A stretch of 64,000 bases of DNA, from positions 203,988 through 267,987 of the forward strand of contig PGYV01000004.1 of assembly GCA_002839855.1 (NCBI GenBank). Reading direction: 5' to 3'. The first letter of the stretch is position 1. Every line of letters begins with the position of its first letter. Positions 1-64,000 of the stretch are shown one piece after another. Origin of the DNA: Candidatus Goldiibacteriota bacterium HGW-Goldbacteria-1 (GTDB taxonomy: Bacteria; Oederibacteriota; PGYV01). Position numbers and translations under genes: made by a program. Under the pieces are notes generated by a model. That model ran no database searches. It worked only from the letters and a program-made list of their open reading frames with translations, and had not been told where the DNA came from.

Positions 1-493
1 CGTTTACAACGTAATCCACAAAATGGTTGCGCCTTTCGCCAAACACCCACGCCGTCCTTAAAATTACGCCGTTGCCCAGTATCTCCCTTACAAACCTTTC
101 GCCTGCCAGTTTGGATTTGCCATAAAAATTGCAGGGATTTTCAGCATCAAATTCAATATAGGGCTCGTTTTTTTTGCCGTCAAAAACATAATCAGTACTT
201 ATGTGTATCATGCGGGCGCAGTATTCCCTGCAGGCAATGGCGATATTCTTGGGGCCGATTGCGTTTACTTTCATCGCGCGGTCATTATCTTTTTCGCACG
301 CGTCAACATCGGTAATGGCCGCGCAGTTTACAACCACAGACGGCTGTTTATTTGCCATATATTCAAGGACTGCGTCAAGGTCTGTTATATCCACATCCTT
401 GCTTGAAAGCGCGCTTACCGCGTATGTTTCATCGCATACTTTTTTAACATCCGAACCTAAAAGTCCTGTACCGCCAAAAATAGCTACTTTCAT
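1..493 (-). CDS. rmlD: dTDP-4-dehydrorhamnose reductase RmlD (partial, 3' end beyond window)
   Basis: An open frame reads leftwards from an ATG at 493 and runs off the window edge with no stop, giving about 164 residues. It begins MKVAIFGGTGLLGSDV, a Rossmann NAD(P)-binding glycine motif, and continues with NCAAITDVDACE, STDYVFDGK and YGKSK. The last is the YxxxK catalytic pair of short-chain dehydrogenases. This matches the RmlD/RfbD family, which reduces dTDP-4-keto-L-rhamnose to dTDP-L-rhamnose, the final step of the pathway. The start is supported by a GGAGGAAAG ribosome-binding site just upstream. It follows rmlB by 12 bases, so the two are probably co-transcribed. The C-terminal third cannot be judged here. 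Confidence 0.93.
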   Translation of the reverse strand, partial: MKVAIFGGTGLLGSDVKKVCDETYAVSALSSKDVDITDLDAVLEYMANKQPSVVVNCAAITDVDACEKDNDRAMKVNAIGPKNIAIACREYCARMIHISTDYVFDGKKNEPYIEFDAENPCNFYGKSKLAGERFVREILGNGVILRTAWVFGERRNHFVDYVVN

Positions 494-505
494 CTTTCCT
501 CCGTT

Positions 506-1498
506 TTACTTATATGCTTTCTTAAAATAATCTTTAAACGCCCTGCCTTTTAACGCCGACCACCAGTTATTGTTTATTACGTACCAGTTGATTGTAAGTT
601 TCAGGGCTTCGGTGAATGTGTGTTTGGGCTTCCAGCCAAGTTTTTTAATTTTGGCTGATGAAAGCGCGTAACGCCTGTCATGCGCAAGCCTGTCTTTTAC
701 AAACCTCATAATGGACACGGGCTTTTTAAGCTGTTTGATTATGGTCTTTGCCACAAGTATGTTTGGCTCTTCCACATTTCCGCCCACGTTATAAACCTCG
801 CCCGGTTTTCCTTTTCTTAAAACAATTTCAAGGGCGGCGCAGTTGTCTTCAACATATATCCAGTTGCGCACCTGTTTGCCGTCGCCGTAAAGCGGAAGCT
901 CTTTCCCCTCAATTGCGTTGGTGATAAAAAGAGGGATAAATTTTTCCGGATGCTGAAAAGGTCCAAAGTTATTGGAACTTCTTGTGACAATAACCGGCAG
1001 GCCGAATGTTTTAAAATAAGCAAGCGCTATAAGGTCAGAAGCGGTTTTGGACGCGGCGTAAGGGCTTGTGGGTTCAAGCATATCTGTTTCAACAGATTTG
1101 CCCTTTTTCACGCTGCCGTAAACTTCATCGGTGGAGATATGAACAAACCTTTTAACGTTATGATTTTTTGCGGCTTCAAGCATGTTCATTGTCCCGCGCA
1201 CGTTTGTGTCTATAAATACACCCGGATCAAGGATAGACCGGTCCACGTGTGATTCCGCGGCGAAATGAACTACAGCATCCATACCCGCAACAGCTTTATC
1301 AACAGCACTAACATCACGGATATCGCCTTTGATAAATGAGAAGTTTGAGTATTTTTTGAATTCAGTTATAGTGTCAGGATTTGAAGCGTAAGTCAAAGCA
1401 TCAAAGACTATGATTTTGTATTTTGGATATTTCTTAAGCATAAGCCGTGTAAAACAACTGCCAATAAATCCCGCTCCGCCTGTGATAAGTATTTTCAA
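506..1498 (-). CDS. rmlB: dTDP-glucose 4,6-dehydratase RmlB
   Basis: About 330 residues. The N-terminus KILITGGAGFIGSCF is the NAD-binding Rossmann motif. HFAAESHVDRS, STDEVYGSV and PYAASKTASD (YxxxK) follow, as in the extended SDR dehydratase family. RmlB converts dTDP-D-glucose to dTDP-4-keto-6-deoxy-glucose, the second step to dTDP-rhamnose. Start choice is open. An AAGGAG at about 1509-1514 touches the ATG at 1507 but stands 10 bases before a TTG at 1498, which gives the usual family start MKILITGG. An ATG at 1522 is less likely. It is separated from rmlC by 218 bases of repeats, so it may have its own promoter or be processed from a longer message. Confidence 0.93.
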   Translation of the reverse strand: MKILITGGAGFIGSCFTRLMLKKYPKYKIIVFDALTYASNPDTITEFKKYSNFSFIKGDIRDVSAVDKAVAGMDAVVHFAAESHVDRSILDPGVFIDTNVRGTMNMLEAAKNHNVKRFVHISTDEVYGSVKKGKSVETDMLEPTSPYAASKTASDLIALAYFKTFGLPVIVTRSSNNFGPFQHPEKFIPLFITNAIEGKELPLYGDGKQVRNWIYVEDNCAALEIVLRKGKPGEVYNVGGNVEEPNILVAKTIIKQLKKPVSIMRFVKDRLAHDRRYALSSAKIKKLGWKPKHTFTEALKLTINWYVINNNWWSALKGRAFKDYFKKAYK

Positions 1499-1529
1499 GT
1501 TGCCCATTCTCCTTATTAGCATTTGTCCC

Positions 1530-1598
1530 GTTCTGTCACCTTTCTCCTATCACCTTTCTCGTTCTATGTACTGTTCTGTCACCTTTCTCCTATCACCT
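1530..1598. repeat. 26-bp direct repeat pair upstream of rmlB
   Basis: The 26-base word at 1530-1555 (it begins GTTCTGTCACCTTTCTCCTA) recurs at 1573-1598 with a period of 43 bases. Shorter variants, CTATCACCTATCTC, continue to about 1615. It lies in the 5' leader of rmlB on the minus strand. No coding frame or clear protein-binding symmetry is seen. Confidence 0.75.
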
Positions 1599-1626
1599 AT
1601 CTCGCCTTATCTCTTTGCTTTTCGCC

Positions 1627-1740
1627 CTGGTAGCCGCGCCCTTCAGGGCGCGTTGTTTCAAATCAACTGCCGCACCTTAAAAGGTGCGCCTACCAGATCT
1701 AAACCTAGCTGCCTAGCTGCCTAGCCGCCGAGCTGCCGCC
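1627..1740. repeat. GC-rich dispersed palindromic repeat, copy 1
   Basis: Outer arms CTGGTA (1627) and TACCAG (1696) enclose two small stem-loops: CGCGCCCT/AGGGCGCG at 1635-1652 and CGCACCTT/AAGGTGCG at 1671-1688. They are followed by a degenerate AGCTGCC-rich tail to 1740, directly against the rmlC stop. A related unit occurs in the opposite sense at 56137-56225 (GATCTGGTAGCCGCG and GGGCGCGTTGTTT are shared), also directly against a gene stop (pth). It resembles a REP-like intergenic repeat. I see no open reading frame in it. Confidence 0.7.
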
Positions 1741-2196
1741 TTATCTGTCCTTCCTGCTCCAGTCGTACGGTATTTCGCTTCCGTGCGCGGGCAGCCTGAA
1801 TTCATCCGGCTCTTTGGGGTTGTACGTTTCCGTGGGGGTGTTGATTATAATTGCTTCATATTCAGAGGCGCCCTTAAAACCGTGATAAACATTATTTGGA
1901 ATCTGCACCATCTGCATATTGTGTTCGCCTATGAAAAATTCATTTATTTCGCCCTTTGTCTTTGAACCTTCGCGTGAATCATAAAGCACAAGCTTTATCA
2001 TGCCGCGCACGCATACAAAACTGTCAAACTGTTTTTTATGATAATGCCACGCTTTGGTAACGCCCGGCATTACGGTGGTCATATATACCTGCCCGAATTT
2101 AATAAACATTTCATCGTCATGACGCATCATTTCGGCAAGGCGCCCGCGTTCATCACACATTACTTTAAGCTGTTTTATCTTCACTCCGTCTATCAT
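1741..2196 (-). CDS. rmlC: RmlC-type cupin, dTDP-4-dehydrorhamnose 3,5-epimerase
   Basis: 151 residues in a cupin fold of the RmlC type. AWHYHKKQFDSFVCVRG carries the conserved histidines of the first cupin motif, and IPNNVYHGFKG matches the second. The likely role is 3,5-epimerisation of dTDP-4-keto-6-deoxyglucose, because it sits between rmlA and rmlB/rmlD. It is shorter than the about 180-residue classical RmlC, so it may belong to the short RmlC-like branch; the function is assigned mainly from context. The start is supported by GGAGG five bases upstream. It begins 18 bases after the rmlA stop, consistent with one operon. Confidence 0.85.
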   Translation of the reverse strand: MIDGVKIKQLKVMCDERGRLAEMMRHDDEMFIKFGQVYMTTVMPGVTKAWHYHKKQFDSFVCVRGMIKLVLYDSREGSKTKGEINEFFIGEHNMQMVQIPNNVYHGFKGASEYEAIIINTPTETYNPKEPDEFRLPAHGSEIPYDWSRKDR

Positions 2197-2214
2197 TTTA
2201 TCCTCCGCGTAACT

Positions 2215-2946
2215 TTATATTTTATTCGCGCCGCTCTTTTTTACAAGTATGTTGGCTTCCAAAAGGGCGTCTTTAGATTCACCGCTGTCCATCCACCATC
2301 CGTCAAGCACGTCATGGGTCATCATCTTTCTGTTTATGTAGGCGTTGTTAACGTCAGTTATTTCAAGTTCGCCCCTTTTGCTGGGTTTTAACTTTCCTAT
2401 TATATTAAAGACTTCCGGGGGGTAAAAATATATGCCGATTACGGCAAGGTTAGAAACAGGGTCTTTTGGCTTTTCTATGATTCTTTTAACTTTACCGTTA
2501 ACCACTTCGGCCACGCCGTATTCTTTGGGGTTATCAACTTCTTTAAGGATTATCTTCGCGCCCTTTTTCTGTTTCTTAAAATCCGCGGCGGCTTTTTTAA
2601 TGTTCTTTTCTATTATATTATCCCCAAGCACAACCACCATTTTATCGTTGCCCACAAATTCCTGCGCAGTCCGTAAAGCGTCGGCAATACCGCCTTCGCC
2701 GTCCTGATAACCGTAATGAAGGCGCTTTAACCCAAACTCTTTTCCGTTGCCCAAAAGCCGTAAAAAATCCCCGGAATTGCTTCCGCCTGTCACCACCATG
2801 ATATCCTCTATCCCGGCGTTTACAAGCATCTGAATAGGGTAATAAATCATCGGTTTATCATAAACCGGCAATAAATGTTTATTGGTAATTCTTGTAAGCG
2901 GGTGAAGCCGTGTTCCAAGCCCCCCGGCCAGTATTATCCCTTTCAC
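2215..2946 (-). CDS. rmlA: glucose-1-phosphate thymidylyltransferase RmlA
   Basis: A nucleotidyltransferase of about 243 residues. The N-terminus KGIILAGGLGTRLHPLT contains the GGxGTRL nucleotide-binding signature. Further motifs are YDKPMIYYPIQ, VLGDNII (metal-binding Asp) and RIIEKPKDP (catalytic EKP). It activates glucose-1-phosphate with dTTP, the first step to dTDP-rhamnose. The length fits the short RmlA form lacking the extended C-terminus. A GGAGG precedes a GTG at 2946 by about six bases. An in-frame ATG at 2958 overlaps that ribosome-binding site, so GTG is preferred. It is the first gene of the operon; about 385 bases containing an inverted-repeat element separate it from the gene upstream. 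Confidence 0.92.
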   Translation of the reverse strand: MKGIILAGGLGTRLHPLTRITNKHLLPVYDKPMIYYPIQMLVNAGIEDIMVVTGGSNSGDFLRLLGNGKEFGLKRLHYGYQDGEGGIADALRTAQEFVGNDKMVVVLGDNIIEKNIKKAAADFKKQKKGAKIILKEVDNPKEYGVAEVVNGKVKRIIEKPKDPVSNLAVIGIYFYPPEVFNIIGKLKPSKRGELEITDVNNAYINRKMMTHDVLDGWWMDSGESKDALLEANILVKKSGANKI

Positions 2947-3181
2947 ACATACCTCCATAACCGCATTATTGGCTGTATTTTCATTGATTATAGCAGATAG
3001 GCGATTTTTTGCAAATGGTTAAAACAGGGGGATTACTATCTTTAGAAGGGTTTATCTTTTTGGAGTTTCCTGCGAAGAACTGATTCGATTTGATATATCT
3101 AAAAGTCGCAGTTTTATTAAGACTGCGTCGAAAAATAGAAAAGTCTCAATTCTCGAGAGCTTCAACTTCATAAAATCAGCC

Positions 3182-3315
3182 GTGCCTGACCTTGAAAGTA
3201 GAAAGTAAAACCATTTTCATAAAAAACCCGAACCCTTTACCTTATAAAAACTGATGTTCCCTCTATCACCTGTTTTGCGTAAGTGCCATTACCTTCTACT
3301 TTCAGGATCCGGTAC
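3182..3315. repeat. TIR-bounded short element, copy A
   Basis: 134 bases with inverted ends of about 27 bp (left 3182-3208, starting GTGCCTGACCTTGAAAGTAG; right 3289-3315). The interior is non-coding and conserved among copies (CCCTTTA...CTTATAAAAACTGATG...CTATCACCTG). The flanks also match other copies (AATCAGCC before the left end, TTTTCCTT after the right end), so the full unit may be 20-30 bases longer. It lies between the iron-transporter gene and rmlA. It carries no transposase and looks like a non-autonomous MITE-like element. Confidence 0.8.
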
Positions 3316-3331
3316 CTGTTTTTTCCTTTAT

Positions 3332-4189
3332 TTAATTCCCAAAAATATGTTTGATAAGCATTCCGACTGCCAGTGACATGCCTATTACCACCGCCGTTAT
3401 CCCGGAAACTTCCAAAAATGCCTTTTTATAGTCTGTGTTTTTAACCACGGACATATAAAAAGTAAATGCTGTCAGTATCACCGCAACCGCGCAGAGCGAG
3501 TAAGAAAGCGCGGCCAGATGATTAGCAACCAGAAAGAACGGCGTTACAATCGCGGCTGTTACAAAAATATAAACTGTGCCGGCATATATCGCGGCCTTTA
3601 GCGCTTTTTTATCGCCTATATCTGTTTTTTGCGAGAGGTATTCGGAAGCTGCCATGGCCAAAGTGGCTGCCACTCCGCTTACAAGTGCGGTTTTACCCAC
3701 CATAATTGAATTTGCCAGGGCAAAAGTTAGCCCCACCACTATGCCCGTGATCTCCTGTATGGAATTATTTACAGCCAGTATCATTGACCCCATGTGCTCC
3801 ACAGCGTCTTCCTCCAGCTGCTTTACCAGGGCTTCTTCATGCTTTACTTCATCATTTATTATTTTTCTTATTCCGGGAAGGCTGTCTTCGGCGTTTTCAT
3901 AATTATGCTCTGCTTTCACTTCGCCGTTCTCCATCATTTTCACGGAAAAAGTCATGCCAAACAGCGCGGCGGTAACAGTGTATATGAATATCCTTAGCCT
4001 GTCAGGCTTTGTATCTGTCCCGGTTATTTTTTTAAAGTAATTATAATGCGTCATTTCATCTTTGGATATCTTCGTTAAGACTTCCCTGTTCTTTCCTTTC
4101 GCCCTGCCTGCCATAAGCCCGTAAACTATGCTTTCCGTGATTTCATTTTTCTGATAAAGAAGTATCCTTTGCATTGTACCGCTGTCCAT
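3332..4189 (-). CDS. ferritin-like / VIT1-CCC1 family iron transporter fusion
   Basis: About 285 residues. The N-terminal ~130 residues form a ferritin-like helical domain with ExxH motifs typical of di-iron sites (DEMTHYN and DEVKHEEA). The C-terminal half has about five membrane segments of the VIT1/CCC1 type, including NSIQEITGIVVGLTFALA and AASEYLSQKTD. This architecture matches Er-VIT1/MbfA proteins, which move Fe(II) or Mn(II) across a membrane. The start at 4189 is chosen because AGGAGG lies four bases upstream; a longer frame to 4234 lacks this. It is monocistronic as far as can be seen, flanked by element A downstream and a secreted-protein gene upstream. Confidence 0.85.
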   Translation of the reverse strand: MDSGTMQRILLYQKNEITESIVYGLMAGRAKGKNREVLTKISKDEMTHYNYFKKITGTDTKPDRLRIFIYTVTAALFGMTFSVKMMENGEVKAEHNYENAEDSLPGIRKIINDEVKHEEALVKQLEEDAVEHMGSMILAVNNSIQEITGIVVGLTFALANSIMVGKTALVSGVAATLAMAASEYLSQKTDIGDKKALKAAIYAGTVYIFVTAAIVTPFFLVANHLAALSYSLCAVAVILTAFTFYMSVVKNTDYKKAFLEVSGITAVVIGMSLAVGMLIKHIFGN

Positions 4190-4261
4190 GTATCCTCCTG
4201 TAATAGTTGATATGCATACGACAAAACCAGTCACAAGTAAAAACCCGGTACTGATTTTCCA

Positions 4262-6097
4262 CTAGTGAACTATAAATAACTTTCCCTTATATATATGTTT
4301 GTCCGGCGTTTGTATGACATAGTAGTATATACCAGGCGATACCCTGTTTCCATATCTGTTCTTTGCGTTCCAGTTTACAAACGTAGTAACAGCATCCACG
4401 GCATACACAAGTTCGGCCGAGAGCGTATATATGTTCAGGCGCGAGCCCGGCACCATGTTGCGTATTTTAAGAGCGTTGTCAATAGCCGTATCAGGATTAA
4501 ACGGATTCGGATATACGCAGGGCTCGTCAACCGGATAAAAGACACTGTTTGAACTTATAGCCGGATGTTTTGAAGGCGCGGTATAGAAAGCGTCATTGTA
4601 ATCGCACCAGGCGGTATTCTGTATGGGGTATCCGCTTATAAAAGTACGCACTGTGGCCATTATTTCTACCCGCGCTATTTGCCCGGGGTTAAGAACAGGA
4701 ATTGTAAAAACCACATAATTGCCTGTAACCTGCGGCGCAATCGCGGCCGCATATCCGTTATAGTCCAGCTGTGAAGGCAGAGTATCCCAAACTATAAGAT
4801 TTGTGACGCTTTGCAAAGTAGTATTACTTACGTTTATGGAAAAAGTCACATTAGCGCCTGTTTCAGGCTGGTCTCCGGTAACGGATTTTTCAATCGTAAG
4901 TTCCGCGGCCTCTATGGCATTTGTTGGTGTCACAGTCGCAGTCACAGTCACAGTCGCAGTCGTGGTCGCAGTCGTGGTCGCGAGAATTGGCGTGGTTGTA
5001 TGTGTCAACTGCGGTGTAATTGTATTTGTCGTCGTGCATGTTTCCGAGAAAAAAGCTGTCTGCGTGACAGTCTGCGTATGCCACATGGTTGCGGTATTAG
5101 AAGCTGTTACCGTCAGGGTAGGAGTATCTGTTTCCGTGACCGTCTGTGTGAATACTTCGGTTTGTGTCTGCGTAACAGTATTTGTCTGTGTGCAAGTGGG
5201 GGTATTTGTATGTGTGGTGCATACACCGAACTTTTGCACCCTGTTTGCACTTAATGAAGAATCAGTAACATATATATTTCCGGCATTATCAAAGGCAATA
5301 GCTACAGGAAAAAGAAACTGCCCATCGCCAATACCCATAGTGCCCCAATCATACTGATAAATTCCTGCCTGATCAAAAACCTGAACATTGCGGTTTCCGG
5401 CGTCAGCTACATATACAAGTCCGGCGCTGTCAACAGCTACTCCAAAGGGATTTGAAAACCCTCCCCACTGCAGTATATAATTGCCTGATGAATCAAACTT
5501 CTGCACCCTTTGGTTTGCCGCGTCCGCCACATAGACATTGCCTGTTGAATCACAGGCTATTCCATAAGGGTTCAAAAACTGCCCGTCTCCGGTTCCATTG
5601 CTGCCCCATTGCAGGATATAATTTCCGGATGAGTCAAATTTCTGGACCCTGGAATTACCCAGTTCTACAACATAAATATTACCCAAAGAATCAAGTGCAA
5701 TGCTTGTCGGCGCGTGAAATTGCCCGTTCCCGGCGCCGGATCCGGAGCCGACATCAGATATATATGTGCCTGCAGCGCTAAATTTCTTAACCCGGTCATT
5801 ATCAGAATCAACCACATAAACAAACCCAAGAGTATCACAAGCCACTCCAAAAGGGGTATTTAACCCGCCCCACCCTGATATATAATTCCCCGAAGTCCCA
5901 TATCTCTTTATCTGGTCATTGCCCTGGTCAGCAACGTAAACATTGCCCGAATTATCCACGGCAATCCCATAAGGCCCGTTAAAAACCCCGCCGCCCAAAG
6001 ACCCGTCCCATTTGGTTATAAAACATGGCGCAGCAGCAAAGGACAAAACAGCCGTAAAATTCAGCAACAAAACAATGACAACAATTTTTTTTAACAT
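4262..6097 (-). CDS. secreted NHL-propeller protein with Thr-rich linker, DUF11-like and sorting-type C-terminal domain
   Basis: 611 residues. A Sec signal peptide (about 1-22, ending SFAAAP) is followed by about six NHL repeats to residue ~290, such as GPYGIAVDNSGNVYVADQG, forming a beta-propeller. A linker with Thr at nearly every second residue spans ~300-400. An Ig-like/DUF11-type domain (ENVTFSINVSN-like, WDTLPSQLDY) spans ~400-510. The last ~90 residues start CVYPNPFNPDTAI and end SPGIYYYVIQ...KGKLFIVH, like FlgD-type or type A sorting domains. It is probably a surface or secreted protein that binds other molecules; no enzymatic motif is seen. The DNA of the linker contains short near-repeats (4920-4985). 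It is flanked by elements on its upstream side. Confidence 0.85.
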   Translation of the reverse strand: MLKKIVVIVLLLNFTAVLSFAAAPCFITKWDGSLGGGVFNGPYGIAVDNSGNVYVADQGNDQIKRYGTSGNYISGWGGLNTPFGVACDTLGFVYVVDSDNDRVKKFSAAGTYISDVGSGSGAGNGQFHAPTSIALDSLGNIYVVELGNSRVQKFDSSGNYILQWGSNGTGDGQFLNPYGIACDSTGNVYVADAANQRVQKFDSSGNYILQWGGFSNPFGVAVDSAGLVYVADAGNRNVQVFDQAGIYQYDWGTMGIGDGQFLFPVAIAFDNAGNIYVTDSSLSANRVQKFGVCTTHTNTPTCTQTNTVTQTQTEVFTQTVTETDTPTLTVTASNTATMWHTQTVTQTAFFSETCTTTNTITPQLTHTTTPILATTTATTTATVTVTATVTPTNAIEAAELTIEKSVTGDQPETGANVTFSINVSNTTLQSVTNLIVWDTLPSQLDYNGYAAAIAPQVTGNYVVFTIPVLNPGQIARVEIMATVRTFISGYPIQNTAWCDYNDAFYTAPSKHPAISSNSVFYPVDEPCVYPNPFNPDTAIDNALKIRNMVPGSRLNIYTLSAELVYAVDAVTTFVNWNAKNRYGNRVSPGIYYYVIQTPDKHIYKGKLFIVH

Positions 6098-6133
6098 TTT
6101 CCCCTATTCCCGTTATTTGGTAACCAATCAGCC

Positions 6134-6267
6134 ATACCAGACCTTGAAAGTAGAAAGTAAACCCATTCTCATTAAAAACCTGAACCCTTTATCTTATAAA
6201 AACTGATATTTCTTCTATCACCTGTATTGCGTAAGTACCCTTACTTTCTACTTTCAAGGCCCGGCAC
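6134..6267. repeat. TIR-bounded short element, copy B
   Basis: 134 bases, the same length as copy A. Left end 6134-6160 (core CCAGACCTTGAAAGTAGAAA), right end 6241-6267, interior CTTATAAAAACTGATA...CTATCACCTGTATTGCG. It is non-coding and lies between two secreted-protein genes. Confidence 0.82.
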
Positions 6268-6297
6268 CATTTTCCTTCTTCTGCTGCAATCAAAAAA

Positions 6298-6322
6298 TAC
6301 TTTCTACTTTCAAGGTGGGCAC
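6298..6322. repeat. solo right end of the TIR element family
   Basis: TACTTTCTACTTTCAAGG followed by TGGGCAC matches the right inverted repeat of copies A-D with a variant tip (GGGCAC instead of CGGCAC). No left end stands nearby. Its inverted partner with the same variant tip is at 9215-9241, on the other side of the neighbouring gene. Confidence 0.7.
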
Positions 6323-6370
6323 TAATTTCTTACCCTTTGAAACAAGCTTCAGACTCCGCAGATTATTTTC

Positions 6371-9142
6371 CTATCTTCTAATTTTTATAGCCGGTAAAAC
6401 TTTTCTATAAATTACTTCTTTATCTTTAAAAAGAATAGCACATACTATATAAGTGCCGTTTGCTAAATTTTCCGTTTTGATACTGTACTTCATTTCAGGA
6501 ATAGCATCAAATTCTTCACCGCAAACAAGTCTTAAACTCACTGTATAGATTTTTATTTCCACGCTGTCCGCTCCTGAATCATTTCTTAAAAAAACCTGCA
6601 TCCGTTCATTAAACGGATTAGGATAAACCATCATCTCATTTTCAGAGTATAGGCTTATCTCCGGTGTAACCGTAGGTGTTTGTGTTATGGTACTTGTAGA
6701 ACTTGGCGTCTGCGATACAGTAGCCGTTTTAGTCACTGTAATAGTCTCTGTAATAGAAAAAGTCGGCGTGATTGTTGTTGTAGGTGAAGATGTATGTGTT
6801 TCTGTTGCAGAGAAAGTTTCTGTAATTGTAAATGTGGGCGTCGGAGAAAGAACAGGCGTGTCTGTTGAAGTTGGCGTCCTTGTCCCTGTTGTTGTTCTGG
6901 TGGGCGTGATAGTTGCCGTACAAGTTCCTGTACGTGTCGGCGAGCATATTGGAGTCACGGTTTGAGTCGGTCCATTCTCAACACAAAAAGCCGCAAATCC
7001 CCAGGCATTATGATATGTAGAACGCCTGAAATTTCCGCCGGTAAATAGTTTTTTTCTGTCCTGTGAAATTGCTATTCCTCTGCACCAACCATCAACAGGC
7101 GGTACAAAAGAATGGTCAATATAATTATTATATATATCAGCCCTTGATATAAAGTATAATCCGTCTCCGTTATCATTATTAAAAGAACCGCAGTAATACA
7201 GCCAGCCGGCGCTTGTATCCAGTTCAACATCCTCAGAACTATTTAAAACCGGGAAATTCGGGTCAAAGATACCTGTAATCCAGTCATATTTTCGTAATTT
7301 ACTTGATCCCGACGAATAAATATTAGACCCATCAAACGCTATTGTATCTCCCGAAACATTCGGATTATAGGATGTATCTATAGCACCTGTGATCATACTG
7401 GCCTTTCTTATTCTACTCGTGTTTATGTCCCCATAGTAAATGTCGTTGCCAATAATAAAAACATTCCTAACAGAACCAGACGCTCCCTGATTAAATACAG
7501 GATCAACTGCACCTGTGATGCCATCAACTTTTGCAAGATAACTTCTGGTTATCCCCCCTATGCTGGTCATATCTCCACCCATATATAAATTAGTACCATC
7601 AAAAGCCAATCCATACACTTCATTACTGCTGACCCCTTCTATAATTCCCGGAAAAAAGGACGCATCGCCATTGCCTGTAGCAGCATCAAGTTTCGCCACC
7701 ATTCTTCTTCCATAACCTCCCGCAGAATAAAATGCACCGCCTACATAAATGTAATTATCTGCAAGACATATAACATTTACACTACTTCCCATTTTTGCGT
7801 CAAATGAGGCATCTACAAGCCCTGTAGATATATCTATTTTTGCTAAAGCCCTTCTTTGTATCGCACCAATACTGGAAAAATAACCTCCAAGAAAAATATT
7901 AGCCCCATCATTTGCAATTGTGATAACTTGATGGCTAGCATTAGGCATAAAGGAATTATCCGGAATACCCGTTGTTTTACTAATTTTCGCACAAGCCAGG
8001 CGCGCAGTATTGCTTACGCTTACAAATGCTCCCCCTATATATAAATCAGAACCCGACGGCGTTATAACAAAAACTGAATTATCCGGACCAGCTGAAAAAG
8101 ATGTATCAAGCGCGCCGTTTATCTGATCTAATTTAACTATAAATTTTGCCGTTGTGGCATTCACAGAAGCAAAACGTCCGGCTATATAAACAGAAGCAGC
8201 ATCAACGCACACATCATAGACAGCATCATCATATAAACTCGCACTATTAACGTCCGTAATAAAAGAAGTATCCAAAATCCCCGTCGAGGCATTTATTTTA
8301 GCAATTCCTCTTCTTATCTGCGAAGGTTCATTCACCTGAAACGACCCTCCTGCAATATAATAATTAGTCCCGTCACCATCAATATCAAGCACCGTACCAG
8401 CGATAACCGGGTTAAAAGCAGGTATTCTCGCTCCTGTTAACGCATTAACTTTTATTACCGATCCATATTCTATTACACCATTACTAAAATGAGAACCTCC
8501 AAGCACCAGATTTGAGCCATCCGGATACATTGTATTTACAGCAAACCCGCCAAAATTGTCAGTTACGTTAAACGTCATATCAACAGCACCTGTTACCGGA
8601 TTAAGTTTTGCAATAGATGATCTTCCACTTGAATTTATATTCATAAAATTTCCTGCCACATAAAGACTGCCACCATACAATAAAAGTTTCTTAAACACCC
8701 CGAAAGCAGTTGGCGAAAAATCAGGATCAAGCGCTCCGTTCGAATAAATGTGTGCAATACTTTGCCTGCTTATACCTGCGACATAATCAAAATCTCCCGC
8801 AACATACCATCCGCCAGAGCCGTCTGAAATAGCGGTATTAATAACAGTTCCTGATACTTCAGGAAACCCGGATATTATTTGACCCGTCACACTATTTACA
8901 GGCGAACCATTTCCTGTTCTTGGTCCAATTATTCCGAAATTACCGCCTATATACACGCTGTCCGCTGTAGCAGTTACACTATAAACCACTCCATTTACAA
9001 CCGGAAAACTAAGCAAACTTAAATATCCACCCGGAGTAGGTGTTATAGTACACGACGGAGCAGGTGCTCCATAAACTGAAATGCTAAAAAAAATAAACAA
9101 AATAGTTAAACAAAATAAGTCCCTTTTCTTCAAAATACTCAA
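6371..9142 (-). CDS. secreted delta-60-repeat-like beta-propeller protein with Thr-rich linker and sorting-type C-terminus
   Basis: About 923-933 residues. A signal peptide (LFCLTILFIFFSISVYG) is followed by many repeats of ~50 residues with the pattern GALDxSF...V..I...G...Y.GG.F, resembling delta-60 repeats, up to residue ~745. A (Thr-X)n linker follows (~745-850, ending TPTVTPEIS), then a C-terminal domain beginning MVYPNPFNERMQ. The likely location is the cell surface; no enzyme motif is seen. A TTG at 9142 has GGAGG eight bases upstream and gives a compact signal peptide, so I prefer it. The longer ATG start at 9172 lacks a clear ribosome-binding site. The gene is symmetrically flanked by element copies and half-ends. 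Confidence 0.83.
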   Translation of the reverse strand: MSILKKRDLFCLTILFIFFSISVYGAPAPSCTITPTPGGYLSLLSFPVVNGVVYSVTATADSVYIGGNFGIIGPRTGNGSPVNSVTGQIISGFPEVSGTVINTAISDGSGGWYVAGDFDYVAGISRQSIAHIYSNGALDPDFSPTAFGVFKKLLLYGGSLYVAGNFMNINSSGRSSIAKLNPVTGAVDMTFNVTDNFGGFAVNTMYPDGSNLVLGGSHFSNGVIEYGSVIKVNALTGARIPAFNPVIAGTVLDIDGDGTNYYIAGGSFQVNEPSQIRRGIAKINASTGILDTSFITDVNSASLYDDAVYDVCVDAASVYIAGRFASVNATTAKFIVKLDQINGALDTSFSAGPDNSVFVITPSGSDLYIGGAFVSVSNTARLACAKISKTTGIPDNSFMPNASHQVITIANDGANIFLGGYFSSIGAIQRRALAKIDISTGLVDASFDAKMGSSVNVICLADNYIYVGGAFYSAGGYGRRMVAKLDAATGNGDASFFPGIIEGVSSNEVYGLAFDGTNLYMGGDMTSIGGITRSYLAKVDGITGAVDPVFNQGASGSVRNVFIIGNDIYYGDINTSRIRKASMITGAIDTSYNPNVSGDTIAFDGSNIYSSGSSKLRKYDWITGIFDPNFPVLNSSEDVELDTSAGWLYYCGSFNNDNGDGLYFISRADIYNNYIDHSFVPPVDGWCRGIAISQDRKKLFTGGNFRRSTYHNAWGFAAFCVENGPTQTVTPICSPTRTGTCTATITPTRTTTGTRTPTSTDTPVLSPTPTFTITETFSATETHTSSPTTTITPTFSITETITVTKTATVSQTPSSTSTITQTPTVTPEISLYSENEMMVYPNPFNERMQVFLRNDSGADSVEIKIYTVSLRLVCGEEFDAIPEMKYSIKTENLANGTYIVCAILFKDKEVIYRKVLPAIKIRR

Positions 9143-9214
9143 AGAAACTGCCTCCCTGATTTTAGATACCATTTCAAAAATATTAATATTTAACTGTTAT
9201 TAATAAAATAATCA

Positions 9215-9241
9215 GTGCCCAACTTTGAAAATAGAAAGTAA
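9215..9241. repeat. solo left end of the TIR element family
   Basis: GTGCCCAACTTTGAAAATAG continuing to AAAGTAA matches the left inverted repeat of copies A-D with several changes. Its GTGCCCA tip complements the variant right end at 6298-6322. Copy C follows 28 bases later. Confidence 0.65.
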
Positions 9242-9268
9242 AACTACTGTTTTTTAAAGAAATCAGCC

Positions 9269-9425
9269 GTGCCAGACCTTGAAAGTAGAAAGTAAAACCA
9301 TTTCCATAAAAAACCTTAACCCTTTATCTTACCTTTAATTAATTCTTATCTTCGTAAAAACTGATGTTTCTTCTATCACCTGTATTGCGTAAGTACCCTT
9401 ACTTTCTACTTTCAAGGTCCGGCAC
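9269..9425. repeat. TIR-bounded short element, copy C
   Basis: 157 bases. Left end 9269-9295, right end 9399-9425, the two matching over almost 27 bp. Compared with A and B it has about 23 extra bases in the interior (CTTTAATTAATTCTTATC). It is non-coding and sits between a lipoprotein gene and the delta-60-like gene. Confidence 0.85.
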
Positions 9426-9450
9426 CGTTTTCCTTCTTTCAATACCTGTT

Positions 9451-10080
9451 TTACTGCTTTCCAGCATCCTTCTGTTCAAATATCGCGGCAATGGGATCAA
9501 CAGCTTCACCGACTATTGTTCCTGTTTCCCAGCCTGCTAATCCGCCTCCAAATAATCCAAGACATACCGCAAACACATCAATTATCGGCACTATCAAAGC
9601 CATTTCGCCATATGCGTATTTCGAATTATTAACACATATCCAAATTCCCCATGTAAGGCCGGCAGCTGCACCGGCTACTGTAAAAATCTTAGCTGTAAGG
9701 CCGTACGCATCAGAATCTTTTTTCTCGTCATAATACAAAACCGACGGCAGCAAAAGCCCTGCAGCAGCGCATGCGATACCGGCATCTGAATTCTTAAAAA
9801 CAGGCACTGCAATAAGCCCTGCCGCCAGCCCTCCCGCAAGTCCAATCCCCTTAACTTTTAACCTGTCAAGCTGCCTGTCAGCTGAATATTTAATTGTGTT
9901 ATTTTTCTTTTCAAATTCATCCTGTTTGTCCTGCAATCCCGGAGTGGTTGCACAGGAACACATAAAAATAGATACTGCACACAACAGAACAACCAAAACC
10001 CTTCCGGATTTTTGTCTTTTGTTAAAACTCCGGCTAATTAATGACTTGTAACTACTTTTTAATCCCAAGTTAAAATTCAT
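9451..10080 (-). CDS. putative lipoprotein with glycine-rich membrane segments
   Basis: 209 residues, not recognised as a named family. After a basic stretch of ~27 residues there is a hydrophobic segment and Cys (VVLLCAVSIFMCSCATTPG), which looks like a lipobox, so lipid anchoring is likely. The rest has three hydrophobic Gly/Ala-rich stretches (GIGLAGGLAAGLIAVPVF, AKIFTVAGAAAGLTWGIW, FAVCLGLFGGGLAGWETGTIVG) like glycine-zipper proteins. The start has GGGAG eight bases upstream. It is downstream of a beta-barrel gene (95 bases), so the two may be co-transcribed. Function is unknown. Confidence 0.7.
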   Translation of the reverse strand: MNFNLGLKSSYKSLISRSFNKRQKSGRVLVVLLCAVSIFMCSCATTPGLQDKQDEFEKKNNTIKYSADRQLDRLKVKGIGLAGGLAAGLIAVPVFKNSDAGIACAAAGLLLPSVLYYDEKKDSDAYGLTAKIFTVAGAAAGLTWGIWICVNNSKYAYGEMALIVPIIDVFAVCLGLFGGGLAGWETGTIVGEAVDPIAAIFEQKDAGKQ

Positions 10081-10175
10081 CTACGCTCCCGGCGCCGCTT
10101 TACGGCGTAAAATATCAATAACCAGTACCATAACCACCTAATATCCTCGACAATTGCTTATTCAAATTTAAACCA

Positions 10176-11477
10176 TCAAAAATACCACTTACTGTCAACC
10201 ACAACCTGTATAACTTCGAAATCTTTCAAGTATCCCGTTTCCTGTTCAGGTAAGTCCTGGTAAGAAATATGTTTTACGGCAATGTTGATATCACCGTGGT
10301 CCAGCTTATATCCAACACCAAAATTTATATTTAACATCCCCATATAAGACTTACCCTCTCTTACATAAGGAATCAACACATCATCTACATCCGAATATTC
10401 TTCTGAATAAATAGAATACCCGGCACCGGTTCTAAGGGTAAGTTTTTCTGTCACGCCCCATTCAACCCCCAGCTTTCCTTTATAATAATCCATTTGCCGA
10501 TCATATCCCTGATTATCATACAGATTATTGTAATTTATATTTTCATAATTAAACTCAACAGGTATTAAGATATTACCCGGCGCTTTGGCAGACGATCCTG
10601 CCGAAATGCTGTATCTGGTGTTTTTACCGCCATTTTCATCTGAACGCATAAAATACCTGCCGTCTATTCCAACATTAAAAATATCAAGGCTCTTTTTCAA
10701 AACCGCCTTAACATCAAATAATAGCGTGTCATCAAAGATGATTTTTTCGTATGTTCCATCAAACCAATTTTCTCTATATTCCGCATATCCTAACCCCACC
10801 CCTATATTAAACAAAAACTCTATGTCTTCGGGGGCTGTTTTCGATACCGCAGCACTTAACCTTAATGTTTCATCATTTATAGTTTGCGTACTAAGTACAT
10901 CATTATTATACGAGTATGAAACCGCAGTTTTATTTCCAACAGCCAAAGAAAACAGCCAGTCAGTTTTGTCCTCCGGCAGCAAAGACAGAGAAGCATGATA
11001 AAAAGATTTGCCGACATTTTGATGTATTTGCGTATCATCGACGAAATAATAAGACCCGCTGAAACCCGCTGACAGCCTTCCGATTATTCTTCGGGCAATT
11101 TCAACAGCCCCGCCTAAATGTTTCTCCCTATATGGAAACCCCGCGTATGGTTTAACCGAAACAACCGTATCTTTATCAAACCAATACACTATTCCAATGT
11201 CCCCTGTATATATTAAAGTATTTGCAGACATTTCCTTTTTGTATCTAAGATGCGTTTCCCATCCAAAATCAACAGCAATAATATTCTGCATAGGCCTGTT
11301 AAGCAACGATGACACATATCCTGCGAAATAGCTGTCATTCAACCTGCTCTGGCCCGGTATGGCCGTGCTTTGATCCCCCAGCGCCGAAATACGCGCCGCC
11401 CCGCCGTCATAATACGAATCCGCAAATACGGATGTGCTGATAATAATATAAGCAGCTAAAATTAATATCCTTCTCAT
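10176..11477 (-). CDS. outer-membrane beta-barrel protein
   Basis: 433 residues with a signal peptide (MRRILILAAYIIISTSVFA). The mature part consists of alternating polar and aromatic beta-strands, and the last residues, VVVDSKWYF, end in Phe. That is the usual C-terminal signature for BAM-dependent outer-membrane proteins. It most resembles large barrel porin or transport proteins in general, with no specific family recognised. The start has GGAGG upstream. It lies 42 bases downstream of the zinc-ribbon membrane protein gene and may be in the same transcript. The substrate is unknown. Confidence 0.75.
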   Translation of the reverse strand: MRRILILAAYIIISTSVFADSYYDGGAARISALGDQSTAIPGQSRLNDSYFAGYVSSLLNRPMQNIIAVDFGWETHLRYKKEMSANTLIYTGDIGIVYWFDKDTVVSVKPYAGFPYREKHLGGAVEIARRIIGRLSAGFSGSYYFVDDTQIHQNVGKSFYHASLSLLPEDKTDWLFSLAVGNKTAVSYSYNNDVLSTQTINDETLRLSAAVSKTAPEDIEFLFNIGVGLGYAEYRENWFDGTYEKIIFDDTLLFDVKAVLKKSLDIFNVGIDGRYFMRSDENGGKNTRYSISAGSSAKAPGNILIPVEFNYENINYNNLYDNQGYDRQMDYYKGKLGVEWGVTEKLTLRTGAGYSIYSEEYSDVDDVLIPYVREGKSYMGMLNINFGVGYKLDHGDINIAVKHISYQDLPEQETGYLKDFEVIQVVVDSKWYF

Positions 11478-11519
11478 TTTCCCTCCGGTTAATTTTCACT
11501 ACAACAAAACATCAAACCC

Positions 11520-11987
11520 CTACATCCACTGTTCCCCGCAGTCTTTACAAACCATCTTAGTATAAGTGAAATTTGCAGATTTCACTTTTCCGGAGCCGCA
11601 CGAAGGGCAGTAAAACCCGGCATATTGTGCGGCTGATTTTTTTAATATGGCGGTAAGCGCTATGATTAACGGCGCGAGAAGCGCAAGCAAAAACAGGAAA
11701 ATAACCGCATTAAATTCTTTGTTTGTCATCGCAGGTACAATTACCGCAGCCAATACTCCAATCACCGACATCACCAGATAAATTATAAGAATTATCCTGC
11801 TTATTCTGCCGCCTTTGGCAAAAAAGAACAGAAGCAAAGCCCATATAATCAGCTGGCCTATGTTTGATGTTGGTTTTCCGTTTAAAACCGCAGACCCAAA
11901 CAAAGCAAGCACAAAAATCCCGGCGCTTATAAGTACCGTTATCACGCTTCCCGGCATCCTGCTTTTTATTTCATTCTGATTTTCCAT
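11520..11987 (-). CDS. zinc-ribbon membrane protein, copy 1
   Basis: 155 residues. The N-terminus MENQNEIKSRMPGSVIT leads into four hydrophobic segments, then a C-terminal zinc ribbon FYCPSCGSGKVKS...CKDCGEQW with two CxxC knuckles. The start at 11987 is chosen because GGGAGG stands four bases upstream; the frame is open to 12032. It is a close paralog of the gene at 14210-14686: the same first residues, the same KGGRISRIIL motif and an almost identical ribbon. The role is unknown. The ribbon is probably cytoplasmic and metal-binding. Confidence 0.8.
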   Translation of the reverse strand: MENQNEIKSRMPGSVITVLISAGIFVLALFGSAVLNGKPTSNIGQLIIWALLLFFFAKGGRISRIILIIYLVMSVIGVLAAVIVPAMTNKEFNAVIFLFLLALLAPLIIALTAILKKSAAQYAGFYCPSCGSGKVKSANFTYTKMVCKDCGEQWM

Positions 11988-12122
11988 ACCGCCTCCCGAA
12001 TACTGATAAAATCCCATATTGCTATTCAACAAATTAAAATTATTATACGCCTGACAAACGGAATTTGGAATATAAAAAACGGCATTGGGGTTACAATTGA
12101 ATTGCAGGATTTTAACGGAACT

Positions 12123-12521
12123 TTACACCCAGATAACCTTTATCTCCCCTTCCACTTCCTTAAATTCCTTATCCCCTGTCAAAACCGGAGCTTTGTGTAT
12201 CTTAGCCAGCGCCGCCGCGAAACAATCCGCATATGACATTTTTTTATGCGCTTTTATTCCGGCTGCGGCTATTGCAGTATCAATATCTATAACCTCTATT
12301 TCAATCGAAGTGGAAGCCATAATGCCACGCAGCGCTTCTGCAGCTTCAATGCCTTTTTGCCTTAATATTATGTAATATAACTCCCCAAAATTAACAGAAC
12401 TCATTATTAACTTTGTCTTCTTTGCCTGCCATTCTTTTATATATGCTGCAATCTTAGCGCTGTTTGGCTCGCCAAACATAAGCGATGTCATTGCATACGT
12501 ATCAATAATTACTTTTTCCAT
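12123..12521 (-). CDS. vapC: PIN-domain toxin VapC, copy 1
   Basis: 132 residues of the PIN fold. The acidic residues expected for the nuclease site are visible: VIIDTYAM (Asp), NFGELYYI (Glu), SYADCFAAALA (Asp) and LTGDKEF (Asp). VapC toxins are Mg-dependent RNases held inactive by VapB. Its start overlaps the 3' end of the antitoxin gene by 13 bases, the normal vapB-vapC order. The last ~70 residues are almost identical to the second copy at 16721-17119, while the first half has diverged. That pattern suggests duplication followed by divergence of specificity, or gene conversion of the 3' part. Confidence 0.88.
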   Translation of the reverse strand: MEKVIIDTYAMTSLMFGEPNSAKIAAYIKEWQAKKTKLIMSSVNFGELYYIILRQKGIEAAEALRGIMASTSIEIEVIDIDTAIAAAGIKAHKKMSYADCFAAALAKIHKAPVLTGDKEFKEVEGEIKVIWV

Positions 12522-12769
12522 TTTTTTGCCTTTCTTTCCATTTTGCCATACTCTGCGGCACGTTCTTCAAGCAGTATCTTAGTCAGGCTTTCCCCGCCGG
12601 AAAATATACCGATAAGAGAATCAACATATTCAGGAGTCTCCGGCCTTAGTGTAATAGTACCGCCCTGTAAATCCACGTGTATTTTTGTACCCTTTTTAAT
12701 CTTCATCTTTTTGCGTATTTCCGCGGGTATTACAATCTGCCCTTTTTCAGTGGCCGTTATTGTATACAT
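12509..12769 (-). CDS. vapB: AbrB/MazE-type antitoxin VapB, copy 1
   Basis: 86 residues. The N-terminal SpoVT/AbrB DNA-binding motif is clear: TATEKGQIVIPAEIRKKMKI followed by KGTKIHVDLQGGTITLRP. The C-terminal tail (LLEERAAEYGKMERKAKKW) should wrap the toxin. The start at 12769 has GGAGG six bases upstream. It is transcribed with vapC from a promoter at 12800-12828 that lies inside an inverted repeat, so autoregulation is likely. The first ~50 residues differ from copy 2 by only two or so changes. Confidence 0.88.
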   Translation of the reverse strand: MYTITATEKGQIVIPAEIRKKMKIKKGTKIHVDLQGGTITLRPETPEYVDSLIGIFSGGESLTKILLEERAAEYGKMERKAKKWKK

Positions 12770-12799
12770 TTTTATCCTCCGTCTTACTTTATTTAACCA

Positions 12800-12828
12800 A
12801 GTATACATAATTACATAATGTATTACAA
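12800..12828 (-). promoter_or_regulatory. vapBC copy 1 promoter/operator
   Basis: On the minus strand TTGTAA (12828-12823), a 17-base spacer and TATACT (12805-12800) form a sigma-70-type promoter. The spacer carries TACATTATGTA, an inverted repeat suited to an AbrB-type dimer. The same 29 bases recur unchanged at the second module (17398-17426). Confidence 0.7.
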
Positions 12829-12917
12829 GTCTGATTTCAGAAAATTCGGATATCATCTACGTTTGATTTACAGCCTGATATCTTCTTCCCTGCAACTGCA
12901 AATAGCAATGTTACAAA

Positions 12918-13778
12918 TCAGGCTTTGACGCCTCTTCTTTTTATCCTTTTCAGAATGAACTCCTGCCCCGGGGCAAGAACATATACGCGGGACGGGTTGG
13001 TTACAAGCCCAAGCAGTTTCTTTGGGTCTGCGTTAAAGGGGGTAAAGTCCGGCGCGTCCACCGACCCCCAGTGGCATAGTAACAGGTGCGTATCCGGATA
13101 CGCGTTTGCAAGCTTTACCGCGCCTTTTATCCCAAAATGCCATTCGTTATCCGAAAAATCAAAAAAGATTGCATCGGGCACAGGCATATGCAGATGCGAT
13201 TTTAAAAGGCGAGAATCCCCCGGCGCCCATATTGTACCGTCAGGTGTCTCTATAAAAAATCCGCACGCATCGCTGTCTTTAAACCGGCGGGTATTGCCCG
13301 GCTGTTCGTTCTGCCACGCGTGATCAACCGGCGTTAATTTTATTTTCACCGGCCCCACGATAAATGAATTGCCTATTTTATGCCCTACAGAAGGCAGCTC
13401 TTCTTTTTTCATAAGTGAAGCACCATATATTGTTGAATGAAACTTTTTTGTTACGCCCTTCAGCGCGGCGCATGTGGCAGCGCTGTAATGGTCGTTATCA
13501 CTGTGCGTTATTAAAACCGCATCAAGGCGCGGGACTTGTCTTGCCTTTACCGGCATATCAATAAGCAGCGGCATATCAAAACCCTGCAGGACAGGGTCCA
13601 GCATAATGTTTGTGCCATGGCAGTTAATATGAAAACCGGCAAGCCCCAGCCAGCGTATGGATGTTTTATCGTAAGGTTTAAATTCTTTTGCCCCAAAACG
13701 CATGGCCTTAGGCGCTTTGGCCTGGTACTTTTTCTTGCCGGCTTTTCCTGTTTTAACCGCTTTACCCCGAATACCCAA
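12918..13778 (-). CDS. MBL-fold metal-dependent hydrolase (UlaG-like)
   Basis: 286 residues. RWLGLAGFHINCHGTNIMLDP and LITHSDNDHYSAATC give the metallo-beta-lactamase HxxxDH core (here HSDNDHYS). A further His (VDHAWQNE), Asp (WAPGDSRL) and a late His (LLCHWGS) are the other expected metal ligands. It resembles the L-ascorbate-6-phosphate lactonase/NAPE-PLD-like branch of the family; the substrate is unknown. The start is a TTG at 13778 with AAGGGG eight bases upstream. The first ~25 residues are Lys-rich and may be dispensable (an internal ATG lies at 13703). Confidence 0.82.
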   Translation of the reverse strand: MGIRGKAVKTGKAGKKKYQAKAPKAMRFGAKEFKPYDKTSIRWLGLAGFHINCHGTNIMLDPVLQGFDMPLLIDMPVKARQVPRLDAVLITHSDNDHYSAATCAALKGVTKKFHSTIYGASLMKKEELPSVGHKIGNSFIVGPVKIKLTPVDHAWQNEQPGNTRRFKDSDACGFFIETPDGTIWAPGDSRLLKSHLHMPVPDAIFFDFSDNEWHFGIKGAVKLANAYPDTHLLLCHWGSVDAPDFTPFNADPKKLLGLVTNPSRVYVLAPGQEFILKRIKRRGVKA

Positions 13779-13844
13779 GTATTTTTCCCCTTTTCATATT
13801 AATGCTTATTATTTAAGCACTCTTCCTATTATATATAATTAAAC

Positions 13845-13969
13845 CTAATTGCCCCTTACAAATATTTTCCCTCTGCGCAGCAGTTTTGAATTCTGCCCCT
13901 GTTCATATATCAGATAATAATAAATTCCGGAAGAGACTTTATCACCCCATTGATTCAGCCCGCACCAGA
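13845..13969 (-). pseudogene. 3' remnant of a secreted-protein gene (paralog of 17560-19380)
   Basis: About 40 codons remain, reading WCGLNQWGDKVSSGIYYY and ending KIFVRGN then TAG. They match the end of the intact gene at 17560-19380 almost residue for residue. The homology stops exactly where element copy D begins (just after CCAGAAATCA), and nothing of the rest of the gene is found beyond the element. This is the relic of a sorting-type C-terminal domain, with no start codon and no ribosome-binding site. Confidence 0.85.
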
Positions 13970-13977
13970 AATCAGCC

Positions 13978-14135
13978 GTGCCAGACCTTGAAAGTTGAAA
14001 GTAAAACTATTTCTGTTAAAAAAAATGCACCCTTTATCTCATCTTTAATTAACTCTTTTCTCCATAAAAACTGATTTTTCCTCTATCACCTGTATTGCGT
14101 AAGCGCCATTACTTTCTACTTTCAAGGTCCGGCAC
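13978..14135. repeat. TIR-bounded short element, copy D
   Basis: 158 bases. Left end 13978-14004, right end 14109-14135; the interior includes the ~23-base extra segment seen in copy C. It abuts the gene remnant at 13845-13969 on the left, and the zinc-ribbon paralog begins 75 bases to the right. Confidence 0.85.
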
Positions 14136-14209
14136 CGTTTTCTTTTCTTCTTCTCTTCAATTTATACCCCGAAATTATATATCCAAAAGAACCTGAATGT
14201 TTTCTTATT

Positions 14210-14686
14210 CTACTCCCACTCTCCCCCGCAGTCTTTACACACCATCCTGGAATAATTAAAGTTTTTAGATTTAACTTTTCCGGAGCCGCATGAAGGGCAG
14301 TAAAACCCGGCATATTCTGCGGCTGATTTTTTTAATATGGCAATCAGCGCGGTTATTAACGGCGCAACCACAACCAACAGAACTATCAGCAAATTAATTG
14401 TGAATTGATGATTTGTTACAGCAGGCACAATTACCGCAGCCAATATGCCCAGAATTGATAATACAAGATATGCCGTAAGTATTATCCTGCTTATTCTTCC
14501 TCCTTTGGCAAAAAAGAACAGCAGCGATCCCCAAATTAAAATCTGTAACACAGCCGTCAGATAAACCCCGCTTACCGCTGTCACCGCAAGCAGCATAAGC
14601 ACAAAAACCCCGCAGCTTACAAGAACAGTTATAACGCTTGTTGGCATTTGTTTCTTAATTGCTTTACCATCATTCTGATTTTCCAT
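14210..14686 (-). CDS. zinc-ribbon membrane protein, copy 2
   Basis: 158 residues and a paralog of 11520-11987. MENQNDGKAIKKQMPTSVIT leads into four hydrophobic stretches with KGGRISRIILTAYLV, and a C-terminal ribbon FYCPSCGSGKVKSK...CKDCGGEW follows. The ribosome-binding site GGGAGG and its four-base spacing are identical in both copies. The central membrane part has drifted more than the ends. Function is unknown. It lies 48 bases downstream of a lipoprotein gene. Confidence 0.8.
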   Translation of the reverse strand: MENQNDGKAIKKQMPTSVITVLVSCGVFVLMLLAVTAVSGVYLTAVLQILIWGSLLFFFAKGGRISRIILTAYLVLSILGILAAVIVPAVTNHQFTINLLIVLLVVVAPLITALIAILKKSAAEYAGFYCPSCGSGKVKSKNFNYSRMVCKDCGGEWE

Positions 14687-14734
14687 ACCGCCTCCCTTGT
14701 ATTATCAGCATCCCGATTCCGTGATATTACCCTA

Positions 14735-15526
14735 TCAGTATACTCCCGTGCTTATATATGTCTGATTAATAAATTCTATCTCTGTTTCCGTCAATTCAGC
14801 GTGGCCTGGTTCGTAATAGCATTTAGACTCTACCCGCAGAAACGAAACAGGCTCGTACCGTCTTAATATTTCCCTCTTTTTATTTGCCCCTATCGTAACT
14901 TCAATATGCATGATGTGGTTATCGAGGTTATCATATTGATCTCTTGCTATCATCATATAATCTGAATTATACGTAGTAATACCTTTCCCCAGATACATTC
15001 CGGTCAACAAATAAAAATCCTGTTTTGTCAGTTTTCCGGCCATGTTATAGGTATACAATACCTGAAGCGGAAATACCGGGACAACCTCATGCTGTTCTCT
15101 TCTATATACCAGCCCTGCCGAATCAGTCTCGTAATAATTGGTTGCAAAAACATTACCGCTGTTATCCCTTTGAACAGTGGTTCTAATCCTGCCTCCGGGC
15201 CAATAATTAAAATCGGACTTCACAGATAATAGACCGTCTTTAAAGTAATCAATTCTGATAATTTTTCCCAAAACGTCATAATAGTATTTATATGCTTTAT
15301 CAAAACCTTGTATGGTGTCCTGTGCGGTGCATGATACAAGCTTGCCCGCATCATCATAATAATAGCGTTCATAAAAACTTACGTTTTTCAAATAATCATA
15401 CCCCTCCTGATAAAACATCCTTTCCTCCACTTCCGTTTCAATTGACGTGGGGCATTTATGCTTTGTGCAGGAAGCAATAACCAATAATGTAAAAACAAGC
15501 ACAATTCCCGTTATTGATTTTTTCAT
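14735..15526 (-). CDS. lipoprotein with YD-like repeats
   Basis: 263 residues. A lipoprotein signal peptide ends LLVIASC with Cys 20. The mature protein contains short tyrosine-rich units such as YYYDDAGKLVSC, YYYDVLGKIIRIDYF and YTYNMAGKLTKQDFY, the pattern of RHS/YD repeats in a small non-enzymatic form. It is probably exposed in the periplasm or on the outer membrane. The start has GGAGG seven bases upstream. No further family is recognised. Confidence 0.75.
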   Translation of the reverse strand: MKKSITGIVLVFTLLVIASCTKHKCPTSIETEVEERMFYQEGYDYLKNVSFYERYYYDDAGKLVSCTAQDTIQGFDKAYKYYYDVLGKIIRIDYFKDGLLSVKSDFNYWPGGRIRTTVQRDNSGNVFATNYYETDSAGLVYRREQHEVVPVFPLQVLYTYNMAGKLTKQDFYLLTGMYLGKGITTYNSDYMMIARDQYDNLDNHIMHIEVTIGANKKREILRRYEPVSFLRVESKCYYEPGHAELTETEIEFINQTYISTGVY

Positions 15527-15570
15527 TTACCCTCCGGTAAAAATCATCACATTCCCGTACTGTTTTTAAT

Positions 15571-15683
15571 AAATTAAAATTATTATACGCCTGACAAACA
15601 GAATTTGGAATATAAAAAATGGCATTGCGGTTAAAATTGAATCGCAGGATTTTAACGAAACTTCACACCCGGATAACCTTTAT
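15571..15683 (-). pseudogene. relic of a third vapC 3' end
   Basis: 113 bases align with 12031-12143, the last codons of vapC copy 1 and its downstream spacer, at roughly 92-94% identity by eye. The final codons read IKVIRV then a stop, against IKVIWV in the intact copies. The remainder of the toxin gene is replaced by the BRO-type gene that ends at 15688. Confidence 0.75.
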
Positions 15684-15687
15684 TTTA

Positions 15688-16524
15688 TTACTTCAACTCT
15701 CCTCTATTTTTCACGGGCGGCAGGAAATTCTCACCTGTTACAACTCTTTTACCGGTCTTGCTTTCAAGTTCTTTTCTTGCCCTTTTCGCTATTTTTCCAC
15801 CCTTTTTACCCGCAGTGCCGTTCTGTGCCATTCCTTTCGCCTTCATTGTCTCGGCTATCTGCCGTGTTGATAATTCGGCAAGCGCGGTAAAAATAAGTTC
15901 GGCTTCAGTCATATGGTCACGCAGGTTCTGCTGCTTCAACCCTTTTAACCTTTTATGTTCTTTAACTTCCAAATCAGACCATTCTTTATGAATTATATTT
16001 GTCAGGATGGCATATTCCTCATCTTTTTTAATCTCATTTTTACTCCAGTAGTCGGTCAGCTTATTCCTTGTTTCCTGCCCTGTCATCCTCTGTTGTATCC
16101 ATTTTTCGCTCCTTCCGTGTTTCTGCCAGTTTTCTCTAGCCCTGTTTAAAGACCTTTCAGGGTCAGCCATCTCCTGCATGCGTTCATAGCCCACCTTCGC
16201 CAGCCAAAGTTTGATGGGCTCGGCTTTTGGGCTTGGAACAGACTGTATCAACCGGAGGATAGTTTCAGGATTCGCAGCATCCGTAATCCTCATTTTCCCG
16301 TCTTCCGCGGCCATTTTCAAACGGTGACAATTTGTCACCGTTTGACTGCCTTCACTTTTAAGACGTTGTTTCAGCTTATTCCAATATTTTCTTGCCGTTT
16401 GAAAATCAGGCTGCTGTATCAACGCTCTTACGATATCAACAACAGAAAAATACCATATTTCACTTTTTTCATCATACTGACGCCTTATTTTGTAATTTTC
16501 AAAAAATGCAAGTGAATTTTCCAT
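15688..16524 (-). CDS. BRO-N / phage antirepressor-type protein (DinD-like)
   Basis: About 278 residues. The N-terminus ENSLAFFENYKIRRQYDEKS followed by IWYFSVVDIVRAL is a BRO-N domain as in phage antirepressors. QTVTNCHRLKMAAEDGK and PSPKAEPIKLWLAKVGYER continue the same family. The C-terminal half is highly charged and ends in a Lys-rich tail (KKGGKIAKRARKELE). Such proteins bind DNA and occur in phages, mobile islands and as DinD-like damage-induced genes. The start at 16524 follows GGAGGG by ~12 bases; an ATG at 16551 is also possible. It has its own strong promoter and replaced a vapBC locus, which points to acquisition. Confidence 0.82.
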   Translation of the reverse strand: MENSLAFFENYKIRRQYDEKSEIWYFSVVDIVRALIQQPDFQTARKYWNKLKQRLKSEGSQTVTNCHRLKMAAEDGKMRITDAANPETILRLIQSVPSPKAEPIKLWLAKVGYERMQEMADPERSLNRARENWQKHGRSEKWIQQRMTGQETRNKLTDYWSKNEIKKDEEYAILTNIIHKEWSDLEVKEHKRLKGLKQQNLRDHMTEAELIFTALAELSTRQIAETMKAKGMAQNGTAGKKGGKIAKRARKELESKTGKRVVTGENFLPPVKNRGELK

Positions 16525-16587
16525 AACAGTTATAACCCTCCGCTTTTGCATTTAAAAATATTTATCCCTCTCCCAATTATGTTTTGC

Positions 16588-16616
16588 ATTATACGCTTCA
16601 GATAATAATACGTCAA
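16588..16616 (-). promoter_or_regulatory. strong sigma-70 promoter of the BRO-type gene
   Basis: On the minus strand TTGACG (16616-16611), a 17-base spacer and TATAAT (16593-16588) nearly equal the consensus. Transcription would start near 16581, leaving a short leader before the coding region. Confidence 0.75.
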
Positions 16617-16720
16617 TTTTTTAAATATTTTCAGTATAATACAAAAATAACCCGCACCACACCTTCTACGTTTATGATAATGTGTTGTAAAACATTAAAT
16701 TGCAGGATTTTATCGGAACT

Positions 16721-17119
16721 TTACACCCAGATAACCTTTATCTCCCCTTCCACTTCCTTAAATCCCTTATCCCCCGTCAAAACCGGAGCTTTGTGTATCT
16801 TGGCCAGCGCCGCCGCGAAACAATCCGCGTATGACATTTTTTTATAAGCCTTATACCTTGCCGCCATAACAACTTCTTCTTTTCCCGCCTCTACAATTTC
16901 AATTGGAATGCCGGCAAGCATACTTTCAAGCGACTCTGCCGCTTGCATTCCTTTTTTTCGCAGCATGAAATAGTATAATTCTCCAAAATTAATTACTGAC
17001 ATCAGCATCCTTGTCCTGTTTTGACGGAACTTGTCAATATGCGTGAATATCTCTTCATAGTTCTTTTCGGCATTAAGCAGCGCGGCAATGGAATACGTAT
17101 CAATTATCACTTTTCCCAT
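16721..17119 (-). CDS. vapC: PIN-domain toxin VapC, copy 2
   Basis: 132 residues with the same acidic PIN set as copy 1: VIIDTYSI, NFGELYYFML, SYADCFAAALA and LTGDKGF. It is expected to be a ribonuclease toxin neutralised by the antitoxin just upstream, which it overlaps by 13 bases. The C-terminal third and the downstream spacer are almost identical to copy 1, while residues ~15-85 differ widely (for example NAEKNYEEIFTHIDKF against FGEPNSAKIAAYIKEW). Cross-neutralisation by the sister antitoxin is possible. Confidence 0.88.
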   Translation of the reverse strand: MGKVIIDTYSIAALLNAEKNYEEIFTHIDKFRQNRTRMLMSVINFGELYYFMLRKKGMQAAESLESMLAGIPIEIVEAGKEEVVMAARYKAYKKMSYADCFAAALAKIHKAPVLTGDKGFKEVEGEIKVIWV

Positions 17120-17367
17120 TTCTTAAACCTTTTCTCTGACTCACGTTTTTCCGCCGCGCGTTCTTCAAGCAAAAAATCCGTCACATTTCCGCCCTTGCCA
17201 AAAATACCCACAAGCGACTGCAGGTATTCAGTTGTTTCAGGCCTTAGTGTAATAGTGCCGCCCTGTAAATCCACGTGTATTTTTGTCCCCTTTTTAATCT
17301 TCATCTTTTTGCGTATTTCCACGGGTATTACAATCTGCCCTTTTTCAGTGGCTGTTATAGTATACAT
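17107..17367 (-). CDS. vapB: AbrB/MazE-type antitoxin VapB, copy 2
   Basis: 86 residues. TATEKGQIVIPVEIRKKMKI and KGTKIHVDLQGGTITLRP form the swapped-hairpin DNA-binding domain, nearly identical to copy 1. The C-terminal toxin-binding tail has diverged (GKGGNVTDFLLEERAAEKRE), in step with the divergence of its toxin. GGAGG stands six bases before the ATG. The promoter/operator is shared with copy 1 base for base. Confidence 0.88.
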   Translation of the reverse strand: MYTITATEKGQIVIPVEIRKKMKIKKGTKIHVDLQGGTITLRPETTEYLQSLVGIFGKGGNVTDFLLEERAAEKRESEKRFKKWEK

Positions 17368-17397
17368 TTTTATCCTCCGTCTTACTTTATTTAACTA

Positions 17398-17426
17398 AGT
17401 ATACATAATTACATAATGTATTACAA
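17398..17426 (-). promoter_or_regulatory. vapBC copy 2 promoter/operator
   Basis: TTGTAA (17426-17421), 17 bases, TATACT (17403-17398) on the minus strand, with TACATTATGTA in the spacer. It is identical to the copy 1 site, so both antitoxins should bind both operators. Confidence 0.7.
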
Positions 17427-17559
17427 GACTGATTTGGGTAAATTCAGATGAAACCGCTTAATTCCTGTTTGTTTAACTTCCCTATATATACAGCATTATC
17501 CCCTGCAAATAAAAATCATGTGGTTACAAACCAAGTTTTTATTTAATACAATTTTAAAC

Positions 17560-19380
17560 CTAATTACCCCTTACAAATATTTTCCCCCTGCGCAACAGTT
17601 TTGAATTCTGCCCACGTTCATATATCAGATAATAATAGATTCCGGGGGAGACTTTATCTCCCCATTGATTCAGCCCATACCAGTAAATCACGGGTTCCTG
17701 CGGCCTTGCCGACCAGACAAATTCCGCGCTTATTGTATATACTGCCACCATTGAATTAGCAGGCACATTTTTAAATTTAAGGGGAACACCGGAATCAATA
17801 TTAAACGGATTCGGGTAAACCTGAATTTCGCCGCCCGGCCATACTATTGTGGCGGTTACAGTGGGAGTGCAGGTGGATGTCCGCGTAAAAGACGGCGTTA
17901 ATGTAATTGTCCATGTTGGGGTAAACGTCGGCTCTGCGGTGTGTGTCCATGTAACCGTCAGGGTAACAGACGCGGTCAAAGTGCCGGTCATAGTCTGTGT
18001 TACGCTCTGTGTCGCAGTCTGTGTATTTGTTAATGTCTGTGTCGGCGTTGCTGTCTGCGTCTGCGTTATTGAATACGTGGATGTCGCGGTTAAGGTTGCC
18101 GTGGGAGTAGGCGTTAAATCGGTTCTCCATTGAAGAAACGACACGCTGGAACCAGACACCCATGCGCCGCCGGTCCTGAACATAACACCGGGCCTGCCTG
18201 TATTATCCAGATCTAATGATGTCCCTACCCCGCTGCTGACAAACATTCCCGCGGCAAAGCCGTCCGGGTCTGTCCATGCTGAACCGCTCCACTGCGCGTA
18301 ACGCACGCCAACAGGAGAATCCGCGACATTATAAAGGCTGCTTGTCCACGCCATACACGGTGTACCAAACGCGTCAGTATCAAGGCATAAATAATCTGCA
18401 GTATTCATAAAACCGCCGGAAACGACAATATCTCCAATACCCGTGCCGTCCACATCCACCCACGCGCTGCCGTTATATTTAAGATAATAAACATCCCTGT
18501 TATAAGCGCCGGGCAAATTTATGTCAGACAGCCACGCCACATGAGAATACCCAAAAGCGTCAATATCAAGATCCGGCGTTACAGAATTATATGTGTCATT
18601 TGAAATATTGATACCGGCAAGCCCGCTGCCGCTTATATCAACCCATGCAGAAGAGTCCCATTTAATATAATAAATTTCATTTGGGGCAATAATGCCGTTT
18701 GCCTCGCTGTATACTATATGCGGGTTGTCCATCGCGTCAATTTCAATATCAGGATCAGTGGAAATATTGGATGAATTGCTTACATTGCTTTCTCCCGTGC
18801 CCGTGCCGTCCGCGTCCACCCATGCGGCGCCGTCCCATTTAAGGTAAAAAATATCACTGTATGAGCCGTTTTCTTTAACAAAGACAACATGCGCCTGCCC
18901 CAAAGAATCAAGCGCAAAAACGGCATTTGATTCAGTATCCGTGCTGTTAGTGATGTTTATTTCACCCGTGCCCGTGCCGTCCGCGTCTACCCACGCACTG
19001 CCGTTCCAGCGCATATAAAAAACGTCATTATTTAATGTCGCCGCCTCATAATTTATCCAAAGCACATGCGCCCTGTCCGCGCTGTCCAGCCTTAATTCAG
19101 CGCTTTCACCCGCGCCTATCATCATATTTGACTGCCCGACACCGTCGGCATCCACCCACGCGGTTCCGTTATATTTTAAATAATAAAGATTACCGGAATC
19201 GCTCCAAAGCACATGCGGATAGTTTAAGCTGTCATATTTCATGGAAAAAGTTGATGTCATTACAAACGGAGGATGTATAAGCACCTCCGCCGTCCCCGTG
19301 CCGTCAACATCCACCCAGGAAGAAAACAAAGCATAAGGAAAAATCATAAATAAAACCATCACAATTAAAAGCCGTTTCAC
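17560..19380 (-). CDS. secreted repeat protein with Thr-rich linker and sorting-type C-terminus
   Basis: 606 residues. A signal peptide (LLIVMVLFMIFPYALF) is followed by six or so repeats of ~60-65 residues, each with a unit like YLKYNGTAWVDADGTG plus a segment such as HVLWSDSGN, suggesting a beta-propeller. From ~425 to ~520 a (Thr-X)n linker runs (TATPTQTLTNTQTATQSVTQ). The C-terminal ~85 residues start IQVYPNPFNIDSGV and end IYYYLIYERG...RGKIFVRGN. It starts with GTG at 19380, with AGGAG six bases upstream. It is likely a surface protein without enzyme motifs. A truncated paralog lies at 13845-13969. Confidence 0.85.
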   Translation of the reverse strand: MKRLLIVMVLFMIFPYALFSSWVDVDGTGTAEVLIHPPFVMTSTFSMKYDSLNYPHVLWSDSGNLYYLKYNGTAWVDADGVGQSNMMIGAGESAELRLDSADRAHVLWINYEAATLNNDVFYMRWNGSAWVDADGTGTGEINITNSTDTESNAVFALDSLGQAHVVFVKENGSYSDIFYLKWDGAAWVDADGTGTGESNVSNSSNISTDPDIEIDAMDNPHIVYSEANGIIAPNEIYYIKWDSSAWVDISGSGLAGINISNDTYNSVTPDLDIDAFGYSHVAWLSDINLPGAYNRDVYYLKYNGSAWVDVDGTGIGDIVVSGGFMNTADYLCLDTDAFGTPCMAWTSSLYNVADSPVGVRYAQWSGSAWTDPDGFAAGMFVSSGVGTSLDLDNTGRPGVMFRTGGAWVSGSSVSFLQWRTDLTPTPTATLTATSTYSITQTQTATPTQTLTNTQTATQSVTQTMTGTLTASVTLTVTWTHTAEPTFTPTWTITLTPSFTRTSTCTPTVTATIVWPGGEIQVYPNPFNIDSGVPLKFKNVPANSMVAVYTISAEFVWSARPQEPVIYWYGLNQWGDKVSPGIYYYLIYERGQNSKLLRRGKIFVRGN

Positions 19381-19725
19381 TGATTCTCCTCTTCTGACTT
19401 ACAAAAAAATTTCAGCATCAGAAACTGTTTTTTTACCATGCCTGTTATTGTCACTTACCGGATAATAACACATATATTCAACCCGCCGCCACTAAATTAC
19501 GAATCAGGCAATAACACCTTGCCCCGGAGAAAGGTCCTTCCTTATAATACCCTGCTATACGCAGGAAATATCATATTCGCCGTAAAAAAACTGCCGATTT
19601 TTTTCATTTAATATTTTACTGTCTAAGTAATCTACGCGTGACGTTTTCAGGTTATAACAGGAAATTGAAGCCGGTTATAATTTCATATCCCGCTTCTTAA
19701 ATTGACATATTACTATTCTCTTCCA
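19381..19725. other. gene-free interval
   Basis: 345 bases between the nitroreductase stop and the start of the secreted-protein gene. It must hold the promoter of the latter, but no convincing -35/-10 pair, terminator, repeat or small gene is visible to me. Confidence 0.4.
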
Positions 19726-20562
19726 TTAAATCACATTTCCCGGCAACGACCTGCCTGTTACCATATTCTTAAACTTTTTTGCCCTGTACCCAAAAGCCGC
19801 GGCAGCATAAATCTTTTCGCCTTTTTTAATGCCCAGCGCCTTTCTTACAGCCGCGCTTTTGTTTATAAACATATTATTGCCTGTAAGGTTTCTGCACCCA
19901 AGCCCAAGGGTTCTTGCGTAAAGGTCCATATTGTAAAGTATATACTGCGCGCTTTCAATTGTAAGCGGGGCGCTGCCGCCTGATACAAGGTAAACTATCG
20001 CAGGCGGCCTTGATTCGTACGACCTGCCAATTTTTATTGAATGTGCAAGTTTCGGTTCGCCTTTAAAATACTCTTTTTTAAGCGCGCCCGGCAGAAGCGA
20101 TGTAAGCAGAAAACGGATTACCGGATTTTTAAAATAGTTATTATATATGCCTTTTGTTATCTTAAAAAGCCCGTTGTCAACAGCGTCTATAACCGCGTCA
20201 TCATACGCTATAATGGCCCTGAAAGTATGCGTGTGCGACGGCGCGTAAGCGCCTATATTAATAATATCATGCAAAATATCCACAGGCGGTTTTTCAGGCA
20301 GAAAATTTCTGTCTGTGCGGCGGGACATTAAGAACTTTTTCATCTGCGCCGCGTCCACGCTGCAGTCAGCGGTTATTTTTTCCGGCGCCTTTTCATCCCA
20401 CCAAAGCGCCCGCGAAGAACAAATCGCAACACACTGCCCGCATTCGCTGCACGCATCATAATCTATAGTTATTTTTTTACCCGACAATTTCATACAGCTT
20501 TCGTGGCAGATTTCAACGCACTGCCCGCAGCCGGAGCACATTTCAGATTTTATTGTCACCAT
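19726..20562 (-). CDS. ferredoxin-nitroreductase fusion
   Basis: 278 residues. Residues 1-~60 hold two 4Fe-4S motifs (CSGCGQCVEIC and CSECGQCVAIC). Then comes a nitroreductase FMN domain: SRRTDRNFLPEKPP (FMN phosphate contact), GAYAPSHTHTFRAI and, near the end, GLGCRNLTGN. The fused ferredoxin can pass electrons directly to FMN, as in clostridial and archaeal homologs. The natural substrate is unknown; nitro- or quinone-like compounds are the usual in vitro substrates. The upstream ribosome-binding site is weak (GGGG). It lies 85 bases downstream of the DUF1801 gene. Confidence 0.88.
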   Translation of the reverse strand: MVTIKSEMCSGCGQCVEICHESCMKLSGKKITIDYDACSECGQCVAICSSRALWWDEKAPEKITADCSVDAAQMKKFLMSRRTDRNFLPEKPPVDILHDIINIGAYAPSHTHTFRAIIAYDDAVIDAVDNGLFKITKGIYNNYFKNPVIRFLLTSLLPGALKKEYFKGEPKLAHSIKIGRSYESRPPAIVYLVSGGSAPLTIESAQYILYNMDLYARTLGLGCRNLTGNNMFINKSAAVRKALGIKKGEKIYAAAAFGYRAKKFKNMVTGRSLPGNVI

Positions 20563-20647
20563 ACATATAACCCCTTTTCATTGACGGCATTTCTTTCGGC
20601 AGCCGTAAAATTTCGCATACATAACAGCTTACAATACACAAAACTTT

Positions 20648-21082
20648 TTATTTTACTCCCGGCGCTTTATAAACCCCGCTTTTAAACTTTTTAACCGAAT
20701 CCGTTATCATAAACGCAAGAGTCGTGATGTCTATATCTGACAGCCTGCGGATATAAAGGCACGCCCTTCCCCTTGAATGTTTCCCAAGCTTTCCAAGTTC
20801 CACAGGATAATCATCAATATTGGGAAAAATATACACTGAAATTTTGCCTTTTCTTGCCGCAAAGGCGGTTTTCATCCAGTCGCCCTGCCGTCCTGATTTA
20901 TAAATGTAATGTACTTTCCCAAAACCCACAATAGACGGCCCCCACATAACAGGTTTCTCTCCTGCCGCCTTTTCCATTATAGACGCCAGCTTTAGGCAGT
21001 CCTCTTTAAGCTGAATATCCTTTATGGAGTTTATGTATTTCATTGCGTCTTTCTTTGTGGGCTGTGTCTTATTTTCCGCCAT
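20648..21082 (-). CDS. DUF1801 (YdhG-like) protein
   Basis: 144 residues of the DUF1801 fold. Recognisable parts are EKAAGEKPVMWGPSIVGFGK, YIYKSGRQGDWMKTAFAARK and GKHSRGRACLYIRRLSDID. Members are small soluble proteins with no established reaction. GGGAGGGG stands about five bases before the ATG. Confidence 0.85.
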   Translation of the reverse strand: MAENKTQPTKKDAMKYINSIKDIQLKEDCLKLASIMEKAAGEKPVMWGPSIVGFGKVHYIYKSGRQGDWMKTAFAARKGKISVYIFPNIDDYPVELGKLGKHSRGRACLYIRRLSDIDITTLAFMITDSVKKFKSGVYKAPGVK

Positions 21083-21120
21083 TATCCCCTCCCTTTAATA
21101 TCATCCTACTTGTATTTGAT

Positions 21121-21717
21121 TTATACTATTTTAATCCCCTTTTTTTCTATGTTGCCGATTAGTGCCAGATTTTTTCTGTCTTTATACTCTTTTTCGGTAA
21201 GTATATACCCATTAAGGACATTTCCATACAGTTCAAGAAAATCCGCAGAAAGCCTGTCTATTATATCCATAGCTTCTTTCTTTTTATTATTATCTTTAAC
21301 CAGCACAAACACATCAATATCGCTTGTATCTGTTTCTTTTTTTACCGCAACAGAACCGAATATCTTTATCTCTTTTACATCTGCATTTTTAAAAGCCTTT
21401 TTCAGCCTTGATGCCATATCGCCAAACGGTACATTTTTTTGTGCAGCCGAGTCTATTATGGGTTTTAGAACGGAATATGCGTAACTATTTTCATTTACCG
21501 CCCATACATTTGAATTGCCAACGCCTTTTACTGTGGTAAGGTTAATTTCCTTAAATTCAGCAAGCGCCCTGTTTAGTTTTACATTTGAAACCCCAATTAC
21601 ACGGCTTAATTCCCTTTCACTCATGTCCGGAAACTTTTTTTGTCCCAGCATGAATTTAAGGATTTTTATCTTATCCTCTGAGCTTAATACCTTTAAAACT
21701 CCGGAATTTATTTTCAT
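21121..21717 (-). CDS. winged-helix / nucleotidyltransferase (MNT-type) regulator
   Basis: 198 residues. The N-terminal ~85 residues look like a winged helix-turn-helix (SERELSRVIGVSNVKLNRAL). The C-terminal part has the minimal nucleotidyltransferase signature GSVAVKKETDTSDIDVFVLV (GS...DxD). Proteins of this build occur as stand-alone regulators or as the MNT part of HEPN-MNT toxin-antitoxin pairs. No HEPN partner is adjacent. AGGAG stands four bases before the ATG. Three TGTAACA half-sites directly upstream suggest autoregulation. Confidence 0.8.
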   Translation of the reverse strand: MKINSGVLKVLSSEDKIKILKFMLGQKKFPDMSERELSRVIGVSNVKLNRALAEFKEINLTTVKGVGNSNVWAVNENSYAYSVLKPIIDSAAQKNVPFGDMASRLKKAFKNADVKEIKIFGSVAVKKETDTSDIDVFVLVKDNNKKKEAMDIIDRLSADFLELYGNVLNGYILTEKEYKDRKNLALIGNIEKKGIKIV

Positions 21718-21727
21718 AACTCTCCTG

Positions 21728-21754
21728 TGTTACATATTTGTAACAATTGTAACA
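21728..21754 (-). promoter_or_regulatory. operator-like TGTAACA half-sites
   Basis: TGTTACA (21728-21734), four bases, then TGTAACA (21739-21745) form an inverted repeat. A third TGTAACA follows at 21748-21754. The cluster lies 11-37 bases before the start of the winged-helix protein, overlapping where a promoter or leader must be. Confidence 0.55.
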
Positions 21755-21876
21755 TAAAAGCAACTTTCATTCAATACCCGCCATACCTCTTATATTACAT
21801 TTAATAATTATTAAACCCCCGGAAGTTTTACACAGTTCATCTTTGTTAAATATAATTAACAACTGTTAAATAAATT

Positions 21877-21908
21877 AAACAGGGGGATGCAGCTGCATCC
21901 CCCTGTTT
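21877..21908 (-). terminator. perfect 32-base hairpin downstream of the NHL lipoprotein gene
   Basis: AAACAGGGGGATGCAG followed at once by its exact reverse complement gives 16 perfect base pairs. It stands 24 bases past the stop of the lipoprotein gene. The run after it on the minus strand is AT-rich but not a pure T-tract, so termination may be partly aided. Confidence 0.65.
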
Positions 21909-21931
21909 ATAACAGATTTAATTTTATATTT

Positions 21932-23197
21932 TTAATACGTGAACTTCTGCACCCTGTTATTATAAGCATCCACTATATAAAAAACATTGCCGGTTATGTA
22001 GATGGCTCCCGGGATATCAAACTGCCCGTTTCCCGTACCGGCGCTTCCCCACTTTGAAAGATAATTACCTGAAGAATCAAACTTTTGTATCCTGTTAGTC
22101 ATATCAGATACATACACAAAACCCCTTGAATCCACCGCAATTCCATAAGGAGTATTAAATTTACCGTTCGTTGAACCCGCGCTTCCCCAGGTTAAAACAT
22201 GCGTCCCGCCGGCTGTAAATTTGTGCACCCTGTTATTAAATGTATCTGCCACGTAAAAATATTGCGTGGTTGTTTTATTGTCCGGCGCAATAGCGCACGG
22301 ATTATTAAACTGTCCTGTGCCCGATCCCGCGGTTCCAAACTGGCTCTGCTTTACATTGGACAAATCCATCTTTTTAATCAAATTATTGTCGGTATCAGGC
22401 ACAAAATAAAAACTATCCGATGTCACGGTTGCCATTGTGCCGCCCCAGGCGCCGTTTGATCCGCCGCCAAAACTTTCAGCGCTTGCTCCGTAATATGTAG
22501 GAGTTGTTCCGCCGATTCCAAACTTTTTTATTTTTGTAGAATCCGTTATAAACACAACGTCTTCCCCGGTTCCGGCATAACCGTCTATTCCCTGCGGATT
22601 AACAAAAGTGGTTGAATCTCCCCACTGCCTTACATATCCGCCGGCAGTTGTAAACTGCTGAATCCTTTTATTATTCCTGTCGCAAACATAAACATTTGAA
22701 CCTATAACTGTAATTCCCGCGGGCAGGTTAAACTGCCCATTTCCTGTGCCAGAAGCCCCAAACTGCGAGCTGTACACAGGCACCGCAACAGCGGTCTGGG
22801 TTGCAACAGCGGCAACGTGTGTTTGTGTCGCATTTGGTGTATTGCTTGAGGTATGTGTCAGCGTTACGGTATTGGTTATCGTCCTTGTAATTGTCCGGGT
22901 GGCTGTGCGTGTGAAAGTGGCAGTGGCAGCCGGAGTCCTTGTGCGGGTTGCCCTGCGGGTGGCTGTACGGGTAGCGGTGCATGTTGACGACGGCGATAAA
23001 ACCGGCGACGCGGTTTGGGTAATTGTGGCGGAATCGCCGGGCGTTATTGTTATTGTGGCAGTTGCCGTAAGTGTGTCTTCTGCCGCAGGAATCTGCGTGG
23101 GTTCAGCCGCCGGCGCTGTAGGATTGTTCTTTTTACATCCAAAAATAAAAACTGTAAATACCATAATTACCCAAATAAATAGTACGCCTTTTTTCAT
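21932..23197 (-). CDS. NHL-propeller lipoprotein with N-terminal Thr-rich stalk
   Basis: 421 residues. The lipoprotein signal peptide ends VFIFGC with Cys ~21. A (Thr-X/Arg)n stalk follows directly (~40-125: TATRTATRRATRTRTP). A six-bladed NHL propeller fills the rest, with units such as NLPAGITVIGSNVYVCDR and TPYGIAVDSRGFVYVSD. Unlike the other linker proteins here it has no C-terminal sorting domain; the lipid at the N-terminus is the anchor and the stalk lies next to it. It is probably exposed at the outer surface. The hairpin at 21877-21908 ends the transcript. Confidence 0.85.
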   Translation of the reverse strand: MKKGVLFIWVIMVFTVFIFGCKKNNPTAPAAEPTQIPAAEDTLTATATITITPGDSATITQTASPVLSPSSTCTATRTATRRATRTRTPAATATFTRTATRTITRTITNTVTLTHTSSNTPNATQTHVAAVATQTAVAVPVYSSQFGASGTGNGQFNLPAGITVIGSNVYVCDRNNKRIQQFTTAGGYVRQWGDSTTFVNPQGIDGYAGTGEDVVFITDSTKIKKFGIGGTTPTYYGASAESFGGGSNGAWGGTMATVTSDSFYFVPDTDNNLIKKMDLSNVKQSQFGTAGSGTGQFNNPCAIAPDNKTTTQYFYVADTFNNRVHKFTAGGTHVLTWGSAGSTNGKFNTPYGIAVDSRGFVYVSDMTNRIQKFDSSGNYLSKWGSAGTGNGQFDIPGAIYITGNVFYIVDAYNNRVQKFTY

Positions 23198-23412
23198 GTT
23201 TTCTTCTCCCCTTAATTTTTATGCAGCCGCTTTGCAGGTATTTTATTAAACATAACAGGCAAAACACAGGCAAATTATCCGGTTTATCCCCGATTACATC
23301 CCCGTATTGCGCAGCCGCACGGATAAATATACCATAATAATACTTTTAATTACCACATAAACTTACCCAAAAATTCCCATTCAGCATATACATTAAACAT
23401 AAATTCCGCTGA

Positions 23413-23751
23413 TTATTTTTTCTTTTTACGTTTAGGCTTAACTTCACCAAGTTCATTTTTTGACAGCTTAATAAGCGTGCTTATCCATTCCCTTTCTTCA
23501 AACCTGTCCTTAATGTGAAAGTACATCTTTGCGCCGGGATAAGGAGCACCGAGCGTGACTTTATCATCTTTAAGTATGAATTCTTCCCCTGCTTTGGTAG
23601 GTTTAACGAAAAGTTTATCATCGCAGATAAGCGCGACAATTACCCCGTCTTTATAAAGGCCGTATTCCCCAAACATCTTTTTTGCGGTAACCCCGCCTGC
23701 CCCCTGCATCTGGTCCACAATAAAATCCGCGAAGCTTTTGTCAGTTGCCAT
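23413..23751 (-). CDS. TfoX N-terminal domain protein
   Basis: 112 residues. FADFIVDQMQGAGGVTAKKM followed by FGEYGLYKDGVIVALIC and LFVKPTKAGEEF is the TfoX-N fold. In enterobacteria and Vibrio, TfoX/Sxy promotes competence gene expression, but stand-alone TfoX-N proteins in other phyla are uncharacterised. Here the competence genes comEC and comEA lie 30 kb away, so a link is only suggestive. It starts 3 bases after the stop of the gene upstream, so the two are translationally linked. Confidence 0.85.
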   Translation of the reverse strand: MATDKSFADFIVDQMQGAGGVTAKKMFGEYGLYKDGVIVALICDDKLFVKPTKAGEEFILKDDKVTLGAPYPGAKMYFHIKDRFEEREWISTLIKLSKNELGEVKPKRKKKK

Positions 23752-23754
23752 ATT

Positions 23755-24054
23755 CTACTGCACCGTATTTGCTGTCTTCTTGTATATATAAACCTGAACT
23801 GCCTTCGGGTCAGAATTTATGGCGTCCCCATCCACACCCATCATAAGCATGTGCTCTTCAAGCATTTTTGCTTCCCTGTTATCTGTGGCAACATCCCAAA
23901 GCCAAAGGTCATTCTTTTTATCAACTTTGTGTTTTTTGTAAAGCGCGTCTTCCGCTTTTTTCGCAATCCCCACATACCAGTTGCCGTATCTGGGGCTGTG
24001 GTCTGTAATGAATTTTAAAAACTCCTCGCGCAGCTGTTTTTCATATTTTGCCAT
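23755..24054 (-). CDS. small conserved-looking protein of unknown function
   Basis: 99 residues, not recognised. It is soluble and charged: MAKYEKQLREEFLKFITD, SPRYGNWYVGIAKKAEDALY, and WDVATDNREAKMLEEHMLMM. The pattern of Trp/Tyr residues suggests a globular alpha/beta domain. GGAGGGG stands eight bases before the ATG. It is tightly coupled to the TfoX-like gene downstream and 24 bases after the ABC-F gene, so the three probably form one transcript. Confidence 0.7.
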   Translation of the reverse strand: MAKYEKQLREEFLKFITDHSPRYGNWYVGIAKKAEDALYKKHKVDKKNDLWLWDVATDNREAKMLEEHMLMMGVDGDAINSDPKAVQVYIYKKTANTVQ

Positions 24055-24078
24055 TTCCCCTCCGCTTATCTGACTTTT

Positions 24079-25614
24079 TTACCCTTTCATAACATCATTA
24101 AAACCCGTCCGCCGTGTTTCTGTCAACATTAAACTCTCATTCCCTCCGCATTCAATGTGCCAGTTTTTATCGGTAATCGCATTTAAAAACTTTATGTCAT
24201 GGCTTACCAGAACTACGGCGCATGGGCATTCCTTAAGCGCGGTTTCAAGGCACTGAATTGATATTATGTCCATGTGATTTGTCGGTTCATCCATCACTAT
24301 AATATGTGGGGTTTTCATTATCCCCATGGCAAGCATAAGCTTTCTTGTCTCACCGGGGCTTGGCGAAACACTCTGCAGAAGCTGTTTTGGGTCCGAACCA
24401 AGATTGCTGATAATCACAAGCACGCGCCCAAGATCTGCCCCGTTCATGGCGCGGATCTGCTTCCAGATTTTATCTGACTGTACTTTTGTTATTTCCTGCG
24501 GAATATAGCAAATGTGCCCTTCTTCGGTATTTATTCCCTGCATCATAAAATTAATAAACGTGCTTTTTCCCGCGCCATTACCGCCTGTAACCGACACCTT
24601 TTCATGTGTATCAAGAATCAGCCGTGGAATAACAAGTGTTTTATTACCCATGCCAATAACGTGCCTTTCCGTTTTAAAAATATAGTTTCTGCGGCTTTTA
24701 GAGCCTGGCAGGAATATTACATGCCTTTTTTCCTTTATATATTCAATCCTTCCCAGCTCATCCGAAACCCGCAGTACTCTTTTTTCCATTTGTTTCTGAA
24801 GCCTACCCGCTACCGCGTCTTTTCCGGTCAGCCTTGCAAGGTCTATTTTGGCACGCCCGTCAGAATCATGCCTGTCAAGGTGTTTCTTGGAGCGTTTCGA
24901 ATCCGCCTGCATCGCTTTGTTTTTTCTATTCGTTAGCTCATCTGATAAACGCCGAAGCCCGCGCTGTTTTTCCATGAACTCTTTCTTTTTTGAAGCATTA
25001 ATAATATCCAGAGTTACCAGAGCGTCTGATATGCCTCTATTATGCGCCGTTATCCTATTGCCGTCAATAATCAGGCACCCACGGCAAAGTTCATCGGACG
25101 TTTCCCTGTCATGGCTTACAAGAAGCCCAATACCCGCGTACCCCTTAAGCGCGGAAACAACCGCCTGCTTTGCCGCGGCGTCAAGGTGATTAAACGGCTC
25201 GTCCACGCATAACACGTCCGGATTCATCCACAGCGCGCACGCAAGCTGAAACTTTTTACGCTCGCCATGCGAAAGTACCTGCCAGTTATCAAACCAGCCG
25301 CGCTGTACCCCCAATTTTCGCATGGCATTTTCCGCGCTGCCGTTATTATCATCAATCATCTTACGTGATATTTCAGGCGGCGTGTCCGTTCTCTGCTCAC
25401 AGTAATAGACACTGCCGGGTATTGTGACAGTTCCGGAATCGGGCATAATAATAGCTGAAGCCAGTTTTAGAAAAGTTGTCTTACCCGTGCCGTTAGCACC
25501 TGCTATCGCGTACCATCCGGGCGGAAAGGAATGCGACAATTCCGCGATAAGCGGAGCAGACATAGAATCGTAGGAAAAAGTGACTTTATTAAAGTTTAGA
25601 AACTTTTGGAACAT
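24079..25614 (-). CDS. ABC-F family ATPase (Lsa/Vga/Msr-like or translation factor)
   Basis: 511 residues with two ABC domains and no membrane segment. Walker A motifs are GANGTGKTT and GGNGAGKST. Signature motifs are VLSHGERKKF and a degenerate SPSPGETRK. Walker B motifs are VLCVDEPFNHLD and IIVMDEPTNHMD. A charged ~80-residue linker (QRGLRRLSDELTNRKNKAMQ) joins the halves, as in ribosome-acting ABC-F proteins. These enter the ribosomal E site and can displace antibiotics or aid stalled ribosomes; which applies here cannot be told. The 190-base upstream region shows no obvious leader peptide. Confidence 0.88.
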   Translation of the reverse strand: MFQKFLNFNKVTFSYDSMSAPLIAELSHSFPPGWYAIAGANGTGKTTFLKLASAIIMPDSGTVTIPGSVYYCEQRTDTPPEISRKMIDDNNGSAENAMRKLGVQRGWFDNWQVLSHGERKKFQLACALWMNPDVLCVDEPFNHLDAAAKQAVVSALKGYAGIGLLVSHDRETSDELCRGCLIIDGNRITAHNRGISDALVTLDIINASKKKEFMEKQRGLRRLSDELTNRKNKAMQADSKRSKKHLDRHDSDGRAKIDLARLTGKDAVAGRLQKQMEKRVLRVSDELGRIEYIKEKRHVIFLPGSKSRRNYIFKTERHVIGMGNKTLVIPRLILDTHEKVSVTGGNGAGKSTFINFMMQGINTEEGHICYIPQEITKVQSDKIWKQIRAMNGADLGRVLVIISNLGSDPKQLLQSVSPSPGETRKLMLAMGIMKTPHIIVMDEPTNHMDIISIQCLETALKECPCAVVLVSHDIKFLNAITDKNWHIECGGNESLMLTETRRTGFNDVMKG

Positions 25615-25805
25615 AGAGGCCTCCTGCCATTTGATTGTTGCCGGCAGACAGGCGCTGCGTACAGAAAGATTACGGGCGCGTTTGCCGGTTTTAAATATTT
25701 CCGGTTGATATTATTCGCATTCCCGTTCTCCTTTGTTTTTATTTACCGCATTAATAATATATCAGAAAATAACCGCTTAACGCAAGTGCCCGCGTTAACA
25801 TTTCT

Positions 25806-26366
25806 TTACATCTTTACAATACCCCTGAAACCCCTTACAGAATAGTATGATTCCGCGCCGTTGTGGTAAATAAAAACCCTGCCAAAACGGTTGTCGCCAA
25901 ACAGCGCGCCGCCTAATTTCCTTACGTCATCAGGGGTCTTTATCCAGCTTGATGTCTTTGTGTCAAACTCCCCAAGTTTCTGTAGCGCCATATATTCCTC
26001 TTCTGTTAAAAGTTCAATTCCCATATCAGATGCCATATCAACAGCGTTATTTTTTGGCTTAAACTGCTTTCTTGAATTTAGGGCTTCCCTGTCATAACAC
26101 ACGTTTGTGCGTGCTGCGGGCGTCTGGGCGCTGCAGTCACAGAAAACATACGCGGTTTTTTTCTTATCAATATTTATTACATCCGGCTCGCCGCCGGTTC
26201 TTTCCATTTCATTAAGCGTCCATAATATGGCCGGTTTTAACAGAAGCTTCTTCTGTACATCCGCCCATTTAATGCCTTTGTGCCTGTACAAGTTCTTTTC
26301 AAAACGCTCTTTTAAAATTTCCAGAACTTTTTCCGCCTGATTCTGCTTTAATTCCGCTTTTTTCAT
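25806..26366 (-). CDS. DUF4256 family protein
   Basis: About 186 residues. KERFEKNLYRHKGIKWADVQ, YVFCDCSAQTPAARTNVCYD and IHNGAESYYSVRGFRG-like segments (here YHNGAESYYSVRGFRG) match DUF4256, a family of unknown function in many bacteria. The start at 26366 is preferred because GGAGGGG lies just upstream; that site overlaps the alternative ATG at 26378. It is isolated between the ABC-F leader and a double-hairpin region. Confidence 0.85.
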   Translation of the reverse strand: MKKAELKQNQAEKVLEILKERFEKNLYRHKGIKWADVQKKLLLKPAILWTLNEMERTGGEPDVINIDKKKTAYVFCDCSAQTPAARTNVCYDREALNSRKQFKPKNNAVDMASDMGIELLTEEEYMALQKLGEFDTKTSSWIKTPDDVRKLGGALFGDNRFGRVFIYHNGAESYYSVRGFRGIVKM

Positions 26367-26427
26367 TTCCCCCTCCACATCTTAATTGGATTTAAAAATT
26401 CCAGCTGTGCCTGTATTTAATTATATA

Positions 26428-26474
26428 CTAAAATATACAAATTTAAAGTATCACTTTAAATTTGTATATTTTAG
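26428..26474. terminator. perfect AT-rich hairpin, 22-bp arms
   Basis: Arms 26428-26449 and 26453-26474 are perfect reverse complements with a 3-base loop (CTAAAATATACAAATTTAAA...). A T-run follows on the plus strand and TATATAATTAAA on the minus strand. Alternatives to a terminator are an operator or the relic of a palindromic element. Confidence 0.5.
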
Positions 26475-26491
26475 ATTTTTTACAACAGTCA

Positions 26492-26529
26492 CCTGTTTCG
26501 GGCGGATTTTACTCCCCGCCCAAAACAGG
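26492..26529 (-). terminator. GC-rich hairpin downstream of the YtxH-like gene
   Basis: CCTGTTTCGGGCGG (26492-26505) pairs with CCGCCCAAAACAGG (26516-26529), 14 bp with one G-U-type mismatch. It stands 14 bases past the stop. Together with the AT hairpin it probably ends the upstream transcript. Confidence 0.55.
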
Positions 26530-26542
26530 CATTAAAAAAGTT

Positions 26543-26767
26543 TTACTTTTTCACCGCTGTTTTTGAAGGGTGTACAAGTTCTTCAAATGTATCCTTTCCT
26601 TCGTCAATAATTTCCCCTGTCTTTTCCCCTATCCCCTCAATGAAAACCCTTACTTTTCTTCTTGTTTCCTTGCCGGGCTGCGTCGCATAAAAAACACCAA
26701 GGCCCGCGCCGATTACCGTACCCAAAAGCAAAGCTAATACTGCGTCTCCAGCGTTATGTTCGCTCAT
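26543..26767 (-). CDS. YtxH-like small membrane protein
   Basis: 74 residues. A single Gly-rich hydrophobic segment (AVLALLLGTVIGAGLGVFYA) is followed by TQPGKETRRKVR and an amphipathic helix, the YtxH/gas-vesicle-GvpP pattern. Such proteins are linked to general stress in Bacillus. The start overlaps the stop of the gene upstream by 4 bases (ATGA), so translation is coupled. Confidence 0.8.
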   Translation of the reverse strand: MSEHNAGDAVLALLLGTVIGAGLGVFYATQPGKETRRKVRVFIEGIGEKTGEIIDEGKDTFEELVHPSKTAVKK

Positions 26768-27009
26768 TTTTTTCCTCCTTTAGCGGTTTTTCCCAAAAAG
26801 CCGCTTATTTTTTTTACAATTTTAGCAACTATCCCTTTTCCCAAAAACATCAATTCAACAAACGGAGCCGCCATGTTAATAATTTCAGCCACGCCTTCAA
26901 GTTCTTTGGCTGTCTTTCTTACCTGCACCATGGTAATTATAAAAAATACCGTCCCTGTGGTAATAGCCGCAGTAGTGACTATTACACACACCACAATTAT
27001 CATATCCAT
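26764..27009 (-). CDS. DUF948-like small membrane protein
   Basis: 81 residues. One N-terminal membrane helix (IIVVCVIVTTAAITTGTVFF) is followed by MVQVRKTAKELEGVAEIINM and a Lys-rich tail. This matches small DUF948-type stress proteins often paired with YtxH, which it overlaps here by 4 bases. GGGGG stands about five bases before the ATG. Confidence 0.7.
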   Translation of the reverse strand: MDMIIVVCVIVTTAAITTGTVFFIITMVQVRKTAKELEGVAEIINMAAPFVELMFLGKGIVAKIVKKISGFLGKTAKGGKK

Positions 27010-27021
27010 TGTTTCCCCCTT

Positions 27022-27690
27022 TTATTTCTTTTTTTCAGAACTAAAATCCATCTGCCTGTGCGCGTCCCGTATTATGTAAAACACAACAAAACTTATTACA
27101 GCCGCGAAAAAACACCAGACTGACGTAAGGCACTGCATATAAAAAACAGCCGATACGGCAAACGAAACAGCCATAATTATTCCAAGTATGTACATCCTTT
27201 TAACGCCCGAAATAAAGAGCGGAAGGACAGTCACCGCCAGATAAAGTATAAGCGCTGTCCAGCCTAAATCGTCCTGAAATCCGCTTTGATAAGTAAGATG
27301 CCTGGAACTTACCTCTGCGTATATTCCATGAGCGATAAGCAGATACGCATCGTATATTCCTACGGCGCATCCCATGAATGCCATCACATAAAGAATTTTT
27401 TTACGTATGCTGTTTTTTTCAAGCAGCAGTACGGAAAGCGGTATCATTACCGGCCACAATATCTGCGCCATTATTATAAACATATACGTGGCCGCCGTAC
27501 GCACGCCCTGGTAGCCTTCCCGCGCTATCGTCAGCCATAAAATACCTTCCGCAAACTGCTGAATGGCAAAAAATAAAGGAATGGACGCAAAAATTAACTG
27601 CGCCGGTTTATGCACTTTTTTAAGCGTTTCCACCCCTATAAAAGTCAGCAGCACTCCTGCTGTAAGGCTTGCCCCTGCCGAAAAGCACAT
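27022..27690 (-). CDS. seven-helix membrane protein (DUF6629-like)
   Basis: 222 residues with about seven hydrophobic segments. MCFSAGASLTAGVLLTFIGV and FFAIQQFAEGILWLTI are characteristic of the DUF6629-type family; conserved Cys2 and His residues (YLLIAHGIYAE, SRHLTY) are visible. Function is unknown. The start overlaps the stop of the 66-residue frame upstream (TGATG), and the YtxH/DUF948 pair follows 12 bases downstream, so all four are probably co-transcribed. Confidence 0.75.
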   Translation of the reverse strand: MCFSAGASLTAGVLLTFIGVETLKKVHKPAQLIFASIPLFFAIQQFAEGILWLTIAREGYQGVRTAATYMFIIMAQILWPVMIPLSVLLLEKNSIRKKILYVMAFMGCAVGIYDAYLLIAHGIYAEVSSRHLTYQSGFQDDLGWTALILYLAVTVLPLFISGVKRMYILGIIMAVSFAVSAVFYMQCLTSVWCFFAAVISFVVFYIIRDAHRQMDFSSEKKK

Positions 27691-27890
27691 CAGCGGTAAT
27701 CCCGCGTTTTATTGGGCATATTCACCATACTTTGACTTGCCGCTTTAATTCTGCCGTGAATGCCGTTGCCATGCTTAAAACTGTTCTGCACGGGAATGTC
27801 ATCAGGCGCCGTGCTTACAAGCCCTGCCCGGCTTTCCTGTGAATTTTTAGGTTCTTTTTTCATCCATAACAAAAATTTCTTTCTTATCAT
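27690..27890 (-). CDS. small basic protein, unknown
   Basis: 66 residues, starting MIRKKFLLWMKKEPKNSQES. GGAGG stands seven bases before the ATG at 27890, and the stop overlaps the next start, so translation is likely. The composition is basic and Ser/Asn-rich, without a membrane segment or known motif. It could be a leader for the seven-helix protein. Confidence 0.45.
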   Translation of the reverse strand: MIRKKFLLWMKKEPKNSQESRAGLVSTAPDDIPVQNSFKHGNGIHGRIKAASQSMVNMPNKTRDYR

Positions 27891-27972
27891 CTGCAAACCT
27901 CCATTGGTTTATACTTAAATCATACCTGATGAAAATCTGCCGCGTTATGCCCCTGTTCCGCTATTTATTGAC

Positions 27973-29388
27973 TTAATTCATTACATCAATAGCCGTATCC
28001 GGCGGGGCTGCCGCCGCGTGTATAACCACCCTTAACCCGCCATTCTGCGGTGTCATAAGTTCAACAATATTGCCTGCCGATTCAGCCAGCCTTTTTACCA
28101 CAGCAAGCCCCAGACCCGTGCCCGTATACTCTTCCTGCTGTTCTTTTGATAAACTGTAAAACGGCTTAAAAACGCTTTCAATTTCAGATTTTTCTATTCC
28201 CGGCCCGTTGTCTTCCACGCAAATTTCACCTTTGTCAGCCGTGACTTTAAGCACAACCTTTTCTTTGTCGGAAAATTTAAATGAATTTTCAATCAGTTCT
28301 TTAAGGACCGTTTTCTGCCACTTTTTTAAGTCTGTCAGCGCGCTGTTTTCTTTTAATTCGTAATTTTTTTTATAGACTGTTTCAAAAGTTTCTGCCATCT
28401 GCTTTAAATCAAGGGTGCTTATACTGTTTCCTTTATACCCGTCTTCCCTGTCAGCGTAATAGATATCATCCATCCCGGCAAATTCAGTCATTCTCATTGC
28501 CAGTTTTTCGGTCAGTTCCGCATTGCGGACAAGCGCAAGGGCCAGCTGGGCAAGCTGTTCTTCGGGAGGATGCGCGGCAATAAGCCTGGAGTAGCCGTTG
28601 ATAACCGCAAGCGGCGCGCGCAGCCGGTCTGATATAAGCGAAATAAAATCCCTTTTCATCCTGTTTCTTCCATATTCTTCCGATATGTCCCTTATGACAA
28701 AAACAAAAGCCTCTGTTTTCCCGCTTTTTGACGTGGATTTCGCGAAGCGTATAGAAATGTAAGACATTGCTGTGGTATTAACAGCCGGTATTTCCATTAT
28801 AAAAGTCCCTTTTTCGTCGTTCTTATCAATAACGCGGCCGTACTTTTCCGCCAGAAAAGAGGCAAAATTACCCTTAAATTTATTAATCTTCAGCAGCCCG
28901 TCAGCAAGCGCGTTTGAATGCATAATATTGTAATTTTCATCTGTTATTACAATTGCGTCAGATACCAGTTCTATCACGCTTATAAGCTTATCTTTTTCAT
29001 TTATCTGCCTTCTTAAGACTGACAGTCCCGCCTGTGTTTTGACCCTGCTGACAAGTTCTGTTTTATCAAATGGCTTGGTGATAAAATCATCAGCCCCCGC
29101 CTGTATTCCCCTTATTACGTGTTCTTTGTCATTAAAGGCGGACAGCAGAATTACCGGAACGGCGCCGGTTGCGGGATTTTTTCTTATCTCTTCCAGCACC
29201 TGATAGCCGGACATACCGGGCATAAGAATATCCAAAAGGACAAGGTCAGGTTGAAACGAATTTAAAAAACTTACAGCTTGCGGGCCGTTATTTGCTTTTT
29301 CAACCACGTAATCTTCCGGAGCAAGCAGCGCTTCAATAAGTTCAATATTTTTTGGTTCGTCGTCAACAAGTAATATTTTTATTTTCAT
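27973..29388 (-). CDS. REC-PAS-kinase hybrid with Asp in place of the phospho-accepting His
   Basis: 471 residues. Residues 1-120 form a receiver domain (LLVDDEPKN; VLLDILMPGMSGY with the phospho-Asp; FITKPF). A PAS-like region spans ~130-235. The dimerisation helix reads FISLISDRLRAPLAVINGY, where the normal SHxLRTPL motif has Asp instead of His (the codon is GAC, near 28630). The ATPase domain looks complete: ENSFKFS (N box), DNGPGIE (G1) and GTGLGLAVVKRL (G2). It may therefore act as a phosphatase, an ATP sensor or a partner for the sister kinase. It is the last gene of a five-gene operon, 29 bases after its paralog. Confidence 0.88.
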   Translation of the reverse strand: MKIKILLVDDEPKNIELIEALLAPEDYVVEKANNGPQAVSFLNSFQPDLVLLDILMPGMSGYQVLEEIRKNPATGAVPVILLSAFNDKEHVIRGIQAGADDFITKPFDKTELVSRVKTQAGLSVLRRQINEKDKLISVIELVSDAIVITDENYNIMHSNALADGLLKINKFKGNFASFLAEKYGRVIDKNDEKGTFIMEIPAVNTTAMSYISIRFAKSTSKSGKTEAFVFVIRDISEEYGRNRMKRDFISLISDRLRAPLAVINGYSRLIAAHPPEEQLAQLALALVRNAELTEKLAMRMTEFAGMDDIYYADREDGYKGNSISTLDLKQMAETFETVYKKNYELKENSALTDLKKWQKTVLKELIENSFKFSDKEKVVLKVTADKGEICVEDNGPGIEKSEIESVFKPFYSLSKEQQEEYTGTGLGLAVVKRLAESAGNIVELMTPQNGGLRVVIHAAAAPPDTAIDVMN

Positions 29389-29417
29389 AAACTGCAGCTC
29401 CGGAAATTTTTTTACGC

Positions 29418-30797
29418 TTAAGCCTTGGCAGGCTTTATTACAATTTTTTTCTCTACAATTACCCGCAGGCCGCCATACTTTGTAATTTCCAGGCGGGTTT
29501 CCAGTCCGGCAGTTTCAGCCAGCCTTTTTACTATGGAAAGGCCAAGCCCAACTCCTGGAGTATTGCCGGAGGAGTTACGGTACCCCTGGTAAAAAGAGTC
29601 AAATGCTTTTTTGCGGTTTGTTTCGGACATGCCGGGGCCGTTATCCTCTACAATAAGGCTTTTTTCAGTCACCTTCACATCCAATTCAAGCGTGGGCTTA
29701 TCATTAAACTTAAACGCGTTGCTTATAAGTTCTTCAGCCGCCATCTTCTGCCAGTACTTCACGCTCATCTCGTCCTGGTTAAGGTTTAACTCATAGGGTT
29801 TTTTGAATTCGGCGGAATACACATCCATTATCGCCCTTATATCAAGAAGCTCGTCAGAACCGTCCCTTGCCCTGTTTTCTATTTCCACAAAATAAAGTAT
29901 CCTTTTTATAAGATTTTCCATCGTCTGACTGCTGCTTACTATCGCGTGTGCCATGTCCTTTAACTTCTCGTCAGACGCGAATGATTCAAGCATTTTTGAA
30001 TAGCCGCTTATTACCGTCAAAGGCGTGCGCAGTTTATGCGATATAAGGGATAGAAAATCCGTCTTCATCCTGTTTCTGGTGTGCTCATCTGTGACATCTT
30101 TAAATACAAACACACAGGAACTGCCTTCCCCATCCCCCCCTTCCACCCTTCGGTATTCAATAGAAAAGAAAAACGACGGAGCAGATGTGGTTTCGCCCCG
30201 TCCCGCAACAAACACGCTGCTTTCCGGAAATTTTGTTATGTCGTGCCCAAATTTTTCCAGTATAAATTTGGCAAGGCTGCCTTTTAACTCTTTTAACTGC
30301 AGCATATCAAGCGCCTTGCTGTTTATCTGCTGTACATTAAAATTTTCATCGGTTACCGCCGTGCCTTCAAGCACCAGATCCATCATGCTGTAAAGTTTTT
30401 CTTTTTCGTTTATCTGCCTTCTTAAAAGCGACAAGTTTACCTGTGTCCTTACCTTAAATACCAGTTCGGCTTTGTCAAATGGCTTTGAAATAAAATCATC
30501 CGCGCCCGCGCCAAGGCCTTTTAACCTGTCCTCCCTTTCCTTAAGGGCGGTCAGAATTATAACCGGCACCGCCTTGTCCGCCGCGCTTTTCCTTATTTCT
30601 TCCAGCACGTCAAAACCCGACATGCCGGGCATCATCACATCAAGCAGTATCAGTTCAACGTAATTATGCGAAAGGTACTCCAAAGCCTCTTTCCCGTTTT
30701 CCGCCTTTACCAGCGTATAATTTTCCGGTTTCAGCAGCGCTTCAAGCAGTTCAACGTTTTTTGGTTCGTCATCCACAATAAGAATTTTTGCTTCCAT
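29418..30797 (-). CDS. REC-PAS-histidine kinase hybrid
   Basis: 459 residues with the same order as the downstream paralog: an N-terminal receiver (ILIVDDEPKN; LLDVMMPGMSGF; FISKPFDKAE), PAS-like ~130-245, then an intact H box (FLSLISHKLRTPLTVISGY) and ATPase motifs SNAFKFN, DNGPGMS and GVGLGLSIVKRLAE. A receiver in front of a kinase suggests it is itself controlled by phosphorelay from the upstream kinase. It lies 10 bases after the HD-GYP gene. No HAMP or membrane segment is present, so it is cytoplasmic. Confidence 0.9.
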   Translation of the reverse strand: MEAKILIVDDEPKNVELLEALLKPENYTLVKAENGKEALEYLSHNYVELILLDVMMPGMSGFDVLEEIRKSAADKAVPVIILTALKEREDRLKGLGAGADDFISKPFDKAELVFKVRTQVNLSLLRRQINEKEKLYSMMDLVLEGTAVTDENFNVQQINSKALDMLQLKELKGSLAKFILEKFGHDITKFPESSVFVAGRGETTSAPSFFFSIEYRRVEGGDGEGSSCVFVFKDVTDEHTRNRMKTDFLSLISHKLRTPLTVISGYSKMLESFASDEKLKDMAHAIVSSSQTMENLIKRILYFVEIENRARDGSDELLDIRAIMDVYSAEFKKPYELNLNQDEMSVKYWQKMAAEELISNAFKFNDKPTLELDVKVTEKSLIVEDNGPGMSETNRKKAFDSFYQGYRNSSGNTPGVGLGLSIVKRLAETAGLETRLEITKYGGLRVIVEKKIVIKPAKA

Positions 30798-30807
30798 TTT
30801 TTACCCC

Positions 30808-32679
30808 TTAGCACTTTAATTTTTCGTATATCGCCTCAAAATCTGCGGCGTACTCGGTAAATACTCTTAATACAGAAGGGTCAAAATCGCCGGGATTGGT
30901 CCTGCCGTCGCCTTTTACAATTATGTCAACCGTTTTTTGGTGGTCAAAAGCAGGCTTATAAACCCTTGCATTTCTAAGCGCGTCATACTGGTCTGCTATT
31001 GTGGTTATGCGGGCTTCAAGCGGTATCTCTTTTCCCGCAAGCCCTTCAGGGTATCCCCTGCCGTCCCATTTTTCATGATGGCTGGCCGCAATCCTGCGGC
31101 CCATTGAAAGCCAGTCCTGGCTTCCTATTATTTTTGCCCCAAATACCGTGTGCAGTTTCATGACTTCAAATTCTTCAGGTGTTAAAGGGCCTGGTTTTCT
31201 TAATATTTCAGATTTTATGTGTATCTTGCCCACATCATGCATCTGCGCCTGCATCCGTATTTTTTCGGTAAAAGTTTTATCAAGCCCAAGCCTGGCAGAA
31301 AGCATAGCAGCGTACTCTCCCACCCTTACAATATGCATTCCGGTATCTTCGTCATTTGCTTCCGCGGCGCGCGCAAGGGTTAACACAAGATAATCATAAG
31401 CCTGTTCTGTTTCTTTTATCTGCTGCGACACGGAACGCAGAAACATAATCTGCATGGTAATGGCTTTAAGTATCACCGCATCCTGTTCATTTACGTTTTT
31501 CTTATATCCGTACGCCGCCGCGCATAAGCCCGCGCCTGCCCGGCAGATAAAATTCCCGGCGTTTATACCCGCCTTTGAAAGAACCCCGGAGACCTTAACC
31601 GCTTCATCCTGCGGGTGTTCATATTCGCCTGAATAAAACATCCTTGTATTGCCTTCAAGCAGAAACGAAAGGTTATTCCCGGGAAAACTTTTTCCCGGCT
31701 TTTTGCTGAACCCGGAATTCATATCATAATGCAGCCACCCTATTTCATTAGTGCCAATAAGCATGCCGCGCGGCCCGCGTCCGTTGGCAGACGCAATCCC
31801 CGTCATAAGTTCGTCAACTTCCGTGAAGAAATTAAACCTGCTGTTTTTAAGCAGTTCGGCTGACCTGTTTCCCCTGTCAGCCAGCCCTGATAAAACCCCA
31901 AAGAGCGAAACAATCTTTGAATTTTTTTCGGATATTTCAAGCAGTTTCCTTATGCGGGTCAGCACTTCCGCTTTTTCAAACGGTTTTGTAATAAAATCTT
32001 CAGAACCGGCTTCAATACTTTTAATCCTGTCTTCCCTGCCGGACAAAGCCGTTATCATTACCACAGGCACACCTGATGTTTCCGGCGAAGCCTTGATAAG
32101 TTTGCATACATCATACCCGTTTAACCCCGGCATCATGACGTCAAGAAGCACCAAATCTATTTCTTTATTTTTCAGAAGTACAAGCGCCGCGCTGCCGTCT
32201 GCCGCTTTTATTACATTGTAGCCGGCAGGAATAAGTATGGCTTCCAACAGTTCAAGATTAAGCGGTTCGTCATCCACGCACAGTATCCTGAATTTATTCA
32301 CATAACCGTTATTTTTTGCCCTGAAATTTTCAATAAATTCTTTGTATCCTGAAGCGCTGACAGGTTTTATCAGCACAGCGTCATATATTTCCTCTAAATT
32401 CTTAACCTCTATTTTAGAAAGCCCGGGCTGTGCCAAAGCCGCTATTTGTAACGGATTCCATTTATCTTTCTGCCGCAGGCGCGAAATTATTTCGGCGGCT
32501 CCGGTTATTGCTGTTTGAACATCCATAAAAATTATTTCAGGTTTGAACTCTTCGGCTTTTTCAGCCGTTTCTTTTTCATCCCCGGACAGTTCCACTTCAC
32601 AGCCCATTTCAAGAAGAATTCCGGCGGCAAGCGCCCTGCTTTGGCTGTCTTTATCAGCGATAAGTACTTTTATCCACAT
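30808..32679 (-). CDS. tandem-REC HD-GYP protein (predicted c-di-GMP phosphodiesterase)
   Basis: 623 residues. The first receiver (1-~118, IFMDVQTAI) has the phospho-Asp but lacks the usual DD pair (IADKDSQ). The second (~130-250) is complete (CVDDEPLN; LLDVMMPGLNGY; FITKPFEKAE). A GAF-like region fills ~270-415. The C-terminal HD-GYP domain has GMHIVRVGEYAA, QMHDVGKIHI and HHEKWDGRGYPEGL, with all metal-binding and GYP residues. HD-GYP proteins hydrolyse cyclic-di-GMP. It is located between the REC protein (31 bases) and the two kinases, so the operon output is likely c-di-GMP control. Confidence 0.9.
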   Translation of the reverse strand: MWIKVLIADKDSQSRALAAGILLEMGCEVELSGDEKETAEKAEEFKPEIIFMDVQTAITGAAEIISRLRQKDKWNPLQIAALAQPGLSKIEVKNLEEIYDAVLIKPVSASGYKEFIENFRAKNNGYVNKFRILCVDDEPLNLELLEAILIPAGYNVIKAADGSAALVLLKNKEIDLVLLDVMMPGLNGYDVCKLIKASPETSGVPVVMITALSGREDRIKSIEAGSEDFITKPFEKAEVLTRIRKLLEISEKNSKIVSLFGVLSGLADRGNRSAELLKNSRFNFFTEVDELMTGIASANGRGPRGMLIGTNEIGWLHYDMNSGFSKKPGKSFPGNNLSFLLEGNTRMFYSGEYEHPQDEAVKVSGVLSKAGINAGNFICRAGAGLCAAAYGYKKNVNEQDAVILKAITMQIMFLRSVSQQIKETEQAYDYLVLTLARAAEANDEDTGMHIVRVGEYAAMLSARLGLDKTFTEKIRMQAQMHDVGKIHIKSEILRKPGPLTPEEFEVMKLHTVFGAKIIGSQDWLSMGRRIAASHHEKWDGRGYPEGLAGKEIPLEARITTIADQYDALRNARVYKPAFDHQKTVDIIVKGDGRTNPGDFDPSVLRVFTEYAADFEAIYEKLKC

Positions 32680-32710
32680 GATACAGCCCGCCTTTTATTT
32701 TTTTTACTGT

Positions 32711-33076
32711 TCATCTTATAAAGCCCCTTATGGTTTTGGCAAACGTACGCGTGTCTATAGGTTTTCCTATAAATCCTGAATTTATAACACCCCTTACCTC
32801 TTCAAGGCCCTCCTCCATTACGGAAGCCGTGACAAATACTATCGGTATTCCCTCTGTAAGCCTGTCCTGCCGCAGTATCATAGCCGCGTCAGTTCCCCGC
32901 ATATCCGGCAGCCTTACATCCATAACTATTACATCCGGATTAATTGACCTGGCGGCTTCAATTCCGCCTGTCGCGTCCCGCGCGGTAAAAACTTCAAAAC
33001 CGTCAAGTTCCAGAAGGTCTTTTTCAAGCAACAGGTTATTCTTATTGTCGTCAACAACAACAACTTTATTTTTCAT
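32711..33076 (-). CDS. single-domain response regulator (REC)
   Basis: About 121 residues, a lone receiver: VVVDDNKNNLLLE, DVIVMDVRLPDMRGT (phospho-Asp), IVFVTASVMEEG and FIGKPIDTRTF. No output domain is present, so it probably relays phosphate. The start at 33076 overlaps the kinase stop by 4 bases (ATGA). GGAG lies about 10 bases upstream. It probably receives phosphate from the adjacent CHASE3 kinase. Confidence 0.88.
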   Translation of the reverse strand: MKNKVVVVDDNKNNLLLEKDLLELDGFEVFTARDATGGIEAARSINPDVIVMDVRLPDMRGTDAAMILRQDRLTEGIPIVFVTASVMEEGLEEVRGVINSGFIGKPIDTRTFAKTIRGFIR

Positions 33077-35820
33077 TTTTTTACGCTCCATTCTGATACT
33101 ATCGGAAGTGTAAACGTGACAGCAGTGCCTTTATCCAGCCCTTTTGACTTTACAGAGAGGTTTCCGCCGTGCAGTTCCACCATTTTTTTTGACAAAGGCA
33201 GGCCCAGCCCGGTACCTTCCGTCACCCTTGAAAACGGCGTGTCCACCCTGAAAAAACCTTCAAATATTTTTTCCATGTTCTCCGCGGCAATACCCACTCC
33301 GGTATCCCATACCGTAACTTCCACGTTCAATCCGCATTTTTTAGCTTTCATTCCTATCTTACCGCCTTCCGGCGTGAATTTAACCGCGTTTGAAAGCAGG
33401 TTGTATATTATCTCTTTTACCTTAAGTTCATCAGCTTCTATGTCAGGCAGCCCCGGCTCTATATCAAGCTGTATGTGCAGGTTCTTTTTTCCGGCAAGGT
33501 CGGCCACCAGCAGTGATATTTCATTTAAAAGAGTTTCAGTGGGAAGCAAAACAAGTTCCAGTTTCATTTTTCCGGATTCCACTTTCGCCATATCAAGTAT
33601 CTGATTTATTAAAAGCAGCAGGTGCTTGCCGCTTGTAAGGACATTATTCACATATTTTTTCTGTTTTTCATTTAAAGGCCCAAAAGATTCGTCATAGAGC
33701 ACTTCCGAAAAACCATTTATGGAATTCAACGGCGTCCTTAATTCATGTGACATGTTTGCCAGAAATTCCGACTTCGCCGTGGCCGCACGCTCTAATTCCG
33801 TGGCCAGGTCTTTTAATTCCTCCCGCGCCCTTTCCAGCCCGTTTTCTATATCCCTTCTCCCGGTAATATCCTCAACAGATAGAAGTATTATCCTCTCTTT
33901 TCCCAGAACCCTTATAATCTGACGCGCGTTTAAAAGCATTATGCGCCTGCCTATTGTGGCAAAATTATGTTCAACCTCGTAATTGTCAAATGTGGCCTGC
34001 TTTGGAAGGATTGTTTCAAGAAGCTCTCTAAGTTTTGGAATGTTCCACTGTTTGTTTCCAAGGTCATATATAAGCTGCCCCACGGTCTCTTCGGGTTTTA
34101 CCTTAAAAAATTCGTAAAATGAACGGCTTACAGAAACAACCCTTAGGTCCTGATCAAGCACAAGAAGGGGCTCGCGGATTGTATTAATAACACTCTCTGA
34201 GTATTCACGCGCGGCGTCCTCTGATATTTTTGTGGTTTCCAGTTCCTTGCGCGCTTTTTCCAGCCCGTTTTCTATTTCCCTGCGCTCCGTTATATCTTCA
34301 ATTGCCAGCAGTATTATACGGTCTTTGCCCATTACCCTTTGTATCTGCCTGGCGTTTAAAAGCATTATACGCCTGCCTATAGTTGTAAAGTCGTGTTCAA
34401 CCACATAATTGTCAAAGGTGGCTTTTTGCGGCAGGATTGTTTCCAGAAGTTCGCGCAGTTTTGGTATGTCCCACTGTTTGTTTCCAAGGTCATATATAAG
34501 CTGCCCCACTGTCTCTTCGGGGTTAACTTTAAAAACTTCGTAAAATGAACGGCTGACAGATACTACCCTTAAGTCCTGATCCAGCGAAATCAACGGTTCG
34601 CGGATTGTATTAATTATGCTTTCCGAATACTCACGGGCTTCATCTTCTGACCTTTTTATTATATCAAGCTGCTTTCTTGATTTTTCAAGCCCCATTTCAA
34701 TTTTTGAACGCTCTGTAATATCCCTAAACACAAGCACGGCTCCGGCCACTCTGCCGTCACGGCCGCGTATGGGCGCGCAGGAATCTGCTATAACAAATTC
34801 AGCACCGCCGCGTGATATAAGTATTGTGTGGCTTCCAAGCCCGTGCACCGTTCCATGTTCCAGGGTTTCTTTTATGGGTATAAAGCTTGGTTTGCGCGTT
34901 TCCTGATTTATAATATGGAAAACTTCTTCCACAGGATGCCCTAAAGCCTCTGAAAACTTCCATCCGGTCAGTTTCTCAGCGTGCGGATTTAAAAGTGTTA
35001 TGTTTCCGCCTCTGTCCGTGGCTAAAACCGCGTCGCCTATGGAATTAATGGTGACCGCAAATTTTTCTTCGCTTATCTGAAGCAGCGCATTTATATTCAA
35101 AAGTTCCACGTTTAAATCTTCCTGCATACCCAAAAGGCGGGACGTTTCAGCCGCCATAGCGTCTTTCAGCCTGTTTTTTGAACCGCGGTAAACCATCAGC
35201 GCGTAAGAAACCGCTATCACCATCATTATCAGGCCGGCTGCCATAATTATTATAAACATATAGCGCATACTTTGCCTGAAAGCGCCTTCCTTTTTATTCA
35301 GGCTATCCTGTTCAATCTTTTTAAAGGCATTTAACTGCAGCCGTATGGAATCCATAAGCCTTATGCTTTCACCGGTGTTTAAAAGTTCCAGGGCCGCTGT
35401 TTTTTCGCCGGCTTTGTAAAGATGAACAGTTTTAGCCGCTAATTCCATCTTTGCTTTCACCATTGATATCATGGCTTCCAGATATTTACGACCCTCCGAA
35501 GAAGGTGTACTATTCATTAAAGTTTCAATGCGTCCGGGCGTCATTACGGCTGATTTACCGTAATTTTGAAGAAAACTACTGTTTCCTGTAAGTAAATATC
35601 CGCGCATGCCGGTTTCAGTTTCCAGCAGTTCAAGGTAAAAATCGTCAGCCTGATTTATAACAAGGTTAATGTGCTGCCTGTCTTTTTCGCCTTTCTCTAT
35701 CTTCATAAACTCCCGGATTGATATTGCCGCCACAATTAAGGAAAGGCTAAGCAGGATCACGCCTGCGGATACCGCGGAAAATTTACTGCTTTTTTTCAGA
35801 TTTTTTTCATTTTCTTTCAT
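33073..35820 (-). CDS. CHASE3-PAS-PAS-PAS histidine kinase
   Basis: 915 residues. A first membrane helix (~15-35) and a second (~190-210, MFIIIMAAGLIMMVIAVSYA) bracket a CHASE3 sensor (ETGMRGYLLTGNSSFLQ). Three PAS domains follow. The first starts SVTINSIGDAVLATDRGG (~260). The second and third, at ~400-520 and ~530-650, are near-identical copies (LDQDLRVVSVSRSFYE; IYDLGNKQW). The H box is EFLANMSHELRTPLNSINGF, and the ATPase motifs are NLLSNAVKFTPEGG, DTGVGI and GTGLGL. It is a membrane sensor that autophosphorylates and probably signals to the REC and HD-GYP proteins behind it. It has a weak ribosome-binding site and overlaps the small frame at 35807-35980. Confidence 0.9.
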   Translation of the reverse strand: MKENEKNLKKSSKFSAVSAGVILLSLSLIVAAISIREFMKIEKGEKDRQHINLVINQADDFYLELLETETGMRGYLLTGNSSFLQNYGKSAVMTPGRIETLMNSTPSSEGRKYLEAMISMVKAKMELAAKTVHLYKAGEKTAALELLNTGESIRLMDSIRLQLNAFKKIEQDSLNKKEGAFRQSMRYMFIIIMAAGLIMMVIAVSYALMVYRGSKNRLKDAMAAETSRLLGMQEDLNVELLNINALLQISEEKFAVTINSIGDAVLATDRGGNITLLNPHAEKLTGWKFSEALGHPVEEVFHIINQETRKPSFIPIKETLEHGTVHGLGSHTILISRGGAEFVIADSCAPIRGRDGRVAGAVLVFRDITERSKIEMGLEKSRKQLDIIKRSEDEAREYSESIINTIREPLISLDQDLRVVSVSRSFYEVFKVNPEETVGQLIYDLGNKQWDIPKLRELLETILPQKATFDNYVVEHDFTTIGRRIMLLNARQIQRVMGKDRIILLAIEDITERREIENGLEKARKELETTKISEDAAREYSESVINTIREPLLVLDQDLRVVSVSRSFYEFFKVKPEETVGQLIYDLGNKQWNIPKLRELLETILPKQATFDNYEVEHNFATIGRRIMLLNARQIIRVLGKERIILLSVEDITGRRDIENGLERAREELKDLATELERAATAKSEFLANMSHELRTPLNSINGFSEVLYDESFGPLNEKQKKYVNNVLTSGKHLLLLINQILDMAKVESGKMKLELVLLPTETLLNEISLLVADLAGKKNLHIQLDIEPGLPDIEADELKVKEIIYNLLSNAVKFTPEGGKIGMKAKKCGLNVEVTVWDTGVGIAAENMEKIFEGFFRVDTPFSRVTEGTGLGLPLSKKMVELHGGNLSVKSKGLDKGTAVTFTLPIVSEWSVKK

Positions 35821-35980
35821 TAAAAAACCATTCTTTCTTCCGGTTTAACGAAGTATTTTTTTCTGCATACTTCATATTTAAAAACAGCGGCAGGGTATAT
35901 GGGGTGAAAAAGCTGCCGGGCTTTCTTTGCCGAATATTCTGAAAAAACTGTATTCCAAAAAGCGGTTTTTTAAAAGACAT
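35807..35980 (-). CDS. possible small leader protein of the signalling operon
   Basis: 57 residues starting MSFKKPLFGIQFFQNIRQRK. GGAGGG stands six bases before the ATG, stronger than the site for the kinase that it overlaps by 14 bases. The aromatic and basic composition has no recognisable domain. It may exist to couple translation into the kinase gene, or be a chance frame. Confidence 0.35.
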   Translation of the reverse strand: MSFKKPLFGIQFFQNIRQRKPGSFFTPYTLPLFLNMKYAEKNTSLNRKKEWFFNERK

Positions 35981-36114
35981 AATTCCCTCCATTTACAATA
36001 AGAACTGTAATTCTTTCCTTAAACAAGCATACACACAGTAAATACATTTAGTTATGCCATGATTCCCTTTTTTATTGACTTTTATCAGATTTAAAAACCC
36101 AAATATAAAATTTA

Positions 36115-36918
36115 TTATTTAAGGGCAATATTCAGTTTTTTCATACGTTTTTTATGGGCTTTCACAGAAGCTTTGGCATAATAACGGTTTTCTTTATCGG
36201 GTATAAACGCCGCTGTTTTTATATACAGCTCTTTCGCGCCTTTGGTATCGCCCATTTCCCAAAGGGTGTCAGCCAGAAACATCCCCCCTTCGGTGTCTGC
36301 CGGATTGGCCTTTAAAAACTCTGTAAGATAGGACTTTGATTTATTTTTATCCGGCCATCCGAAAAAAACCGGTATGTTGGGCGACATATAATGCAGCCTG
36401 CCCAGTATCTTGCAGGCAAATGAACCGCTGTAATTTTTATCAATGCGGTAAAGTTCTTCTCCGTAAAACTTTATTTTTTCAGCAACATCCTTATTGCTGT
36501 TGTCCATCACATTCTGGGTTATTTCCCCCCGCCTGCCCCAAAGCAGCGCCATAACATAGTTATATTCCGCGGTTTTTAAAAGCTTCTTATCAGAAGATTC
36601 AAACCGTTTTATCAGCGCTTCATAGGCTTTTTTCTTATCAGAAGATTTTTTGGTAAAATAGCGGTGTTTAAAATCGCAGGCGTCAACATACTTAACCATA
36701 ATGGCAGGATTTATTTTTCCGCCGCCCAGCGCCTTATCATAGGACGCAATAGCGGAATTTATGCTTTTTATGGATTTATCAGCGCGAAAACTTGTTTTGC
36801 CGGCGGTAAAATATTTATCTCCGTCAATTTCCGCTTTTTTCTGTTCAGGATTAACACTTCCAAAAGCATACCCCGTTAAAAAATATACCGCAGCAAAAAA
36901 AATAAGAATTTTTTTCAT
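36115..36918 (-). CDS. exported TPR-like protein (TRAP TatT-component-like)
   Basis: 267 residues. A signal peptide (MKKILIFFAAVYFLTGYAFG) is followed by helical repeats: SINSAIASYDKALGGGK, KKAYEALIKRFESSDKK, CKILGRLHYMSPNIPVFFGW and GGMFLADTLWEMGDTKGAKE. The AWFLGRLxxxxP-like segment recalls the TatT subunit of TRAP transporters, which binds periplasmic partners. No TRAP permease is nearby, so the family call is tentative. GGAGG stands four bases before the ATG at 36918. Confidence 0.6.
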   Translation of the reverse strand: MKKILIFFAAVYFLTGYAFGSVNPEQKKAEIDGDKYFTAGKTSFRADKSIKSINSAIASYDKALGGGKINPAIMVKYVDACDFKHRYFTKKSSDKKKAYEALIKRFESSDKKLLKTAEYNYVMALLWGRRGEITQNVMDNSNKDVAEKIKFYGEELYRIDKNYSGSFACKILGRLHYMSPNIPVFFGWPDKNKSKSYLTEFLKANPADTEGGMFLADTLWEMGDTKGAKELYIKTAAFIPDKENRYYAKASVKAHKKRMKKLNIALK

Positions 36919-37124
36919 AAAACCTCCGGCGCGGCTTTTTTTCCTGTGCAGCATCAAAATCCCGCTTATATTAATGATATACCCGCGGACGGCGCTTTGT
37001 AACAGCCGCATTCCCCTTTTTATCTTCTTTTATCCAAAGGCCATTTATAAAAAAAATTTAAATTATCTTAAAAGATAACCGTAGACAGGTGCCATAATTG
37101 AAAAACCCTATGATTAATGCTTAC

Positions 37125-37159
37125 CTTCCTGCATATCCTTTTAAAAGATATGCAGGAAG
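37125..37159 (-). terminator. hairpin after the small outer-membrane protein gene
   Basis: CTTCCTGCATATC (37125-37137) pairs perfectly with GATATGCAGGAAG (37147-37159) across a 9-base AT loop, 28 bases beyond the stop. TTTTTC follows some 20 bases later on the minus strand, so it is a weak intrinsic terminator or an mRNA end-stabiliser. Confidence 0.5.
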
Positions 37160-37187
37160 TATCCCCCCTCAAAAAAACGCCCTGAAG

Positions 37188-37688
37188 TTAATTAAACCAG
37201 AATCTTATACCCAGCCCGCCGCCGCCGGTAAACCTTACCGCCGGAACTACGCTTATGCCGGGTTCAATCTGCAGAAAAACATCTATCGGAGCATCCCTTG
37301 GTATCCAGGCTATTCCAAGCGGAACCTGTATTCCTGCCGCCAGCCCGCCGTGCGCCAACGCTGCCCAGCCTTTTATTCCAAAATAAAGCGGGAATTTATT
37401 GTCATCCGCCCTGATGATGCTAAAATCATGTATCAGGTATGCGGCTCCAAAACCCACGCCGCCGTAATTAAGGTCCCACGTTGCGTCAAACTGAAACGCT
37501 GTATTTCCACTTGTCCAATTCTTGACGCTAAGCCCGTTTACCACACCAAGTACAATTCCCAATCCAAGGCCCCTTGAACCCGCGTACGCGCCGCCCGCGG
37601 CAGAATGGCCAGCAATGCTTACATCAGCAGAAACAATTGTTACAAAGGCAAAAAGCGCTATAACTGTCATCAACAATTTTTTTCTCAT
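37188..37688 (-). CDS. small outer-membrane barrel protein, copy 1
   Basis: 166 residues with a signal peptide (LLMTVIALFAFVTIVSA). The rest is Gly-rich beta-strands, for example GLGLGIVLGVVNGLSVKNW and VPLGIAWIPRDAPIDVFLQI, ending in RFWFN. The pattern resembles BAPKO_0422/DUF3996-type barrels. The core VPLGI-W-P---I-VFL-I-P is shared with the gene at 42896-43360 (VPVGLQLFPIDPLEIFLEV), so the two are paralogs. It follows 35 bases after the larger barrel gene. Confidence 0.72.
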   Translation of the reverse strand: MRKKLLMTVIALFAFVTIVSADVSIAGHSAAGGAYAGSRGLGLGIVLGVVNGLSVKNWTSGNTAFQFDATWDLNYGGVGFGAAYLIHDFSIIRADDNKFPLYFGIKGWAALAHGGLAAGIQVPLGIAWIPRDAPIDVFLQIEPGISVVPAVRFTGGGGLGIRFWFN

Positions 37689-37723
37689 TTTTTCCTCTTT
37701 TTATGCACTGTTAAGCGCTGTTT

Positions 37724-38497
37724 TTAGAAAATTAAATTAACGCCCACGCCGATGTTTATACCCGAAAAATCCACTTCAACCGGTTTTCCTTCGTTATCAC
37801 TGAACGGGTCGTCTGACGGAATTACGTAAAGCCCGTAACCCGGCACTTCCGCGCTTACGCTTTCCACATTTTTAAAGCTTGTCATTTTGGCAAACCTGTA
37901 GCCGCCATTTAAACTTACAGACAGGAATGGAAGGATTTTCATTTCAGCTTTCGCGGACAAATCAGCCACAAAACCGTTTGCACCGTAAAGCGTACGGACA
38001 TCCGGGCTGTTATTGTATGAAGTAGTCTGTTCGCAGTACGCAAGTCCCCAGCCCGCGTATACTCCCGCGCTTAATGCCACGGCAGATTCAGTGCCCAGCG
38101 GCATATAAAAGTTTAAGCCCGCCATAACAGGTATAAGGTAATTGGCAATTGATGTTTCAGTGTACATCCAGGTCAAAGGCGGAACATTTATAAGCCTGTA
38201 TCCGGTATATGTTGACGGAAATATGTACTGTACGCCCGTCCTTATGCCGGCCATGATATTGGTATCAAGATTCACGCTAAGGTCAACGTTTCCAAATATC
38301 CCGTTGCCATACCCTTTCCAGTTTGCGTTTGACGTTGTCGTGTAGGCTGCAGCGTCAGTTTTAATAGTTTCCCAGTACGAATTCATACTTTCCATTGAAG
38401 AGTAAGAATACCCGCCGCTAACCGAGATATTAAAAGCGGCAAAAGAAGCAGAAGCAAAAGCCAGTGCAATTACGGTTAAAACAAATAATTTACGCAT
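37724..38497 (-). CDS. outer-membrane barrel protein, copy 1
   Basis: 257 residues with signal peptide (VLTVIALAFASASFA). The mature protein is made of beta-strand segments such as NISVSGGYSYSSMESMNSYW and AVALSAGVYAGWGLAY and ends in FSGINIGVGVNLIF, a typical C-terminal aromatic. It is homologous to 43603-44361, which ends FSGFNIGVGVSLGF and shares VNAGYRLAKIM-like segments (here LNGGYRFAKMTSFK). GGGAGG stands five bases before the ATG. The ligand is unknown. Confidence 0.75.
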   Translation of the reverse strand: MRKLFVLTVIALAFASASFAAFNISVSGGYSYSSMESMNSYWETIKTDAAAYTTTSNANWKGYGNGIFGNVDLSVNLDTNIMAGIRTGVQYIFPSTYTGYRLINVPPLTWMYTETSIANYLIPVMAGLNFYMPLGTESAVALSAGVYAGWGLAYCEQTTSYNNSPDVRTLYGANGFVADLSAKAEMKILPFLSVSLNGGYRFAKMTSFKNVESVSAEVPGYGLYVIPSDDPFSDNEGKPVEVDFSGINIGVGVNLIF

Positions 38498-38519
38498 AAA
38501 ACCTCCCTGTATTTCAATT

Positions 38520-38687
38520 TTAAATCAAATTTAAGTAATACCTTAAAACATAAAACGCCACATAAAACCAGCTTAAAAAAGCTCCTAAAATACACCACAG
38601 TATGGAATGATGAACCTGCCACATAAGAATAATGGCGATAACACTTCCTACTCCTATTCCTCCGAACGCATAATCAGACCTTCTCAT
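38520..38687 (-). CDS. small two-helix membrane protein
   Basis: 55 residues: MRRSDYAFGGIGVGSVIAII then LMWQVHHSILWCILGAFLSW and a second hydrophobic half ending YYLNLI. GGAGGGG stands six bases before the ATG, giving good support to such a short gene. The two helices are separated by a His-His/Ser turn. I do not recognise a named family. It lies between the PRC-barrel gene (69 bases upstream) and the barrel gene. Confidence 0.65.
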   Translation of the reverse strand: MRRSDYAFGGIGVGSVIAIILMWQVHHSILWCILGAFLSWFYVAFYVLRYYLNLI

Positions 38688-38756
38688 ATCTGCCCCTCCT
38701 TTCTGTTTTTTTAATATTAGGTGCCTTATTTAGATACTTAATTTATTAAAACTTCA

Positions 38757-39503
38757 TTAACCTTCATGTGCCTGCCCGTCATCCCTCCAGTAACCCTGCC
38801 TTTTGTAATGCAGGTGCAGCCTTTCTTCATAATTTCTGTCAGGCATTGTTTCCGGGGTATATTCCGGAGATTCTTTTACATCATTCATTTTAAGGTTAAG
38901 GTGTACTTTAAGTTCTTCAAAACTTACGCTTTCTATCCAGTGCGGGGACACAAGAACTTTTTTGTCCGCAAACCACTTGCCCAGGCTTATTACCAGATAA
39001 CGTATCGCCCAGACCTCATCATCAATGATAAAATCTTCAACCTTTCCCATTTGTCCCTCTTCGGCATGTACGTTGTAGCCGGTGACATATTTTGTCCCGC
39101 GAAGGTTCGGATTCCAGACCTTATTGGTGTCAGGCTGTGATTCCGTATTTTTTTCCGCATTGTCTAATATTGAAGAGCCGTTCCAGTAAACCGGCCAGCC
39201 AAAAAAATGGTAATAATCCTCTTCAAACTGCCGTGTTACGGGTTTATCCGCGTCCACAGAAGGCGCGTCTTCAACCTGCTTTTTCGTCAGTTGTATATAT
39301 ATATTTTTATCTTCCCTTGTAACTTCTTTTAAAGCACAAGGTGATATCAGAACCTGCTTTTTTAAAGAATCCTGCCCGGTTGAAGCCACCAGGTAGCGTA
39401 CAACCCAGAACCTGTCGTCAAAATAGAATTCATCCACTTCGCCTATCTCACCGTCAGTACATTTCAATTTATAGCCCTTTAAATTTTTTACGCTGTTAAG
39501 CAT
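38757..39503 (-). CDS. double PRC-barrel domain protein
   Basis: 248 residues. Two PRC-barrel units are seen: LKGYKLKCTDGEIGEVDEFY with FWVVRYLVAST (~8-80), and VTGYNVHAEEGQMGKVEDFI with VWAIRYLVISLG (~140-215). PRC-barrels occur in photosynthetic reaction-centre H subunits, RimM and many stress-type proteins of uncertain role. AAGGAG stands eight bases before the ATG. It lies 43 bases downstream of the HEAT gene. Confidence 0.88.
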   Translation of the reverse strand: MLNSVKNLKGYKLKCTDGEIGEVDEFYFDDRFWVVRYLVASTGQDSLKKQVLISPCALKEVTREDKNIYIQLTKKQVEDAPSVDADKPVTRQFEEDYYHFFGWPVYWNGSSILDNAEKNTESQPDTNKVWNPNLRGTKYVTGYNVHAEEGQMGKVEDFIIDDEVWAIRYLVISLGKWFADKKVLVSPHWIESVSFEELKVHLNLKMNDVKESPEYTPETMPDRNYEERLHLHYKRQGYWRDDGQAHEG

Positions 39504-39546
39504 TTAAAATACTCCTTAGGCTGTGCGGCTTTAAAGCCTGTTATTT

Positions 39547-40062
39547 TCAATTCTGCAGCTTCATTTTTTTTAAAATATCTCCGGCTGCGGACAGTTTCAG
39601 GTCAGGCGCGGTGGACGTTTCCAGATCTTTTAAAAGCGCCTGCAGAAGTTCATCAAATTCCGGGTCTTTCTGGTTTGTCAGCACGTGATATACCCCCTGC
39701 CTTAAAAGCGGCGAATTTTCGCCCCTTTCAACAAGCATTTTAAGCAGAATCGGCCACGCCAGTTTTTTAAATTTTTTTAACCCTTCCGCTGCCGCCCACG
39801 CGGTATCCGGAAAAATATCTTCCAGTTCCATCACCAGATGCTTAATCACTTCCGGATGATTTATAGTGCCTAAAGCCATTACAGCTTCCCACCTTATCTC
39901 TTTGGTGGAAAATCCTTTCAGTGCCCTTCCAAGATGCCCTATTGCCGGCGCTCCAATTTCCACCAGCGCGCGCCTTGCCCGCTGACGTATTGTCATGTCG
40001 TCATTCCCGATTAAACCGATAAGCGTTTCCACATCTTCCATTTCTTCATCCTGCGCGCACAT
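39547..40062 (-). CDS. HEAT-repeat protein
   Basis: 171 residues of helical repeats: DDMTIRQRARRALVEIGAPA, KEIRWEAVMALGTINHPEVI and DTAWAAAEGLKKFKKLAWPI are HEAT/PBS-lyase-like. They are scaffolds for protein binding. AGGAG stands seven bases before the ATG at 40062; the frame is open further to 40131 without such support. Confidence 0.8.
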   Translation of the reverse strand: MCAQDEEMEDVETLIGLIGNDDMTIRQRARRALVEIGAPAIGHLGRALKGFSTKEIRWEAVMALGTINHPEVIKHLVMELEDIFPDTAWAAAEGLKKFKKLAWPILLKMLVERGENSPLLRQGVYHVLTNQKDPEFDELLQALLKDLETSTAPDLKLSAAGDILKKMKLQN

Positions 40063-40197
40063 ATTTTCGCTCCTATTATTGCCCGTTTTAAACCTTTTAT
40101 CAGAACCCTGCATATCAAGAATAACCTGCATGATGAAAATTATGAATAGCGCATGTCCGCTTTATATGGACTTATTTCAGCAGGTTAAAGCAGCCTG

Positions 40198-42579
40198 TTA
40201 CCTTATCTTTTCCACCTTTACAACCGCTATCAGCGGCAGATGATCCGAAGCTGCTTTTTCAAGCGCTGTGCGCGGCGTTTCTATCGTCTCTGCCTTTACG
40301 CCTTTGCCAAGAAATATATGGTCAACAAGCCCCAGCGGAAAAACACTTGGAAATGTCTTAAGATGGCCAAAACCCGGGGCGTGAAAATGTATGCTGCTAA
40401 GGCGCTTTTCAAAAGCACAGTATATCCGCGAATTTATCCGCGAATTAAAATCCCCGCATAATATAACCGGGGACAACGCGCCTATGGCGCCAAGCCATTC
40501 TTTACCAAGCAGATACTTTGCCTGCATCATGCCTTCAGGCGCAAACAGGCTTAAATGTGTGTTTAATACCTGTATTTTTCTGCCATGCGCGTTTATTTCC
40601 ACCCAAAGGACGCCGCGTTGTTCCAGAAAAGGCGTCCTTATAAGTGCCGGAAGCGAACCTCTCTTTATAAGTTTCATGTTAAACCTGCTTAAGACTGCAT
40701 TGCCGTGAAAACCGGCTTTAAGCATTACGCTTGAATGGTAATAAAAATTCATGGAAAGAAGGCCGGCTATTATTTTTGCCTGCTCAACATTGTCACGCGT
40801 ATCAATTTCCTGCAGCGCGATAATATCAGGATTGTGCATGGCTATAACTTTGGCAATTTGCTCCGGGTTTACCTTCCCGTCACGGCCCCTGCAGGAATGA
40901 ACGTTGTAGCTCATAATTTTTAATCTCAGTTCTCTTTTATTCGGAGCTTCAATTTTTGAAATCAGCGACGCCGTCCCGTTGCCGCGGTTAAGCGACCTAA
41001 ACACAGCAGCGCGTATTGCCTGGTTATCAATATCAGCAGTATCAGGCAGGCTTATATCCGGCGGAAAAATGGCAAACCCGGAAGTTTCATTGGCTCCCGG
41101 CCCTCCATGGCTTCCGCGTTCATTATAAAAAGTGACTGTTTTGCCGTCAGGTTTCATCCCGCATAAAATTATATCCCCGGCATCTTTATGTCCGCACAAA
41201 TCCGCCAGGTCTTTTGCGGTTCTTTTAAGAAACGGATGGCTTTTGCCAAGCACGGCTGCCGCGTTTTGCGGAAGCACGTGTTTCCCGGTTTCGTTCCAGA
41301 CATAAGCCCTGCCGCGCCCCGCCCGTATAAGCACCATGGGTATTTTCGCGTTCGCGGCAAGCGACTTTGCTATTTTCATTTTTTCTTTCATTTTTAATTT
41401 TGCCGGAGTATAAATATGCCCCACAGGCCCAAGCGCGGTTATGGCAGCGTATCTGGAAGTTTTAATATTTTCCTGCATTTCAACGCGCTGCATTTTTTTC
41501 ATTCTGCCTTTATCCATCTGATTCAGCGGGTATCCGCCGGGCGGCTCCGGCTGCGTATTAACACAGTCAATTGATGTTTCAGTTTTAATTACTTCATTAA
41601 CCGCTTCCTGCACAGGGCGCCCATGCAGTTCCCCGTAATAAGATGCTTCTTCCTGCCCGTGGTCAGAATAAACAATCACATCATAATCCCTTAACGGCGA
41701 GCGTTTGGCGGCTTTCCAGATTATCCTTATAACGCTGTCTACGGCGCGAAGCGACCAGTGCGCAAACCGTGATTTGGGCCCGCGGTGGTGGGCCTGTTCG
41801 TCATAACCGGCAAAGTTCATGTGTATCACCCTTATTCCCCGGGCTATATCTATCTTGGCGCCCACGCCTATAACTTCCCGCATAATCACGCAGGCAATTA
41901 CCCTTAATGGGATGTATTTTATTTCATGAAACAGGTTTTTTCCAAGCAGGGAACCCCGTATAGAATCTATAATTGCAAGCGTTAATTCCATGGCTGCCAG
42001 GACAGCGCCCCTGAGTATTATATGAAGGTGCATCAGCGTAAAAATACCTATTGCAACCGGGTTTGCCGCCGAGAAAAGAGTTTTCCACCCTATGGCAGAA
42101 ACACAAAAATGCGCCTCATCTGCGCCCCCGGTAAAAATATTTCCATAGGCGCTTCCGCCCTTAAGAAGGGGGATGCCTTTATTCCTGATTCGTTTTTCCA
42201 CCTTCACGGCGTGCGCGGGATTAAACATATTAAATAAAATCCCTGTTTTTTTATCCTTAAAATTGAACGCCGGAACGCATGTTTTCACGCCGTAAAAAAG
42301 TTCCCCCTGCACGGCAGGCGTGCTTGAAGGCTGCCCGCTGTAATGTTTATACTCTTTGCAGCCTTCCCTTTTTAAAAGCATTTTCAGGTGCGGCATTTCG
42401 TTGTGCTGCAAAGCCCTGGTGAATTCCGCATGGCTTAAACCGTCTATCTGTATTATCACCGCTCCCGGTTTTGCCGACTGTTCTTTTATCACGGACAGCC
42501 TGAGCAGTTTTACCATCCATGCGTCTATGCTTAAAAACCGCCTTATCTTTGCCCAGCGTGTATTAACCCTGAAAAACAT
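40198..42579 (-). CDS. alkaline-phosphatase-superfamily phosphodiesterase fused to an EEP domain
   Basis: 793 residues. Residues ~35-520 form an alkaline-phosphatase-superfamily domain with all expected metal ligands visible: VIIQIDGLSHAEF (Asp), YSGQPSSTPAVQGEL (nucleophile Thr), NFAGYDEQAHHRG (Asp/His), VYSDHGQEEASYY (Asp/His) and SHGGPGANETSG (His). Residues ~555-793 form an endonuclease/exonuclease/phosphatase domain: IMSYNVHSCRGRDG, IIALQEIDTRDN, NTHLSLFAP, LCGDFNSRI and ASDHLPLIAV. Both halves look active; together they may hydrolyse phosphodiesters of lipids, glycans or nucleotides. A hydrophobic stretch (~180-215) separates motifs in the first half and may be membrane-associated. The fusion is unusual to me. 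Confidence 0.85.
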   Translation of the reverse strand: MFFRVNTRWAKIRRFLSIDAWMVKLLRLSVIKEQSAKPGAVIIQIDGLSHAEFTRALQHNEMPHLKMLLKREGCKEYKHYSGQPSSTPAVQGELFYGVKTCVPAFNFKDKKTGILFNMFNPAHAVKVEKRIRNKGIPLLKGGSAYGNIFTGGADEAHFCVSAIGWKTLFSAANPVAIGIFTLMHLHIILRGAVLAAMELTLAIIDSIRGSLLGKNLFHEIKYIPLRVIACVIMREVIGVGAKIDIARGIRVIHMNFAGYDEQAHHRGPKSRFAHWSLRAVDSVIRIIWKAAKRSPLRDYDVIVYSDHGQEEASYYGELHGRPVQEAVNEVIKTETSIDCVNTQPEPPGGYPLNQMDKGRMKKMQRVEMQENIKTSRYAAITALGPVGHIYTPAKLKMKEKMKIAKSLAANAKIPMVLIRAGRGRAYVWNETGKHVLPQNAAAVLGKSHPFLKRTAKDLADLCGHKDAGDIILCGMKPDGKTVTFYNERGSHGGPGANETSGFAIFPPDISLPDTADIDNQAIRAAVFRSLNRGNGTASLISKIEAPNKRELRLKIMSYNVHSCRGRDGKVNPEQIAKVIAMHNPDIIALQEIDTRDNVEQAKIIAGLLSMNFYYHSSVMLKAGFHGNAVLSRFNMKLIKRGSLPALIRTPFLEQRGVLWVEINAHGRKIQVLNTHLSLFAPEGMMQAKYLLGKEWLGAIGALSPVILCGDFNSRINSRIYCAFEKRLSSIHFHAPGFGHLKTFPSVFPLGLVDHIFLGKGVKAETIETPRTALEKAASDHLPLIAVVKVEKIR

Positions 42580-42708
42580 TTAATTCCCTTTTGCCGCTAA
42601 AATACCGTTGCCTGCAATATTTTTATCCGGCAGGCCGGTTATTAACAAAAAACATCACGCCGGTTCCGCCCCTTAAACTGCCGGAACACAGCGCAATGCG
42701 TATTTGTT

Positions 42709-42864
42709 TTACAGTTTCTTTCCGCCTTTCAAAAGCCATACAATAATTAGTATGACGGCAAGGACAAATAAAATATGTATTGCCCCGCCAAGCGTATAAG
42801 AAGTTACAAGCCCAAGCGCCCATAAAACAAGAAAGATAATACCTATAGTAAAAAGAGTGTTCAT
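42709..42864 (-). CDS. DUF5670-like (lmo0937-type) small membrane protein
   Basis: 51 residues: two hydrophobic helices joined by LGLVTSYTLGGAIHILFVLA, the hallmark of the lmo0937/DUF5670 family. The function is unknown; it is often found with stress genes, as here (CsbD next door). The start at 42864 gives the standard family length. A longer frame begins at 42954 but overlaps the barrel gene. Confidence 0.8.
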   Translation of the reverse strand: MNTLFTIGIIFLVLWALGLVTSYTLGGAIHILFVLAVILIIVWLLKGGKKL

Positions 42865-42895
42865 CGTTTTTTTATCCACCTTTTTTATCCCCCTG

Positions 42896-43360
42896 TTAAT
42901 ATAATATTCTGAATCCAAGCCTTGCTGATAAAGTCCAGTCAATGGCCGGGACAAGAATAATCATGGGTGATACTTCTAAAAATATTTCCAAAGGGTCTAT
43001 AGGAAATAACTGCAGCCCTACAGGCACCCTTCCGCCAAAATGAAAAGTATTTGGGGCGCCTCCCGTAATTGCAGCGTAGCCGCCTATGCCGATATAATAG
43101 GCAAGCCTTTCCGCAATAAAGTGATTTACAAGCCAGGCGTCAAGGCTGACGCCTATAAGCGAAGCTTTGGGCATAAAATTCCACTCTATTCCCAATACGG
43201 GAAACTGTCCGTACCTTAAAGTTAAGCCTGCTCCGCCTCCGGCGCCTGTACCGTTGCCGGCAAGGTTTCCGTAAAAGCCTATTCCGCTATTGTAAGCAGC
43301 ACCGGCAGGCACTGCTGACATTAAAAATAAAACAGCCAAAACTATCACTATTTTTTTCAT
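42896..43360 (-). CDS. small outer-membrane barrel protein, copy 2
   Basis: 154 residues with a signal peptide (MKKIVIVLAVLFLMSAVPAGA). Gly-rich strands follow (YNSGIGFYGNLAGNGTGAGG), and VPVGLQLFPIDPLEIFLEVS aligns with the gene at 37188-37688. It ends RLGFRILY. It starts inside the stop of the CsbD gene (ATGA overlap), so the two are translated together. Confidence 0.72.
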   Translation of the reverse strand: MKKIVIVLAVLFLMSAVPAGAAYNSGIGFYGNLAGNGTGAGGGAGLTLRYGQFPVLGIEWNFMPKASLIGVSLDAWLVNHFIAERLAYYIGIGGYAAITGGAPNTFHFGGRVPVGLQLFPIDPLEIFLEVSPMIILVPAIDWTLSARLGFRILY

Positions 43361-43542
43361 ATTTTTTCTATCACCTTGCGTATTTCCGCCTTTGATTTAC
43401 CAAGCTTTTTTTCCAGTTTTCCAAGCAGTTCTTCTTCTTTTCCTTCAACAAAAAGAAGGTCATCATCGGTTAAATTCGCGTACTGCTGTTTTAATTTTCC
43501 CGCCAGTTCTTTTAAGCTCCCTTTAATTTTAAGTGGTTTCAT
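43357..43542 (-). CDS. CsbD family stress protein
   Basis: 61 residues: KIKGSLKELAGKLKQQYANL and DDLLFVEGKEEELLGKLEKK are the CsbD/YjbJ pattern, a small helical protein of the general stress response in Bacillus and enterobacteria. The biochemical function is unknown. GAGAGGA stands about five bases before the ATG. It lies between two outer-membrane protein genes. Confidence 0.88.
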   Translation of the reverse strand: MKPLKIKGSLKELAGKLKQQYANLTDDDLLFVEGKEEELLGKLEKKLGKSKAEIRKVIEKI

Positions 43543-43565
43543 TTATCCTCTCCTTTTTTATTATC

Positions 43566-43592
43566 GTGGGCGCAGCTTTAAGCTGCGCCCAC
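43566..43592 (-). other. intercistronic hairpin 1
   Basis: GTGGGCGCAGCTT and AAGCTGCGCCCAC pair perfectly (13 bp) around one base. It lies between the barrel gene (stop 43603) and csbD. No T-tract follows on the minus strand; the next bases lead straight into the csbD ribosome-binding site, so it is more likely an mRNA processing or stability element. Confidence 0.6.
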
Positions 43593-43602
43593 ACAGGCAG
43601 TA

Positions 43603-44361
43603 CTAAAACCCCAAACTTACCCCTACACCAATATTAAAGCCGCTGAAATCATAAGCCATATCTGTGTTATCTGAATCTTTAAGTACATCTCCCTTTTCAC
43701 CCGCCGAATGTGAAATACCAAGCGAATCGGTATAACTTACATCCTTAGACTGCTTAAGCTGCATAATTTTTGCAAGCCTGTAGCCTGCGTTAATGTTAAC
43801 ATTGATGCCTGATACCATTTCGTAATTTACTTTTCCCATTAACTCGCCTACAAATCCCGCACCGTCAAACGGCTGTACGGATTCCGCGGTCACTCCAAGT
43901 ATGTCATATTTTGTTTCGTATGACGCTAAAGCAAAACCATACCCGCCGTAAATACCGGCCATTATGGAAATAGGAGTTGATGCCATGCTGAAATTTGTAA
44001 TTACGCCTATTTCAACCGGTATAAGCCCCGCGTTTATGGTCTGTTTAACTGTTTCAAACAGGTAATCAGCACCTGCCGGAAGGCAGTAAATATAACCGCC
44101 CCTTAACCCGACCATAATAAACGGAGCCATTGCCGCGTCAACATTCAGCATCATCGCTATTCCCGCGTTCATTTCTCTAACATTACTTCCGCCGTCGTTT
44201 AGCTGCGCGTTCAACTGATTCATGGCGGGCATTGTGTAATCAATGTCTAAACCCACATTTATAGTCTTGTACGGCTTGTCTTCATTGTTTACTGCATCTT
44301 CCGCAATTGCCGGTAAAGCAAAAACACATACAATCATTGCTGCTGCTAAAAATTTTTTCAT
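43603..44361 (-). CDS. outer-membrane barrel protein, copy 2
   Basis: 252 residues with signal peptide (FLAAAMIVCVFALPAIA). Segments TINVGLDIDYTMPAMNQL, VGLRGGYIYCLPAG and INVNINAGYRLAKIMQLKQS are barrel strands. It ends FSGFNIGVGVSLGF, close to its paralog at 37724-38497. Both have a small barrel gene downstream, so a two-gene block was duplicated, with csbD inserted here. Confidence 0.75.
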   Translation of the reverse strand: MKKFLAAAMIVCVFALPAIAEDAVNNEDKPYKTINVGLDIDYTMPAMNQLNAQLNDGGSNVREMNAGIAMMLNVDAAMAPFIMVGLRGGYIYCLPAGADYLFETVKQTINAGLIPVEIGVITNFSMASTPISIMAGIYGGYGFALASYETKYDILGVTAESVQPFDGAGFVGELMGKVNYEMVSGINVNINAGYRLAKIMQLKQSKDVSYTDSLGISHSAGEKGDVLKDSDNTDMAYDFSGFNIGVGVSLGF

Positions 44362-44385
44362 TTACTTTTCTCCCCGTTTTTTTTT

Positions 44386-44409
44386 CCGGGCGGGGTAAAA
44401 CCCGCCCGG
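44386..44409 (-). other. intercistronic hairpin 2
   Basis: CCGGGCGGG (44386-44394) pairs with CCCGCCCGG (44401-44409). On the minus strand it is followed by a run of A, then GGGGAGA and the barrel start. For minus-strand transcripts this is the wrong orientation for an intrinsic terminator. Confidence 0.65.
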
Positions 44410-44419
44410 TACACATTTA

Positions 44420-45232
44420 CTATTGTTTTACTATTGTTGCCTGATCCAAAGAAACCTGCCCTGCTGCCGCTCCCTGTACCATAGCCTGGCCGTCAAGCCT
44501 TGCACGTGTAAGTAATGATATGGAAGTGCTTGCAATAAGCGTGCCTTTCATCTTGCTGTCTGTCCCTAAAGTAATGGCTGAACCTGCCACCCAGAATATA
44601 TTCTTTGCCTGCGCTCCGCCGGCAAGTACAACTTCGCTTGTACTTTCAGTGGTGATGGATGTGGCGCTGCGGAATACAAATATTCCGTTAGAATCCCCCT
44701 GCGCGTCAAGGTACAGAAAACCGCCCGGTGATATTTCAATTGAAGATCCCGATTCATACAGTCCCGGAGCAAGCGTAAGCCCATTTAAGTTGCCTGATAT
44801 GGATGTGGGCGTTCCTCTTCCTGAATCTACCGCGTCATTATACGCGGCAAGCGCGTCTGTCTTGGCCGCAGTCAGCATATTTGCCACCGCAAGCGAATCA
44901 TCCGAAGCGTAAATCCCGCCGTTTACTTCCGGAGCTGTAAGTCCGGAAATATCCGACCTTACACCCGGGCTTAAACCCACATCTCCCGTAATTGAAGAAC
45001 TTGGAATATTGGTTATTGCCGAATTTGAAAGTATGGCATATACCGAAGCTGTTCCAAGTATCACTGCCGCCTGGCCTACCGCGCCTGTGGTTGTTGCGAT
45101 AGGCGTGGGTATTACTGTTGCTGTTGCCGCCGGTGATGACGGATTTGAACTGTTACATCCTGCCGAAAATACTGACAGTGCGATTGCAAGCGACAATCCC
45201 GCCGCCGTTAAAATTATTTTTTTCATTTTCAA
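44420..45232 (-). CDS. ice-binding-like (DUF3494) lipoprotein, copy 1
   Basis: 270 residues. A signal peptide with lipobox ends LSVFSAGC. A short Ser/Pro/Thr region leads to the DUF3494 beta-solenoid: TNIPSSSITGDVGLSPGVRS, SGNLNGLTLAPGLYESGSSI, FVFRSATSITTES and TLIASTSISLL. DUF3494 proteins bind ice in polar bacteria and fungi, but many members in non-cold habitats are probably adhesins or surface proteins. It follows 13 bases after the OmpA-like gene. Ice binding cannot be inferred from the sequence alone. Confidence 0.88.
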   Translation of the reverse strand: MKMKKIILTAAGLSLAIALSVFSAGCNSSNPSSPAATATVIPTPIATTTGAVGQAAVILGTASVYAILSNSAITNIPSSSITGDVGLSPGVRSDISGLTAPEVNGGIYASDDSLAVANMLTAAKTDALAAYNDAVDSGRGTPTSISGNLNGLTLAPGLYESGSSIEISPGGFLYLDAQGDSNGIFVFRSATSITTESTSEVVLAGGAQAKNIFWVAGSAITLGTDSKMKGTLIASTSISLLTRARLDGQAMVQGAAAGQVSLDQATIVKQ

Positions 45233-45245
45233 GCTCCTTGTTTTT

Positions 45246-46331
45246 TTACTTAATTATTCTAAGCATTACTTTTCTGTTCATTTCCCTGCCTTCTGCAGTC
45301 TTATTGTCAAAAGCCGAACCGCCCTGGCCTTCACTTACAATTGAAAGCCTTTTTTCTGATATTCCTTTTGATACAAGGTATTTTTTAACAGTATTCGCCC
45401 TGTCCCTTGAAAGTTCTATATTGTAATTACTGGATCCCACATAATCCGTGTATCCCGATATCTCCACTTTCATTTCAGGTTTTTCTTTCATCAGTTTAAC
45501 CGTTTTGTTAAGCACGGCGTATGACTCCGGCAGAAGGGTGGATTCATCAAAAGCAAAATTGACCCCAACCAGTACCAGTTTGTCATTTGCAAGCGAAAGA
45601 ATATACCTGTCAACCACCTTGCTGTTGTATATCAGGCGGTCCCTTTCCTGTTTTGTCATTCCGTCTGCCTGTCCGTCTCCCTGTATGTATGACGGTCCGC
45701 ACTTTTCACACAGTTCAGATGGTTCCCCTTTTCCAAAGATAAAATTAACGCCGATTGTGAAAGTAAGATGGGAATCCTGAGCGTTTACCTCTCCCGGAAC
45801 TATGGTGCCGTCAAGCGATGAGCCGTCGGAAATATGGTATCCAAATTCGGTTGTAAGTTTTACATCCTGCGCAACCGTAAAATCCACGCCAACGCCAAGA
45901 TTAAGCTGGGCTCCCATGTCATTTTCATCCGGTATTACAGTCTGCGGATTGTTTATCATCTTGTAGCTTGCCCCAACTCCGCCTAAGATATAAGGCGATA
46001 TTTCTTCGCAGGGCACGGGATAGAACAGCATATCAAGGTCACCCGTTATCAGATTTGTTGACTGATTAATAAGCTCTGCTGCCAAATTTGTGTAACTGCC
46101 TTCCATGTGCGAAAATGCCCCTTTTAACCTTAATCCAATATGTTCAGAAAAGTTGCGCTGTATTGAAATATACCCCTTATAATTGACGTTTTCCGCGTCA
46201 ATGTTGATAGAGGCAAATCTTGGATATCCAATTCCAAGCCCCAAAGCCCAGCTGTCGCTTGCTATGGGTTCCTGCGCAAAAGCCATTGATGCCGCTGCGG
46301 CAAAGACCAGTGTTAAAAGTGTCTTTTTCAT
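45246..46331 (-). CDS. OmpA-family outer-membrane protein
   Basis: 361 residues with signal peptide (MKKTLLTLVFAAAASMAFAQ). Residues ~25-205 form an eight-strand-type barrel (YILGGVGASYKMIN; VDFTVAQDVKLTTEFGYHIS). The C-terminal OmpA domain contains VGVNFAFDESTLLPES, ISGYTDYVGSSNYNIELSRD and EGREMNRKVMLRI, with the Asp and Arg that bind peptidoglycan. A Cys pair (CEKCG) lies in the linker. It links outer membrane and cell wall. It is embedded between ice-binding-like lipoprotein genes, likely one operon. Confidence 0.9.
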   Translation of the reverse strand: MKKTLLTLVFAAAASMAFAQEPIASDSWALGLGIGYPRFASINIDAENVNYKGYISIQRNFSEHIGLRLKGAFSHMEGSYTNLAAELINQSTNLITGDLDMLFYPVPCEEISPYILGGVGASYKMINNPQTVIPDENDMGAQLNLGVGVDFTVAQDVKLTTEFGYHISDGSSLDGTIVPGEVNAQDSHLTFTIGVNFIFGKGEPSELCEKCGPSYIQGDGQADGMTKQERDRLIYNSKVVDRYILSLANDKLVLVGVNFAFDESTLLPESYAVLNKTVKLMKEKPEMKVEISGYTDYVGSSNYNIELSRDRANTVKKYLVSKGISEKRLSIVSEGQGGSAFDNKTAEGREMNRKVMLRIIK

Positions 46332-46356
46332 TTACTCTCTCCTTTTTTTTTATTTT

Positions 46357-46382
46357 CCGGGCGGGATTTTTTTCCCGCCCGG
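46357..46382 (-). other. intercistronic hairpin 3
   Basis: CCGGGCGGG (46357-46365) pairs with CCCGCCCGG (46374-46382), the same arms as hairpin 2, with a poly-T loop on the plus strand. On the minus strand an A-rich stretch and GGAGAGAG follow before the OmpA start at 46331. Confidence 0.65.
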
Positions 46383-46391
46383 ATTAGGTTA

Positions 46392-47510
46392 TTACGGAAG
46401 AACTATAATGTTCTGCGAAAGCGAAATCTGTCCGGCCGAGGCGCTTTGAATAATTGCCCTGCCATTCAGGTCTGCCATGTTCAAAAGCGAAATGGATGTT
46501 GAAGCAATCAGAGTGCCTTTCATTACAGAATTTGTACCAAGCGTGATTGCTGAACCTGCCACCCAGAATACATTCTGCGCCTGAGCGTTGCCTGTCAGGA
46601 CAACCTGACTGGTGCTTTCTGTTGTGATGGTGCTAGCGCTTCTAATAATGAAAACCGCGTTTGAATCGCCCATTCCGTCAAGATAAACAATTCCGCCCGC
46701 TGATATTTCTATGGACGAACCTGATTCATACAATCCCGGAGCAAGCGTAAGGCCGTTTATATTGCCTACAAGTGAAGTGGGTGTTCCTCGTGAAGCATTT
46801 ACGGCGTCAAGGTAAGCCGCACCCGCATCATCGTAAGCCTGTGTAAGCATTGCAGCTGTTCCTGCCGGCACTAAATCATCTGACGCGTATATTGCGTATC
46901 CCGAAGCAACCTGTCCGTCGCCGTCAAGCAGCCCTACGATGTTTGATCTTGCTCCGGGGCTTATGCCCACGTCTCCCGTTATCGAACTTGAAGGAATGTT
47001 AGTCAGATCCGAAAACGAAAGTACGGCAAAACGCGCCGATGTTCCAAGTACCGGTGTTACCTGCGCGACTCCGCCTATAACTGTAGCCAAAGCGGTGGGT
47101 ATTTCAGTCGTTGTACTTGTAATTGTTGCCGTTGCTGTAATTGTTTCAGTTGCTGTACTTGTTACTGTAATTGTTGATGTAACAGTAACCGTTGGTGAAA
47201 TTGTTACTGTCTGCGTTGCGGTCCGCGTTGCGGTTTGTGTCGCAGTATCCGTTAAAGTTCCTATTACAATTTCAGTGGCAGTCATAGTATATGTATTTGT
47301 ATTTACCACAATATCTGTTGCCGTATCGGTTGGCGTGGACGTATTGACTGTAACAACCTCTGTTGATGTTCCGGTATAGGTGTATGTTACAGACACAACC
47401 GGTGTGTTAACTGCGGGAGATGTAAGACCATCCCTTTTTGAACAGCCTGCCGCTATAGTGTACAGCATAGCCGCGACCAGCATAAATCTTAAAAAGTTTT
47501 TCATTTTCAT
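46392..47510 (-). CDS. ice-binding-like (DUF3494) lipoprotein with Thr-rich stalk, copy 2
   Basis: 372 residues. A lipobox (YTIAAGC, Cys ~23) is followed at once by a ~100-residue (Thr-X)n stalk (TATQTATRTATQTVTISPTV). The DUF3494 domain (~145-372) has TNIPSSSITGDVGISPGARS, GNINGLTLAPGLYESGSSIE and VFWVAGSAITLGTNSVMKG. The domain is very close to copy 1 (44420-45232), indicating recent duplication, but copy 1 nearly lacks the stalk. GGAGG stands upstream of the ATG. It is a likely surface protein lifted from the membrane by the stalk. Confidence 0.88.
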   Translation of the reverse strand: MKMKNFLRFMLVAAMLYTIAAGCSKRDGLTSPAVNTPVVSVTYTYTGTSTEVVTVNTSTPTDTATDIVVNTNTYTMTATEIVIGTLTDTATQTATRTATQTVTISPTVTVTSTITVTSTATETITATATITSTTTEIPTALATVIGGVAQVTPVLGTSARFAVLSFSDLTNIPSSSITGDVGISPGARSNIVGLLDGDGQVASGYAIYASDDLVPAGTAAMLTQAYDDAGAAYLDAVNASRGTPTSLVGNINGLTLAPGLYESGSSIEISAGGIVYLDGMGDSNAVFIIRSASTITTESTSQVVLTGNAQAQNVFWVAGSAITLGTNSVMKGTLIASTSISLLNMADLNGRAIIQSASAGQISLSQNIIVLP

Positions 47511-47566
47511 CCTCCTTTAATTTTTTATTTCTACTGCCTGATTTTTAAAACACTTCATATTTCTTC

Positions 47567-48631
47567 TTACTGTGCTGTTATTACTGTGTTTACAAGCGTT
47601 ACCGAAGCGCCAAGGCTTAATGCCCTTCCGTTTAACACTGTTAAAGCAGCGTTTCCTGCCGTTGAAAAAGCCGCTCCCGCGTTGCAGATAATTGTGCCTT
47701 CCATAGTTCCGCCGCCTGCCGCGTTGATAACCGCCGAACTTCCAACCTGCCAGTAAACATTAGCTGCTTTTGCATTGTTTATCAGTATTATGCTGCGTGG
47801 CTGTGCTGCCTGTCCTACTGTAAGCGTTGTTGCCATCTGGAATACAAATACCGCGTTTGAATTGCCCTGCGCGTCCAGAGTCAAATCACCCAGCGTTATT
47901 CCAAAAGTTCCGCCTGCCGCCGTGTATGTTCCCGGTGCCAGTACCAGATTTCCAAGTTCTCCCGCTCCCGGATCAGTCCCTGCCGGTAAACCCGCAAGGT
48001 AACCATATGCCGTTGAAGCGTCATCCCATGCCTGCTGTGCAATTACAAGTTTATCCGCGCTGCCCGGTGCCGGTACATCACAGTAAACCAGACCTGATAC
48101 CGCCCCTATATTAAGGGTTGTTTCTGTATATATATCAGCGTTGCTGTCATGAAATCCTGTGACAAGTGTTGAAGCGCCTGTTGTGCCCACATCTCCCGTT
48201 ATAACTGTGTCAATACCGCTGTTTGTAGTCCCTGCGGTTCCTCCAAATACAGCGAAAGCGGATGCGGAACCTAATTCAACAACCGGATAAACCACTGCCG
48301 TTGTGGAAGTTGAAGTAGCCGTGGCTGTCACTACTTCTGTTGCCGTTGATGTGGATGTTGATGTGTCTGTTGCTGTTGCCGTTGAAGTGGAAGTCGATGT
48401 GTCTGTTGCCGTTGAAGTAAATGTTGATGTGTGTGTTGAAGTACTTACAACTTCAGTTGAAGTCTGTGTAAACGTCAGCGTGTTTATCACCTGTGTTGAC
48501 GTATGCGTGAACGTCGCTGTGTTAATTGTTTCAGTAGGCGTGCTTACAGGCGCCGTAGGTGATTTCTGGCAGCCTATTGCCGCCGCTATAACTATCAGCG
48601 GGAACAGCAGTACTATAAGGTTCTTTTTCAT
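47567..48631 (-). CDS. ice-binding-like (DUF3494) lipoprotein with Thr-rich stalk, copy 3
   Basis: 354 residues. The lipobox is IVIAAIGC (Cys ~21). A stalk of Thr/Ser alternation (~30-120, STATDTSTSTSTATATDTST) precedes the DUF3494 domain: SAFAVFGGTAGTTNSGIDTV, TVITGDVGTTGAST, LVLAPGTYTAAGGTFGIT and NAVFVFQMATTLTV. It belongs to the other common DUF3494 subtype and is more distant from copies 1 and 2. GGGAGG stands about six bases before the ATG. It is probably the first gene of the lipoprotein-OmpA transcript. Confidence 0.88.
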   Translation of the reverse strand: MKKNLIVLLFPLIVIAAAIGCQKSPTAPVSTPTETINTATFTHTSTQVINTLTFTQTSTEVVSTSTHTSTFTSTATDTSTSTSTATATDTSTSTSTATEVVTATATSTSTTAVVYPVVELGSASAFAVFGGTAGTTNSGIDTVITGDVGTTGASTLVTGFHDSNADIYTETTLNIGAVSGLVYCDVPAPGSADKLVIAQQAWDDASTAYGYLAGLPAGTDPGAGELGNLVLAPGTYTAAGGTFGITLGDLTLDAQGNSNAVFVFQMATTLTVGQAAQPRSIILINNAKAANVYWQVGSSAVINAAGGGTMEGTIICNAGAAFSTAGNAALTVLNGRALSLGASVTLVNTVITAQ

Positions 48632-48659
48632 TTTTATTCCTCCCGGAAAACTTTCAGTT

Positions 48660-48887
48660 TTAAAATAATCTTTTTTGCTTCTTACTTTTCGTACAATTCT
48701 TTACTTTTTTTTTTGAGCTTTTATCCGCGTCAAGCCAGACCTGCAGCTCGTTGCCAAGTACATACCCCCTTTTTTCATAGAGTGAATACGCAAATTCCCT
48801 TGCCTGTTCAATTTTTCCCCATGCTTTTCCCTTTGGCAGCTTTTCAACCGCTTTTATTACTTTCTTGCCGTCTTTATTACCGCCCAT
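48660..48887 (-). CDS. DUF2934-like small protein
   Basis: 75 residues. AREFAYSLYEKRGYVLGNEL followed by QVWLDADKS is the DUF2934 pattern (AYxLxExRG...DxxxWLxAE). The tail is very Lys-rich. The function is unknown; the family is common near stress genes. AGGTGA stands five bases before the ATG at 48887. The frame extends upstream to 48959 without support. Confidence 0.7.
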   Translation of the reverse strand: MGGNKDGKKVIKAVEKLPKGKAWGKIEQAREFAYSLYEKRGYVLGNELQVWLDADKSSKKKVKNCTKSKKQKRLF

Positions 48888-49177
48888 ATTTTTCACCTGT
48901 CCTTGTTTGTATGACAAGCATACAGGCGCGGCGCATTTTAGGGTATGTCGGCAATCCACTGTTTATAGACTTAATTCAAGGCGGGTTTTAACACGGCAAA
49001 AGGCGGGTGTATTTAAAAAATAATCATGCCAAAATCGAAAACAAAACTAAACGCTTAAAAAAAGGCTTAAAAATTACCTTTTACTGTTTAGTTTTTTTAC
49101 GAATTTGCGGTAAGTTTTGCGTTTTAGATTTTTTGGTTTGGATACTTACAGATGGGTTTTAAATCTTATGCGGCAAT

Positions 49178-49576
49178 TTACTGCTGTCCGGCCAGCATGC
49201 TTATCTTTCCAAGAAGTTTTACAACGTCAAAGGGCTTATTTAGTACAATGTCTGCAAACTTAAGTATCTTTGTCTTTTCAGCGTAGCTTAAGTCATCTTT
49301 ATCCGGCAGCGTGGAACCCAGTATGCTGCCGGTTAGCACTATTGTTCTAATCGTGTTTTTTTCGGCTTCAAGTACTTTTAAGACATCAAAACCGGTCATG
49401 ACAGGCATTTTCAGGTCAAGAAGCATTACATCTATTTTATGCTTTTTTATAAGATCAATGGCTTCACGCCCGTTGGCAGCCTGCATAACCATATATCCTT
49501 CACCTTTTAAAATAGTGGAAAGTTCCTCGCGCATATCTTTTTCATCATCGGTAATAAGCACTGTTTTTTTAACCAT
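49178..49576 (-). CDS. single-domain response regulator (REC)
   Basis: 132 residues: VLITDDEKDMREE, DVMLLDLKMPVMTGFDVLK (phospho-Asp) and LNKPFDVVKL. The segment ...LPDKDDLSYAEKTKIL before the last helix is unusual. It overlaps the kinase gene by 8 bases and has GGAGG before its start. It is the probable phosphate acceptor of that kinase; no output domain is present. Confidence 0.88.
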   Translation of the reverse strand: MVKKTVLITDDEKDMREELSTILKGEGYMVMQAANGREAIDLIKKHKIDVMLLDLKMPVMTGFDVLKVLEAEKNTIRTIVLTGSILGSTLPDKDDLSYAEKTKILKFADIVLNKPFDVVKLLGKISMLAGQQ

Positions 49577-52373
49577 GAACCCTCCTTAAAGGAAGCGTCA
49601 CGGTAAAAGTACTGCCCTTTCCATACGTGCTGACAATTCCAATTGTGCCGTCGTGCATTTTAATCATATCCCTGCATATCAACAGCCCAAGCCCTGTCCC
49701 TTTTGTTTTTCTGGTAAAAAAGGGCTTGAACATTTTTCCCATGTCTTCTTTACTTATGCCTATTCCGGTGTCTTTTACGCTTACTTTTATCCGCCTTCCG
49801 GAAATCAGCGCAGCTTTTACTGTCACTTTCCCTTCTTTGCCTTCTATTGCCTGATACGCGTTGGTGATTATGTTGGTAAACACTTCCTTAATCTGCAGAG
49901 GATCCGCCCACATATAAACTTTTTTTACCGTGCTCATCATCGCGCTTATTTTTATTTTTTTGTCTTCAAAATGCCTGCTGACATTGTCTATACTTTCAGA
50001 AATAAGGGTGTGAATGTTTACCATTTCAAATTCCGGCATTTTCATCCTGGAATAAACCAGCAGGTTGTTTATTATCTGCCCGCTCTCTGTAACTTTTTTA
50101 TCAATGCTGGCAAGGTGCTTCAGCAGGTCTTTGTCCTTTACCTTTTTTCTGATATTATACGAAGCAAGGTTTATCACGCCCAGCGGATTTCTAAGTTCAT
50201 GGGCCACTGTCGCCGCAAGCGTGCCTAAGTCTGCCAGGTGTTTTGAAGCAAGAAGCTCGGACGTACGGCGCTGCACTTTTAATTCCATGTGGGTGTAAAG
50301 TTTTTTAATTTCGTTTTCTGAATTTATTTTCTTTGTAACGTCCACCCCGTAAGTGCGTATTGTTTCTTCCGCCGGTATATACACCATAGTCTGCAGATAA
50401 TATTTGTTGTTTACCTTTATGTCGCGCTTTATTATTTTTTTTCTGCTGCCTTTAAGGTTTACAAAAATTCCGCTTATCCCCTCAAACCACGGGTGCTGCA
50501 GGGTATTTTTAGCGGCGTCCGGAAACATCTTTTTAAAAGCGGGGTTTATATAGTAAAGTTTTCCCGTGGAATCTATCTCGCTTATCGGATTCGGGTCCAG
50601 TTTTGGAAAAGCCGCTATTTTTTTCACTTCAAGTTCAACAGCCGTTTTCTCTTTACGCATTCTTATCATTATAATGCCGTAGGACAGGTCATACGCCAGT
50701 TCTTCAAACAATTTCACTTCCGCGTCAGGATAAGATTCCTGCTGCGCCGAATACACCATAAGCACGCCAAAAGTTTTATTATCAGACTTAAGCGGTATTG
50801 CCATAAGCGAAGCGAAAGAATGTTTTAACGCTTCCGTGCGCCACGGGGCAAAATTAACATCATTATTTATATTAAAAGTCAGCACTGTCTTTCCCATTCT
50901 TACAGCCATTTCGGCAGGGTGATTTCCCTCACTTATGTTTGTCCAGGTTTTACCCAGTTTTTTCAGATAGCCGCCCTCATCCCCCGCTTCTGCCATGGGA
51001 ATCAAAGAACGCTGATTATTGCCGGAAGTAAAACCCACCCATACCATTTTCATTCCGCAGTCATCCACTATTATCCTGCAGACTTTATTAATATATTCCT
51101 GTTCGCTTTTCACGTGCATAAGCGCCTGATTCGTATTACTTATAGCCCTTAGCGCGTTATTGAATTTTGTAAGTATGTACTCCGAATTCCTGCGCTGTGT
51201 TACATCCTCAATTGCCAGCAGTATTATGCTCTCTTTACCCGCCGCCCTTATAATCTGACGGGCGTTTAAAAGCATTATGCGCCTGCCTATAAAGTCAAAA
51301 TCATGTTCAACTTCATAATTGTCAAATGTGGTCTTCTGGGGCAGAATCCTTTCCAGAAGCTGCCTTAATTTTGGTATATCCCACTGTTTATTGCCAAGGT
51401 CGTAAATAAGCTTGCCTACCGTATCTTCGGGCTTTACCCGGAAGAATTCATAAAAAGAACGGCTGACCGAAACCACCCTTAAATCCTGGTCCAGGGCTAT
51501 CAGTGGCTCCCTTATGGTATCAATTAGGCTCTCCGCATATTCCCTTGCCGCGTCTTCTGATATTTTTGTAGCGGCAAGTTCAAGCCGCGTTTTTTCAAGG
51601 GCCGCGTCTTTCTGCATGCGCTCTGTGACATCGCGGAAAACAAGCACGGCGCCTATTACCTTCCCCTCGCGGTCCTTAATAGGCGCGCATGAATCGGCTA
51701 TATCCCGTTCTGATTTATCTTTTGAAATCAGAACAGTGTGATTCGCAAGCCCCTTCACCGTCCCAAATTTCAGCGTTTCCATTATTGGTACTGCTGCCGG
51801 CTTGCGGCTGTCATAGTTTATAATATTAAATACTTTATCCACCTGTTTTCCAAAAGCATCCCGCTGTGTCCAGCCGGTCAGCTCCTGCGCGACCTGGTTA
51901 AGTATGGTGACACAGCCGTTTGTATCCGTGGCAAGGACACCGTCCCCTATGGAATTAATGGTAACCGAAAACATTTCTTCGCTTTGTTTTAAAGCTTCAG
52001 CTGTTTTTTTTAACCTGGTTATGTCTAAATTTACGAATATTATACCCTTGGGTTTGCCGTCGTCGTCACGGTGAAGTATCGCGTGGCTTGAAACAATCAC
52101 TCCGGTTCCGTCGCGCTTAAACTGCGACAGCTCGCCTGTCCAGATATAATTTTTTACGGTCTCCGCGATAAATTCATACATTCTAAGGTGAAATTCAGTT
52201 TTAAAAAGCTCATACGCGGTTTTTCCCACCGCCTCTGTTTTTTTCCACCCATACAGCAATTCAGCGCCGCGGTTCCAGGAAACTATGACGCTGTCCGTGT
52301 TTATTTCATAAATTACATCCTGTTCAAGTACAAGCTGTTCCATATCGGGTTCTTTACCGCTGCCGCTGACCAT
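49569..52373 (-). CDS. multi-PAS/GAF histidine kinase
   Basis: 934 residues, no membrane segment. PAS domains lie at ~10-125 (YEINTDSVIVSWNRGAELLY), ~135-255 (SVTINSIGDGVLATDTNG) and ~275-395, the last a near copy of the repeated PAS in the CHASE3 kinase (LDQDLRVVSVSRSFYEFF; IYDLGNKQW). A GAF domain (~415-570) and a fourth PAS (~580-690) follow. The H box is TVAHELRNPLGVINLASYNI, and the ATPase has NIITNAYQAI, DTGIGIS and GTGLGLLICRD. It is cytoplasmic, sensing a small ligand or redox state (inference). It lies 21 bases after the AraC-type regulator. Confidence 0.9.
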   Translation of the reverse strand: MVSGSGKEPDMEQLVLEQDVIYEINTDSVIVSWNRGAELLYGWKKTEAVGKTAYELFKTEFHLRMYEFIAETVKNYIWTGELSQFKRDGTGVIVSSHAILHRDDDGKPKGIIFVNLDITRLKKTAEALKQSEEMFSVTINSIGDGVLATDTNGCVTILNQVAQELTGWTQRDAFGKQVDKVFNIINYDSRKPAAVPIMETLKFGTVKGLANHTVLISKDKSERDIADSCAPIKDREGKVIGAVLVFRDVTERMQKDAALEKTRLELAATKISEDAAREYAESLIDTIREPLIALDQDLRVVSVSRSFYEFFRVKPEDTVGKLIYDLGNKQWDIPKLRQLLERILPQKTTFDNYEVEHDFDFIGRRIMLLNARQIIRAAGKESIILLAIEDVTQRRNSEYILTKFNNALRAISNTNQALMHVKSEQEYINKVCRIIVDDCGMKMVWVGFTSGNNQRSLIPMAEAGDEGGYLKKLGKTWTNISEGNHPAEMAVRMGKTVLTFNINNDVNFAPWRTEALKHSFASLMAIPLKSDNKTFGVLMVYSAQQESYPDAEVKLFEELAYDLSYGIIMIRMRKEKTAVELEVKKIAAFPKLDPNPISEIDSTGKLYYINPAFKKMFPDAAKNTLQHPWFEGISGIFVNLKGSRKKIIKRDIKVNNKYYLQTMVYIPAEETIRTYGVDVTKKINSENEIKKLYTHMELKVQRRTSELLASKHLADLGTLAATVAHELRNPLGVINLASYNIRKKVKDKDLLKHLASIDKKVTESGQIINNLLVYSRMKMPEFEMVNIHTLISESIDNVSRHFEDKKIKISAMMSTVKKVYMWADPLQIKEVFTNIITNAYQAIEGKEGKVTVKAALISGRRIKVSVKDTGIGISKEDMGKMFKPFFTRKTKGTGLGLLICRDMIKMHDGTIGIVSTYGKGSTFTVTLPLRRVHG

Positions 52374-52394
52374 ATTTTACGCTCCAATGACGGG

Positions 52395-53141
52395 TTATTT
52401 TTTTTTCTTTTTCACGGAATGAATAATTTTTTTCCCAACCTGCCTGTCCCTGAACAAAGCCGGCGTAAAACCCGTTATTTTTTTAAACGTCCTGATAAAT
52501 GATTCGGCATTCGCGTACGCAAGCTTATCCGATATCTGATTCACGTTAAATCCCTGTTTCAATAATTCCCGCGCTTTTTTTACCTTAACAGCCGATTTAT
52601 AATCACTGAAACCCGTGCCGGCCAGGTCTTCAAATACCCGGCTTAAATACTTTGCGCTTAAACCCACATAATCAGACGCTTCTTTTAAGCTTACCTTTTT
52701 ATCAAAATTACGTTCAAGAAAATTTTTCACCTTATCTATTTTCGCCTTAACATTGCCCGTGTCAGGAATACCTTTTGATTCCTTTTCACCCAGCATTTTT
52801 ACAATTATCCGCCTTGTCTCTTCCACGTTCATCGGTTTTTCTATGTATTCATCAGCTTTATTCTTAAGGCTTTCCACGACCACATCTTTTGACCTGTTGG
52901 CCGTAAGCATAACTATTTTTATATCGGGCTTAATTTTTTTCATTTCCAGAAGCACTTCATTTCCTTTAATACCGGGCATTTCTACATCAAGCAGCACAAG
53001 GTCTATAGTATTGGGTTTTTTCAATATACTAAGCGCGGCTTCCCCGTCTGCGGCCTGTGTTATATCATATCCTTCAAAACAGTCGCAAAATTCAAACCTG
53101 AACGCTGCATCGTCGTCCACAAGCAGTAAATTGTATGACAT
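52395..53141 (-). CDS. AraC-type response regulator
   Basis: 248 residues. The receiver (1-~120) has LLVDDDAAFRFEF, DLVLLDVEMPGIKGN (phospho-Asp), KIVMLTANRS and YIEKPMNVEET. The C-terminal ~100 residues are an AraC/XylS double helix-turn-helix: SLKEASDYVGLSAKYLSRVF and FNVNQISDKLAYANAESFIR. It is a DNA-binding output for the adjacent kinase. It is the first gene of this signalling unit. The start at 53141 has GAGAGGTGG just upstream. Confidence 0.9.
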   Translation of the reverse strand: MSYNLLLVDDDAAFRFEFCDCFEGYDITQAADGEAALSILKKPNTIDLVLLDVEMPGIKGNEVLLEMKKIKPDIKIVMLTANRSKDVVVESLKNKADEYIEKPMNVEETRRIIVKMLGEKESKGIPDTGNVKAKIDKVKNFLERNFDKKVSLKEASDYVGLSAKYLSRVFEDLAGTGFSDYKSAVKVKKARELLKQGFNVNQISDKLAYANAESFIRTFKKITGFTPALFRDRQVGKKIIHSVKKKKK

Positions 53142-53147
53142 AACCAC

Positions 53148-53578
53148 CTCTCTTTTACTCCGGGATTTTTATTTATTCCCGTCACCCATTAAAACCACCA
53201 ATTATCTAAAACAACTATATCAGCACAACCCCGGGTTATAGAGTATTTAAATACCCAATTAACAGACTTATTTCCACCTGTCCGTTATTGGACTTTTATA
53301 AAAACACTCAATCACTTGATTTATATTGTTTAAGTTTAAGGAAATCTGCGTGTTCCGGGAAGAGTATTTAAATGCCATCCGCCGTAATTTTGGCATTTAT
53401 CAGCGCTAAAGAGCGCCTTGTATATCCGTCAAAAGGGTGTGATTTACTTTAAATATTTTGCGTATTAATATTATACACCTTAATCAGCACATAACAAAAC
53501 TTATATTTAAAAGCGGCTTTAACCCTATAAGCCCCCAAGTACAGCTGCCTTATCACCCGTCAATAGGTTTTTATCTTC
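53148..53578. other. gene-free interval between comEC and the AraC-type regulator
   Basis: 431 bases, AT-rich. It must contain the promoter of the regulator and the comEC terminator. I see no clear hairpin, repeat or small gene. Weak candidates for -10 elements exist but none has a matching -35. Confidence 0.4.
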
Positions 53579-55714
53579 TTATTTACACTGTATTTCCATC
53601 GCGCCTTTTTCCCCTATGTCATAGCCGCCCGGCAGTTCCGGTTTTCTGCCGAAAGCGGAAGCATTTGACCCGTTGTAAATACAACTATTTTGCGCAGATA
53701 CTTTGCTTACGCTGTCTTTATCGGGATAGCACATATAGATTACGCCGCCTTTGCTTTTGGCGGCAATGGGAGTTAAAACTTTTACAAAGCGGTGCTCCTG
53801 AATACCTGTAATTGTGACTCCTTCCGGATTAATACCCACAAGATTTTTACCAGCGTAAAAATTATGGCTGCCGGCGCCTATTTCAAGCACGCTGTCCGGC
53901 ATGTAAAGGGTATCTTCATCAGCGTATATGATACCTACAGAAAAATTATCGGTAATAGCCCTGATATTGGCCTGTTCTTTTATGGAATAGAATACCGCAT
54001 AGTCTATTCTGTTAATGCCGTTAGAACGCAGATATGACAGTACAGTATTCTTCAAACCCTGTGATACTTTGCCTTCATCACATGCAAGCACAAGCATGGC
54101 GGAGCCGTCTTCAAGCCTGTAAAAAACCGAATTTATCCCCTGCGCGGGTATGTAGGATGCGGCAAAACCCGTTTTCGGCACAGCCGAAATAATATATACC
54201 GCCATTACTGTTATAATCATAGAATGTTTTAACGTAATTTTTTTTACTTTAACTTCCACATCAGCGTGCGGAAGCGCCAGAAAATAAATGTAATAAAGTA
54301 TCACCGCCGCAGCCGGCAGTGATTTTAATGATACCGATGCAAAGGGCATCTGCCCCATTATCGCGGATGATTTTGTCATAATTTCTATTATCAGCCACTG
54401 CGCGGCTCCAAACGGCGCCGCAAGAACCGGCGCAATTGACCCAAAAAGCCACATGGCAAAACCCAGTATGGTGGCAAACCCTGACAGGGGGACAATGATA
54501 AGGTTGGCAAATACAGAGATAAGCGAGAACTGATTAAATGTATTTATCATCACCGGCAGCACAAAGACCTGCGCTGTAATTGTGGCTGACAGCGTTTCAG
54601 ATACCCACTTAGGCAGAAAAATCAGATATCCGGAGACCTTCTCATTTAAATATATAATTCCAAACGCAGCAAGAAAAGACAGCTGAAACCCGGCTTCAAA
54701 CAGCGCCTGAGAATCAAATAACAGAATAAAAAATCCCGCCGCGCACAGCGAATTTAACGCATCCCCGTCGCGCTGTATCACGTATCCAAAAAGAATAAAC
54801 GAAGCCATTATAGCAGCCCTTACTATGGATGCTTCACCTCCGGTTATAAGGGCAAAACACCAGATGCAGAAAATTGCGATAAACGCGGAAAGTTCTTTCT
54901 TTACCCTTAGAATTTTTAAAAACACAAATACAAAAACAGTAATAAGCCCGGCATTCATCCCTGACACGGCAAGTATATGGGCTGTGCCTGTTTTTTTAAA
55001 GTCATCATAAACATTGGCAGGGATGGATTTTCTGCTGCCAAGCATTACCCCTTCCAGTATGCCCGCCTGAGGGGCAGGTACGTACGCGTAAATAAGCGCC
55101 AGTAATTTTTCCCTTGCGCCGTAAGAGACATTCCCTACAATATTTGTTTTGCGGCCGATTTTTACAACTTTAAAATCAGACGCGTATGCCGTATATGATA
55201 TCCCGATGCGTTTAAGATAAAGCGAATAATCAAACCCGCCTTTATAAGCTGCTTTCTGCGGTTTTTTAAGTTTGGCTTCTATTTCAAGTATGTCGCCATG
55301 GTCAATTTTAAGATTCGCTTTTCCGTCAACAGTAACCCTGACTTTTGCCGCGCGCAGTCTTGTTTTTTTAATATTTTTACTGCCGGTTTTTATCCCTGTT
55401 ATACTGCCGTCAAAATACGTCCTGCCGCCGGAGCGCTCCGGCATTCCCGACACCCTTACTGTAAACGCACTCATCTCCGGAAGATATTCATCAACCGACG
55501 CGCTGTTGGTTAGAAAAATACTGACAGTTACCACAACAAACCCGCAAGCAGCCGTGATTAAAAACACCCGCGTCCTGCCCTTTTTAAAGATAATAATACC
55601 CGCTGCCAGCAGGCACAGAATAATTATAACTGCCGGTAAATAATTATTAACAAATCCGCCGGCTGCTATCCCGCAGGAAAAAAAAGCGATAAGCGCCAGA
55701 AACGGCCTGTTCAT
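53579..55714 (-). CDS. comEC: ComEC/Rec2-type DNA uptake channel with degenerate C-terminal MBL domain
   Basis: 711 residues. An N-terminal membrane region and OB-like domain (~1-200: FDYSLYLKRIGISYTAYASD) are followed by the Competence domain (~220-500: LAVSGMNAGLITVFVFVFLK; GGEASIVRAAIMASFI; FQLSFLAAFGIIY). About ten helices form the single-strand DNA channel of transformation. The C-terminal part (~530-711) occupies the place of the metallo-beta-lactamase domain but lacks the DVGQGD and HxHxDH motifs; the corresponding stretch reads NRIDYAVFYSIKEQANIRAI. DNA-end nuclease function of this domain is therefore probably lost. It overlaps comEA by 4 bases. Confidence 0.9.
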   Translation of the reverse strand: MNRPFLALIAFFSCGIAAGGFVNNYLPAVIIILCLLAAGIIIFKKGRTRVFLITAACGFVVVTVSIFLTNSASVDEYLPEMSAFTVRVSGMPERSGGRTYFDGSITGIKTGSKNIKKTRLRAAKVRVTVDGKANLKIDHGDILEIEAKLKKPQKAAYKGGFDYSLYLKRIGISYTAYASDFKVVKIGRKTNIVGNVSYGAREKLLALIYAYVPAPQAGILEGVMLGSRKSIPANVYDDFKKTGTAHILAVSGMNAGLITVFVFVFLKILRVKKELSAFIAIFCIWCFALITGGEASIVRAAIMASFILFGYVIQRDGDALNSLCAAGFFILLFDSQALFEAGFQLSFLAAFGIIYLNEKVSGYLIFLPKWVSETLSATITAQVFVLPVMINTFNQFSLISVFANLIIVPLSGFATILGFAMWLFGSIAPVLAAPFGAAQWLIIEIMTKSSAIMGQMPFASVSLKSLPAAAVILYYIYFLALPHADVEVKVKKITLKHSMIITVMAVYIISAVPKTGFAASYIPAQGINSVFYRLEDGSAMLVLACDEGKVSQGLKNTVLSYLRSNGINRIDYAVFYSIKEQANIRAITDNFSVGIIYADEDTLYMPDSVLEIGAGSHNFYAGKNLVGINPEGVTITGIQEHRFVKVLTPIAAKSKGGVIYMCYPDKDSVSKVSAQNSCIYNGSNASAFGRKPELPGGYDIGEKGAMEIQCK

Positions 55715-56037
55715 TGGACGGTAACAAACCTTTTTATTTTTAGATATTTCTTACTGCCTATCCCTTTTACTTTCTGCAGCTCTTCAGGCGACTTAAACCC
55801 GCCGTTTTCCTTCCTGTAAGTGATTATTTTATCAGCGTACGAGGGGCCTATTCCCGGAAGTTTAACCAGTTCTTCCGCAGGCGCCTGATTAATATTTACA
55901 AGCAGCTGTTTTACGGAAGATTGCGCCTGAATTGTTGTGGTTTTTGGATTGATAAAAGCAAGGATAAGAATTCCCGCTATAGCCCCTATAAGAATAGTAA
56001 AAATGACAGACTTTTCCTCTTTGGTGAATGTTCCCAT
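55711..56037 (-). CDS. comEA: ComEA-type helix-hairpin-helix DNA receptor
   Basis: 108 residues. One membrane helix (VIFTILIGAIAGILILAFIN) anchors a helix-hairpin-helix domain: NINQAPAEELVKLPGIGPSY, ADKIITYRKENGGFKSPEEL and KVKGIGSKKYLKIK. ComEA binds incoming double-strand DNA. Its stop overlaps the comEC start (ATGA), so the two competence genes are coupled. The SLBB domain of longer ComEA proteins is absent. Confidence 0.9.
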   Translation of the reverse strand: MGTFTKEEKSVIFTILIGAIAGILILAFINPKTTTIQAQSSVKQLLVNINQAPAEELVKLPGIGPSYADKIITYRKENGGFKSPEELQKVKGIGSKKYLKIKRFVTVQ

Positions 56038-56136
56038 CTCTGGCCCCTCTGTTTTCCGGTTACCCGTTTGTATATTGAATCAGTATTTTATTTTTATCCC
56101 ATAAACATCTATCCCATATCCCATAAATAAAACTTA

Positions 56137-56225
56137 AATCTAAACAACGCGCCCTAAAGGGACGCGGCTACCAGATCTAAATCATTTCTCTGAGCTGCTG
56201 AGCCGCTGAGCTTCCGAGCTGCTGC
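56137..56225. repeat. GC-rich dispersed palindromic repeat, copy 2
   Basis: Inverted relative to copy 1 (1627-1740): AAACAACGCGCCCTAAAGGG, then ACGCGGCTACCAGATCTAAA. A tail of GAGCTGCTGAGCCGCTGAGC type runs to 56225, two bases before the pth stop. The section 56060-56130 holds ATCCCATA-type short repeats, comparable to the CTATCACCT repeats near copy 1. Confidence 0.65.
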
Positions 56226-56227
56226 CC

Positions 56228-56791
56228 TTATACGTCCTTAAACCTTCCCGCGGATTTTTCGTAGCCAAGCGACGCGAAGTTATGTACAAAGTCCTGAAGG
56301 TTATCAAACTTTTTTTCAAACTCTTTTGTGTCATCATCCGTAAACGGACCAAGCACATAATCCACAACCATACTCTTTTTTTCCGGCCTTCCCACGCCAA
56401 ACCTTATCCTGGGATATTTGTCTGTCGCAAGATTTTCTGTTATTGATTTAATTCCGTTGTGCCCGCCGTCGCCGCCTCCGTTTTTTAGTTTAACCGTAAA
56501 AAGCGGAAGGTCCATATCATCGTGGCATATAAGGATGTCTTCAGGAGAGATTTTGTGTTTGTCCGCGAAAAACTTTACCGCTTCGCCGGAAAGGTTCATG
56601 TATGTCAAGGGTTTGATAAATAAAACAGAAACGCCGCGGATGCTTTTTGTCGCATACGCGGCGTACTTGTTTTTCTCTGTAAACGAAAATCCCAGCTTTG
56701 ACGCCAGAAAATCCGCGAACATGAAGCCCACATTGTGCCTTGTGCCTTTGTACTCTGTTCCCTTGTTTCCCAGGCCGGCTATAAGCTTCAT
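56228..56791 (-). CDS. pth: peptidyl-tRNA hydrolase
   Basis: 187 residues, normal family length. LIAGLGNKGTEYKGTRHNVG contains the catalytic His and Asn, and ICHDDMDLPLFTVKLKNGGG with GGHNGIKSI completes the active site. It recycles peptidyl-tRNA dropped from ribosomes and is essential in most bacteria. It starts 11 bases after the rplY stop, a common bacterial order (prs-rplY-pth). Confidence 0.96.
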   Translation of the reverse strand: MKLIAGLGNKGTEYKGTRHNVGFMFADFLASKLGFSFTEKNKYAAYATKSIRGVSVLFIKPLTYMNLSGEAVKFFADKHKISPEDILICHDDMDLPLFTVKLKNGGGDGGHNGIKSITENLATDKYPRIRFGVGRPEKKSMVVDYVLGPFTDDDTKEFEKKFDNLQDFVHNFASLGYEKSAGRFKDV

Positions 56792-56802
56792 GGCTTATAT
56801 TG

Positions 56803-57546
56803 TTATTTTTTCTTTGGTGCAGGTGCCGCTTTCGCCGCAGGTGCTGCTTTTGCCGCAGGTGCGCCTTTTGCTCCCGCTTTTCCTGCCGGTGCCGCTTCTT
56901 CAGCCTTTGGCGCGCCTTTAATAACTTCAGGTTCTTTTGCCGCTTCAACGCCCGGTACTGCCGCTCCCGGTACTGCCGCAACTTCCACCTTAATTCCCTT
57001 AACAATTACAACAGGAAATTTTGGGTTATCCATTATTTCCACGCCTTCTTTTAACTTAATATCCGACACCTTTATTTCGTCGTTAATCATAAGCGCGGAT
57101 ACGTCAAGGTCTATCCTGCTTGGAAGGTCTTTCGGGAAACATTTTACGTTAATGTGCCTTGCAATGTGTTCCAGGACGCCGCCGGCTTTAACGCCTTCCG
57201 CAAGCCCTGTTGTAAACACGGGCACTTCAAACCTGCCTTTTTTATTGTCAGTTACAGCGTGCAGGTCAGCATGAATAATTTCATCCGTAACAGGGTGCCT
57301 TGAAACTTCTTTGATGATTACAGTCTTTTCTTCTTTTTTGTCGTGGTCGGTAAGCTTCAGAGTGATAAGAATAGTCCCTTCCTGAAGTGTCTTAACCGTT
57401 TTTTCGATATCCTTAATCCTTATCTCTATCGGCATGGTCTTTGTTTCCTTGCCGTAGATTACAGCCGGAATCTTTCCTTCTTTTTTCAATTTCTTTACTG
57501 ATGCATTTTCCTGTCTTACTTCCGCCTCTATCGTTACTTTTTCCAT
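56803..57546 (-). CDS. rplY: 50S ribosomal protein L25/CTC with Ala/Pro/Lys-rich tail
   Basis: 247 residues. The N-terminal L25 domain (~1-92: KKLKKEGKIPAVIYGKETKT) binds 5S rRNA. The CTC-type beta domain (~95-185) has HINVKCFPKDLPSRIDLDVS. The last ~50 residues are a low-complexity tail (AGAKGAPAAKAAPAAKAAPA) typical of the extended CTC form. AGGAGGAG stands about six bases before the ATG. It is 48 bases after prs. Confidence 0.95.
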   Translation of the reverse strand: MEKVTIEAEVRQENASVKKLKKEGKIPAVIYGKETKTMPIEIRIKDIEKTVKTLQEGTILITLKLTDHDKKEEKTVIIKEVSRHPVTDEIIHADLHAVTDNKKGRFEVPVFTTGLAEGVKAGGVLEHIARHINVKCFPKDLPSRIDLDVSALMINDEIKVSDIKLKEGVEIMDNPKFPVVIVKGIKVEVAAVPGAAVPGVEAAKEPEVIKGAPKAEEAAPAGKAGAKGAPAAKAAPAAKAAPAPKKK

Positions 57547-57594
57547 TTTAAAACTCCTCCTATCGGAATGTTACGCTGTATTCAAGGTTGTGTA

Positions 57595-58560
57595 TTACCT
57601 GAACAGCTCACTTATGGTCTGCTCGTCGTGTATCCGCTTTATTGCTTCGCCGAATAACTTTCCGACTGACAGTACCTTTATTTTTTTAACTTTTTCACGG
57701 TCTGCCTGGGGAATGGTATTTGAAACCACCACTTCCAGTATCTCTGAATCATTTATTTTTTCAACTGCCTGTCCGGAAAATATCCCGTGCGTCATGCATG
57801 CGTATATTTTTTTCGCGCCTTTTGCCTTTAAGAACTTTGCCGCCTGCACAAGCGTGCCGCCTGTGGCAATCATGTCGTCCGGTATAATTACATTCTTTCC
57901 CTGTACATCGCCTATTATGTGCATGGCCTCAACTGATTCAGGGCCGCTTCTCTTTTTGTCAACAATTGCTATCGGGGTGTTTAATTTATCGGCAAAGTAC
58001 CAGGCGCGTTTTACGCCGCCGATGTCAGATGCCGCCACAACAAAGTCATCCTTTTCAACCATCTTTCTGAAATAATCTATAAACACAGGCGCCGCCAGAA
58101 GGTGGTCCACCGGTATGTCAAAAAATCCCTGTATCTGGTCAGCGTGCAGGTCCATTGTCAATATTCTGTCCGCACCGGCTACTGTAAGTACATTTGCCAC
58201 AAGTTTTGCCGTGATAGGCACCCTGGGCTGGTCTTTTCTGTCCTGCCTGGCGTAACCGTAATAAGGCAGTACAGCTGTTATCCTTCCGGCAGAAGCGCGC
58301 TTTAAAGCGTCCATCATTACCAGAAGTTCCATCAAATTATCATTTGTAGGCATGCAGGTGGACTGAATTACAAATACATCCGCGCCGCGTACATTGTCAT
58401 TTATTTTTACCCTTATTTCACCTTCGGGAAACCTTCCTACAAACGCGTCCGCAAGTTCCACGCCCGCGTATTTAACAATCTCTTTTGCAAGGTTAAGGTT
58501 GCTTGTCCCTGAAAATACAAGCATCCTGTCTGTTCTATGCCCTTTTTTTGCCTTTTTCAT
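57595..58560 (-). CDS. prs: ribose-phosphate pyrophosphokinase
   Basis: 321 residues. It makes PRPP from ribose-5-phosphate and ATP for nucleotide and amino acid synthesis. Motifs: VGRFPEGEIRVKINDNVRG, YYGYARQDRKDQPRVPIT, DLHADQIQGFFDIPVDHL and the PRPP loop DDMIATGGTL, close to the standard DDIIDTGGT. It overlaps the glmU stop by 4 bases (ATGA), so the two are translationally coupled. Confidence 0.96.
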   Translation of the reverse strand: MKKAKKGHRTDRMLVFSGTSNLNLAKEIVKYAGVELADAFVGRFPEGEIRVKINDNVRGADVFVIQSTCMPTNDNLMELLVMMDALKRASAGRITAVLPYYGYARQDRKDQPRVPITAKLVANVLTVAGADRILTMDLHADQIQGFFDIPVDHLLAAPVFIDYFRKMVEKDDFVVAASDIGGVKRAWYFADKLNTPIAIVDKKRSGPESVEAMHIIGDVQGKNVIIPDDMIATGGTLVQAAKFLKAKGAKKIYACMTHGIFSGQAVEKINDSEILEVVVSNTIPQADREKVKKIKVLSVGKLFGEAIKRIHDEQTISELFR

Positions 58561-59996
58561 TTGGTCTTTCTCCTCTTTTTTACCCAGCCGGTTTTTGTTT
58601 CCTGCCTGGGCCTTGCAATCGCCAGAGAATCATCCGGCACGTTTTCCGTTATAACGGAACCCGCGCCAATTACCGCGTTCTTTCCTATTTTCACCGGCGC
58701 CACAAAAACTGAATTGCTTCCAACGTACGCGCCGTCTAAAATCACCGTTTTGTTCTTTTTCACGCCGTCATAATTGGCGGTAATGGTGCCCGCGCCGATA
58801 TTGACGTTACTGCCAATTTCAGAGTCGCCTATGTAGCTTAAGTGCGCGACATTTGTATTATTACCTATTGTGGAGTTTTTTACTTCCACAAAATTTCCTA
58901 TCTTGCAGTTATTTCCTATTACAGCGCCCTGCCTTAAATGCGCCGAAGGCCCTATGCTGCAGCCTGTGCCGATTTTTACGCCGGCTTTAATTACCGTAAA
59001 GGGGTGAACCGTTGTATCACTGCCAATTTCCACGCCTTCTTCAATGTAAACCGTGTCAAAATCAACAATAGTTATACCATTTTCAGAAAGCTTTTCAAGA
59101 ACTTTTTTGTTTCTAATCTTTGCCGCCTCCGCAAGCTGAGCCCTGCTGTTCACGCCCGCAAGCTCCCTGTAAGGGACATCCACGGGCACAAGCGGCCTGT
59201 CTTCTGCGTACATTAAAGCCGCGATATCAGTCAGGTAATACTCGCCTTTTGCCTTGTTTACCTTTATTTTTCCAAGGTTTCTTTCAAGGCTGTCTTTCCT
59301 TATTATATATATACCGCCGTTTATTACCTTAATTGTCTTTTCGCGGTCATTGGCGTCTTTATCTTCAACAATTCGCATCACATAATCTTCGCTGTTTCTT
59401 ACAATCCTGCCGTATCCGGCCGGATTTTCGGCAAAAGAGACACCAATTATACCACCGTCACTTTTCTTTGTAAACATTTTAATTAGAAAACTGACAGTAT
59501 CCGGTGTTATAAGCGGAGTATCCCCGCTTAATATCATTACCCCGTCTTTTAAGGGAATTTTTGCCTTAATTACCGAACTTACGGCGTCTGCCGTGCCAAG
59601 CTGTTCTTTCTGCAGTACAAATCTTATATTTATGCCGTTATACCGCGCTGCGGCAAAACTTTTAAGCTGCTGCATATTGGCGCCGGCTACAACGGTGATA
59701 TCAGAGACCTGCGCTTCAAGGCACGCGTCAATAACGTGCGCCAGCATGGGCTTACCGCTTACTTCATGCAGGACTTTTGTTTTATCGGATTTCATCCTTG
59801 TGCCTTTGCCTGCAGCAAGGATTACCGCGGAAATTCCGTTTACAGGTTTCATTGTTTTTTCATTTTTTACGGCCGCGGCGCCGGCAGCATTTTCAGCGCG
59901 CTCTTTTCCGGAAAAAAACGCCACATCAATTTCCATGTCTTTACCCAGCGCGTTTTTGCCCACTTTAAACTTTTCATTATTCCGCGTTTTTTTCAT
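58557..59996 (-). CDS. glmU: bifunctional GlmU with N-terminal extension
   Basis: 479 residues. The uridylyltransferase part (LAAGKGTRMKSDKTKVLHEV; QLGTADAVSSVI; LSGDTPLI) and the left-handed beta-helix acetyltransferase part (IGPSAHLRQGAVIGNNCKIG; SYIGDSEIGSNVNIGAGTIT; NYDGVKKNKT) are complete. It makes UDP-GlcNAc for peptidoglycan and envelope glycans. An unusual ~48-residue, Lys- and Ala-rich segment precedes the catalytic domain (its usual start would be at 59852, where no ribosome-binding site is seen). The ATG at 59996 stands 4 bases after the fmdB-family stop, favouring coupled translation. Confidence 0.92.
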   Translation of the reverse strand: MKKTRNNEKFKVGKNALGKDMEIDVAFFSGKERAENAAGAAAVKNEKTMKPVNGISAVILAAGKGTRMKSDKTKVLHEVSGKPMLAHVIDACLEAQVSDITVVAGANMQQLKSFAAARYNGINIRFVLQKEQLGTADAVSSVIKAKIPLKDGVMILSGDTPLITPDTVSFLIKMFTKKSDGGIIGVSFAENPAGYGRIVRNSEDYVMRIVEDKDANDREKTIKVINGGIYIIRKDSLERNLGKIKVNKAKGEYYLTDIAALMYAEDRPLVPVDVPYRELAGVNSRAQLAEAAKIRNKKVLEKLSENGITIVDFDTVYIEEGVEIGSDTTVHPFTVIKAGVKIGTGCSIGPSAHLRQGAVIGNNCKIGNFVEVKNSTIGNNTNVAHLSYIGDSEIGSNVNIGAGTITANYDGVKKNKTVILDGAYVGSNSVFVAPVKIGKNAVIGAGSVITENVPDDSLAIARPRQETKTGWVKKRRKTK

Positions 59997-60000
59997 CCTG

Positions 60001-60261
60001 TTATTTACCGCACGATCCGTCTTTTGAATGCTCACAGGCAGAGCAGGACTCTTTGCTTCCTTCTTTTATGTTGTTTTCTTTCCTTTTATAATCGGTCTCA
60101 TAAAAACCGCTGCCTTTAAAGATTATTCCGCTTCCGCGGCTTACAAGCCTTTTTATCTTACTGCCGCCGCAATTGGGGCATTTTTCAAAAGCATCATCTT
60201 TAATTGACTGTTTGTGTTCAAATACACCGCATTTTTCGCATTCATAATCATAAGTGGGCAT
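60001..60261 (-). CDS. FmdB-family zinc-ribbon protein
   Basis: 86 residues. PTYDYECEKCGVFEHKQS and EKCPNCGGSKIKRLVSRGSG give the two CxxC knuckles of the FmdB/CxxC_CXXC_SSSS family; GIIFKGSGFYETDYKRK is also typical. The C-terminal tail adds a second Cys-rich stretch (CSACEHSKDGSCGK). It may be a regulator; the family's function is unproven. It lies in the same transcript as glmU. Confidence 0.9.
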   Translation of the reverse strand: MPTYDYECEKCGVFEHKQSIKDDAFEKCPNCGGSKIKRLVSRGSGIIFKGSGFYETDYKRKENNIKEGSKESCSACEHSKDGSCGK

Positions 60262-60275
60262 CTTTTTTTCCTCCG

Positions 60276-60437
60276 CTACCTGAAACTTTTATGTTCAAAA
60301 TCAACGCATTTTTTGGAATTGGGGCGCTCCGGGTGCGCGCAGGTGGAAGGGTGGTTAAGCCTGCATACGTCGCACAGAAAACCGTTATCCAGTTTTATTA
60401 AAAGCTTCAAAAAAGCATTTTTTACTTTTTTTAACAT
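60276..60437 (-). CDS. small Cys/His-rich protein
   Basis: 53 residues: MLKKVKNAFLKLLIKLDNGF, then LCDVCRLNHPSTCAHPERPN and SKKCVDFEHKSFR. CxxC, CxH and a further Cys could bind one zinc ion. AGGCGG stands about five bases before the ATG, and the stop is 14 bases before the FmdB-family start. No family is recognised. The coding nature is supported by ribosome-binding site, spacing and motif, not by homology I can check. Confidence 0.6.
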   Translation of the reverse strand: MLKKVKNAFLKLLIKLDNGFLCDVCRLNHPSTCAHPERPNSKKCVDFEHKSFR

Positions 60438-60508
60438 TTGTCCGCCTTATCTCTTTTGAAGGATTATATTACATACCGCCCAAAAGTCAAGAGAACCATA
60501 AATATAAC

Positions 60509-60874
60509 CTATTTTTTCAGCAGCAGCCAGAACATTGCCGCCAGAGATACCGCTATAAGATACGGTGTGATACTGTGTATTAAATGCACGGCATCATGCG
60601 CGGGTTTTTCAAAACTTAAAATAGCACCGGTGGCAAATAAGGCAGCTGCAAATATGCCTGACGCCGCCATAAGAATTATTATTACGGTTTTTAAATCAAA
60701 ACCTTTCTGCAGCTGTACCGCTGCCAGTACGGCAAACACAACCCCTGCAAGCGCAAGCAGTTTATGCACCGTAAAAATTACCGTATTTAACGGCCTGCCT
60801 GTACCGCTTACCCAATAACCGGAAAGTACAGCCAAAATTAATAATACTGCCGCCGCTATTATCTTTGCATTCAC
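60509..60874 (-). CDS. four-helix membrane protein, unknown
   Basis: 121 residues with four hydrophobic helices. Several His lie near helix ends (FTVHKLLALAG; AHDAVHLIHSITPYLIAVSL), a pattern seen in haem-binding cytochrome-b561-like or DUF4405-like proteins, though the match is loose. GGGGGGAAAA precedes the ATG. It lies 18 bases after the esterase gene. Confidence 0.65.
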   Translation of the reverse strand: MNAKIIAAAVLLILAVLSGYWVSGTGRPLNTVIFTVHKLLALAGVVFAVLAAVQLQKGFDLKTVIIILMAASGIFAAALFATGAILSFEKPAHDAVHLIHSITPYLIAVSLAAMFWLLLKK

Positions 60875-60892
60875 GTTTTCCCCCCTGACGTT

Positions 60893-61969
60893 TTATTTCT
60901 TTAATTTTTCATTTATCTGTTTTACCAGTTCTTCCGCCATCTTTCTGTTGGCTTCCACATTGGGATGCCAGTCACACCCCATTAGTTCCTGTGGTACGGA
61001 TGATAGCGTCACAAAATATGTCTTTTTATCTTTAAATCTTTTTATGATGTTTTTTATGTATTCCGGCAGCGGCTCACCCATTACAGGGCCTGCCACGCAG
61101 AATATGTCCGCCTGCGGATAATAACCGCGCACGGTATTCAGGATTGAAAGATAACCTTTTTCAAAAAGCTCCCTGTCCGGCTTTGGCTCCGTGGATAAAT
61201 CATTTGTGCCGAGGTTAATGACCACTATTTCCGGTATCCACGATTTAAAATCCCATTCAGAGGTGTCTATGTTCATTAAGGTTTTTTTGTAATAATAACC
61301 AATGGGCTTATCTGTTGGAATCTTTGATTCCCCATAATTTTTAACCACACCGCGCCCGGATATTGCAATCATATGCGCCTGTGCGCCCAGCACGCGCGAA
61401 GTGATGGAGGCAAAAGAGAGAAAATTATTCTTGTATTTCTTCTCGCTGCCTTCCTCACAGGTAACAGAAGGGCCTTCTATACCATAACCCACGGTAAGCG
61501 AATCGCCTATAAACTCTATTTTCTTTGCGGGCTTAACAGGCGGGGGCAGAACTTTTGCTTTCTTATCAAGAATGAAACCTTTAAAAATACCTACACCGTC
61601 GTATGTTTCAGTCCTTTTGGTGATAATTACCGAATGCGCCCCGCGGTTAAGATTTTTTGCTATGACATATTTTTTAATTTTAGCGTCAGCCGTTATAACC
61701 GGCATGCGTGTTCCGTCAACAAACACATTATAATGGTTTGCCCCGTCTTCAAGCAGTACAGCGCAGTATGAGCCTTCAAAGTTAAGCGCTATTTCAATTC
61801 CCGGCCAGTCAAATTTTGGCGCGTTTTTATCGGTAAAATCAATGCGGCCGATATATGATATGCCCGGGTCAGACGGCAGAACAGTTCTTACTGCGTTTTT
61901 AAAGCCGTAAAAAATACCGCCCGCAAAAGCAGCGGCGCCGATTACAGCAAGAAGCAGTATTTTTTCCAT
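60893..61969 (-). CDS. CE2-type SGNH/GDSL carbohydrate esterase
   Basis: 358 residues. An N-terminal hydrophobic segment (LLLAVIGAAAFAGGIFYGF) serves as signal anchor. A beta-sandwich (~45-140: KFDWPGIEIALNFEGSYCAV) precedes the SGNH domain: IEFIGDSLTVGYGIEG (nucleophile Ser), ISGRGVV (Gly), VINLGTNDLS (Asn) and GCDWHPNVEANRKMA (Asp/His). This matches carbohydrate esterase family 2, deacetylases of xylan or glucomannan. It overlaps the upstream gene's stop by one base (TAATG). Confidence 0.88.
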   Translation of the reverse strand: MEKILLLAVIGAAAFAGGIFYGFKNAVRTVLPSDPGISYIGRIDFTDKNAPKFDWPGIEIALNFEGSYCAVLLEDGANHYNVFVDGTRMPVITADAKIKKYVIAKNLNRGAHSVIITKRTETYDGVGIFKGFILDKKAKVLPPPVKPAKKIEFIGDSLTVGYGIEGPSVTCEEGSEKKYKNNFLSFASITSRVLGAQAHMIAISGRGVVKNYGESKIPTDKPIGYYYKKTLMNIDTSEWDFKSWIPEIVVINLGTNDLSTEPKPDRELFEKGYLSILNTVRGYYPQADIFCVAGPVMGEPLPEYIKNIIKRFKDKKTYFVTLSSVPQELMGCDWHPNVEANRKMAEELVKQINEKLKK

Positions 61970-62691
61970 TACTTTCCCCTTTTCTGTTTCTTTTCTTTTT
62001 TCTCCGCGTGAAGTTTTTCCGCGTACACTTCTATCAGTTTATGCACAACACTTTTGCCAAGGTATTTTTCCAGCTGTTCGGCAAGTGAAAACGCCGCCAC
62101 CACATCCATTTTTCCGGAAACGCATCCAAGCGCGCAGGTCTGCTGTGAAAGATAATATCCGTTATGCCCGCAGATGGTGGTCACAAATATTTTTTTATCC
62201 ACCTTTATAGTTTCAAGCGGCCACGAATAGCACACCGCCGGTTTGTATTCAGTGCGTTTTAAACCCTTATTTATTGATATTAAATCTACCAGGCACAACA
62301 GCGCTTTGCCTTTAATAACGGAGAGCATGCAGCTGCCGTCTTTTCTGTGATTAAGGTAAATACCGCTTTTATCTTTTTTAAAGACTTTTTCTTTCAGCAC
62401 CCACGGATATTTTTCCGCGAATTCTTCTTTGTTATCTTCTATGAATTTTTCAAGCTTTTTTCTTTCTTTTGGCTCTATATCCACCGTGTAATCAGTGCAG
62501 CAGCAGCCGTGATATTTTTTTCCTTTCAGTTTAAGGCATTTTGAAGAATCGCATTCGTAGGTGGTGTGAAACAGGCTGTATGTGTCAAAAATGTAATTGT
62601 CAAATTCCACCAGCCCGCCGTTCTTTCTAAGGATGCTTATGTACTGTTTTAATTTTGCCTTGTTGTTGGGTATGTGAATAATTGTTTTCAT
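61969..62691 (-). CDS. Cys-rich protein (YkgJ/DUF3109-like)
   Basis: 240 residues. Clusters of Cys are evident: YECDSSKCLKLKGKKYHGCC followed by CTDYTVD, then GSCMLS, KALLCLV, PAVCYSWPLE, TTICGHNG and QQTCALGCVSG. This is the layout of metal-binding YkgJ or DUF3109 proteins, with eight or more conserved Cys. The C-terminus is a Lys-rich tail. The start at 62691 has GGCGG four bases upstream. Function is unknown. Confidence 0.72.
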   Translation of the reverse strand: MKTIIHIPNNKAKLKQYISILRKNGGLVEFDNYIFDTYSLFHTTYECDSSKCLKLKGKKYHGCCCTDYTVDIEPKERKKLEKFIEDNKEEFAEKYPWVLKEKVFKKDKSGIYLNHRKDGSCMLSVIKGKALLCLVDLISINKGLKRTEYKPAVCYSWPLETIKVDKKIFVTTICGHNGYYLSQQTCALGCVSGKMDVVAAFSLAEQLEKYLGKSVVHKLIEVYAEKLHAEKKEKKQKRGK

Positions 62692-62742
62692 AAAACCGCC
62701 GTTTTTATTATTTAACAAATTTAAACACGCATATTATAACAA

Positions 62743-62782
62743 AAAAACGGGCGGAGCGCACGTAAGCGCGCCGCCCGTTTTT
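62743..62782. terminator. bidirectional GC-rich terminator
   Basis: AAAAACGGGCGG (62743-62754) pairs with CCGCCCGTTTTT (62771-62782). On the minus strand a run of seven T follows, a good intrinsic terminator for the TM2 gene. On the plus strand five T follow. Confidence 0.8.
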
Positions 62783-62796
62783 ATCAAAACTTTTTA

Positions 62797-62991
62797 TTAA
62801 TCAAAAAGCATTTTTTTCTTTGTAAGCAGAAGGATAAGGTCAATAAGCGTGCCTATTCCGGCAAATCCAAATGTTAAAAGCCAGATTATGCCCGAAACAA
62901 TCTTTCCGTTATAAAACCTGTGAAGCCCCGCAAGCCCGAAAAAACCCACACAACAAAGTAAAATCGTAATTGTTTTCCTGTCTGCTGCCAT
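62797..62991 (-). CDS. TM2-domain protein
   Basis: 64 residues: [20 protein letters not shown], a linker, then [20 protein letters not shown]. This is the TM2 domain with its two helices and GLHRFY motif. Such proteins are small membrane proteins of unknown role. It is followed by a strong terminator and lies 35 bases after the NUDIX gene. Confidence 0.88.
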
Positions 62992-63026
62992 TTTTACGCC
63001 TCCTAATTTTTTTATTAATGAATGTA

Positions 63027-63416
63027 TTATAACACCTGTCTTGTGTTTTTCAACCCTGTCAGTTTTTTAACGGCGCCAATATCCGCGGGCGCAAAATCAT
63101 ACCGGGTAAGGTTTGGGATTTTAACCCATTTAGAATCTTCATGCACATTAAGAGTAAGGTCACCCGATACTATTTCACATAAAAACGAGGTCAATTCTAT
63201 TTTATCCACGGCGGTTACTTCAAATAAATCCCCCACCTTTATTTCAAGGTTAAGTTCTTCTTTTATCTCCCTTTTCAGGCACTTTTTTAAAGTTTCGCCT
63301 TTTTCCGCTTTGCCGCCGGGGAATTCCCACTTTAAAGCGTGCGCGTCATCTTTGGCGCGCTTTGTTATAAGCACTTTTTCGCCCTTCATAATAATTGCGG
63401 CCGCCACTTTTATCAT
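63027..63416 (-). CDS. NUDIX hydrolase (MutT-like)
   Basis: 129 residues. [20 protein letters not shown] and the NUDIX box [20 protein letters not shown] followed by EL fit Gx5Ex7REUxEExGU. WEFPGGK is typical for MutT/8-oxo-dGTP diphosphatases or CTP pyrophosphohydrolases. It starts within the stop of the HD gene (ATGA overlap). Confidence 0.92.
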
Positions 63417-63997
63417 TTAATAAAACCTTTATCCGCGCATTCTTCTATAAGATTCCGCGCGTATTCCCATAATTCAGCCGAACCATTTCCAATGTGGCTG
63501 TTTACTTCAACCACCCGTTCTTTGCTTATTTTATGTTCTACCCACGCGCCGCCGTTGTGGGCGTGGTTCTGCATTATGGGTTCCAGCCTGTCTATGGCCG
63601 CGGCAAATTTGGCTTCAGGGGTTTTCTTTTCCTCAAATTCGCGCCACAGCGCTTTTAATTCATCACCCATAGGCGCCGGCACCATGCCGAATATTTTATC
63701 AGCAGCTTCATTATCTTCTTTGCTTATTTCACCCTGTTTTTTGTTATACACCATTATATCGCCGGAATATATTTCCGGCAGGTCGTGCACAAGCACCATC
63801 TTAATGACTTTATTTACGTCTATTTTGGTGTTTGAATATCCTGACAATATGACCGCCATCATGGCAAGGTGGTAGGAATGTTCCGCGTCATTTTCATGGC
63901 GGGAGTTATCAAGGATGCGAGTCTTTCTGAATATTGATTTTAATTTATCTATCTCTTTAATAAATTCAAGCTGTTTATATAGTCCGGAATTTATCAA
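63413..63997 (-). CDS. HD-domain hydrolase (YfbR/5'-deoxynucleotidase-like), start near window edge
   Basis: At least 194 residues. RHENDAEHSYHLAMMAVIL (His), KMVLVHDLPEIYSGD (HD) and AAIDRLEPIMQNHAHNG (Asp) are the metal-binding residues of the HD fold. The family includes YfbR-type 5'-deoxynucleotidases. The first codon visible in frame is a TTG at 63997, and the true start may lie beyond the edge. It is coupled to the NUDIX gene downstream, suggesting a shared role in nucleotide clean-up. Confidence 0.85.
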   Translation of the reverse strand: MINSGLYKQLEFIKEIDKLKSIFRKTRILDNSRHENDAEHSYHLAMMAVILSGYSNTKIDVNKVIKMVLVHDLPEIYSGDIMVYNKKQGEISKEDNEAADKIFGMVPAPMGDELKALWREFEEKKTPEAKFAAAIDRLEPIMQNHAHNGGAWVEHKISKERVVEVNSHIGNGSAELWEYARNLIEECADKGFIK

Positions 63998-64000
63998 ATT

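Follow-up and report, generated by a model that had tools for sequence, protein, structure and literature searches.

The window, a 64,000-nucleotide stretch of contig PGYV01000004.1 from Candidatus Goldiibacteriota bacterium HGW-Goldbacteria-1, carries an uninterrupted gene (positions 40198..42579, minus strand) for a 793-residue predicted bifunctional phosphoesterase, in which an AlkP-superfamily domain is joined to an EEP domain. The same architecture recurs in many bacterial groups, where it is typically encoded in an operon with a GT4 glycosyltransferase and a ~750-residue glycosidase/phosphorylase-like protein, and where the GT4, AlkP and EEP parts form a single polypeptide at some loci. 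The operon and the triple fusion are new with respect to the preliminary description of this DNA, and both support a role with lipids or glycans. We give about an even chance to the reading that the protein is a membrane-associated bifunctional phosphoesterase, working on the cytosolic face, in a widespread undescribed pathway that makes or remodels a (phospho)glycolipid. Little is known about the membrane glycolipids of uncultured bacteria, and the conserved gene set together with the three-enzyme fusion offers a testable entry to a lipid pathway; the operon also supplies a context for a family of glycosidase-like proteins that lacks a significant Pfam model.

A two-domain fusion with conserved active sites

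The gene was delineated by its open frame, by matches to the Pfam models PF01663 and PF03372, and by an AF2 model. The frame comprises 793 codons with no internal stop, and the same uninterrupted fusion is found in three orthologues from the window's order, with full-length identities of 64, 58 and 43%. A frameshift or missed stop is thereby ruled out as its source, and the two domains that had been proposed to share one chain do so. The AF2 model, built from 63 relatives, has a pLDDT of 85.8 and a pTM of 0.88. The preliminary description had also ascribed full catalytic motif sets to both domains; seven residues of each set are present and are conserved across relatives.

The AlkP domain extends over approximately residues 39-546 (40942..42465, minus strand). 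It matches the Phosphodiest family PF01663 with E=2e-11 (44.5 bits against a curated cut-off of 23), best over residues 249-380, and 75-76 of 76 aligned rows retain D46, T87, D260, H264, D306, H307 and H491. We take T87 to be the nucleophile; the roles of the other AlkP and EEP residues likewise rest on motifs characteristic of the families. The profile and the metal/nucleophile residues together assign this part to PF01663 as a predicted phosphodiesterase. Placement was made by profile because the Foldseek matches listed (best 50) are all EEP structures and are silent on AlkP; the nearest solved chains are the Xanthomonas-type NPP (2gsn) and human NPP6, and the match spans mainly the second metal-motif region. 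The NPP family and the window protein share the AlkP-type motifs, the Thr nucleophile and a metal set of three Asp and three His, whereas the window protein has no signal peptide and carries a long hydrophobic helical insert and the fused EEP domain. The phosphate-binding Asn of NPPs has a tentative equivalent in N117, which is not conserved among relatives.

The insert (about residues 169-247; 41839..42075, minus strand), defined by hydropathy and model helices, separates the first metal-ligand motif of the AlkP domain from the second. The hydrophobic segments reported earlier within the first half of the chain are borne out as residues 171-205 and 223-245, and in the AF2 model the insert forms three helices (174-183, 185-211 and 216-247). 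In the structural alignment, hydropathy averaged over 19 residues reaches 1.6 or more in the insert of all 63 members, and no N-terminal hydrophobic segment was found in the 63 aligned members. Since the insert splits the active-site metal-ligand motifs, its two flanks must share one membrane face; the lack of a hydrophobic N-terminus or signal peptide is the one observation that suggests the cytosolic face for the protein.

The EEP domain (about residues 552-793; 40201..40926, minus strand) matches Exo_endo_phos PF03372 over the entire model (positions 1-225) at residues 556-780, with E=3.6e-20 and 73.1 bits against 24.5. EEP structures, Nocturnin among them, fill the best 50 Foldseek matches listed for the window model, with E-values down to 5.7e-16. 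Of the 66 EEP-bearing rows, 64-66 retain N559, E591, D710, N712, D779 and H780, and 63 retain H675. Profile, fold and catalytic set thus agree in assigning this sequence to the EEP superfamily. Identity as an ExoIII-type nuclease was dropped, as the window protein scores 41.4 bits against the cut-off of 99 for the ExoIII/AP endonuclease equivalog of NCBIfam. The PGAP2IP EEP model PF23226 has no match in the window protein (Pfam); some relatives score 28-34 bits with it and pass. In a published study, one EEP group, to which CWH43/PGAP2IP of GPI remodelling belongs, cuts phosphocholine or phosphoethanolamine off GlcNAc and clusters close to sphingomyelinases (PMC10704324). The present domain is alike to YbhP-like and GlcNAc-PDase/CWH43-like members of the superfamily in its full catalytic set, and its stand-alone relatives lie beside phospholipase-D-like genes: one from the window's phylum has a PLD-like gene next downstream, and another, on a Rhizobium plasmid, adjoins a phospholipase-D-like gene and a gene with an LPG-synthase domain. 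It is unlike them in lying C-terminal to AlkP and in GT4/glycosidase-like operons. Phage or plasmid cargo was rejected as an origin: no record covers 80% of the protein, and the matches listed involve the EEP part.

Distribution and gene neighbourhood of the relatives

Searching 84,980 species genomes for two short peptide patterns yielded 88 relatives, a lower bound, of which 80 were kept. The carriers, mostly metagenome bins and named here as in the database records, include Omnitrophota, Gammaproteobacteria, Desulfobacterota, Planctomycetota, Verrucomicrobiota, Lentisphaerota, Fibrobacterota, Elusimicrobiota, Sumerlaeota/BRC1 and FCPU426, among others. The EEP part is encoded at 68 of the 80 loci (tblastn), one of them with a separate gene; at L078 the separate EEP gene lies upstream of GT4. 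Five of the 12 loci without EEP reach a contig end within ~450 bases. The preliminary description had treated the fusion as unusual, naming a frameshift and a common architecture as what could undo that view; the frameshift did not hold up, and the architecture proved recurrent. Conservation was assessed on 76 rows for AlkP and 66 with EEP, and the structural alignment and tree comprise 63 proteins. At L030 and L069, with apparent N-terminal extensions, and at L062 and L073, with 430-470 extra residues ahead of GT4, the added sequence matches no other domain and seems to reflect frames that the ORF caller ran too far.

Frequencies of GT4 and of the ~750-residue protein refer to the 60 loci whose upstream sequence extends to 4.5 kb or more. 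A GT4 glycosyltransferase is present at 44 of these, its stop commonly overlapping the AlkP start by 4 bases, and the ~750-residue (alpha/alpha)6 protein at 41. A fusion of GT4 with the AlkP part is seen at 14 loci, in 13 cases together with EEP. The fused rows require four changes on the 63-protein tree, at least three of them forced by well-supported branches, and fall in Omnitrophota and, separately, in Planctomycetota; as judged from this tree, the GT4-AlkP fusion occurs in at least two lineages. The best NCBIfam matches of the operon GT4 are the MGlcDAG synthase NF049988 and the GlcNAc-PG synthase NF053787 (E down to 3e-45), with scores of 145-155 bits that lie far under the cut-off of 400; unlike these synthases, the operon GT4 is fused to AlkP-EEP in some lineages.

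The ~750-residue partner shares an operon with GT4 at L015 (2418-4655) and at over 40 other loci. At a threshold of 0.01, its sole Pfam match is a GtrA segment, which one extended member carries. By fold, the partner's model (pLDDT 83.3) matches bacterial glucoamylase and GH94/GH65-type phosphorylases, and E467, E629, D366 and D478 do not vary across 36 rows. With clan GH-L/GH94 enzymes (glucoamylase 1lf6, cellobiose phosphorylase) it shares the predicted beta-sandwich and (alpha/alpha)6 fold and invariant acidic residues; it differs from them in having no significant Pfam family, only 9-14% identity and no signal peptide. The partner may be a hydrolase or a phosphorylase. Among other neighbours, a VTT membrane protein occurs at 17 of 80 loci, and a CDP-alcohol phosphatidyltransferase gene starts directly downstream at three Omnitrophota loci. 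Neither GT4 nor the ~750-residue partner is present at twelve loci where each flank comprises 4.5 kb or more. A stress-island setting (Hsp20, CBS, USP, PRC-barrel) was rejected, as each is represented by few cases and the context is not conserved. The Omnitrophota loci L052, L058, L060 and L082 have genes for a TPP enzyme and an aldehyde dehydrogenase near the AlkP gene.

Candidate glycolipid pathway and competing explanations

In the typical operon, GT4 would add a sugar onto a lipid or lipid-like acceptor, the clan GH-L/GH94-like enzyme, which has no signal peptide, would trim or phosphorolyse the glycan, the VTT protein may serve in lipid transport, and the AlkP-EEP protein would cut or exchange phosphate-linked head groups. 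The AlkP part could open a phosphodiester, and the EEP part could act either on what this yields or on another phosphoester. The lipid substrate, the cytosolic side and the order of the steps are all inferred. The lipid- or glycan-type substrate suggested in the preliminary description is supported by the conserved active sites and by the gene context (GT4, the glycosidase/phosphorylase-like protein, VTT and, at some loci, the phosphatidyltransferase); the pathway reading draws further support from the VTT and CDP-alcohol phosphatidyltransferase neighbours, from the stand-alone EEP relatives beside phospholipase-D-like genes, from the sub-cut-off resemblance of GT4 to glycolipid synthases and from the existence of EEP enzymes that cut sugar-phosphocholine/ethanolamine (PMC10704324). 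Sequential action of the two sites, on a phosphodiester and then its product, is possible; against its strict form, some relatives with the GT4/glycosidase-like operon have EEP missing or as a separate gene. We counted against the pathway reading the loci without the operon, the lone copy in the window, the missing or separate EEP in some operons and the sub-cut-off GT4 matches. A multi-phylum (phospho)glycolipid pathway combining GT4, the new glycosidase/phosphorylase-like family, VTT and the double phosphoesterase, sometimes as one GT4-AlkP-EEP polypeptide, is proposed tentatively. No description of the AlkP-EEP architecture or of the operon was found in the open-licence literature, weak evidence of novelty given that only open-licence papers were covered.

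Several other functions were weighed. PIG-N, EptA and LtaS are AlkP-fold phospho-head-group transferases, and the AlkP part could similarly decorate a GT4-made glycan with a group that the EEP part removes or edits. The coupling to GT4 fits this explanation, as do the matches of several members to the PGAP2IP EEP model; we nevertheless consider it unlikely, since to our knowledge the transferases of this fold work outside the cytosol, whereas the AlkP-EEP family has no signal peptide, and the best EEP match is to the general PF03372 model. It would further accord with the phosphocholine/ethanolamine-stripping activity on GlcNAc reported for the EEP group that includes CWH43/PGAP2IP (PMC10704324). 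Soluble nucleotides are a distinctly improbable class of substrate: an NPP-like part would split NDP-sugars or pyrophosphate by-products of GT4 and EEP would be a Nocturnin-like nucleotide phosphatase, in line with NPPs as the nearest solved AlkP relatives, Nocturnin among the EEP structure matches and the fusion to a sugar-nucleotide-using GT4, but the conserved hydrophobic helical insert would be unneeded for such substrates, the neighbours are of lipid type and the NPP match is restricted mainly to the second metal-motif region. Weak similarity to ExoIII and TDP2 might suggest a DNA/RNA repair or processing enzyme with AlkP as an accessory; scores far under the ExoIII cut-offs, the glycan/lipid-type operon and the membrane-type insert make this very hard to sustain.

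For the window's own lineage, it also has to be considered that the gene came in by horizontal transfer and is an orphan whose role differs or is decaying. Within the phylum, matches occur in only 5 of 45 genomes, four full-length and one with EEP only. A profile search that matched two control genomes found no glycosidase-like partner in the window's genome, G041, G042 or G044, and the GT4s of the lineage are at best 31-35% identical to the operon GT4; with no partner and only distant GT4s, the window's genome has no GT4-AlkP-EEP operon. The window copy is an orphan in that its lineage has no glycosidase-like partner, its GT4s are distant, and the neighbours in the window are HEAT, PRC-barrel and DUF5670 proteins; the operon-based function is therefore less secure for this copy. 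A second copy in G042, broken or misassembled, would also fit a decaying role. The window frame is intact, however, with all catalytic residues kept, and the orthologues are conserved at 58-64%; we regard horizontal acquisition with a changed or decaying role as rather unlikely. Under the pathway reading, the lone gene of this lineage would draw its substrate from elsewhere or belong to a reduced version of the pathway.

The second AlkP-type copy of G042 (contig C56, 16745-18343, L007-L011) contains stops and frame changes, from decay or misassembly. In the window, the small DUF5670 protein (42709-42954, minus strand) is encoded immediately upstream of the AlkP-EEP gene. At 46392-47510 (minus strand) lies the gene for a protein with an ice-binding-like (PF11999) domain and a lipoprotein-like start, and the C-terminal half of the product of 44420-45232 (minus strand), which also has a lipoprotein-like start, closely resembles, by eye, that of the ice-binding-like protein.
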